From the NCBI GenBank assembly GCA_018822805.1, contig JAHJJU010000001.1, positions 1 to 36,517 of the forward strand: DNA of 36,517 bases, written 5' to 3'. Origin of the DNA: a bacterium. Lineage in GTDB: Bacteria; Campylobacterota; Campylobacteria; Campylobacterales; Sulfurovaceae. Made by a program: the position numbers and the translations under genes. Shown piece by piece: positions 1-36,517 of this stretch (position 1 is the first letter of the stretch; each line of letters begins with the position of its first letter). A model generated the notes under the pieces. That model did not search any database, was not told the DNA's origin, and was given only the letters and a program-made list of their open reading frames with translations.

Positions 1-92
1 ATTCTTGCCTCTAGTTTCTCTACCATCATGATTATCTTTGCTGCTGCTTCTGGATTACTTTTACAAAATTCTATTGCTTCTTGTTCTGTCAT
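1..92 (-). CDS. N-terminal fragment of a probable IS66-type transposase
   Basis: An open frame starts at ATG 92-90 on the minus strand and runs off the window. The 30 visible codons begin MTEQEAIEFCKSNPEAAAKI and continue with a Glu/Lys/Leu-rich stretch that looks like the start of a coiled coil. TnpC proteins of IS66-type elements commonly begin with such a short helical segment before a leucine-zipper-like region, and the upstream sequence has an IS66-like end. A TGG-TAAAAT extended -10 box lies just upstream on the same strand. The fragment is too short to show any catalytic motif, so another coiled-coil protein is possible. Confidence 0.4.
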   Translation of the reverse strand, partial: MTEQEAIEFCKSNPEAAAKIIMMVEKLEAR

Positions 93-139
93 ATTAGCCG
101 TATTTTACCATATTTCTTTTTTGGGTGCTGAATGGTTAC
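1..139 (-). mobile_element. end of a probable IS66-type insertion sequence (cut by window edge)
   Basis: Read on the minus strand, the sequence from position 139 starts GTAACCATTCAGCACCC. GTAA is the typical terminal tetranucleotide of IS66-family elements. About 47 bases further in is the start of an open frame (92 to 1) with a helical N-terminus like that of TnpC-only IS66 elements. If this is the end, the 8-bp target duplication would begin with plus-strand 140-147 (AAAAAGAT); its partner lies outside the window. The family call is inference from the terminus and a 30-residue fragment. Confidence 0.42.
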
Positions 140-257
140 AAAAAGATAATCCATTCATTTTTAGGACTAAAGAGAGTTGTGAACATTATAAATTATCTTT
201 TTATCGTTTTTTAAGACAGTTGATTCAAAAAAAGAGATAGATATAAAAGTTCTAAGT

Positions 258-288
258 GTATATTCCCGGTTTTAATTTGGGAATATAC
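258..288 (-). terminator. hairpin at the end of the sdh operon
   Basis: There is a perfect 10-bp inverted repeat, GTATATTCCC (258-267) and GGGAATATAC (279-288), with an 11-nt loop. It starts 8 bp after the stop codon of the last sdh gene. The downstream T-tract on the minus strand is weak (ACTTAGAACTTTTATA), so it is a terminator or a 3'-end stabilising hairpin. Confidence 0.6.
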
Positions 289-296
289 AAAAGTAA

Positions 297-1193
297 TTAC
301 GCCGTAGCCTCAGCAAAAATTTGTTTAGCTTTCGAAACGTGGAACTTAAGTCCGATCTCTTCTTCGGTTGCACCAAGAGCTAGGGCTACCATTTGTGGCA
401 TGTGTAGAACGGGGATCTCTACATCACGACCGATTACTTTACCTACATCATCTTGGTAGGTGTCCATTTTTAGGTGACATAATGGACATGGAGTTACCAC
501 CATATCGGCATTGTTATCAATGGCATCTACCAGAGCATTCCCTGCTAACACTTCTGATGTGTGTGTTGCTTGAAGCTCTACGTGAAAACCACAACATTTA
601 TTTTTACTCTCGTAATCTACAGGATGACCCTCTAAAGCATCAATCAATTTATCAAGTGATTTTGGAACATAGGAGTTCTCATTTCCATTACTGCTATGGT
701 GCAGCTCACCTGGTCTAATGTTGTGACACCCGTAGAATGGAGCAATGTTGAAGTTACTAAGGGGAGTAGTCACTTTGTCTTTAATTGCCTCTAGACCATA
801 ATCCTCAGTCAATGCATAGAGGAAATGTTTAATTTCACTGCTTCCTTTGTACTCTAGTCCAACTTCTGCTAACTTTTCGTTAACTCGTGCTTTTAACTCG
901 GGATTGGTATCGAGGGCATGTTTTGTCATGGCAGAGTTAAGTTGACAAGTATTACAAATCGTAATCATGGTTAACCCTAATTTCTCAGCATAACAGATGT
1001 TTCTAGCATTTAGAACGTGTGCTAGAAACTCATCAAAGTCTTGTAGGTGACTCGCCCCACAACACGATGCTTCTTCCAATATGGTAATTTCAATTCCTAA
1101 CTTTTCAGCTACTGCAAGAGTGGATGACAGTAACTCAGGTGTGGACTGTTTTGCCGTACATCCTGTATATAGTGCATAGTGTAAATTGCTCAT
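297..1193 (-). CDS. sdhE: E-type succinate dehydrogenase/fumarate reductase CCG-domain subunit
   Basis: This 298-residue protein has the two cysteine-rich CCG domains of HdrB-like subunits: Cys12, Cys44-Cys45 (SCCGASH), Cys80 and Cys83 (CNTC), then Cys156, Cys200-Cys201 (KCCGFH), Cys236 and Cys239 (CPLC). In E-type (non-classical) succinate:quinone oxidoreductases this subunit replaces the heme-b membrane anchor and passes electrons between the iron-sulfur subunit and the quinone pool. It is the last gene of the operon, 9 bp after sdhB, with a good ribosome site (AAGGAG) before ATG 1193. Subunit naming differs between genera (sdhC, sdhE, mfrE). I see no transmembrane helix, so membrane attachment is probably peripheral. 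Confidence 0.88.
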   Translation of the reverse strand: MSNLHYALYTGCTAKQSTPELLSSTLAVAEKLGIEITILEEASCCGASHLQDFDEFLAHVLNARNICYAEKLGLTMITICNTCQLNSAMTKHALDTNPELKARVNEKLAEVGLEYKGSSEIKHFLYALTEDYGLEAIKDKVTTPLSNFNIAPFYGCHNIRPGELHHSSNGNENSYVPKSLDKLIDALEGHPVDYESKNKCCGFHVELQATHTSEVLAGNALVDAIDNNADMVVTPCPLCHLKMDTYQDDVGKVIGRDVEIPVLHMPQMVALALGATEEEIGLKFHVSKAKQIFAEATA

Positions 1194-1202
1194 CTTTTCT
1201 CC

Positions 1203-2207
1203 TTATAGCTTATTGGTCATTGAGATATCAATCAGTTTTTGAATCTCTTCTAAGTTCTTAGATTTTGGTACATTATCAACAAATGGTAAGGCATCTGTGA
1301 AATGAATTTTTCCTGCTTTAAGCATTTTCATGGCTGTTTTCATATGTTTGTGCATCCCTAAATAACCTTCAGAGTAGACAACAATGTCAGCTTCATCAAG
1401 GAAACCATGTTTTCTAATGCTTCGTACAAACCCTTCAGCATGTCGTGTTGCTACATTACTCCGTGCTACTTTATGCTCAAACTGCATGTTATGAAGTTTA
1501 CCAATTTTTTCAATAGGGTTCACCTCTTTTGGACAGGCTTCTGCACACTCGAAACATTTGACACAGTCCCAAACACCTGCACCTGTTTCAAAGGTGATCT
1601 TGAGTCGCTCTTCGGTGGCTTCATCTCGAGTATCTGCTGTAAATCTAAACGCAGCAGCCAAAGCAGCAGGTCCAAGATAGTCAGGGTTTACTTCTAGTGC
1701 CGGACAAGCATAGTGACAGGCACCACACTGAATACATAAATCAGCATCCAAAAGAGCATTAAACTCTGCAATAGATTGTTTTGACTCTTTTGCAGGTCGT
1801 GGGTCGATATCTGCAACAATGTAGGGCTTAACAGCAGCATGTTTTTCCCAAAAATCACCTTTGTCAATAATCATATCTTTAACAGCTCTCTTTTTACTTT
1901 GAGGCTCTAAGGTAATGTCATTGTCAAAAAGATCAAGAAGTTCAATGGCATTTTGTTTACAAGCAAGAACAGGCTTACCGTTTACTTTAATACCACAGGC
2001 TCCACATATACCGTGACGGCAAGAACGACGGTATGAGAAAGAACCATCATGTTCCCATTTAATTCGGTTCATAAGGTCAAGAACCAACTCATCTTTTCCC
2101 ACTTCCATTTCATACTCTTTGGTGTATGGAAGATAATCGGTTTCAGCGTTAAATCTAAATGCTTTTATTTTTACTTTTCTAGTATCACTTTTTTGGGTAT
2201 CACTCAT
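1203..2207 (-). CDS. sdhB: succinate dehydrogenase/fumarate reductase iron-sulfur subunit
   Basis: This 334-residue iron-sulfur subunit carries electrons between the flavoprotein and the CCG-domain subunit. The N-terminal plant-type ferredoxin domain has Cys63, Cys68, Cys71 and Cys83 for a [2Fe-2S] centre. Two later clusters follow: Cys158/161/164/168 (CIQCGACHYACP) and Cys215/218/221/225 (CVKCFECAEACP). The second has the full CxxCxxCxxxCP pattern of a [4Fe-4S] site, where classical SdhB/FrdB has a [3Fe-4S] pattern, a known E-type trait. The frame is open up to 2261, but ATG 2207 is preferred: it follows TAAGGAGG at ideal spacing, and the longer start would overlap sdhA. Confidence 0.92.
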   Translation of the reverse strand: MSDTQKSDTRKVKIKAFRFNAETDYLPYTKEYEMEVGKDELVLDLMNRIKWEHDGSFSYRRSCRHGICGACGIKVNGKPVLACKQNAIELLDLFDNDITLEPQSKKRAVKDMIIDKGDFWEKHAAVKPYIVADIDPRPAKESKQSIAEFNALLDADLCIQCGACHYACPALEVNPDYLGPAALAAAFRFTADTRDEATEERLKITFETGAGVWDCVKCFECAEACPKEVNPIEKIGKLHNMQFEHKVARSNVATRHAEGFVRSIRKHGFLDEADIVVYSEGYLGMHKHMKTAMKMLKAGKIHFTDALPFVDNVPKSKNLEEIQKLIDISMTNKL

Positions 2208-2217
2208 CTTAACCTCC

Positions 2218-3933
2218 TTAATAAGTTCTTTCTTTAGGTTCAAATTTACCAAGTACAACATCAGCCCATTCGGTTGTTATATTATACTCTTTGTCCATAT
2301 AAGCGTAGGTGTGCTTTAAGAAGTTCTTATCATCTCTGGTTGGAAAATCTTCACGATAGTGAGCACCACGGCTCTCTTCACGATTTAAGGCACCCACAAC
2401 AATAAATTTAGAGAACTCCAACATATGCCCAAGCTCAATTGCTTCTTGTAGGTCAGTATTAAATGTTTTTGATTTATCATCAATTCTAATGTTGTTAAAT
2501 CGTACAAGCAACTCATCAATCAGTGCAATTTGCTCTTCAAGTGACTCTTTGGTTCTAAATACACCGGCATTGGCTGTCATACCATTTTGAAGTTCTACTC
2601 TAAGACCTGATACAGTTTCATTACCATTTGATGTTTTAAGTTTGTTCATCTCTGCCAACATACTGTCTGCATCAGCAACGGTTGCCGGACGAAGTTTAAT
2701 CCCCTCATCAAGTTGTTTTACCATGTTTTCACCTGCATGACGACCAAATAGTAGGGCTTCAAGAACCGAGTTCGCACCCAATCTGTTGGCTCCGTGAACC
2801 GATACACATGAACACTCACCGGCAGCATAGAAACCTTCTACCAGTTCTGTTGGAGATTTACGAACTTGACAGTTGATATTGGTTGGAATTCCACCCATAG
2901 AGTAGTGTGCTGTAGCCGAAATATGAATAGGCTCTTTTAACATGTCTTGACCTTGGAAGGCAATGGCTAATTCTCTAAGCTCAGGAAGTCTTGTTAAGAT
3001 AATCTCAGGGTCTAAGTGTGTTAAGTCAATGTTGACCGATTGACCATCTTTACCGACACCTCGACCTTGACGTACCTCTTCCATAATGGCACGACTTACA
3101 ACATCTCTTGATGCCAACTCCATTGCATTTGGAGCATATCTGGTCATAAATCGCTCACCTTCAGAGTTGAAAAGACGACCACCTTCACCACGGGCTGCTT
3201 CAGAAATCAGTACTCCTGAACCACCAAGCCCAGATGGGTGAAACTGTACAAACTCCATGTCTTCAAGTGGAAGACCATGACGTGCAACGATAGAAAGAGA
3301 ATCTCCTGTATTGGCATGAGCATTTGAGTTAAACCTAAAGGCTCTTGCATGTCCACCTGTAGCAAACATGGTTACTTTTGCATTAAAAATAGCAGGTTGT
3401 GAGTTACGAATGTCGTAGGCAGCTACCCCTGATACTTTGCCATCTTCATAAAGTAAGTCAGCTGCATACCATTCATCAAATACCTCAATACCGGCTCTAA
3501 ACGCTTGCTCATAAATTGCTTGTAAAACAGCCAAACCGGTTCTATCTTTTGCATAACATGCTCTTGGTTTGCTCTGTCCACCAAAAGGACGAATAGCAAT
3601 GTCTCCCTCTTCATCTCTGGAAAAAGCAGCTCCCATTCTCTCTGCCCAACGAATCGTTTCCGGTGCTTTGGTACACATAAGTTCCACGGCATCTTGATCA
3701 GCTAAATAGTCGGAACCTTTTACGGTATCGAACTCATGAAGTTCAGTGGAGTCGTCTTTACCAAGTGCTGCGTTGATCCCACCTTGAGCTGCCCCCGAGT
3801 GGCTTCTAAGTGGGTGAAGTTTTGTGATTACTGCTGTTTTTTTTCCTGCTTCTGTTAGTTCTTTAGCTGCTGCTAAACCAGCCAATCCTGAACCAACAAT
3901 GACAGCGTCATATTCGTAGATCTTAACATCCAT
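2218..3933 (-). CDS. sdhA: succinate dehydrogenase/fumarate reductase flavoprotein subunit
   Basis: This 571-residue FAD subunit interconverts succinate and fumarate. The N-terminal dinucleotide-binding motif GSGLAG is at 14-19, followed by [10 protein letters not shown], whose His45 is the expected covalent FAD attachment residue. Family substrate-site motifs are present: QFHPSG, ARGEGG, HYSMGGI and a C-terminal [10 protein letters not shown] (about 522-531). There is no twin-arginine signal peptide, so unlike the periplasmic MfrA proteins of Wolinella and Campylobacter it should face the cytoplasm. It is the first gene of sdhA-sdhB-CCG subunit; the sdhA stop codon overlaps the sdhB ribosome site. 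The sequence alone does not say whether it works as dehydrogenase or as fumarate reductase in a reductive TCA cycle. Confidence 0.95.
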
Positions 3934-4032
3934 ACTGCTATGTCCTTTTTAAGTATATCAACCCTAACCAATGAGCTGTTGTTAAAAAACAAATCTTTAG
4001 ATATGATTGATATAGTGATAGATTTTGTCTAG

Positions 4033-4038
4033 ATTATA
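4033..4038 (-). promoter_or_regulatory. candidate -10 box for the sdh operon
   Basis: Minus-strand TATAAT (ATTATA at 4033-4038) lies 100 bp upstream of sdhA. A second candidate, TATACT (3952-3957), is close to the AAAGGA ribosome site. No convincing -35 is visible, which is usual for Campylobacterota promoters. Confidence 0.35.
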
Positions 4039-4097
4039 TCTTAAGCGATTATAAGTTAATTGAATAGTAAATAGTTAGTACTGAATGAAAGTAATTA

Positions 4098-4106
4098 TGT
4101 TACAAT
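4098..4106 (+). promoter_or_regulatory. extended -10 box for thiL
   Basis: TG-T-TACAAT is an extended -10 element 26 bp before the preferred thiL start. It lies inside the longer possible reading frame (ATG 4085), which supports ATG 4133 as the real start. Confidence 0.4.
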
Positions 4107-4132
4107 TTTTCCATAAATATAAGGGTTCAAGC

Positions 4133-4951
4133 ATGAATAAAGAAGATTATCTAATAAACAAATTAAGTTCTAATTATATAGGAGATGACGGTGCTGTTAT
4201 TGGCTCAAAAGTCTACAGTATGGATGCTTTTTTTGAAGGAGTACATTTTAAACGAGAATGGATGAGCCTCAGTCAAATTGCACAAAAAGCAATGCTGGTG
4301 AACATTTCAGATGCCATTGCGATGAATGCCAAACCATTGTATGCTTTGGTAACACTTTCTTTACCTAAAGATATAACTACAGAGGATATTGATGAGATTT
4401 TATTGGCTCTTCATGGCGTAGCTTCCAAGTACAATTGTGAAATAATCGGTGGTGATACCATTGCCGGTGAACGTTTAGATTTTAGCATCACCATTATTTC
4501 GGAAACTGAAAATGCTTTAACACGCAAAGGATTAGAAGAGGGCTATTTGTTAGCCTACACAGGAGTGCTTGGTGAGAGTAAAAAAGATTTAAACCGACTT
4601 TTTAAAGGGGAAAAAGTAGCAGATACGTCTCGATTTATAGCACCTGTGTTACGACAAGAGTTTGTGGAAAAAGCACGATCCCTTTTAAGCGTGGGCATGG
4701 ACATTTCAGATGGACTTTACTGTGACACCAATAAACTTTTAGATTACAATAATTTAGGTTTTACCCTTTTAGTAGAAATAACCGAAGAAATAGGCTCAAG
4801 TGGAGAAGAGTATGAGATGTTGATTGGTTTTAAAAAAGAAAATTTAGAATCCATTCAAAAGATTGCCAATGAATTAAATTTACCTTTGACTGTTTATGCC
4901 AAAGTAATTCAAAACAGTGCCCGATTCAACTGTGTAGGACACCATTTTTAA
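4133..4951 (+). CDS. thiL: thiamine-monophosphate kinase
   Basis: ThiL phosphorylates thiamine monophosphate to the cofactor thiamine diphosphate with ATP in the cytoplasm. From ATG 4133 the product is 272 residues. The metal/nucleotide motif GDDGAV lies close to the N-terminus, EIIGGDT lies mid-protein, and the SVGMDISDGL motif is typical of the PurM/ThiL fold. The N-terminal region before GDD is shorter than in E. coli ThiL, as in other Campylobacterota. The frame is also open from ATG 4085, but that start has no ribosome site and lies upstream of the likely promoter. It is followed by truD, a pairing known from Campylobacter, with a palindromic repeat element between them here. Confidence 0.88.
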   Translation: MNKEDYLINKLSSNYIGDDGAVIGSKVYSMDAFFEGVHFKREWMSLSQIAQKAMLVNISDAIAMNAKPLYALVTLSLPKDITTEDIDEILLALHGVASKYNCEIIGGDTIAGERLDFSITIISETENALTRKGLEEGYLLAYTGVLGESKKDLNRLFKGEKVADTSRFIAPVLRQEFVEKARSLLSVGMDISDGLYCDTNKLLDYNNLGFTLLVEITEEIGSSGEEYEMLIGFKKENLESIQKIANELNLPLTVYAKVIQNSARFNCVGHHF

Positions 4952-4995
4952 AAAATAGTACATGCTTCTTTGGAACATCGTTTTATGCCAACAAA

Positions 4996-5088
4996 GGGTA
5001 GAGACACGGCTCTACCCCTACGGGTTCAATAGGTTATTGAAATTTTTTAACCTATGCGACCTGTAGGGGTCAAGCCGTGTCTTGACCC
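4996..5088. repeat. REP/MITE-like palindromic element
   Basis: A compact nested structure between thiL and truD. Hairpin 1 is GGGTAGAG/CTCTACCC (4996-5017, loop ACACGG). Hairpin 2 is GGGTCAAG/CTTGACCC (5067-5088, loop CCGTGT). The two loops are reverse complements of each other, and CCCCTAC (5015-5021) pairs with GTAGGGG (5063-5069). A central ATAGGTTA/TAACCTAT pair (5029-5036, 5048-5055) lies inside. The element is GC-richer than its surroundings. It looks like a paired REP (REPIN-like) or small MITE; its copy number elsewhere is unknown. Confidence 0.65.
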
Positions 5089-5176
5089 GATGCTCAATAT
5101 GCTAAAGAATTTGAATACAAAATTGTTATAACGTTCCTCATTATTCAAAACAATCAAAAAACAACAACATATAAAG

Positions 5177-5182
5177 TATAAT
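5177..5182 (+). promoter_or_regulatory. -10 box for truD
   Basis: TATAAT lies 32 bp before the truD ATG, after the palindromic element, so truD can be transcribed independently of thiL. The ribosome site is weak (GAAAGAAC). Confidence 0.5.
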
Positions 5183-5214
5183 ACGAACAAAAATAGTCAA
5201 AACGAAAGAACAAA

Positions 5215-6291
5215 ATGAACCTACTGTACCCTGTCAAAGTCAAAAATAATTTTATATTTAACCCAACCAGCCGTGATTTTATAGTCGATGAGATTCCTCT
5301 GTATGAGTTTACGGGGGATGGGGAGCATTTGATTCTTCATGTGCGTAAGAAAGACATGACCACATGGGAGATGATAACAGCCCTTGCCAAGTACCTTAAA
5401 ATCAAACAACGAGATATTGGTTATGCAGGATTGAAAGACAAACATGCCATGACCATGCAGTATGTGTCTTTGTTGGCTAAGGACAATGAAGAGATACTAA
5501 AAACGTTTAATCATGATAAAATTAAAATTCTTGGTACGTACCGACACAACAATAAAATTCGTATAGGACACCTAAAAGGAAACCACTTTAAAGTCCGTCT
5601 TAAAAAGGTGTTGGGGGTTCAAAAAGACAAGCTCGATTCGGTCTTAAAGTGGATAAAAGCCAATGGTGTACCAAACTACTTTGGTAATCAACGTTTTGGT
5701 ACCGATGGAAACAACTGGCAAGAGGGAAAAGCCATTGTCGAGGGTACGTTAAAAATGCGTGACAAAAAGACCCGTACTTTTTTACTTAATGCTTATCAAT
5801 CGTACCTCTTTAACGCGTGGCTCTCAAAACGAATAGAACTTTCACTGTTATTAGAAAGTTTTAGTGAAGCCGATGCTGAAAAAGTATTTTCACTACCAGA
5901 GGGAAGTTTAAAAGGGACAAAAGCACAGCCACATTTTTTTAAATTGCTTGAGGGAGATTTGATGATGCACTATCCTTATGGACGTGTGTTTGAGTTGGAG
6001 TCTTTAGAAGAAGAGGCAAAACGATTTGCAGCATTTGATATAGCTCCTTCAGGGTTATTGGCAGGAAAACGAGTTAGTCGAACCACTCAAACAGCTGGAC
6101 TAATAGAGCAAAACTACGACCAGGAGATTGGTGAAGATGGTGCTAGACGTTACGCATGGATAGCTGTGACCGATGTTAAAAAAACTTATGTGGAAGAGAA
6201 GGCTCATTATGAGTTGGAGTTTACCTTGCCTAAAGGCTCTTACGCGACCAATGTTTTAGATGTTTTACGAGGTGGACCTGCTATTGATTAA
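5215..6291 (+). CDS. truD: tRNA pseudouridine(13) synthase
   Basis: TruD makes pseudouridine at position 13 of tRNA-Glu and some other tRNAs. The 358-residue protein has the catalytic motif GLKDKHA with Asp75, and the family signature NYFGNQRFG near residues 153-161. The length is normal for the family. The C-terminal half contains the insertion that distinguishes TruD from other pseudouridine synthases. It starts at ATG 5215 behind its own -10 box and converges on the yjiK-like lipoprotein gene. Confidence 0.93.
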   Translation: MNLLYPVKVKNNFIFNPTSRDFIVDEIPLYEFTGDGEHLILHVRKKDMTTWEMITALAKYLKIKQRDIGYAGLKDKHAMTMQYVSLLAKDNEEILKTFNHDKIKILGTYRHNNKIRIGHLKGNHFKVRLKKVLGVQKDKLDSVLKWIKANGVPNYFGNQRFGTDGNNWQEGKAIVEGTLKMRDKKTRTFLLNAYQSYLFNAWLSKRIELSLLLESFSEADAEKVFSLPEGSLKGTKAQPHFFKLLEGDLMMHYPYGRVFELESLEEEAKRFAAFDIAPSGLLAGKRVSRTTQTAGLIEQNYDQEIGEDGARRYAWIAVTDVKKTYVEEKAHYELEFTLPKGSYATNVLDVLRGGPAID

Positions 6292-6352
6292 AAAGGCTTT
6301 TCTCTTATGGTTAATAGGGAGTAATGATCAAATTATTATCCCTTCAAAAATT

Positions 6353-6379
6353 AAAGAGTTGTCACATCCCTAACTCTTT
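6353..6379. terminator. bidirectional hairpin between truD and the yjiK-like gene
   Basis: AAAGAGTT (6353-6360) pairs with AACTCTTT (6372-6379). On the minus strand it is followed by AATTTTTG, and on the plus strand by a T-run that continues from the stem. The stop codon of the minus-strand gene (6362-6364) sits in the loop. A second, imperfect hairpin (AGGGA...TCCCT, 6316-6343) lies just before it. Confidence 0.45.
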
Positions 6380-7099
6380 TTGGGTGTACTTCATGACAGC
6401 CCCATCATCATCGGCGAAGAAAATATTGCTTTGGTTGTCAAAGGTGATGCCTTCTTGAGCAAACTTTGGTAGTTTTACTTTTTTAAGAATTTTATTTCTC
6501 TTTAAATCATAAACATAAAGTTTGTCTTTTTTATCGCTTACGATGTAGAGCTTTTGATCGAAAAGTTCCATCCCGGCAGAGTCAATGATGCCATGATCAA
6601 TAATCTCTTTTACTTTTGCATGGTTGGCTCCGAGTTTTATGACGATAAATTGTGCTTCTTTTTCCTCTTTTGTTTGAACGGTTAAGTAATATTCGGATCC
6701 TATTTTAGCAATACCTTCTATACCGGATTTTTTACTTAATTTAGGAGCTCTTTTTCCTTTTAGTTTAAGTTTTTTAATGTCAGAGTTGGAACGAGAGACA
6801 ACAAGTATTGAACCATCTTCAACAGCAAAAATAAAATCATTATCTTCACAAACAACACCTTCTAAATCATACTTACCCAATTTGTGTTGAGAAAGTATGG
6901 CTCCGTTTGGAGTGATTTCATAATAAGCACCTTCATCATTGGCAACCACAAGGGTGTTGGAGTTGTGACAATAAGAGATACCTGATGCTTCAGGAATAGA
7001 AGCTATTTTATGCTTGTCTGATGAACCCTTTCCATTACAAGCAGAAAGTGCTAAAATGGTTAGTAGGCAAAGTGTTGGTTTGAGAAATATTTGTTTCAT
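6362..7099 (-). CDS. SdiA-regulated (YjiK-like) beta-propeller lipoprotein
   Basis: This 245-residue product has a lipoprotein signal peptide ending LALSAC, with Cys21 as the likely lipidated residue. The rest consists of repeated beta-strand modules with phrases such as PEASGISYC, KYDLEGVVCE, KSGIEGIAKI and FAQEGITFD. These (S/E)G(I/V) turns are typical of the SdiA-regulated/YjiK family, a beta-propeller of unknown biochemical role in the envelope. It is second in a two-gene minus-strand operon, 15 bp after the thioredoxin-like lipoprotein gene. The family call comes from the repeat pattern, not from a catalytic motif. The molecular function is unknown. Confidence 0.7.
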   Translation of the reverse strand: MKQIFLKPTLCLLTILALSACNGKGSSDKHKIASIPEASGISYCHNSNTLVVANDEGAYYEITPNGAILSQHKLGKYDLEGVVCEDNDFIFAVEDGSILVVSRSNSDIKKLKLKGKRAPKLSKKSGIEGIAKIGSEYYLTVQTKEEKEAQFIVIKLGANHAKVKEIIDHGIIDSAGMELFDQKLYIVSDKKDKLYVYDLKRNKILKKVKLPKFAQEGITFDNQSNIFFADDDGAVMKYTQKELGM

Positions 7100-7114
7100 G
7101 TGTATCTTCTTTGT

Positions 7115-7603
7115 TTAAAGTTTGTTTTCTATATTTTGTTTTTTTAAATCACGTATATCGACACCATAGGTAATGTTAAACTCATAGAGGGAGTCATCTA
7201 AAAATTCCATGAGTGCAGTTTCATCTTTTTCACCAATGATTGGTTCTACTAAAACTTCATCGTTTGAACCTAAAAAATAGACCGTTGGCGTACCATTTGG
7301 TGGTATGAGACCATCGGGTAGTTTTTCTCCTAAGTAGATCTTTTTAATTTCAAAGTAGTTTTCTATAAGTTTTTTAGGTTTTTCCAATTGCATTACTTTT
7401 TCAAGTTTGTCACATGAGAGGCAGTTGGGTTGTGTAACAAAAAGCATGGTGATTTTTTCAGGTATTACTTTTTCTTGTTTTGTACTCTCTTCTTTTTTGC
7501 TTTCTTCTTTCTTGTTCTCTTCTTTCTTGTTCTCTTCGGGTGCTGAACAACCAGAGATAAAGAATAGAGCTACAAATAAAGTTAAATAGTTAAGGCTGGA
7601 CAT
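7115..7603 (-). CDS. thioredoxin-fold lipoprotein
   Basis: This 162-residue protein begins with a lipoprotein signal peptide ending FISGC (Cys19). A highly charged linker of repeated NKKEE/SKKEE units follows (about residues 24-40), then a thioredoxin-like domain. The redox motif is CLSC (Cys61, Cys64), and GTPTVYF provides the expected cis-proline. The domain probably faces the periplasm and handles thiol/disulfide exchange; its partner is unknown. It is the first gene of the operon with the yjiK-like gene. The start has a strong ribosome site (AAGGAG) and a TACAAT -10 box (7624-7629, minus). The linker is encoded by an imperfect 15-bp tandem repeat. Confidence 0.72.
   Translation of the reverse strand: MSSLNYLTLFVALFFISGCSAPEENKKEENKKEESKKEESTKQEKVIPEKITMLFVTQPNCLSCDKLEKVMQLEKPKKLIENYFEIKKIYLGEKLPDGLIPPNGTPTVYFLGSNDEVLVEPIIGEKDETALMEFLDDSLYEFNITYGVDIRDLKKQNIENKL
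7488..7540. repeat. imperfect 15-bp tandem repeat encoding the charged linker
   Basis: Units close to TCTTCTTTCTTGTTC repeat in frame and encode KKEEN/KKEES in the thioredoxin-like lipoprotein. Because the unit is a multiple of three, copy changes would alter linker length without a frameshift. Confidence 0.6.
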
Positions 7604-7703
7604 AAGAACTCCTTTTTTACACTATTGTATCTAAGTCAAGATATTAGCTTAGCAAGTTTAGCAATTTTAAACTGTAAAAAGCAAATTCATAACTTAGCTT
7701 GGA

Positions 7704-7709
7704 TAAAAT
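7704..7709 (+). promoter_or_regulatory. candidate -10 box for mod-res
   Basis: TAAAAT lies 30 bp before the mod start, in the divergent interval between the lipoprotein operon and the restriction-modification genes. No -35 is evident. Confidence 0.3.
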
Positions 7710-7739
7710 AATCAATCAAAAAATAACAATAATGGATAA

Positions 7740-9968
7740 TTGGTGGGAAAATACGACGAGTATGAAAAAGAAGAACTTTTAAAAATTATTCAACAGCAAG
7801 AGAATGAACTAAAATATAAAAAATATGGCTTAGTTTGGGATGCTGAACGAGAACCTGAGCAAGTTGTCCTTGATTGTGAAAACTCTTTACCAATATTAAA
7901 ACACATTACTTCTAAAACAATTCATACTTGCACAGATGAAGACAATATTTTAATAGAGGGTGATAACTATCATGCTCTTTCTGTATTGAATTATACTCAC
8001 AAAGAAAAAATTGATATTATTTACATTGACCCTCCTTATAATACAGGAAGTAAGGATTTTATTTATAATGATCGATATGTTGACAAAGAGGATGGTTATC
8101 GTCATAGTAAATGGCTTAATTTTATGGAAAAGCGATTAAACCTTGCAAAAGAACTTTTAAACAAAACAGGGGTTATTTTTTTATCAATAGATGATAATGA
8201 GGTATATCAATTAAAATTATTATGTGATAAAGTTTTCTCTCAAAAACAATATGTTGGTACTTTAATTTGGGAAAAGAAAAAAAAAGGTTCTCATCTAAAT
8301 AACTCTATAACAAATATTAAAGAATATGTATTGGTGTATTGTAAGGATGAAAAACATTTTACTGGTTTAGTTGGTGAAACATCAATAAATAGAGAAACTT
8401 ATCCATGTGTAAATCCAGGTAATGCAATAGGAAAAAGATTATTCAAAAAAGGTATACCTTCAAAATATAAAGAAAAAAACTTTATTTTAAAAAAAGGTGA
8501 AGTTATATCAGCAGGGAATATGTCTTTAATATTACATACTGATTTAGTTATAGAAAATTCTATTCTAAAAGAAGACTTAATTTTAGAATCTGAATGGAGA
8601 TATTCTCAAGATGCTTTAACTGAGTATGCAGAAAAAGGCGAACTTTATATTACTAATAAGCTTTACTTTAGAAGAATTGTTGTGGATCCTAGAAACAAAC
8701 AGCTTAAAGATTTATTGCCTAGAATAGAATACCAAACTATAATAGAACAACAAGAAAAGTTAATTAGAGAATTGAAAAAATATGAAGATGAAAAGGATGA
8801 TTATTTAATTGAAATATTAAGTAATGAATTAGAATCTTTAAATAATCAAAGCTATGAATCTTTAGATACCTATAATCTATTTAATGATGGATGGGGTTCA
8901 AATGAAGATGGAGATATTGAACTAAGAGATTTTTTTGGAAGTAAAGTTTTTGACTATCCCAAACCATCAAAACTAATTGCAAAACTTATAGCATCTACTA
9001 GAAATAAGGAAGCAATTGTTTTAGATTTTATGGCTGGTACAGGAACAACAGCACAAGCTGTTTTAGAACTTAATAAAATTGATAATGGAAATAGAAAATT
9101 TATTGTATGTACTAATAACGAAAATAATATATGTACAAATGTAACATATCCAAGAATACAAAAAGTAATTAATGGTTACAAAGTACGTGGCAATGGAAAA
9201 GATATTTTAGGGCTAACAACCAATTTACAATACTTCAAAACAGACTTACTGAAAAAATCAAACAATCGACATCAAACAAAACTCAACCTTACAAATAAAT
9301 GTGCCGAGATGCTTTGTGTTAAAGAGAATATTTTTAATCTTCTCAAAAGTGAGGATGACTATAAAATATACGCTTCGCATGACCATACAAAATATCTTTG
9401 TATCTATTTTAATACCATAGATGATAGCTTTGATGCGTTTATAAATGAGCTGAAAAGTATGGATGCAAAAAAATTAATATACATCTTTTCTGATGATTTA
9501 AATGTTGATAAAGAACCTTTTAAAGAGATAGCAGACTGCAGTATAGAAGCTATTCCTCAAAAAATTCTTGATATTTATAAACAGCTTATTAAGATGAATA
9601 TTCCAATTAAACCAACCACCATCTTTACAGATTTGGCAAAAGCTAAAAAAAGAATATTTATTGAAAAAGAGAAAGATGATGGAGCAAGTAAATTACGTAT
9701 AGTTTTGGAAAAAATAATTCAAAAAATTGCTCAAAATAGTGGAATAGCTATTTTAAAACCAAATGGAAAAGAAGAAACGGTTGAAAATCTTAATAACACG
9801 CTTAAACATAATGGCGTTTTTTCAAAAGTAACTTGGCAAGAAAATCAAACTTATATGGCTATTGGTAATCATGCAGCACATGGTGATTATGATGAATATG
9901 ATTTGAAACAAGTAGAAAATTTTTACAGATATACCCGGTCATTAATTGACGGGTTTACTATAGGATAG
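7740..9968 (+). CDS. mod: type III restriction-modification DNA methyltransferase (Mod)
   Basis: Mod recognises the target site and methylates adenine; with Res it forms the restriction complex. The 742-residue protein has DPPYNTG (97-103) followed much later by the AdoMet site DFMAGTGTT (429-437), the beta-class order of type III Mod proteins. The divergent region between them (about 160-390) is the expected target recognition domain. There is no ATG in frame: a TAA (7737-7739) immediately precedes TTG 7740, so the start is TTG 7740 or GTG 7743, with no clear ribosome site. The ATG at 7732 is in another frame and terminates after 16 codons. No long homopolymer or tetranucleotide tract of a phase-variable mod is visible. 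Confidence 0.9.
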   Translation: MVGKYDEYEKEELLKIIQQQENELKYKKYGLVWDAEREPEQVVLDCENSLPILKHITSKTIHTCTDEDNILIEGDNYHALSVLNYTHKEKIDIIYIDPPYNTGSKDFIYNDRYVDKEDGYRHSKWLNFMEKRLNLAKELLNKTGVIFLSIDDNEVYQLKLLCDKVFSQKQYVGTLIWEKKKKGSHLNNSITNIKEYVLVYCKDEKHFTGLVGETSINRETYPCVNPGNAIGKRLFKKGIPSKYKEKNFILKKGEVISAGNMSLILHTDLVIENSILKEDLILESEWRYSQDALTEYAEKGELYITNKLYFRRIVVDPRNKQLKDLLPRIEYQTIIEQQEKLIRELKKYEDEKDDYLIEILSNELESLNNQSYESLDTYNLFNDGWGSNEDGDIELRDFFGSKVFDYPKPSKLIAKLIASTRNKEAIVLDFMAGTGTTAQAVLELNKIDNGNRKFIVCTNNENNICTNVTYPRIQKVINGYKVRGNGKDILGLTTNLQYFKTDLLKKSNNRHQTKLNLTNKCAEMLCVKENIFNLLKSEDDYKIYASHDHTKYLCIYFNTIDDSFDAFINELKSMDAKKLIYIFSDDLNVDKEPFKEIADCSIEAIPQKILDIYKQLIKMNIPIKPTTIFTDLAKAKKRIFIEKEKDDGASKLRIVLEKIIQKIAQNSGIAILKPNGKEETVENLNNTLKHNGVFSKVTWQENQTYMAIGNHAAHGDYDEYDLKQVENFYRYTRSLIDGFTIG

Positions 9969-9971
9969 ATT

Positions 9972-12263
9972 ATGGGAATTAAAACTTTAAAACGTTACCA
10001 AGAAGATGCAGTAAATGAGTTAATTAATTACTCAGAAAAGCTTATAAGAAAAAATAGAGAAAAGCAAACAATAGTATTTCAAGCTCCAACAGGTAGTGGA
10101 AAAACTTTTATGATGGGTTCTTTTATAGAGCAACTTATAAATGAAATGCCAAATGATGATTTATGTTTTTTATGGATAAGTATTGGCACGGGTGAACTCC
10201 ATAAACAAAGTTATAACTCTTTAAAAGCCAACTATGCAGGTTTTCCTGATGTCTATTTGCTTGAAGAAGAGTTCTTTGGCTCTCGGCAGACGATTGATAA
10301 AAATGAAGTAGTGATTGTTAACTGGGATAAGCTAAACCAAAAAGATAAAAAAACAGGTGAGTGGAAAAGTACGCTTATGAAAGATCAAGAGGGTATAAAC
10401 TTTAGAGAACTGGTAAAAAATACTAAACAAAGTGGAACAAAAATTATCTTGATTATTGATGAGAGTCATACAAATTCAACAAGTAAAAGAGCATTAGAAA
10501 TCAGGGATGAGATAATTAAATCTGATTTAACTATAGAGATGAGTGCAACTCCTGTTTTAACAGAGGGTGAATACCAACACAAAGTTAAAGTTGAACCTTT
10601 AGATGTTATAGAAGAAGGGATGATAAAAAAAGAGATAGTTATTAATGATCACATAGATTTAACAACCGATGATGAAACAACGACTCAAGAGCTTATCTTA
10701 CAATCTGCTTTAAATAAAAGAATTTTGTTAGTTCAATCATATCAAGAATCTAATATAAAAGTGAATCCTTTGGTTTTAGTACAAATACCAACAGGTAGCG
10801 AGGGTGAAGAAAAACAAGAATTTATAGAAAGCTTTTTATCTAAAAATAACATCACTTCTGAAAATGGAAAACTTGCTATTTGGCTCAGTGAGGAAAAGGT
10901 AAATCTTGAGGTATTAAACAATAACAATAACGAAGTTGAATTTCTGATTTTTAAACAAGCTATAAGCACTGGATGGGATTGTCCTCGTGCTCAAATTTTA
11001 GTTAGATTTAGAGAAGTAAAAAGTATTGTTTTTAATATTCAAGTCGTTGGTAGAATTCTTAGAATGCCAGAGGCTAAACATTATAAAAATGATGAGTTAA
11101 ATAAAGCATATATTTATGTAAATACCAATGCTTTTGATGTCTCTTCTGAAGTATCAAATCCCAATATTATAAAATCATTAAAATCGAAAAGAAAAGATAT
11201 TTATGAGCCATTAGAATTAAAATCATATTATAGAAACAGAATTGATTTTGGAGATATTACTTATACTTTTAATAACGTTTTAGAAAAAACTTTTTGTGAT
11301 TATTTTGGTTTAGAAGTAGGTGATTATAATGTTGTAGATTCCAATCAAGAAGCAGTTCAATCTAAAATAAATCTTGATTTCAAAAATGCAGAAGATAAAA
11401 TAATGTTGGATGTACATGTAGATACATCACTTTTTGATAAAATGGATGAAAAAATAATAAAATCAGATAAAACAATTTCAGGTGTCTATTCTGAAAACGA
11501 TATTATATATGCCGTTGAAAATCTTATAAAAGTTAATTTAAACGGATATGCTTTTAAAAGGTCATTAAGTTCCGTTAGAAATGCACTTTATCGTTGGTTT
11601 GATAAGTATTTAGGTATAAATAAATTTGATTTAAACGGAGTTATTCGAATATATTTGATTATTCTTAATAACCATAAAGTATTCTCACCACTACTTGATG
11701 AAGCCATTAAAGCTTTTAAACCAACAAAAGATGAAGAAGTTAAAGCAAAAGTTGCTGAAAATGAAGTTTGGAATGAAAAATGGGAAATAGTAGAAGAGAA
11801 ATATTTTAATCCAATATATAAAAAGTATGATTATAGATTCTCTCTTTATGAACCATGTTATTTAAGTTTTGATAGTAATGTAGAACAAGAGTTTATTGAA
11901 TACATAGAAGAAAATAGTGAAAAGATTGTATGGTGGTGGCAAAATGGAAGCGAACACATGGCAGTCAATTTTGGAATTAAATATGGAATCAAATCAACTT
12001 TTCAACCAGATTTTTTAATTATGTTTAAAAATGGTAAATTGGGTATTTTTGATACTAAGGCTAGTGGTGAAAGAGAAGATGACAATAAAGTTAAAGGTGA
12101 AGCTTTACAACAATATATCTTAGAAGAAAATAGTCGGGGTAAAAATTTAATTGGTGGATTAATTATTAAAGATGGTGAACATTTTAGACTGAATAGAAAA
12201 CGAGTTTATATCCCATTTTTTGAAAATATGGAGGAGTGGGAGTATTTTAAAAATGTAAATTAG
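9972..12263 (+). CDS. res: type III restriction enzyme (Res)
   Basis: Res is the ATP-dependent translocating endonuclease of the type III system. The 763-residue protein starts with superfamily 2 helicase motifs: Walker A APTGSGKT (38-45), DESH (about 162-165), SATP motif III, GWDCPRAQ and QVVGRILR (about 357-364). The C-terminus has a PD-(D/E)xK nuclease core: QPDFLI (about 678) and FDTKASG (about 693). All motifs look intact. It starts 3 bp after mod, so the pair is one transcript. The res frame is markedly AT-rich compared with nearby housekeeping genes such as truD. Confidence 0.93.
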   Translation: MGIKTLKRYQEDAVNELINYSEKLIRKNREKQTIVFQAPTGSGKTFMMGSFIEQLINEMPNDDLCFLWISIGTGELHKQSYNSLKANYAGFPDVYLLEEEFFGSRQTIDKNEVVIVNWDKLNQKDKKTGEWKSTLMKDQEGINFRELVKNTKQSGTKIILIIDESHTNSTSKRALEIRDEIIKSDLTIEMSATPVLTEGEYQHKVKVEPLDVIEEGMIKKEIVINDHIDLTTDDETTTQELILQSALNKRILLVQSYQESNIKVNPLVLVQIPTGSEGEEKQEFIESFLSKNNITSENGKLAIWLSEEKVNLEVLNNNNNEVEFLIFKQAISTGWDCPRAQILVRFREVKSIVFNIQVVGRILRMPEAKHYKNDELNKAYIYVNTNAFDVSSEVSNPNIIKSLKSKRKDIYEPLELKSYYRNRIDFGDITYTFNNVLEKTFCDYFGLEVGDYNVVDSNQEAVQSKINLDFKNAEDKIMLDVHVDTSLFDKMDEKIIKSDKTISGVYSENDIIYAVENLIKVNLNGYAFKRSLSSVRNALYRWFDKYLGINKFDLNGVIRIYLIILNNHKVFSPLLDEAIKAFKPTKDEEVKAKVAENEVWNEKWEIVEEKYFNPIYKKYDYRFSLYEPCYLSFDSNVEQEFIEYIEENSEKIVWWWQNGSEHMAVNFGIKYGIKSTFQPDFLIMFKNGKLGIFDTKASGEREDDNKVKGEALQQYILEENSRGKNLIGGLIIKDGEHFRLNRKRVYIPFFENMEEWEYFKNVN

Positions 12264-12278
12264 CAGTTAAAATTTAGA

Positions 12279-12284
12279 TATAAT
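12279..12284 (+). promoter_or_regulatory. -10 box directly before the radical SAM gene
   Basis: TATAAT ends 5 bp before ATG 12290. Transcription starting 6-7 bases downstream would begin at or next to the ATG, giving a leaderless or almost leaderless mRNA. Confidence 0.4.
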
Positions 12285-12289
12285 TCCAC

Positions 12290-13165
12290 ATGAAATTTTA
12301 CCGAATATACATTGAACTGACCAATATTTGTGGTTTACGTTGTTCCTTTTGTCCTACTAAAAATTTACCCAATACCACAATGGATTTAGAATTTTTTGAA
12401 TCCGTAGTTCAACAAGCTAAAGCCTTTACGAATGAGATAGCCTGTCATGTGTTTGGTGATCCTTTGAGCCTTTCTAATTTACATGACTATTTAGACATTA
12501 TAGATAAATACAACATGAAAGCCCTGTTGACCACTTCCGGGTACTTTATGAAAAAACAGCGTTATGAAACCCTCTTTCATCCGGCAGTTAAACAGATAAA
12601 TATTTCACTAAATGCGTTTAATAAAAACGACACTTCTATAACCTTTGAACAGTATATGAAGCCCATATTAGAACTGTGTCATGAAAAAGTAAAACAAGAA
12701 AAAGAGCTGTTTATTAACCTGCGTATGTGGAACCTAGATGAAATGATGAGTGAGAAAGATTTTAATAACGAACTTTTTGATGTACTAGAAAAGACATTTA
12801 ATGTCAAGTTAGATCTAAAGAGTTTAAATCCTAAAGAGCAAAAAAACATTCGTTTAGAGAACAAAGTACTGCTACATTTTGACAACTATTTTGAATGGCC
12901 CTCGCTAAGCAATCAAAACTATGGTCACGGAAGCTGTCAAGGTTTGAGTTCACATGTTGCTGTATTGGCATCGGGTCAAGTAGTTCCTTGTTGTTTAGAC
13001 AGTGAGGGAGTAATGACTTTAGGTGATTTGCATCATAAAACTTTGCATGATGTTCTTTATGATACACGAGCCATAGAGATAAAAGAGGGTTTTAAAGTGG
13101 GAAAATGTTCCGAAGAACTCTGTTTGAAGTGTTCATATAAAGATAGGTTCAACAAGTCATGCTAA
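12290..13165 (+). CDS. radical SAM/SPASM-domain protein of unknown substrate
   Basis: This 291-residue protein has the radical SAM cluster motif CGLRCSFC near its N-terminus (CxxxCxxC), so it should reductively cleave S-adenosylmethionine. The C-terminal part is cysteine-rich in SPASM style: SCQG, VPCCLDSEG, then KC, LC and KC near the end, suggesting one or two auxiliary iron-sulfur clusters. SPASM enzymes often modify peptides, but no small substrate peptide gene is visible nearby. It follows res by 26 bp with its own -10 box, and the next gene (hemH) is 31 bp on. I infer that it belongs to the chromosomal backbone rather than to the R-M system. Function not recognised. Confidence 0.8.
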   Translation: MKFYRIYIELTNICGLRCSFCPTKNLPNTTMDLEFFESVVQQAKAFTNEIACHVFGDPLSLSNLHDYLDIIDKYNMKALLTTSGYFMKKQRYETLFHPAVKQINISLNAFNKNDTSITFEQYMKPILELCHEKVKQEKELFINLRMWNLDEMMSEKDFNNELFDVLEKTFNVKLDLKSLNPKEQKNIRLENKVLLHFDNYFEWPSLSNQNYGHGSCQGLSSHVAVLASGQVVPCCLDSEGVMTLGDLHHKTLHDVLYDTRAIEIKEGFKVGKCSEELCLKCSYKDRFNKSC

Positions 13166-13196
13166 AATACCCCAAAAGTTAATTAGGATTAATTCG

Positions 13197-14135
13197 GTGA
13201 AAAAAGCATTAATACTCTTAAATATGGGTGGTCCAAATAAAGTTGAAGAGGTAGAGATGTTTCTAAGAAACATGTTTGCCGATAAAAATATTTTGCCCAT
13301 TAATCGATACCTAAGAAAATTTGTAGGAAATATTATTGTCCGTAAACGTCTTAAAGAGGTTGAAGAGAATTTTACAGAGTACCTTGGTGGAAAATCTCCA
13401 CTACCCATTTTAACCAATAAGCTGATTAGCAAACTTGAAACAAAGTTAGAGATGCCTATTGTCCCTGCCATGCGTTATGTTCCTCCTTTTGCAACACCGG
13501 CACTAGAAAAATTTAAGGCTGATGGAGTGGAAGAGTTGCTACTTTTTCCTATGTATCCACAATACTCTACCACGACAACGCTTTCTTCATTTGAAGATAT
13601 TGAGCAGCGTTGTGCAGTGTTGGGATATGCTCCTAAAATAACGCTTATTGAGCCCTATTATGATGATTATGATTATATTAAAGCCTCGTATGAAAAGATT
13701 ATGGAAGCAATGAAAGATAAAGATACTACAGAGTATGATTTACTGCTTTCTGCTCATGGTTTGCCTGTCAGTATTATTAAGAATGGAGATCCTTATGAGA
13801 AGCAGGTAGAGTCAAATGTTTCGGCTTTAAAAATCTATTTGAATGAGCGAGGTGTTCGATTTAACACCATTAAATTGGTCTATCAATCAAAAGTGGGTAA
13901 TGCAACTTGGTTGGAGCCAAGCTTGGTGGATGTGTTGCGTAATCCTAGAAATCGAAAGGTGCTTATCTATCCATTGGCATTTACCATTGACAACTCTGAA
14001 ACGGTGTTTGAACTGGATATTGAGAGCAGAGAGAGAGCAGAGAAAATTAAATATGATGATTTTGTGGTTGCTAAATGTTTTAATGATGATGATGCCTTTG
14101 TAGATTTAATCGTTAAGAAGGTCAATGAACTTTAA
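13197..14135 (+). CDS. hemH: ferrochelatase
   Basis: HemH inserts Fe2+ into protoporphyrin IX in the last step of heme synthesis. The 312-residue protein has the family signatures LLSAHGLP with the catalytic-site His near residue 185, GDPYEKQV, YQSKVGNATWL, and the C-terminal region around FTIDNSETVFELDIE. The start is GTG 13197, preceded by an AGGA ribosome site; no upstream ATG is available. Its stop codon overlaps the ATG of the next gene by one base (TAATG), so hemH and the yigZ-like gene are translationally coupled. Heme demand fits the nearby c-type cytochrome gene. Confidence 0.95.
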   Translation: MKKALILLNMGGPNKVEEVEMFLRNMFADKNILPINRYLRKFVGNIIVRKRLKEVEENFTEYLGGKSPLPILTNKLISKLETKLEMPIVPAMRYVPPFATPALEKFKADGVEELLLFPMYPQYSTTTTLSSFEDIEQRCAVLGYAPKITLIEPYYDDYDYIKASYEKIMEAMKDKDTTEYDLLLSAHGLPVSIIKNGDPYEKQVESNVSALKIYLNERGVRFNTIKLVYQSKVGNATWLEPSLVDVLRNPRNRKVLIYPLAFTIDNSETVFELDIESRERAEKIKYDDFVVAKCFNDDDAFVDLIVKKVNEL

Positions 14136-14698
14136 TGCAGACCATTGAACACTCTTTTGTAGGAACCTATGAGGTTAAAAAGTCAAAGTTTATAGCCCAT
14201 TTGGTTCCTATAGCTGAGTATACCGGACTGCAAGAGAAGTTACGTGTTGAGCATCCAAAAGCCAGACATGTGGTCTATGCACTGCGTTATTTAAATGAGT
14301 TTGACCAAATAGTAGAAAACTTTTCAGATGATGAAGAGCCAAAAGGTGCTGCCGGAATTCCCTCTTTAAATGTTCTACGTGGTGAAGCGTTGATTAATGT
14401 AGCCGTAGTGACGGTGCGTTATTTTGGTGGAACCAAACTGGGCATTGGTGGTATGGCAAGAGCCTATGCTTCTGCAGTAAAAGAGGTGGTGGAACTTTCC
14501 GATATTCTTCTCTATGAAAAAGAGTACAACCATACATTTGAGACATCGTATTCCGATGTACAAAAGACAGAGTATCTGTTAAATAAATTAGAAATAGCAC
14601 AAGTAGAACGGGATTTTTTAGGTGATAAAGTGGCTTGGAAAATCAGAACTACTGCTGAAAAATTAAATCAATTCAAGGAAGAACAATGCAGGAGATAG
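14135..14698 (+). CDS. yigZ: YigZ/IMPACT family protein (UPF0029)
   Basis: This 187-residue protein has the IMPACT N-terminal signature: [11 protein letters not shown], the [13 protein letters not shown] block and [18 protein letters not shown]. The bacterial family (YigZ) is conserved but not firmly assigned; a link to translation or nucleic-acid binding has been proposed from its structure. The C-terminal ferredoxin-like domain (UPF0029 C-terminal) is present. The start overlaps the hemH stop by 1 bp, and the 3' end overlaps the dedA-like start by 13 bp, consistent with one operon. Confidence 0.9.
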
Positions 14699-15288
14699 TA
14701 AATTTTATTGTACAGTGGGTAAGTCAGTTTGGTTACATGGGAATATTTATCATGATGTTTTTAGAGAGTACTTTTTTCCCTTTTCCTAGTGAGGTCGCAA
14801 TGATACCTGCAGGGTATTTGGCAGCAAAAGGAGAGATGAACATGGTTGCAGCCATTGTTGTTGGTACAGGTGGTTCTTTAATGGGTGCTTTATTTAACTA
14901 TTTTTTAGCTCGAAAATATGGACGAAAAGGCATTTTACGTTTTGGGAAGTATTTCTTCTTTACAGAATCTAAATTAGAAAAAATGGAAGCTTTTTTTGTC
15001 AATCATGGTTCTTTCTCTACTTTTGTATCGCGTCTTATTCCCGGTGTACGCCAATTGGTTTCACTTCCTGCAGGACTTTCAAAAATGCCTATAGGGAAAT
15101 TTTCCTTGCATACAACATTGGGTGCAGGTATTTGGGTTATTGTTTTGGTTCTTTTAGGATATTTTATAGGTGCGAATGAAGCGTTAATTAAAGAATATTT
15201 GCATCAAATCGTTATTGTAACTTTAGGATTAATTGCTGTTGCAAGCATGGTATATGTCTACATGTATAAAAAAAAACAAAAACAATAG
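14686..15288 (+). CDS. DedA-family membrane protein
   Basis: This 200-residue integral membrane protein has the DedA/VTT-domain motifs: [12 protein letters not shown] with Glu27 in the first re-entrant region, PAGYLAAKG, and [18 protein letters not shown]. Four or more hydrophobic segments are visible. The family includes lipid transporters that recycle undecaprenyl phosphate or phosphatidylethanolamine across the inner membrane. Which substrate applies here cannot be read from sequence. It overlaps the yigZ-like gene by 13 bp and is the last gene of the hemH operon. Confidence 0.9.
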
Positions 15289-15309
15289 AAAGAATTAGAA
15301 CAAAAAAGA

Positions 15310-15315
15310 TATAAT
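15310..15315 (+). promoter_or_regulatory. -10 box for proA
   Basis: TATAAT lies 62 bp before proA, in the 89-bp gap after the dedA-like gene. It suggests an independent promoter. Confidence 0.45.
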
Positions 15316-15377
15316 CAAAAAGTAAGCATGGCTGTTATTTAACGTAATAAAGAATTAAAATAAAAAGGGAAATAGTA

Positions 15378-16610
15378 ATGAAAGAATTTTTAGCACAAGC
15401 AAAAGCATCTACACAAATTGTGGCAACTTTAGATGGAAAAAGAAAAAATAAAATTTTAAATGAAATGGCAGAAGCACTTTTAGTTCATACTGCTTTTATT
15501 GTCGAAGAAAATGCAAAAGATATGCAGGCCGGGAAAGAGAATGATTTAGATACAGCATTATTAGATAGATTGTTATTGGATGAAAATAGAGTGAAAGCCA
15601 TTGCAAAGTCACTAAAAGAAATTTCTGTATTGAAAGAGCCTGTTGGACGTATTTTAGAAGGTTGGGTAAACGATGATAATTTACGTATTGAGAAAGTTTC
15701 TGTACCCATTGGTGTGGTGGGTGTGATTTATGAATCACGTCCAAACGTCACTTCGGATGTGGCTGCTTTATGTTTTAAAAGTGGAAATGTTGCCATTTTA
15801 AAAGGGGGTAAAGAAGCTGAATACTCCAATAAAGCTATCGCTCAAATATTACAAGAAGTACTGGTTAGAAATAATTTACCAAAAGAGATCATCTCTCTAC
15901 TTCCTGACAGTTCAAGAGAAGGGGTTGCAAAGCTCATTAAAGAAGATGAATATGTAGATTTAATTGTGCCACGTGGTGGAGAAGGGCTGATTAAATATAT
16001 TTCTAGAAACTCTTCTGTTCCTGTGGTGAAACATGACAAAGGTTTATGTCATACCTACATTCATGCCGATGCAAATATTAATAAAGCGATTGCGATTGCC
16101 ATTAATGCGAAATGTCAGCGACCGGGAGTATGTAATGCTATGGAAACACTACTGGTTGATAAAGCGATTGCTAAAGATATTTTACCAAAACTCTATAAAC
16201 GTTTTGTGGATGCCGGTACCAAGTTAAGAGGTTGTGCTGTTACCAAGCAGTTTATTTTTATAGAGAGTGCAACCGATGAAGACTTTAATACTGAGTATTT
16301 AGCCAATGAGCTAAATATAAGAGTCGTTAATAATGTAGATGAAGCAATTGCCCATATTACCCATTATGGCTCGGGGCATTCTGAAGCGATTATTACCGAA
16401 AATTATACTGCAGCCGAGAAATTTTTAGACACGGTTGATGCTGCTTGTGTTTATGTGAATGCCAGTACACGTTTTACAGATGGTGGTGCATTTGGATTTG
16501 GTGCTGAGGTTGGGATTTCGACAAATAAACTTCATGCCAGAGGTCCAATGGGTATTAATGAATTAACAACGTATAAATTTAAAGTTTACGGTAATGGTCA
16601 AGTACGTTAG
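15378..16610 (+). CDS. proA: gamma-glutamyl phosphate reductase
   Basis: ProA reduces gamma-glutamyl phosphate to glutamate semialdehyde with NADPH, the second step of proline synthesis. The 410-residue protein shows the aldehyde dehydrogenase fold signatures: YESRPNVTSD, FKSGNVAILKGG, and the active-site Cys252 in QRPGVCNAME. The C-terminal TRFTDGGAFGFGAEVGIST motif is typical for ProA. The length is normal. A GGGA ribosome site precedes ATG 15378. proB is not in this window. Confidence 0.96.
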   Translation: MKEFLAQAKASTQIVATLDGKRKNKILNEMAEALLVHTAFIVEENAKDMQAGKENDLDTALLDRLLLDENRVKAIAKSLKEISVLKEPVGRILEGWVNDDNLRIEKVSVPIGVVGVIYESRPNVTSDVAALCFKSGNVAILKGGKEAEYSNKAIAQILQEVLVRNNLPKEIISLLPDSSREGVAKLIKEDEYVDLIVPRGGEGLIKYISRNSSVPVVKHDKGLCHTYIHADANINKAIAIAINAKCQRPGVCNAMETLLVDKAIAKDILPKLYKRFVDAGTKLRGCAVTKQFIFIESATDEDFNTEYLANELNIRVVNNVDEAIAHITHYGSGHSEAIITENYTAAEKFLDTVDAACVYVNASTRFTDGGAFGFGAEVGISTNKLHARGPMGINELTTYKFKVYGNGQVR

Positions 16611-16619
16611 TCCAATTTT

Positions 16620-16625
16620 TATAAT
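16620..16625 (+). promoter_or_regulatory. -10 box directly before tamA
   Basis: TATAAT ends 9 bp before ATG 16635, so the transcript would carry only a few untranslated bases. No ribosome site is visible before tamA, consistent with near-leaderless translation. Confidence 0.4.
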
Positions 16626-16634
16626 AAGTCTTAA

Positions 16635-18350
16635 ATGAAAAATATTCTACTACTTTTTCTTTTTACAGTATTGTTACTCTCCAAAAGTGTTCAGGATTCG
16701 ACAAAGCCTATCACTTTTCATGGTAATAAATATGTAAAGCGTTCAGCTTTAGAAGAAGTAGTGGGAGCACATCGTCCTTCACCTTTCGCCATATGGAAAG
16801 AAGATATTGCAACCATTGACAGTATCTTACGTCCGAAACTCAACGAAACATTTAGACTTTTTTATAGAAATGAAGGTTTTTATGATGCCAATATCTCTCA
16901 TTATATTGATACAGAAGGTATACATGTTGTCATTAAAGAGAATAGACCAATAGTGATTGATTCTATTTTAATAGAAAGTGATTTGGATATTAAAGAGGAA
17001 ATAACACTTAAAAAAAACACCCGTTTTAGGGCTGAAAATTTTGGAATAACAAAAAAAAATATTCGTAAACGCCTTCTCTCTGAAGGATACTGTAGTCCCA
17101 ATCTCAATACCAAGGCTTACATTGATCTTGAGAAATATACAGCGTCGATAGAAATCAAATTGGAAAAACGTAAAGTATGTCACTTTGGAGATATTAGCAT
17201 TGAAAGTTCCTCTGCAACCATGAGTGATGATATTATTTTGTCTCGATTGAATTTTGAAGAGGGTGATGTTTTTGATTTGAATAAGATTAAAGAGAGTTAT
17301 GACGCACTTTATGCTTTGGAAGCTTTTGATCAATTGCATTTAGATTACAGTTTAAACCTCTACAACAAAAAACCAATTAAAATTAAATTTAAAGAGATTC
17401 AAAAGCACATACATACACGTATGGGTATTGGTTATGCAACAGATTTAAAGTTTCAGGCAAAGTATCATTGGGAATATAAAAATTTTTATGGCAATGGAAA
17501 AAAGCTAATTTTTGATGGCTTATTATCTGAAAAACAAAAAATATTGGAAAACAGTTTTTTCTTTCCTTATGTCGTTTCTATTTTTGATTATCATCTCGAT
17601 TTTGAAAACAGTGTTGGGTATTCTGAAGAGCAAAATCTCCATGATTATGATGAAAAAGTAGTGTATGAGAGGCTCTATCTTTCTCACAGTAGTAGCCGAT
17701 GGTACAACAGTATAGGCTTGGGTATAGAAAATAGAGAGATCTCCAATGATCAAACTTTTTTTCTGATTTATCCCTTTATGAAAATAGTTTACGACAGAAG
17801 AGATTCCAAACTGAATCCAACTGAGGGAATTTATTTTTCACATGAGATGGAGTATGGGTTACCGTATTCTCCGGACAGTACAACCTATTTAAAGTATTTA
17901 GAAGAGTTGCGAGCCATGTATACGCTAAGTGATGTGACCTTATCGGCTGTAGGAAGAATCGGAGCGATTAAGGTTTTTAAAAATGATATGCCTGAATCAA
18001 AAAAGTTTTTTGCCGGTGGTGCTTTTTCTAACAGAGCGTATGGTTATGACCAAATAGGGATAACCAAATCAGCGACAGAAGATTTGATAAATGGAGGATA
18101 CACCTTAGCCAATTTAAGCCTAGAAGCAAACTTTCCTATTTATAAGGACTTTGGAGGAGCAATCTTTTCAGACAACACCATGATATCTGAGAATCAAGGT
18201 CTTTGGGAATTTTCAAATAATGTCATTTACTCTGCCGGTTTAGGATTAAGATACCTAACACCGATTGGTCCTTTTAAGATAGATATGGGATTTAATATTA
18301 AAAATAAGAGTGAAAATGCCATTCACTTTCAGGTAGGACAATCATTTTGA
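16635..18350 (+). CDS. tamA: TamA-like Omp85 outer-membrane protein
   Basis: This 571-residue protein has an N-terminal signal peptide (about 18-20 residues), POTRA-like repeats (roughly 25-260) and a C-terminal Omp85 beta-barrel ending in Phe (GQSF). The loop-6-like segment GGAFSNRAYGYDQIG corresponds to the conserved (V/I)RG(F/Y) region but has AYGY in its place. With TamB it forms the translocation and assembly module, which spans the periplasm and helps outer-membrane proteins or lipids reach the outer membrane. The tamB start overlaps its stop codon. BamA is less likely, because the length and the partner gene fit TamA. Confidence 0.85.
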   Translation: MKNILLLFLFTVLLLSKSVQDSTKPITFHGNKYVKRSALEEVVGAHRPSPFAIWKEDIATIDSILRPKLNETFRLFYRNEGFYDANISHYIDTEGIHVVIKENRPIVIDSILIESDLDIKEEITLKKNTRFRAENFGITKKNIRKRLLSEGYCSPNLNTKAYIDLEKYTASIEIKLEKRKVCHFGDISIESSSATMSDDIILSRLNFEEGDVFDLNKIKESYDALYALEAFDQLHLDYSLNLYNKKPIKIKFKEIQKHIHTRMGIGYATDLKFQAKYHWEYKNFYGNGKKLIFDGLLSEKQKILENSFFFPYVVSIFDYHLDFENSVGYSEEQNLHDYDEKVVYERLYLSHSSSRWYNSIGLGIENREISNDQTFFLIYPFMKIVYDRRDSKLNPTEGIYFSHEMEYGLPYSPDSTTYLKYLEELRAMYTLSDVTLSAVGRIGAIKVFKNDMPESKKFFAGGAFSNRAYGYDQIGITKSATEDLINGGYTLANLSLEANFPIYKDFGGAIFSDNTMISENQGLWEFSNNVIYSAGLGLRYLTPIGPFKIDMGFNIKNKSENAIHFQVGQSF

Positions 18351-21300
18351 TACGTTTTTTCTATTGGTTATTGGCAATTATAGAGGTGATATTACTTTTA
18401 GCTGCACTTTTATTGTTTATTATAACAGATGCACGTACCATTAAAGTTGTGGCAGACAATTTTTTACCCTCGACAAAATTTAGCTACGAAAAGATAGAAG
18501 GGAATTTTTTTACAGGACTGGAGATTAAAGATTTAGCCTATAAGAAAAAAGCCCTTTTTAACACAGCTACGGTACATTGGAATCCACTCACACTCCTTTA
18601 TAAAAAAATCACGTTTACAGAAGTGGATATTCAAGGGGTAGAAGTAGAAAATATCATAGAGATGATTCATGATTTAGAGTCTAAAAGTTCTGATGATGGT
18701 GCTTCTCTTGACTTTTCTTATTCTCTAGATCGTATTCATCTCGATATTAATCCTTATGTATATGAAGGAGTGAAATTTTCCTCTTTTTTATTTGAAACTG
18801 AGAAGATAGAGGTTGATGAAGCATTAAACATTAATACTAAAGCGTTGTATCTTTATTTTGATTCCGATTTGGTTAATGTTGAGTTGGTAGGAAAAATTGA
18901 TACAAGTAGGCTTCTGCTCGAAAAAGCGAATTTAAAAGAGATCAGTAGTCGAGAAATCAATAGATTTATACAAGTATTACGTGCCAAAAAGAAGATAACA
19001 CAAAAAGCTACACAGAAAAAAGAAAAACTGCTTGTTGAAGAAGAGAAAAGGGAACCTGTTCTCAAAGAGATCAAAATAAAAGAGATTTTAGCTACTTTAA
19101 AAACAGTGAATTATGACCCTGTAGAAATAAAAAATGCAAAACTTTTAATTGTTGATGCAGAGTTTGATACGTATAACAATTATGTTTATAAAGCCAAAGA
19201 TCTGAACTTTACAGGTAAAACAAATTTTGGGAGTTTGGAGTATAAGGGAGACATTAATAATTCTATGATTGATGCTCAAGGAGCATTGCTTTTAGATAAA
19301 GAACTTTTTGATCGATATAAACTGCCATTGAATTATAAAAATTTACGAAAATTACCCAGTACATTAAAATTAAACGATGAAGAGGTATGGCTGGATATTC
19401 ATCATGATGTTAAAGATCTTTTGCAAATAAAGAGTACATTTAATTTAGATGTTACCAAGGGAGAACATACTCTACATTATGACTATAGTGATCAAATTTT
19501 AGATATTGAGAGTGTATTGAACATCACAATGCCGTATGGTGAGAATGTACGTTTAGAAAATAAAACCATTGTCGATGAAATAGGGCATACAAGCTATGAA
19601 GGTACAGTCGTATTGCCTAAAATTACAAATTTAACCAAAGAGGTTTCCGACTATCTTTTAGAAGGATTAAAAGGTGAGTTCAAAGGCGATAGCTCTAATT
19701 TGGTAGTGGATATCGATTCTAAATTATTAACCGGTTCCTTTGTAACCCATGGTTATGAGAATGCAACGATGAACTTAAAGAGTAAAGAAAAAAATATTGA
19801 ATTGAAAAAAATGCTGCCAAGTATCATGGGCACATTAGAAAAGGAAATGTTTGATTTAGAGAGTGAGAGTTTTTTTGATTTTAAAAATGGTCAAAATTCA
19901 AAAATAGATTTACAACTAAATTCTACGCTTATAACATTGAATGCCTATATGAAACCTCGTGCACCCTATAAAATAGTATTAAAAGGAAAAGTTCCTTCAA
20001 ACAGTTCTCTTTTGAAGATTGATAAAAAGATAAAGATAGACCAATTTTCAAATATAAGTGGTGAAATTCTTATTGAAAAAAATAACTATTGGATTCAAGT
20101 AAAAAATCAACATGATGTAGCCATGAGATTGAGATATGATGTTTTAAATAAGGCTATAAAAGATGGTCTATTGTTAATAGGAGAAGAAGAGATACGATTT
20201 GAAGATGAAAATAATCAATCGATTAAAATTGAATCCAATATTAATAATCTTCAAAATTTTTTGAGTAGTGTACAAAAATATTATGAGATTGAGCTTCCTA
20301 ATATTCAAGGAAATGCTGATTTAAATTTAATACATTATGCCAATGGATTAATGGAATTTAAGATTCAAACTCCTCAATTAAAATATGTGGATGCCAATTC
20401 GTCGGCTCTAAATTTTAATAATGTCGATGCTTTATTTACCATTGATAAAAATTATACTATAGAGATAAAGCGTTATAGATTTGAACTGGATAACAAAGAT
20501 TATTTAAGAGATTTTTATTCTAATCAGAGTTCATATTTACTGTTAAAAGATGGAAAGATTATTATTAAAGAATTATGGCTTAAAGATCAAGCCGTTTTTA
20601 AAGGTGAATATGATTTTGTAAATTCCAAAGGAGATATCAAAGTTGTATCGGAAAAGTTTTCGTTAAAAAATAAAGATTTTGATTTACTGTTCCGATTGGC
20701 TTTGGAGTTGGAAATACGAGGTAAACTTATTGACATTGAAGGAGATATTAGTATTCTTGGAAATCAAATTACCTATGATATAGCCGGTTCAAGTATTACG
20801 GAAGATGCTGATATTATTATTGTTCAAGAGATGTTAAAAAACAAAAAGTCTGCTTTACAAAACTTAAAACTTTATCTGAAAATAAAAAGTGAAAAACCTT
20901 TGAAATATTTGGGAAAAGATACACAGATAGAGTTTTTTAATGAGCTAAGAGTGCTTAAAAACTATAAAACAAATATGATGGTCACCGGGATGTCTACCAT
21001 TACTAAAGGGCATTACCAAATGGAAGACAAACGTTTTGTTCTAAACGAGAGTCACCTCTATTTTGCAGGTGATCCAAGAAAACCTTTACTTGATATTAAA
21101 GCGAACTATGAAAAAGATCAATATACGATTCATATTTTCATTTCAGGCAGTGCTGAAGAGCCTATTGTAAATTTTAATTCTGACCCTTATTTAACCCAAC
21201 AAGAGATTTTATCATTGATTCTTTTTGATGGTACCGGTTCAAGCAGTGGTCAAGGGGCCGAAGCTTATACGCTTCTGGGAGGAACATTTGCAAAAGGGTT

Positions 21301-21538
21301 GATTAAAAGCTTAGGCGTGGATGTTGACCATTTGCTTTTAGGTACGGATACAAACGATGAACTTTCTTTAGAGATAGGGAGAAAGATTTCAGATAATATC
21401 ACCATGATGTACTTGCATGAAGATGGAAAAGATGGTGCAAAAGTACGAATAGAACACAGTAAAGATTTTGAAACAGATATTATTATTCAGCCACCGAGTA
21501 CGTCAAGTATTGAATTTTTATATAAACAGGATCGTTAA
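18347..21538 (+). CDS. tamB: TamB-like translocation and assembly module protein
   Basis: This 1063-residue protein has one N-terminal membrane anchor (about residues 5-27), a long beta-rich AsmA/TamB-like body and the DUF490/TamB C-terminal domain (roughly 850-1063, including LSLILFDGTG and LSLEIGRKISDN). It should bridge the inner membrane to TamA and support outer-membrane biogenesis or lipid transport. The start is TTG 18347, overlapping the tamA stop codon by 4 bp (TTGA), which indicates coupled translation. A Lys/Glu-rich insertion occurs around residues 210-240. It is shorter than E. coli TamB, as is common in this phylum. Confidence 0.88.
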   Translation: MIRFFYWLLAIIEVILLLAALLLFIITDARTIKVVADNFLPSTKFSYEKIEGNFFTGLEIKDLAYKKKALFNTATVHWNPLTLLYKKITFTEVDIQGVEVENIIEMIHDLESKSSDDGASLDFSYSLDRIHLDINPYVYEGVKFSSFLFETEKIEVDEALNINTKALYLYFDSDLVNVELVGKIDTSRLLLEKANLKEISSREINRFIQVLRAKKKITQKATQKKEKLLVEEEKREPVLKEIKIKEILATLKTVNYDPVEIKNAKLLIVDAEFDTYNNYVYKAKDLNFTGKTNFGSLEYKGDINNSMIDAQGALLLDKELFDRYKLPLNYKNLRKLPSTLKLNDEEVWLDIHHDVKDLLQIKSTFNLDVTKGEHTLHYDYSDQILDIESVLNITMPYGENVRLENKTIVDEIGHTSYEGTVVLPKITNLTKEVSDYLLEGLKGEFKGDSSNLVVDIDSKLLTGSFVTHGYENATMNLKSKEKNIELKKMLPSIMGTLEKEMFDLESESFFDFKNGQNSKIDLQLNSTLITLNAYMKPRAPYKIVLKGKVPSNSSLLKIDKKIKIDQFSNISGEILIEKNNYWIQVKNQHDVAMRLRYDVLNKAIKDGLLLIGEEEIRFEDENNQSIKIESNINNLQNFLSSVQKYYEIELPNIQGNADLNLIHYANGLMEFKIQTPQLKYVDANSSALNFNNVDALFTIDKNYTIEIKRYRFELDNKDYLRDFYSNQSSYLLLKDGKIIIKELWLKDQAVFKGEYDFVNSKGDIKVVSEKFSLKNKDFDLLFRLALELEIRGKLIDIEGDISILGNQITYDIAGSSITEDADIIIVQEMLKNKKSALQNLKLYLKIKSEKPLKYLGKDTQIEFFNELRVLKNYKTNMMVTGMSTITKGHYQMEDKRFVLNESHLYFAGDPRKPLLDIKANYEKDQYTIHIFISGSAEEPIVNFNSDPYLTQQEILSLILFDGTGSSSGQGAEAYTLLGGTFAKGLIKSLGVDVDHLLLGTDTNDELSLEIGRKISDNITMMYLHEDGKDGAKVRIEHSKDFETDIIIQPPSTSSIEFLYKQDR

Positions 21539-21539
21539 A

Positions 21540-21968
21540 TCATTTACTTTGAAGGTAAGTATGAATGGCTTTAACTTCTTTATCGGTTAGATAGTACATG
21601 GGCATAATTTTGTGTCGTTTACGCTGGTTGTTTTCTTTGTACTCATTTTTAAGACTGGCTTTTAAATCTTCTAAAGAGTATTCTCGAATATCAACACCTT
21701 TTAAGATTTTAGGATTTTTTTCTTTATCATAGTATTTTGCAATTTTTTGTCCACCTTTTCCTTTTTCCCCATGACATTTTGCACAAGAGATTCCTCTTGG
21801 ATTGATGTACAATAATTTTCCATATTCAACAGTTGAAAGAAAACTTTCTTCTGTTTTAACAGTTTCAATTGGAGCATCAGTAGTACTGATATTATTCTCC
21901 GTAGCTTGATTATTTTCATTTAAAGAAAAAAGGAACATAGGAAAAAGAAGTAGTGGTAAAGGTTTCAA
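21540..21968 (-). CDS. monoheme c-type cytochrome
   Basis: This 142-residue periplasmic protein has a hydrophobic N-terminus (signal peptide, about 16 residues), an Asn/Thr/Glu-rich linker and a cytochrome c domain. The heme site is CAKCH (Cys62, Cys65, His66), followed by GEKGKGG, with a likely distal ligand in IMPMYYLTD (Met122 or Met124). This is the small class I cytochrome pattern used as an electron carrier; its partner is unknown. The start is TTG 21968, with AGAGG about 9 bp upstream; the next ATG would remove most of the signal peptide. Its stop lies 1 bp from the tamB stop (convergent). Confidence 0.82.
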   Translation of the reverse strand: MKPLPLLLFPMFLFSLNENNQATENNISTTDAPIETVKTEESFLSTVEYGKLLYINPRGISCAKCHGEKGKGGQKIAKYYDKEKNPKILKGVDIREYSLEDLKASLKNEYKENNQRKRHKIMPMYYLTDKEVKAIHTYLQSK

Positions 21969-21998
21969 AGTTGGGATACCTCTGTAATAAAGATTTTT

Positions 21999-22007
21999 TG
22001 ATATAAT
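21999..22007 (+). promoter_or_regulatory. extended -10 box for folD
   Basis: TG-A-TATAAT lies 27 bp before the folD ATG in the divergent gap after the cytochrome gene. Confidence 0.5.
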
Positions 22008-22034
22008 ACCAAAAATTTAGCCAAAAGTGAAAAA

Positions 22035-22874
22035 ATGCAACTTATCGATGGAAAATTATTATCTAAAAAAGTTCAAGATTACGTTAAATCTGAAGTTGAA
22101 AATTTAAAGAAAGAACGGGGAATAGTTCCCGGTTTAGCTGTGGTCATTGTTGGTGATGATCCGGCAAGTCATGCTTATGTAAGTATGAAAGAGAAAGCGT
22201 GTAAAAATGTGGGTTTTTATTCGATTACCCATAAAATGCCGGATACCATTACTCAAGATGAGATTATTCATATCATCACCATGATGAATAACAATCCTCA
22301 TATTCATGGAATTTTAGTTCAACTTCCACTTCCGGCACATATAGATACCAATAAAATTTTAGAAGTAATTGATCCGAAAAAAGATGTAGATGGCTTTCAT
22401 GCCTATAATGTTGGACGTATGGTGACCAATATGGACAGCTTTGTAGCCTGTACCCCTCTTGGAGTGATGAAAATGTTTGAAGAGTACACTATTGACTTAG
22501 AAGGAAAAGATGTTGTTGTTGTAGGTGCTAGTAACATTGTTGGTAAACCAATGGCATCGTTACTTTTAAATGCCAATGCAACCGTAACCGTAACCCATAT
22601 ATATACCAAAGATTTGGCAGCACACACACGTAAGGCTGACATTGTTATTGTCGGAGTAGGTGTGCCGGGACTCATTAAAGAAGAGATGGTTAAAGAGGGT
22701 GCAATTGTTATAGATATCGGGATTAATCGTCTTGAATCAGGTAAATTGGTCGGTGATGTCGATTTTGATGCCGTAGCTCCAAAATGTTCATACATCACAC
22801 CTGTTCCGGGTGGTGTAGGTCCAATGACCATCGCAATGCTTCTTGAAAACACACTAAAATCTGCACGACAATAA
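22035..22874 (+). CDS. folD: bifunctional methylenetetrahydrofolate dehydrogenase/cyclohydrolase
   Basis: FolD interconverts 5,10-methylene-, 5,10-methenyl- and 10-formyl-tetrahydrofolate in the cytoplasm. The 279-residue protein has the catalytic segment YVSMKEKAC (Tyr49, Lys54), the HGILVQLPLP motif, DVDGFHAYNVG, the NADP-binding VVVGASNIVGKP and the C-terminal PVPGGVGPMT. All are intact and the length is normal. It is the first gene of a compact run: lepB follows after 8 bp, with its ribosome site overlapping the folD stop. Confidence 0.96.
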   Translation: MQLIDGKLLSKKVQDYVKSEVENLKKERGIVPGLAVVIVGDDPASHAYVSMKEKACKNVGFYSITHKMPDTITQDEIIHIITMMNNNPHIHGILVQLPLPAHIDTNKILEVIDPKKDVDGFHAYNVGRMVTNMDSFVACTPLGVMKMFEEYTIDLEGKDVVVVGASNIVGKPMASLLLNANATVTVTHIYTKDLAAHTRKADIVIVGVGVPGLIKEEMVKEGAIVIDIGINRLESGKLVGDVDFDAVAPKCSYITPVPGGVGPMTIAMLLENTLKSARQ

Positions 22875-22882
22875 GGGACTCA

Positions 22883-23716
22883 ATGAATTTTTTAAATAAG
22901 TTATATCGATTTTCCAGCTCATGGACAGGTACCATTATTATTGTACTTTTTCTTATATTTTTTGTGATTCAATCTTTTGTGATTCCTTCCGGTTCCATGA
23001 AACGAACCATGCATGTGGGTGACTTTTTGTTTGCGAAAAAGTTTGCTTACGGTACTCCAATACCAATGCTTCCATGGCTGCAGTTGCCTCTTGTTCCAGA
23101 CTTTAATAACAATGGACACCTTATTGAGGGTGACAAACCTGAGCGTGAAGATATTGTTATTTTCCTTTATCCTTTAGATGGTAAAACACATTTTGTAAAA
23201 CGATGTGTAGCTAAGGGTGGTGATGAAATTATCTATACGAATAAACATTTATACCTACACTTTTCAGAGGGTGATGCGTATATTAAAGAGACCTATCCGG
23301 CTGAAAAAATCAAAGAGTTTAGAGGAAAATTATGGGTCGATAACCCATACATGAGTAAATATCCCGGTATCCAATATACTCCTGAACGTCAAAGTGCTTT
23401 TGTAAATTTGACTCAACGGCCAAATGATATGTCGGCTATCTATGTGAAAGAGTTAGGACCTGTACTTTATGAAAGTAGATCAGGCACACCCATGAATGCT
23501 TTTTATAAAAAAGTTGAAAAAGATCACTACTATATGATGGGTGATAACCGTGACAATTCATCTGACAGTCGTTTTTGGGGTTCAGTTCCTTATAAATTGA
23601 TTATAGGACAACCGTGGTTTATCTACTTCTCTTGGGATACTGAAAACAAAACCATTCGATGGGATAGACTTGGAACATTTGTTAAAGATCTTCAATTTGA
23701 TGAACCAAGATACTAA
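22883..23716 (+). CDS. lepB: signal peptidase I
   Basis: LepB cleaves signal peptides from exported proteins at the outer face of the inner membrane. One N-terminal transmembrane segment (about 16-34) precedes the catalytic motif IPSGSMKRTM with Ser38. The general base is Lys106 in HFVKRCVAKGGDE, and the C-terminal box is MGDNRDNSSDSR. At 277 residues it is somewhat longer than minimal SPases because of a central insertion, common in this phylum. It sits between folD and rpiB in the same orientation with short spacing. Confidence 0.95.
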   Translation: MNFLNKLYRFSSSWTGTIIIVLFLIFFVIQSFVIPSGSMKRTMHVGDFLFAKKFAYGTPIPMLPWLQLPLVPDFNNNGHLIEGDKPEREDIVIFLYPLDGKTHFVKRCVAKGGDEIIYTNKHLYLHFSEGDAYIKETYPAEKIKEFRGKLWVDNPYMSKYPGIQYTPERQSAFVNLTQRPNDMSAIYVKELGPVLYESRSGTPMNAFYKKVEKDHYYMMGDNRDNSSDSRFWGSVPYKLIIGQPWFIYFSWDTENKTIRWDRLGTFVKDLQFDEPRY

Positions 23717-23725
23717 AGGAAAAAA

Positions 23726-24178
23726 ATGAAATTTTATATTGCAACCGATCATGCCGGGTTTGCACTAAAAGAGTTTACAAAAGATTATGTTTATTCACTT
23801 GGACATGAAATTATTGATTTAGGTCCTATGAGTGCTGACCGAGTTGATTACCCGGACTTTGCAAAAAAATGTGCTCATGCTGTTATTGAAGATAAAGGAA
23901 GTTTTGGAATTCTTATTTGTGGTACGGGTATAGGTATCTCCATTGCAGCCAATAAAGTACCCGGTATTAGAGCAGCTCTATGCCATGATGCCTATACAGC
24001 TTCAGCAACACGTGCTCATAATGATGCCAATATTTTATGTTTTGGTGAACGGGTTGTTGGTAAGGGTGTGGTTGAAAGCATGATAGATGCTTTTTGTAAA
24101 ACCGAGTTTGAGGGTGGTAGACATGCCGGACGTGTTAAAAAAATAGAGGGCTGTTCTTTAGGTGCTGATTTGGGCTAA
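23726..24178 (+). CDS. rpiB: ribose-5-phosphate isomerase B
   Basis: RpiB interconverts ribose 5-phosphate and ribulose 5-phosphate in the pentose phosphate pathway. The 150-residue protein starts with the ATDHAGFALK motif, contains the active-site Cys65 in ICGTGIGISIAANK, and has His98 in THR-like context TRAHNDANILCFG. All are typical of the RpiB/LacAB family. A clear AAAGGA ribosome site precedes ATG 23726, 9 bp after lepB. Confidence 0.95.
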   Translation: MKFYIATDHAGFALKEFTKDYVYSLGHEIIDLGPMSADRVDYPDFAKKCAHAVIEDKGSFGILICGTGIGISIAANKVPGIRAALCHDAYTASATRAHNDANILCFGERVVGKGVVESMIDAFCKTEFEGGRHAGRVKKIEGCSLGADLG

Positions 24179-24190
24179 GCACCTTTTCGA

Positions 24191-24196
24191 TATAAT
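24191..24196 (+). promoter_or_regulatory. -10 box for valS
   Basis: TATAAT lies 38 bp before valS in the short gap after rpiB. An out-of-frame ATG occurs in the presumed leader (24225). Confidence 0.45.
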
Positions 24197-24234
24197 CGCG
24201 ACCAATAAAACAGACACCACAACTATGGACAGAC

Positions 24235-26868
24235 ATGAGCGAAACAACCAAAAAAAATGTATACAACCCAAAAGAGATAGAAGAGCGCTACTATAAGCTT
24301 TGGGAAGAGCGAAACTACTTTGAGATAGAGGGTAATAAATCTATTCAAAAACCTGATAAGCACTTTACCATTATGATGCCACCACCCAATGTAACGGGAC
24401 GACTACATATTGGTCACGCTTTGACCTTTACCCTTCAAGATATTATTGTACGGTATAAGAGAATGGATGGCTACAAAACCTTATGGCAACCTGGTGTTGA
24501 CCATGCAGGAATTGCGACTCAAAACGTGGTTGAAAAACAATTGCTAAGTGAAGGAACCACCAAAGAAGCCATAGGTCGTGAAGCCTTTTTAGAACGGGCT
24601 TGGATGCAAAAAGAGAACTCTCAAGATGCCATTACTGCACAGCTCAGAAAATTGGGTGTAAGTCCAGCATGGTCACGTGAGCGATTTACGATGGATGAAG
24701 GTCTTGGAAACGCTGTTAAGAAGTCGTTTAAGCAGATGTATGATAATGGGTTTATTGTGCGTGGAAACTACATGATTAACTGGTGTACCCATGATGGTGC
24801 CTTGAGTGACATTGAAGTAGAACACGAAGACCATATGGGAAAAATGTACCACATCAACTACCCTTTGGCTGACGGTTCGGGGAACATTACGGTAGCCACC
24901 ACACGCCCAGAAACGTATTTTGGCGATACAGCCGTGATGATTCACCCTGATGATGAACGTCATAACCACTTGATAGGTAAAAAGATTAAATTGCCATTGA
25001 TTGAGCGTGAAGTAGAGATTATTGCCGATACGCATGTAGACATGGAGTTTGGAACAGGATTTGTAAAAGTTACTCCTGCTCATGATACCAATGACTACGA
25101 AGTTGGAAAGCGACACGATTTAGAGTTTATTACCATTTTTGATGACAAAGGGATTTTAAATGAGTATTGTGGAGAGTTCCAAGGTTTAGAGCGTTTAGAA
25201 GCTCGTGATGTGATTGTTGCTAAATTGGACGAAGCTGGATTTATGGTTAAAATAGAAGAGCATCCTCATCAAGTAGGTCACTGTTACCGATGTAAGAACA
25301 TCGTTGAACCGTATATCTCAAAGCAGTGGTTTGTTAAAAAAGAGTTTGCAGCGTCTTCTATTGAAAAAGTAAACAATGGCGAGGCAGAGTTCTTCCCTAG
25401 CCATTGGATAAATTCGTACAACGCTTGGATGGGTGAACTACGTGATTGGTGTATCTCTCGTCAGTTGTGGTGGGGACATCAGATTCCTGTCTTCTACTGT
25501 AATGATTGTGATCATGAGTGGGTAGAAGAGGGTGATGCACCTCATGTTTGTGAAAAGTGTGGCAGTGCCGATATTTATCAAGACCCTGATGTATTGGATA
25601 CATGGTTCTCTTCCGGTTTATGGCCATTCTCGACTTTAGGTTGGGGGAATGGTGATGCCTTTAAAGGTGAGTTATGGAATGAAGAGGACATGAAAAACTT
25701 CTATCCAAACAACTTGCTGATTACCGGGTTTGATATTCTTTTCTTCTGGGTTGCTCGTATGCTGATGATGGGTGAGAACATTACAGGTGCGTTGCCATTT
25801 AAAGACATCTATCTTCATGCTTTGGTTAAAGATGAGAAGGGTGAGAAAATGAGTAAATCTAAGGGGAATGTGATTGACCCGTTAGAGACCATTGAAAAAT
25901 ACTCTACCGATGCACTTCGATTTACCTTGGCTGTTTTGGCTGTTCAAGGGCGTGATATTAAACTCAGTGAAGAGAAGTTGGAGCAGAGTCGAAACTTCAC
26001 CAACAAACTTTTTAATGCAACCAACTTTTTACAGTTAAATCAAGAGCATTTCGATGACCTTGATCCTGCCAACATTCAAACGCCTCTTGGGCGTTACATG
26101 TTGGCACGCTTTAATGTGGCTGTTAAAGAGACCCGTGACTTTATGGATGTTTACCGATTTAACGATGCTGCAACCGTTCTCTACCGATTCTTATGGGGTG
26201 AGTTCTGTGATTGGGGAATTGAGCTTTCTAAAGCCGACAAAGCCTCTGTGGCTGAGCTTGGAAGTATCTTTAAAGCGTCGATGAAACTGCTTCATCCGTT
26301 TATGCCATTTATTACAGAGAACCTCTATATGAGATTGAGTGAAGAGACATTAGAAGAGGGTGACTCTATTATGGTTAAAGCTTATCCTACGGTATCTAAG
26401 GCAGATACGGAGATGATTAAACAGTTTGACCTGATTATGGAAGCAATTGTATCGGTTAGACGTTGTAAGACACTGATAGACAAAGGTAACCAAAAGATAG
26501 AGAAAGCTTCGGTTAAAGTTCCTGCCGGTTCTGATGTGGAGATGATGAAGCCGTTTATTGAAAAACTGGGAAAAGTAGAAGAGCTTAGCTTTGTCGATGC
26601 CAAGATAGCCAATTGTGTAACCGATGTTTCTAATAACTTAGAGACCTTTATCTCGACGGATGATATTGATATGTCGGCGATTATCGAAAAGCTGAGTAAA
26701 CAAAAAGAGAAGCTTGAAAAAGAGATTATGAAGCTTAATGGAATGTTGAATAACGAACGTTTTGTTGCGAACGCTCCTGAACAGGTGATTGCTGAAAATC
26801 GTAAAGCCTTAGTTGAAGCTACTGAGAAGATGGCGAAGGTTGAGGCAGAATTAAAAGGGTTCGCGTAG
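24235..26868 (+). CDS. valS: valyl-tRNA synthetase
   Basis: ValS charges tRNA-Val and edits misactivated threonine. The 877-residue protein has the class I HIGH motif (58-61, in PPNVTGRLHIGHA) and KMSKS (about 539-543). The CP1 editing domain lies between them, with TTRPET and a cysteine-rich Zn-like segment (CNDCDHEW, CEKCGSAD). The C-terminal coiled-coil tRNA-binding arm (about 810-877) is present. The start ATG 24235 has no strong ribosome site. The TAG stop (26866-26868) lies inside the arm of a REP-like palindrome shared with the convergent gene. Confidence 0.97.
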   Translation: MSETTKKNVYNPKEIEERYYKLWEERNYFEIEGNKSIQKPDKHFTIMMPPPNVTGRLHIGHALTFTLQDIIVRYKRMDGYKTLWQPGVDHAGIATQNVVEKQLLSEGTTKEAIGREAFLERAWMQKENSQDAITAQLRKLGVSPAWSRERFTMDEGLGNAVKKSFKQMYDNGFIVRGNYMINWCTHDGALSDIEVEHEDHMGKMYHINYPLADGSGNITVATTRPETYFGDTAVMIHPDDERHNHLIGKKIKLPLIEREVEIIADTHVDMEFGTGFVKVTPAHDTNDYEVGKRHDLEFITIFDDKGILNEYCGEFQGLERLEARDVIVAKLDEAGFMVKIEEHPHQVGHCYRCKNIVEPYISKQWFVKKEFAASSIEKVNNGEAEFFPSHWINSYNAWMGELRDWCISRQLWWGHQIPVFYCNDCDHEWVEEGDAPHVCEKCGSADIYQDPDVLDTWFSSGLWPFSTLGWGNGDAFKGELWNEEDMKNFYPNNLLITGFDILFFWVARMLMMGENITGALPFKDIYLHALVKDEKGEKMSKSKGNVIDPLETIEKYSTDALRFTLAVLAVQGRDIKLSEEKLEQSRNFTNKLFNATNFLQLNQEHFDDLDPANIQTPLGRYMLARFNVAVKETRDFMDVYRFNDAATVLYRFLWGEFCDWGIELSKADKASVAELGSIFKASMKLLHPFMPFITENLYMRLSEETLEEGDSIMVKAYPTVSKADTEMIKQFDLIMEAIVSVRRCKTLIDKGNQKIEKASVKVPAGSDVEMMKPFIEKLGKVEELSFVDAKIANCVTDVSNNLETFISTDDIDMSAIIEKLSKQKEKLEKEIMKLNGMLNNERFVANAPEQVIAENRKALVEATEKMAKVEAELKGFA

Positions 26869-26917
26869 GGTGCATTTTAATGCACCACAAAAAAGGTGCA
26901 ATAAATTGACACCCTAC
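26865..26917. repeat. REP-like palindromic element carrying both stop codons of convergent genes
   Basis: The outer arms GTAGGGTG (26865-26872) and CACCCTAC (26910-26917) are perfect inverted repeats. Inside are two hairpins: GGTGCATT/AATGCACC (26869-26886) and an imperfect GGTGCAAT/ATTGACACC (26895-26913). The valS stop TAG (26866-26868) and the minus-strand GGDEF/EAL gene stop TAG (26914-26916) both come from the GTAGGG arms. The same core recurs as a perfect palindrome at 35449-35474. It may also act as a bidirectional terminator, although T-runs are poor. Confidence 0.65.
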
Positions 26918-29214
26918 AGTAAAAATTTTTCTTCAAACTCTTTAGCAGAAACAGCTTTACTATATAGATAGCCTTGATAGTAAACATTTTTATCAATTTC
27001 CATGATCTTATTTCGTTGACTCTCTGTTTCCACACCTTCAATAATGATTTTATAATTAAACTGTTTCCCAATGGAAATAATACTTTTTATAAGTTCCTGA
27101 TTTTCAGGGTTTGTTAAAATGTCTTTAGTGAAGACTTTATCGATTTTAAGTACTTTAAAAGCAAATTTTTTGAGATAAGACAATGAGGAGTATCCGGTAC
27201 CAAAGTCATCAATACTGCATTCAACACCAATATTTTTTAATCGTTTAATAATATTTTGAGTTTTTGAAAAATTATCCAAAAGTGTTGTTTCCGTGAGTTC
27301 AAGTTTAAGTAGTGAAGGCTTGATAGACCCATTTGTAATGCAGGTGTTTAATTGTTCAACAAAATTGATTTCATTGAGTTGTCGAGCATTGATATTAATG
27401 GATATATATTCAAAACTATTAAATTTAGAATTTTGCCAAATAGAAAGTTGTTTACAGACTTCTTGTGCTACCCACCAACCAATTTTTGTAATCAGTCCTG
27501 ATTCGGTAGCCATTGGCAAAAAGAGATTGGGCAGAATTATACCTTTGGTAGGGTGATTCCAACGAATAAGAGCTTCTATGGCATTTAAACGGTTGTTTTC
27601 TATATGGACAATAGGTTGATAGTAGAGTTCAAGTTCATTTCTCTTTATGGCATCTTTTAAGTCATGTTGTAAAGAGGTTAACCTTTGTTGTTTAAGATCA
27701 AGCGAGTGGTCATAGAAACGAATGTTGTTTAGTCCTTCTCTTTTAGTTTGGTACATTGCCATATCGGCTTGACGTATGATTTGTTCAGTATTATTACTTT
27801 TGGGTTCTACAAGAACAATTCCAATGCTGCTGGTCATGTAAAGATCTAAACCCTCTATTTCAAAAGCAGGTTTAAAGAGTTTTTTAATTTCTAAAGCAAT
27901 GGATTGAGCTCTATCTTTAGTAACTGAAATACTTTTTTCTATATAGGGGACGATCATAATGAATTCATCACCACCGATACGACTAAGATATTTGTTTAAA
28001 ATTTTAAGTGATTTCAGTCGCTTTGCTACTTCAAGTAGGAGTTTGTCTCCCACGGTATGACCAAAAGTATCGTTAATCTGTTTAAAGTGATTTAAATCCA
28101 TATAGAAGAGGATAGAGTGATGAGCGTGATGTTCATCGTTATTAATTAGTTCTGACATGTATTCTTGGTAACTTCGTCGATTGGGTAGACCGGTTAACAT
28201 GTCGTGAAGGGAGATATGGTTAATTTGTCTATAGGCTTCATGTTCTATGGTTTTATCTTCAATCGTTCCGATACCACCGATAATTTTATTGTGTTCATCC
28301 ACCAACGCCGAACAAGTCAGATTAACCCATATTTTTTTTTCTTGAAAAGAGATATGATAGGAACCCATCTCTTCTTTTAGTGTTGGATCTTTAAGAACAT
28401 TTTGTAAGACTCTAACAACATTTTTATCTTCTAAATAGTGTAGATCAAACTCATTAAGATTTGCTTCAAGACCAAAAATCTTATAACACATGGTATTAAA
28501 ACTCATTATTTTCAATGCTTGATCATAGTAAAAAATACCAATGGGAGCCTGTTCGAGTAAAGCACTTAATTTTTTTTCTTTAACACTTAACATGTCTCTA
28601 GCCCAATGGTAACGCTCTTGATTGGTATAGGTTTCGTGAAAGAGTTGATTTAAGTGTTTATTGGCAAGGAAGAGCAAAAAATAAAACATAAGAATCAAAA
28701 GTTGTCCAACATAAGCATGGTGCATACTTGAGAAGAAGAGCATCATAAAAAGTGGAAAGAGTAAAACAGTTATAAAAATAAATGATATTCTAAAGTCCAA
28801 TATAAAACCACTCACACCACCAGCTAAACCAATGATAAAAAGAATCATAATGATTTGATAAGTATGATTTAAATCGGTAAAAAAAAGTATGGGTGTAATA
28901 CCCCATAAAAAAGAGTTCATGGTTGCTTTGATTTTGAAAAAATTGTACCATTTTGTGACATTTGATTCTTCATCTTTTTTATAATGATGATAGTCATAAT
29001 ATCGATTTATATTAAGAAGTATAAGGGCTAAAAACCAAGCGATTAAAAGAGGGGTATTTTGAATTTGTGACCAAAAAAGAAAAAGAAAAATACCAGCAAG
29101 CATAAGTGTTGATAAGAGCATTTTAGGAGTAAATGCATACAATTCTTTCGTAATTTGGTGTTTTACATTGGGAGAATGTACTTTCTCAGCGATATAATAT
29201 ATTAGACTTTTCAT
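26914..29214 (-). CDS. membrane PAS-GGDEF-EAL cyclic-di-GMP signalling protein
   Basis: This protein of about 766 residues has an N-terminal membrane region of several hydrophobic helices, a PAS domain (LLEQAPIGIFYYDQALKIMS), a GGDEF domain and an EAL domain. GGDEF is intact (RIGGDEF) and so could make cyclic-di-GMP. The EAL domain keeps EALIRW, DDFGTGYSSL, KIDKVF, EGVETE and QGYLYS, so phosphodiesterase activity is also plausible. Which activity dominates is unknown. Start: ATG 29214 (MKSLIYY) has a weak GGA ribosome site; ATG 29223 and ATG 29256 are in frame alternatives. A TATAAT -10 box lies at 29288-29293 (minus). It converges on valS with a shared palindrome. Confidence 0.88.
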   Translation of the reverse strand: MKSLIYYIAEKVHSPNVKHQITKELYAFTPKMLLSTLMLAGIFLFLFWSQIQNTPLLIAWFLALILLNINRYYDYHHYKKDEESNVTKWYNFFKIKATMNSFLWGITPILFFTDLNHTYQIIMILFIIGLAGGVSGFILDFRISFIFITVLLFPLFMMLFFSSMHHAYVGQLLILMFYFLLFLANKHLNQLFHETYTNQERYHWARDMLSVKEKKLSALLEQAPIGIFYYDQALKIMSFNTMCYKIFGLEANLNEFDLHYLEDKNVVRVLQNVLKDPTLKEEMGSYHISFQEKKIWVNLTCSALVDEHNKIIGGIGTIEDKTIEHEAYRQINHISLHDMLTGLPNRRSYQEYMSELINNDEHHAHHSILFYMDLNHFKQINDTFGHTVGDKLLLEVAKRLKSLKILNKYLSRIGGDEFIMIVPYIEKSISVTKDRAQSIALEIKKLFKPAFEIEGLDLYMTSSIGIVLVEPKSNNTEQIIRQADMAMYQTKREGLNNIRFYDHSLDLKQQRLTSLQHDLKDAIKRNELELYYQPIVHIENNRLNAIEALIRWNHPTKGIILPNLFLPMATESGLITKIGWWVAQEVCKQLSIWQNSKFNSFEYISININARQLNEINFVEQLNTCITNGSIKPSLLKLELTETTLLDNFSKTQNIIKRLKNIGVECSIDDFGTGYSSLSYLKKFAFKVLKIDKVFTKDILTNPENQELIKSIISIGKQFNYKIIIEGVETESQRNKIMEIDKNVYYQGYLYSKAVSAKEFEEKFLL

Positions 29215-29313
29215 GTGTTCCATTATATAATAATATGTATTAATTATAAACAACATAAACTGTTAGTGGATAAAAAATTATCTAGGCATTATAACTCATC
29301 TCTAAAAAAATCT

Positions 29314-29322
29314 TGCTAAAAT
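29314..29322 (+). promoter_or_regulatory. extended -10 box for rplI-hslVU
   Basis: TG-C-TAAAAT lies 43 bp before rplI. The later TATAAT (29342-29347) is too close to the ribosome site to be the main promoter and instead forms part of an inverted repeat. Confidence 0.4.
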
Positions 29323-29353
29323 TATAGATTATTAAAAAATATATAATCTATAA
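29322..29353 (+). promoter_or_regulatory. 11-bp inverted repeat before rplI (operator or leader hairpin)
   Basis: TTATAGATTAT (29322-29332) and ATAATCTATAA (29343-29353) are perfect reverse complements with a 10-nt spacer. The right arm abuts the rplI ribosome site AAAGGA (29352-29357). In RNA it would form a stem next to the ribosome site; in DNA it could be a dimer-binding operator. Confidence 0.5.
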
Positions 29354-29365
29354 AGGATTTTGAAT

Positions 29366-29812
29366 ATGAAAGTATTGCTTATAAAAGATGTAAAGAGTTT
29401 GGGTAAGACGGGTGAAATTAAAGAAGTTAAAGACGGTTATGGTCAAAACTTCTTAATAGGAAAAGGTTTGGCGAAGTTAGCGACACCTGATGTTGTGGCA
29501 AATTGGAAAGCCCAACAAGAGAGAATGGCAAAAGAATTGGCTGATACTTTAGCACGTTTAGAAAAAGAGAAAACTGAGCTTGAGGCGACTAAAATAATCA
29601 TTAAAAAGAAGTTGGCACCTGTTGGAATTCAAGGTTCAGTAAGTAAAGAAGATATTGCTAAAGCTGTTGAAGATCAATTAAATATCGTGATTGATAAAAA
29701 GAGTGTTGAACTTAAAAAAGCATTAAAATCATTGGGTGAACATAAAGTTGATGTCAAATTGGGTCATGGAATTCATGCTTTAATTAATGTAGAAGTTGTA
29801 GGGGAAGAGTAG
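29366..29812 (+). CDS. rplI: 50S ribosomal protein L9
   Basis: L9 binds 23S rRNA at the base of the L1 stalk and affects translational fidelity. The 148-residue product begins [20 protein letters not shown], followed by the conserved [14 protein letters not shown] signature of the N-terminal domain. A long connecting helix and the C-terminal domain follow. ATG 29366 is chosen over TTG 29360 because it gives the canonical L9 N-terminus and suits the AAAGGA ribosome site. It is the first gene of rplI-hslV-hslU, a group that includes era as the next gene in relatives such as Campylobacter jejuni. Confidence 0.96.
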
Positions 29813-29814
29813 AG

Positions 29815-30345
29815 GTGTTTCATGCAACAACAATACTTGCTTATAAGGGTGAGAAAAATGCTGTTATCGGTGGAGATGGTCAAGTAAGTTTTGGCGATAC
29901 GATTTTAAAAGGTAATGCAACAAAGATTCGTTCTCTTTATAAGGGTGAAATTCTTGCTGGTTTTGCAGGAAGTACAGCTGATGCTTTTAATCTTTTTGAT
30001 ATGTTTGAGACCATCTTAATTGAGAAAAAGGGTGACTTATTAAAGTCGGTTATTGAGTTCTCTAAAATGTGGAGAAAAGATAAACATTTGCGTCAATTAG
30101 AAGCGATGATGCTGGTATTGAACAAAGAGCATATTTTTATTTTGACAGGAACTGGTGATGTTGTGGAGCCGGAAGATGGGAAAATAGCTTCTATCGGTTC
30201 GGGTGGAAATTATGCTATTTCTGCTGCTAGAGCATTGGATAAACATGCAAATATGTCAGCAAAAGAGTTGGTAGAAGAGAGTCTTAAAATCGCTGGTGAA
30301 CTTTGTATTTATACCAACACAAATATTAAAACATTGGAGCTTTAA
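29815..30345 (+). CDS. hslV: ATP-dependent protease peptidase subunit HslV
   Basis: HslV is the proteasome-like peptidase of the HslUV (ClpQY) protease. The 176-residue product begins [12 protein letters not shown]; processing should expose an N-terminal threonine nucleophile from the TT pair. The [11 protein letters not shown] and [21 protein letters not shown] blocks are family signatures. The start is GTG 29815, 2 bp after the rplI stop. The short MFHA leader is typical for HslV in this phylum. Confidence 0.96.
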
Positions 30346-31695
30346 TTGAGTAATGTTATTCCAACCAATCTCACACCAAAAGAGATTGTTTCATTTTTAG
30401 ATAAATATGTGATTGGTCAGACCAATGCTAAAAAAACCATTGCTGTGGCATTGCGTAATCGTTACAGACGTTTGCAGTTAAGTGAAGAGTTGCAAAAAGA
30501 TGTGATGCCTAAAAATATTTTGATGATAGGTAGCACTGGTGTCGGTAAAACTGAGATAGCCAGACGACTTTCTACCATGATGCGTTTGCCCTTTGTTAAA
30601 GTAGAAGCAAGTAAATTTACCGAAGTAGGTTTTGTAGGTAGAGATGTTGAGTCCATGATTCGTGATTTATCAGCCCATGCATTGAATCTTGTTCGTGAAG
30701 AGCAAAATGAATTGAATCAAGAAAAGATTGAAGCCTATATAGAAAATAAAATTATTGAAAAGCTTTTACCACCACTTCCTGCAGGGGCAAGTGAGCAGAA
30801 ACAAGCTGACTATGAAGTTTCATTTGCCAAAATGCAAGAGAAGTTTGAAAAAGGAGATTTGGATCATTTAACGATAGAAGTTGAACTACCGGCACCTACG
30901 ATAGATATCTCGAGTAGTAGCAATATTCCTCCTGAAATGGCAAATGTTCAAGAGTCTATCATTAAAGTGATTGGTGGGTTAAACAAAAAAGGTAAGAAAA
31001 AAGAGGTGACGGTTAAAGAAGCAAAATTTATCTTAGCTCATGAAGCAAGTGCAGAGCTTTTTGATGAAGAGAAGCTTAAAGATTTGGCTTTAAAAAAGAT
31101 AGAAGAGGGTGGAATCGTATTTATTGATGAAATTGATAAGATTGCTGTACCTGCAAACTCTACTTCTCGTCAAGACCCCAGTAAAGAGGGTGTCCAGAGA
31201 GATTTACTTCCTATCGTGGAAGGTTCAAACGTACAGACACGAATTGGTATGGTTAAAACAGATCATATTCTCTTTATTTCGGCCGGTGCATTTCATTTAA
31301 GTAAACCAAGCGATTTAATTCCGGAGTTACAAGGTCGTTTTCCTTTAAGAGTTGAGCTCGATTCTTTGGATGAAGAGGCACTCTATAGAATTTTAACTGA
31401 ACCTAAAAACTCACTCATTAAACAGTATGTCGCATTACTTGGTGTTGAAAAGGTAGAATTAGAGTTTCATGAAGAGGCGTTGAGAGCCATTGCAAAATAT
31501 TCTGCAACAGCCAATGAAAAAACAGAAGATATCGGTGCAAGACGTTTACATACCATTATGGAGCGAATTATTGAAGATATCTCTTTCAATGCCGATGAAC
31601 ATGCAGGACAAAAAGTAGTGATCGATAAAGCACTTATTGAAGAAAAATTAGAAAAACTTGTTGATAACGAAGATACCACTCGGTATATTTTGTAA
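30346..31695 (+). CDS. hslU: ATP-dependent protease ATPase subunit HslU
   Basis: HslU is the AAA+ unfoldase that feeds substrates into HslV. The 449-residue protein has Walker A GSTGVGKT (62-69), the inserted I-domain (about 110-240), Walker B IVFIDEID (about 256-263) and the sensor-2 segment GARRLHTIMERI. The C-terminus ends TRYIL, the kind of tail that docks into HslV. The start is TTG 30346, directly after the hslV stop codon, so the two are coupled. In relatives era follows at once; here a three-gene accessory cassette lies between. Confidence 0.97.
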   Translation: MSNVIPTNLTPKEIVSFLDKYVIGQTNAKKTIAVALRNRYRRLQLSEELQKDVMPKNILMIGSTGVGKTEIARRLSTMMRLPFVKVEASKFTEVGFVGRDVESMIRDLSAHALNLVREEQNELNQEKIEAYIENKIIEKLLPPLPAGASEQKQADYEVSFAKMQEKFEKGDLDHLTIEVELPAPTIDISSSSNIPPEMANVQESIIKVIGGLNKKGKKKEVTVKEAKFILAHEASAELFDEEKLKDLALKKIEEGGIVFIDEIDKIAVPANSTSRQDPSKEGVQRDLLPIVEGSNVQTRIGMVKTDHILFISAGAFHLSKPSDLIPELQGRFPLRVELDSLDEEALYRILTEPKNSLIKQYVALLGVEKVELEFHEEALRAIAKYSATANEKTEDIGARRLHTIMERIIEDISFNADEHAGQKVVIDKALIEEKLEKLVDNEDTTRYIL

Positions 31696-31714
31696 TTTGT
31701 TCTTACGTAAAATA

Positions 31715-31744
31715 GTTAAAAGACCATAGAAATGGGCTTTTAAC
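31715..31744. terminator. hairpin between hslU and the ABC-3C cassette
   Basis: GTTAAAAG (31715-31722) pairs with CTTTTAAC (31737-31744), with an inner CCAT/ATGG stem and an AGAA loop. It starts about 20 bp after the hslU stop and ends 43 bp before the next gene. It is followed by AT-rich sequence without a strong T-run, so termination is possible but not certain. Confidence 0.4.
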
Positions 31745-31787
31745 TTAGAAATATTTATTATTTTAATTTGTAAAAGGAGATATATAA

Positions 31788-32957
31788 ATGAGTAATACAA
31801 ATGCAGATGATAAATTAATAGGCTTTGAATATCAATTCTTTTATTTTTTACTGTCACTATTAAAAATGCAAATAGGTGATACTGTTGGGTTTGAAGTCCA
31901 AGAAGATGTTCACATTGAAAATGATGGAAAAATTACTTTTTGCCAATTAAAACATACTATCCAAACTGATTCACAAAATAAACCAAAAAATTTAACAACT
32001 TCAGATAAAGATTTATGGAAAACATTATCTTTATGGGTAAATATTATCAATAAAAAAAGTGATAAAAATGAATTTTTAAAAAACGCAAAATTTATTTTTG
32101 TTTCAAACAAGAGTAATAATGATAATAATGCATTTTTAACTCATTTCACGACTTTTCAAAATGATAAAGAGATAGATAATTTAAAAGATTTTTTAAACTC
32201 ATATAAAAATACACTTGATTCAAAAGACAAAAAGCGTGAGTATCTAAATAATATTTTATCTTTGGATGATGCACTTTTAAAAAATTTCTTTTTAAAAATA
32301 AAATTTTTACTCAATCTGAATGAAATAAGACAAAATATAAAAGATGTGCTTAAAAATGAAAAATACATCAAAAGCGATTTTAGAATTGACCAAGCTTATG
32401 AGCAACTCATAGGGTTGTTAAAAGATGATTTTTTTGAGAAAGTAATAGAAAGAGAGAAAGTACAATATTCAAGAGACGAATTTGCTCAAAAAGTTACTCC
32501 TATCTTTGAAAAAATGAGAAGTGATAAAATTCCTTTTTTTTCAAAGATAGAGCATTCAAAAGAAGTTAAAATATTAGATAGAGTATTTGCAAAACAATTA
32601 AAAGATATTGGAATAGAAGATGATGAAGAGATATATGAATATGATTATAATAGAGTTCTAACAGAGAGCAATTTAAAAGAACTTCATCAATCTAGTGAAA
32701 TAACCAAACAAGATATAGATACTTTAGATGAGAACACATTAAATAATTGGAAGCCTATTTATAGAAAAAAATATATTAGAAAAGTGGAAGACAAAGAAAA
32801 AGCTTTGGAATTTTTTTATGATATACTAGATAAAGATTTATATTTAGCAGGACAAATATTAGATAAAGCTATTTCTAATGGACAATTTATAAAATTATCA
32901 AATATTCCTAAAATTGGTTGGAAATATAATTGGAAGGAGTATGAAAATAATGAATGA
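31788..32957 (+). CDS. probable ABC-3C effector with PD-(D/E)xK-like nuclease domain
   Basis: This 389-residue protein opens with a pattern seen in restriction-like nuclease domains of Cap4/DUF4297 type: GFEYQ (12-16), a strand with FEVQEDVHI (Glu36, Glu39, Asp40), and FCQLKHT (Gln53, Lys55). Together these give the (E/D)...QxK core. The remaining two thirds is charged, mostly helical, and has no motif I recognise; it would be the family-specific C-terminal module that binds the partner proteins. A strong ribosome site (AAAAGGAG) precedes ATG 31788. It is the first of three genes with overlapping ends. In ABC-three-component systems such a protein is the variable effector; nuclease activity here is inference. 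Confidence 0.6.
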   Translation: MSNTNADDKLIGFEYQFFYFLLSLLKMQIGDTVGFEVQEDVHIENDGKITFCQLKHTIQTDSQNKPKNLTTSDKDLWKTLSLWVNIINKKSDKNEFLKNAKFIFVSNKSNNDNNAFLTHFTTFQNDKEIDNLKDFLNSYKNTLDSKDKKREYLNNILSLDDALLKNFFLKIKFLLNLNEIRQNIKDVLKNEKYIKSDFRIDQAYEQLIGLLKDDFFEKVIEREKVQYSRDEFAQKVTPIFEKMRSDKIPFFSKIEHSKEVKILDRVFAKQLKDIGIEDDEEIYEYDYNRVLTESNLKELHQSSEITKQDIDTLDENTLNNWKPIYRKKYIRKVEDKEKALEFFYDILDKDLYLAGQILDKAISNGQFIKLSNIPKIGWKYNWKEYENNE

Positions 32958-33408
32958 CACCTATAATAATATTGGAATTTCACTGGTTTCTTTTTTATCT
33001 GTAGTTCGATTTTTTGATGAAATAGATTATGCAAAAACTTTATTGATTAATCCTATATTACTTCATAATAAATCTACAGCTTATTTTAAAAGTCACATTA
33101 ACAAAGCAAAAGGGATAGAAGGTTTAATTACTTCTAAAATAGAGTTATTTGTAGGCTTCAATAAAAGGTATTATTCATTTTTAGAGATTTCTATAAATAC
33201 AATAATTATTGCTCAAAAGATGAATTTTATAACTTTATATAAAAATAGAATAATACCCAATAAAGATCAGATTGATAAATTTGATTTTACAAACAAAGAG
33301 TTAGGGAATAGGGCAATTAATATTATAGAAGCGTCACAAAGAATAGCAACTGTACTTAAAGAAGAAAATACAAATAATTTATACTTTATGTTTAGGATAG
33401 AGATATGA
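32950..33408 (+). CDS. probable ABC-3C middle component
   Basis: This 152-residue, mostly helical protein (MNDTYNNIGISLVSFLSVVR...) has no catalytic motif. Features such as a hydrophobic N-terminal helix, ILLHNKSTAYF and repeated Ile/Asn-rich segments fit the small middle component of ABC-three-component systems, which links effector and ATPase. The identification rests mainly on size and position between a nuclease-like gene and a DUF3732-type ATPase. ATG 32950 is preferred because AAGGAG (32934-32939) is 10 bp upstream. ATG 32941 would be only 1 bp from it, and TTG 32914 is less likely. It overlaps the upstream gene by 8 bp and the ATPase gene by 4 bp. Confidence 0.55.
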   Translation: MNDTYNNIGISLVSFLSVVRFFDEIDYAKTLLINPILLHNKSTAYFKSHINKAKGIEGLITSKIELFVGFNKRYYSFLEISINTIIIAQKMNFITLYKNRIIPNKDQIDKFDFTNKELGNRAINIIEASQRIATVLKEENTNNLYFMFRIEI

Positions 33409-35243
33409 AATTTTATATAAAGCATATTATATTATGGTTGAAAAATGGTAATAAAAGAACTCTTGACTTTGAAAATAATAAAGTAAATATTATTACGGGT
33501 AAACAATCTACAGGTAAATCAACTATTATAGAAATTATTGATTATTGTTTTTTTTCAAGTCAGAAAAATATGCCTGAAGGTGAGATAATTGATAAAAATG
33601 TAGAATGGTATGGAATTAATTTTGTTATTAACGATAAAGTTTTTACAATAGCAAGACATCAAGAGATAAAATTAAATCAATATTATTTTTCATCTAATGG
33701 TAATATTCCAAAATCACCTTTTATTAATATACCAGAAAAAAATATACAAAATAAAATAGATAAAGAATTTTCAATAGATTCTAATTTTATATTTTCTAAT
33801 AAAGAAAAACAATCTATATCAGCTAGACATTTTATGATATTTAATACACAAAAAAGAGATACTCTCTCTAATAAAAATAATTTATTTGATAATACGTATG
33901 AATCAAAAAATTTTCTTGTCAAGGAATTAAATAAAATATTTTATTTAGCTTTGGGTATTTCTTCTATGGAAAATCTTATTAAAATAGATTTTCATGATGA
34001 AGAACAAATAAAATTAAAAGGTTTAAAAAATAAATTAGATAACTCTAATCGTTCATCATTTAATATGGATGAAAATTTAATAAAGTTTTGTGAAGAAGCT
34101 CAAAAACTTGAAATTATCAATACAATAAATAGTAATGAAGAGTGTCTTTCTCAATTAGAACAACTTATTGAAAGATTAGATAAAATTGATAAAGATGAAG
34201 AAAATTTATTTAAAGAACAATTATCTTTAAAATTAAAAATTAATCAATTTGAAAAATATGAAAGTCAATATCAAAAGTATAAAAATGTCTTAGATAAAGA
34301 TAGTGATAGTTTAAAACCAATTGAATATTTAAAAAAAAAATTCACTGAACTCCTAAATGATGAACTACTTGATAAAGTTATTGATAATTTGGATAATGAA
34401 TTAAAAGCTATTCAAAATCATATTAAACTTCAAGATAGTACGGCAATAAATGAGTTAAACAATAAGATATATTCTTTTAAAAACCAACTAATAAACATAA
34501 ATATTGAAATAGATAAATCAATATCACAATTAAAAATAACTAATTTAACTCAAGCACAATCCTTTTTTTTAGGAAAATTAAAAGAAAAATTCAATGTATA
34601 TACATCTGAAGAAAAAGAAGAACTTCAAAATAATATTGATGAGTTAACGAAATCTATTGAACTTCAACATAAAGATATTGAAGAGTTAGATATTGATGCA
34701 ATAATTTGTATATTAGATTATTTGATGATTGAAATTTTAGAAAAAGAGAACATCAGATTAGAAGGGTATGAAAAATATCAACCTTCTTTTGATTTTAAGA
34801 AAAAAGCAATTGTTTTAAAAGAAGATAAAAAAATAATTAAAAATATTGGAAGCTCATCTAATCATCTTTTTTTACATTTAGTCTTTTTTAATGCAATACA
34901 TAGATTTTTTATACAAAAGAATATTCCATATATCCTACCCTTTGTGATTATAGACCAGATAGATAGTCCTTATTATTCAAGTAAAGATAATAATGAAAAG
35001 GTAGTTTTCTTAAACGCATTAAAAATTTTAGACAATCAAATAACTTATTGTAATAATGAATTAAATGAAGATTTTCAAATTATACTTTTAGAGCATATTG
35101 AATGGGAAGAATTAGAAAAAAGTGGATTTAAAAATTACCATTTGGTTGAGGAATGGCGAGAAGATGGTGATGGCTTAATACCAAAAAAATTAATAGAAGA
35201 TGATATTACAACAAAACGACAACCTAGCTTGTTTAATGAGTAA
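33405..35243 (+). CDS. DUF3732-type ABC ATPase of an ABC-3C system
   Basis: This 612-residue SMC/RecN-like ABC ATPase has Walker A GKQSTGKS (32-39) after an N-terminal strand set. A long coiled-coil middle follows (about 185-440), then the C-terminal half of the ATP site: a signature-like IGSSSNHLFLHL (about 480-491) and Walker B PFVIIDQIDSPY (about 511-522). The end, LVEEWREDGDGLIPKKL, matches the typical closing motif of DUF3732 proteins. This family is described as the ATPase of a class of ABC-three-component conflict systems. ATG 33405 overlaps the previous stop (ATGA). The reading frame is complete and extremely AT-rich, unlike the era and hslU genes around it. Confidence 0.8.
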   Translation: MKFYIKHIILWLKNGNKRTLDFENNKVNIITGKQSTGKSTIIEIIDYCFFSSQKNMPEGEIIDKNVEWYGINFVINDKVFTIARHQEIKLNQYYFSSNGNIPKSPFINIPEKNIQNKIDKEFSIDSNFIFSNKEKQSISARHFMIFNTQKRDTLSNKNNLFDNTYESKNFLVKELNKIFYLALGISSMENLIKIDFHDEEQIKLKGLKNKLDNSNRSSFNMDENLIKFCEEAQKLEIINTINSNEECLSQLEQLIERLDKIDKDEENLFKEQLSLKLKINQFEKYESQYQKYKNVLDKDSDSLKPIEYLKKKFTELLNDELLDKVIDNLDNELKAIQNHIKLQDSTAINELNNKIYSFKNQLININIEIDKSISQLKITNLTQAQSFFLGKLKEKFNVYTSEEKEELQNNIDELTKSIELQHKDIEELDIDAIICILDYLMIEILEKENIRLEGYEKYQPSFDFKKKAIVLKEDKKIIKNIGSSSNHLFLHLVFFNAIHRFFIQKNIPYILPFVIIDQIDSPYYSSKDNNEKVVFLNALKILDNQITYCNNELNEDFQIILLEHIEWEELEKSGFKNYHLVEEWREDGDGLIPKKLIEDDITTKRQPSLFNE

Positions 35244-35313
35244 AAGAAACGAATTTGGAAAGTAAAAATTAAATGATATATACCCATCCCAAAATAAATT
35301 CTCAATAAAAGTG

Positions 35314-35319
35314 TATAAT
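35314..35319 (+). promoter_or_regulatory. -10 box before the structured block
   Basis: TATAAT in the context GTGTATAATATTG. Transcription would begin near 35326, right at the start of the GC-richer structured block. No -35 is evident. Confidence 0.4.
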
Positions 35320-35325
35320 ATTGAA

Positions 35326-35474
35326 TGGAGTTTGGAAAACCGTGGACAGCCGTGTAGGTAGCTTAGAAAACTTCATGGAGTGCATACAGGTAAATGTCCT
35401 ATGTACACCGAATAGGTGAGACTGTGAAAGAACCTATGCATTTTGATACAAGGGTGCAATAAATTGCACCCTTG
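35326..35474 (+). ncRNA. candidate structured RNA of unknown family
   Basis: Hand-folding shows compatible stems. GTGTAGGTAG (35352-35361) pairs with CTATGTACAC (35399-35408) at 9 of 10 positions, including one G-U pair and one G-G mismatch. ATAGGT (35412-35417) pairs with ACCTAT (35432-35437), and the next positions could form tandem G-A pairs. GTTT/AAAC (35330-35340) is a small 5' hairpin. The block ends in a 12-bp stem palindrome (35449-35474). It lacks the conserved SRP GGAA/AGCAG loop, RNase P and tmRNA signatures. It could be a small RNA linked to the ABC-3C cassette, a leader for era, or a relic of a mobile element such as a group II intron. Neither transcription nor fold is shown. Confidence 0.3.
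35449..35474. repeat. 26-bp perfect palindrome (REP-like core)
   Basis: CAAGGGTGCAAT (35449-35460), AA, ATTGCACCCTTG (35463-35474). The core GGTGCAATAAATTGCACC matches, except for one inserted base, the second hairpin of the element after valS (26895-26913). No T-run follows on either strand, so it is better read as a repeat than as a standard terminator. Confidence 0.65.
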
Positions 35475-35516
35475 AGGGAGAATGGGTTGGTGTAGATGAA
35501 GTCTATATTATACTTA

Positions 35517-35525
35517 TGCTATACT
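35517..35525 (+). promoter_or_regulatory. extended -10 box for era
   Basis: TG-C-TATACT lies 32 bp before ATG 35558. It would let era be transcribed on its own although the accessory cassette separates it from hslU. Confidence 0.45.
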
Positions 35526-35557
35526 ACGAAAAATAATTTAAAAGTGACACTATATAT

Positions 35558-36448
35558 ATGGAAATGAAAACGAAATCAGGCTTTATTGCTGTAGTTGGAC
35601 GACCAAACTCAGGGAAGAGTACACTGCTGAACTATCTAGTGGGTGAAAAACTTGCGATGGTTTCTAAAAAAGCTCAAGCAACACGAAAACGAATGAACAT
35701 CATCGTTATGCATGGTGTTGATCAGCTTATTTTTGTGGATACCCCGGGGATTCATAAAAAAGAGCGTCTTATCAATGAGTTTATGCTTGAAGAAGCACTA
35801 AAAGCAATGGGAGATAGTGACTTGATTTTGTTTTTGGCACCTATCACCGATAAACTCGATGAGTATGAGAAGTTTTTAGCTTTAAAAGAGAGTTCAAAAG
35901 CTAAACACATTGTACTTTTAACGAAGATGGATCATGTGCCTCAAGGGAAGATTTTAGAAAAACTTGGGGAGTATCAGAAATATCAAGATCGATTTGAAGC
36001 GATTATCCCTTTTTCTGTTAATAAAAAAGTAGGTAAAAAATCTCTTTTAGATGAGGTGGTTAAACACCTTCCTGAATCACCGGCACTGTTTGATACCGAT
36101 ATTACTACAACAGAGTTTGTTCGTGATATTTATAAAGAGTTAATTAGAGAGTCTATTTTTGAGAATCTCTCTGATGAGATTCCATATGAGTCTGATGTTA
36201 CCATTGAAAAGATTGATGAAGAGGATGAAATGGATCGTGTTTATGCTACTATTGTTGTTGAAAAAGAGACACAAAAAGGGATTATTGTTGGAAACAAAGG
36301 TGAAGGAATTAAGCGTGTAGGAAAATTAGCACGTCAACAACTTGAACTTTTTTCAGGTAAAAGAATTTATTTGGATCTGCATGTTGCCGTTAAGAAAGGT
36401 TGGAGTAAATCCCGTGGTGGACTAGAAGATATGGGCTATGTCTTCTAA
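35558..36448 (+). CDS. era: GTPase Era
   Basis: Era is an essential GTPase that binds the 3' end of 16S rRNA and helps 30S subunit maturation. The 296-residue protein has G1 GRPNSGKS (14-21), G3 DTPGIH, and a G4 motif TKMD where NKxD is usual. The C-terminal KH domain has GIIVGNKGEGIKRVGKLARQ. The length is normal. ATG 35558 and ATG 35564 (two codons later) are both possible, and neither has a clear ribosome site. In relatives era directly follows hslU; here it is 3.86 kb away behind the ABC-3C cassette. Confidence 0.96.
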   Translation: MEMKTKSGFIAVVGRPNSGKSTLLNYLVGEKLAMVSKKAQATRKRMNIIVMHGVDQLIFVDTPGIHKKERLINEFMLEEALKAMGDSDLILFLAPITDKLDEYEKFLALKESSKAKHIVLLTKMDHVPQGKILEKLGEYQKYQDRFEAIIPFSVNKKVGKKSLLDEVVKHLPESPALFDTDITTTEFVRDIYKELIRESIFENLSDEIPYESDVTIEKIDEEDEMDRVYATIVVEKETQKGIIVGNKGEGIKRVGKLARQQLELFSGKRIYLDLHVAVKKGWSKSRGGLEDMGYVF

Positions 36449-36517
36449 TTTAACAGTACTTAAAATTAACCAATACTCATAAAAAAAAACTTAAAAAGTT
36501 CTAATATATTAATTATA

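Follow-up and report, generated by a model that had tools for sequence, protein, structure and literature searches.

A type I-F mini-CRISPR beside a Lamassu operon in a member of the Sulfurovaceae, a probable orphan guide locus of creA/creR build

Results

The DNA analysed here (the window) is a stretch of 36,517 nucleotides from a member of the Sulfurovaceae. Towards its right-hand end it carries a Lamassu operon on the forward strand, consisting of the genes for the effector LmuA (31788-32957; PADLOC LmuA, E=6e-42), for LmuC (32959-33408; Pfam PF20131, ABC-3C middle component 3, E=6e-7; PADLOC LmuC, E=1e-6) and for the DUF3732 ATPase LmuB (33405-35243; PADLOC LmuB, E=7e-69; Pfam DUF3732, E=4e-26). 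An earlier note on this DNA had described these neighbours as ABC-3C genes; the operon (LmuA/LmuC/LmuB) is Lamassu. None of 298 further genomes of the order yielded a homologue of the Lamassu ATPase at an E-value of 1e-20, and searches with exact peptide patterns detected no Lamassu relatives in two contig collections. Three Lamassu homologues on plasmids have no I-F repeat nearby, and the island in the window is not flanked by direct or inverted repeats of at least 10 bp.

The block 35311-35474 lies in the gap that separates the lmuB stop at 35243 from the era start at 35558. In agreement with the earlier note, it contains no reading frame (none of at least 40 amino acids is listed between 35306 and 35557) and has a higher GC content than the genes to its left: 45%, in the block as in the mini-CRISPR within it, against 22% in the Lamassu genes, a roughly twofold difference. 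We found that three unlike things are joined here: a TATAAT box, a mini-CRISPR at 35342-35430 and, from 35418 onwards, sequence of dispersed repeats. The note had overlooked a pair of type I-F CRISPR repeats 60 nt apart, here called psiR1 and psiR2, around a single spacer-like guide, psiS. Judged by comparison with the repeats of real arrays, this psiR1-psiS-psiR2 arrangement is very probably a single-spacer mini-CRISPR of type I-F.

The first repeat, psiR1 (GTGGACAGCCGTGTAGGTAGCTTAGAAA), occupies positions 35342-35369 of the forward strand, 98 nt after the end of lmuB. Repeats of type I-F were recognised by a length of 28 nt, a 5-bp stem with a 5-nt loop, a C6-G20 closing pair, an 8-nt 5' handle of the CTTAGAAA type and a match to repeats of real arrays, and psiR1 has these features, with pair 7-19 broken. 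In a DNA search of 100 relatives, three genomes showed tracts at a spacing of about 60 bp that matched 35346-35370; the locus in the family relative G059 is a CRISPR array with the repeat GTGAACTGCCGTGTAGGTAGCTTAGAAA, to which 35342-35369 is identical at 26 of 28 positions. The alignment score of psiR1 is 48, compared with a background maximum of 22. With up to three mismatches allowed, a search of 399 genomes of the order found the 28-mer nowhere but in the window and the G059 arrays, and this repeat variant was absent from the viral contigs and GTDB contigs searched. A permissive Rfam scan returned a weak match to CRISPR-DR4 (E 1.8) that covers exactly the 28 nt of psiR1, a clue to the CRISPR identity of the block. 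The residues critical for Cas6f, C6 and G20, are kept, and the 8-nt 5' handle (35362-35369) is intact; the change of T to A at position 7 creates an A7.A19 mismatch that breaks the second stem pair and thereby weakens the Cas6f stem. On its own, psiR1 folds at -2.9 kcal/mol, as opposed to -6.4 to -8.8 kcal/mol for array repeats.

The guide psiS (ACTTCATGGAGTGCATACAGGTAAATGTCCTA; 35370-35401, forward strand) measures 32 nt, the usual length of I-F spacers in relatives' arrays, and psiR2 (TGTACACCGAATAGGTGAGACTGTGAAAG; 35402-35430, forward strand) begins exactly one I-F period of 60 nt after psiR1. The best match of psiR2 is the array repeat GTGTACTACCGAATAGGTAGCTTGGAAG on contig C41 of G023, a genome of the same genus; TGTAC and ACCGAATAGGT are identical in the two, and the score of 32 was reached by none of 7248 background windows (background maximum 22). 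Since the G023 repeat was selected from several for its fit, more weight falls on the empirical background than on the label of the matching repeat. Comparisons with the G059 repeat alone (p 0.14) and with psiR1 (p 0.014) are marginal; psiR1 and psiR2 are about 70-72% alike, with gaps, and resemble different I-F repeat families, that of G059 and that of G023, respectively. Within psiR2 the stem-loop CACC-GAATA-GGTG (35406-35418; hairpin z -2.1) is intact, and on one parse both partners of pair 7-19 are missing while the helix is kept. The portion 3' of the stem is lost and not clearly repeat-like. In viral contigs, the psiR2 core was matched by two isolated 16-mers in GC-rich sequence without repeat context.

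The 3' part of psiR2 overlaps the start, at 35418, of a dispersed inverted-repeat (MITE-like) element beginning GAGACTGTGAAAGAAC, whose left end (GAGACTGTGAAAGAACCTATGCATT; 35418-35442, forward strand) has copies in G029 and in the window's own genome. G029 has five copies of this sequence, with the reverse complement forming the other end of the element, and the own genome has one further copy. In G029 (L083, L026, L086-L088) the dispersed element is about 140 bp long and has terminal inverted repeats GAGACTGTGAAAGAAC and nested palindromes. Since the element end falls on the 3' part of psiR2, the loss of that part is perhaps an insertion scar rather than creA-like degeneration; on the sequence, either degeneration or insertion of the element may account for it. 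Further downstream, the perfect palindrome reported before was confirmed at 35449-35474, around AAGGGTGCAATAAATTGCACCCTT and with an 11-bp stem, and turned out to be an intergenic repeat dispersed across the genus, which recurs in relatives and at other sites of the own genome. The 3' third of the block does resemble a mobile element, as the proposal of a mobile-element remnant had it, since the end of an inverted-repeat element is joined there to a dispersed palindrome. The group II intron fragment offered as an example is not supported: there was no Rfam match at gathering threshold, none of the permissive matches was of intron type, and the repeats are those of a CRISPR.

The TATAAT is present at 35314-35319 of the forward strand, as noted before, and lies 22 nt before psiR1 as a candidate -10 box. 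When the upstream region is shuffled, the motif turns up by chance in about 15% of cases; it lacks a good -35 element and is absent from the promoter-like sites of a promoter scan. The folding of the block is likewise less telling than had been supposed, as the predicted transcript 35326-35447, without the palindrome, folds at chance level (z -0.8; 39 of 200 shuffled sequences fold equally well). It is the palindrome (z -6.4), the only exceptional folding of the block, that gives the whole its z of -3.9, and the long stem drawn earlier between 35352-35361 and 35399-35408 pairs at 9 of 10 positions, counting G-U, but is not part of the predicted fold. That no RNA family can be named still stands, with no Rfam family reaching its gathering threshold. 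A cassette-associated small RNA had also been suggested; here the part that survives is the location beside a defence cassette, where the sequence has the apparent anatomy of a crRNA-like guide gene and not that of an unknown structured RNA. An era leader does not agree with the comparison of 27 genus loci, in which only the last ~45 bp of the hslU-era stretch, era's own upstream region (TATGCTATACTACGAAAAA...; ~35515-35557, forward strand), is clearly shared. Across these 27 loci the hslU-era junction varies widely between species: hslU directly adjoins era in several relatives, and in others further genes stand before era.

No cas remnant lies beside the mini-CRISPR, whose flanks are lmuB and era. 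In the own genome, whose assembly is 99.8% complete in 121 contigs, two family searches found neither Csy4/Cas6f (PF09618) nor Csy3/Cas7f (PF09615), and the absence of I-F Cas proteins is judged from these two. The same genome has three Cas1 genes, one beside Cas2 (L090), one beside Cas9 (L092) and one fused to a reverse transcriptase (L091). From a reading of the translations, on which the subtype labels in this genome are based, L090 appears I-B-like; L091 (1-2472 on contig C52) encodes a reverse transcriptase-Cas1 fusion of about 740 amino acids next to a Cas2-like frame; and L092 (contig C1) comprises the C-terminal part of Cas9, Cas1, Cas2 and a repeat tract, a type II system. Within the genus, I-F Cas6f was found in 3 of 34 genomes, with two copies in one. 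In G023, two type I-F Cas6f genes (L079, L082) adjoin arrays with quite different repeats.

In no other genome did we find a homologous copy of the whole element. A family search with its 89 nt led instead to isolated repeat pairs away from arrays, two-repeat mini-CRISPRs at the I-F loci of four family relatives: G269 (L122; contig C6, 11595-11677), G355 (L123; C1, 6727-6802), G032 (L124; C135, 14998-15081) and G099 (L129; C45, 18504-18579). By reading frames and Pfam, those of G269 and G355 lie between cas2/3 and csy1. In all four, the first repeat keeps its handle and the second keeps its stem-loop and loses what follows, the same decay as in the window. Their guides are 20-28 nt long, compared with 32 nt in the window, and each matches a CC-flanked site within ~120 bp at 17-19 of 20 positions, a cis match that none of 1000 shuffled guides equalled (P<0.001). 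These four are apparently creA/creR elements of the family. The last repeats of the relatives' ordinary arrays are nearly intact, so psiR2 of the window is not simply the usual end of an array; by eye, the sequence upstream of psiR1 is also unlike the relatives' array leaders.

Corresponding searches for a target of psiS returned no match above expectation. Within 700 bp there is no CC-flanked target (best 10/20, P=0.69), nor is there one in the Lamassu promoter or in the relatives' I-F cas loci. The own genome contains no exact match to PAM plus 10-nt seed, and its near-matches are no commoner than those of the reversed pattern (9 versus 10). Nothing in the viral contigs, phages and plasmids searched matched psiS; hits in Acinetobacter plasmids were ordinary arrays, and apparent matches in a dnaB intein-like insert (L021) and in glyS (L024) lie in coding sequence and are expected by chance. 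The former gene (162-2636 on contig C50 of G009) encodes a DnaB with an apparent intein, a few hundred extra residues that follow AARPAMGK and end in VTHN before TSLV.

Discussion

Taken together, our analyses suggest that 35342-35430 is an orphan crRNA-like guide locus of creA/creR build that is stranded beside a Lamassu operon and inert in this host, a reading to which we assign a probability of about 0.6. Its promoter, transcription, processing, inertness and history are read from the sequence. In a host with a type I-F system, the mini-CRISPR would be transcribed from the upstream TATAAT, Cas6f would cut after the stem of each repeat, and the product, a crRNA-like RNA with the 5' handle CUUAGAAA, the 32-nt guide and a hairpin as 3' handle, would be loaded into the type I-F Cascade. 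As the I-F Cas proteins were not found in the genome, we think that the mini-CRISPR is stranded and inert here. It could be the trace of an I-F locus that was lost from the lineage or a guide gene that travels with the Lamassu cassette. The full 32-nt spacer, as in ordinary arrays, may equally point to descent from an immune array.

The last possibility leads to the view that the locus is the plain relic of an ordinary I-F array, which lost its leader and other units and whose last repeat was cut by the inserted inverted-repeat element. This history, which we consider possible if somewhat unlikely, overlaps with the orphan reading, of which it is one possible past, and it fits the full-length spacer, the 60-nt period, the element end that starts inside psiR2 and the undetected I-F cas genes in a genome with three other Cas1 loci. 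However, identical repeats that had decayed neutrally would not be expected to resemble different I-F repeat families and both to be altered at pair 7-19, and neither a cas remnant nor a leader is found alongside. An RNA anti-CRISPR, that is, a repeat mimic borne by the cassette and tying up Cas6f/Cas7f of the I-F hosts it enters, is an unlikely alternative on balance. Solitary repeat units of this kind are defined as intergenic repeats that are at least 90% identical to a known repeat and have a promoter within 250 bp and no cas genes (PMC10651486). The intergenic psiR1, outside an array and 26/28 = 93% identical to a known repeat, may carry this signature if the TATAAT 22 nt upstream, a motif that arose by chance in 15% of shuffles, is a promoter. 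In addition, RacrIF1 needs C6 and G20 (PMC10651486), both kept in psiR1, I-F systems exist in the genus, and a non-targeting crRNA also lowered interference (PMC10651486). On the other hand, psiR1 is not solitary, and SRUFinder, which discards repeats with a second repeat >70% alike within 100 bp (PMC10651486), would discard it for the presence of psiR2, at ~70%. The action of RacrIF1 depends on 70-76 nt that precede the cut site (PMC10651486), compared with only ~36 nt from presumed start to cut site here. The weakened stem of psiR1 also speaks against a decoy, as does the lack of a recognised acr, prophage or plasmid gene alongside in a non-systematic look.

A functional regulator like CreA, CreR or the CreA of CrePA, which would guide an I-F Cascade to repress a promoter, possibly that of the Lamassu operon or of a lost toxin, seems distinctly improbable to us. 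The anatomy of two degenerate repeats is shared with the four relatives' elements, whose CC-flanked targets match at 17-19/20, and protein toxins repressed by CreA (CrePA) have been described (PMC12737573); yet psiS has no such target within 700 bp, in the Lamassu promoter or at the relatives' I-F loci, no exact PAM-plus-seed match in its own genome, and no Cascade was found there for it to guide. Still further removed from the data is the view of the earlier note, which has no link to CRISPR and draws on the possible -10 box: a small regulatory RNA, the leader of era or a piece of a group II intron. We regard it as highly improbable in light of two statistically clear I-F repeats, folding at chance level once the palindrome is left out, no Rfam family over threshold and an era region conserved only from ~35515.

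If the orphan guide locus is what it appears to be, it indicates, even as a relic, that guide loci of creA/creR build can persist without their Cas genes, by outlasting them or by moving away. The control loci moreover point to creA/creR-like elements with cis targets at type I-F cas loci of the family. We may also speculate, at rather long odds, that the Lamassu cassette brings along a I-F guide or decoy RNA, which on entry into a host with type I-F CRISPR-Cas captures the Cas6f or Cascade of that host, to blind it or redirect it at a rival element, and which stays silent where I-F is absent. If true, two layers of immunity would be linked by a cassette that combines a crRNA-like guide with a defence system of another kind.

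Among known systems, an ordinary type I-F array shares with the locus the repeat type, the 28-nt repeat, the 32-nt spacer and the 60-nt period, but the mini-CRISPR has neither leader nor cas genes, its repeats are not identical and the second is decayed, and it thus differs from an array of at least two near-identical repeats with a leader. With Racr and solitary repeat units it has in common an intergenic I-F repeat without cas genes, a possible promoter and the conserved C6 and G20, and it departs from them in the second repeat 60 nt downstream of psiR1, borderline at ~70-72% likeness, in its short upstream RNA and in its location, which is on no recognised phage or plasmid. CreA and CreR are crRNA-like guide RNAs of type I CRISPR-Cas systems, known from CreTA of Acinetobacter I-F (PMC10097628) and from haloarchaeal creA (PMC8501985, PMC9458426; reviewed in PMC12737573). 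Compared with these, the mini-CRISPR has a guide of 32 nt instead of 20-28 nt, has no PAM-flanked partial target nearby (10/20, P=0.69), and sits between lmuB and era without linked I-F cas genes, none of which was found in the genome. Like them, it consists of one guide between two degenerate and mutually divergent repeats outside an array, the first of which keeps the 5' handle and the second the stem-loop. Despite the absence of two defining features, the cis target and the linked cas genes, it is by its sequence anatomy closest to creA/creR.
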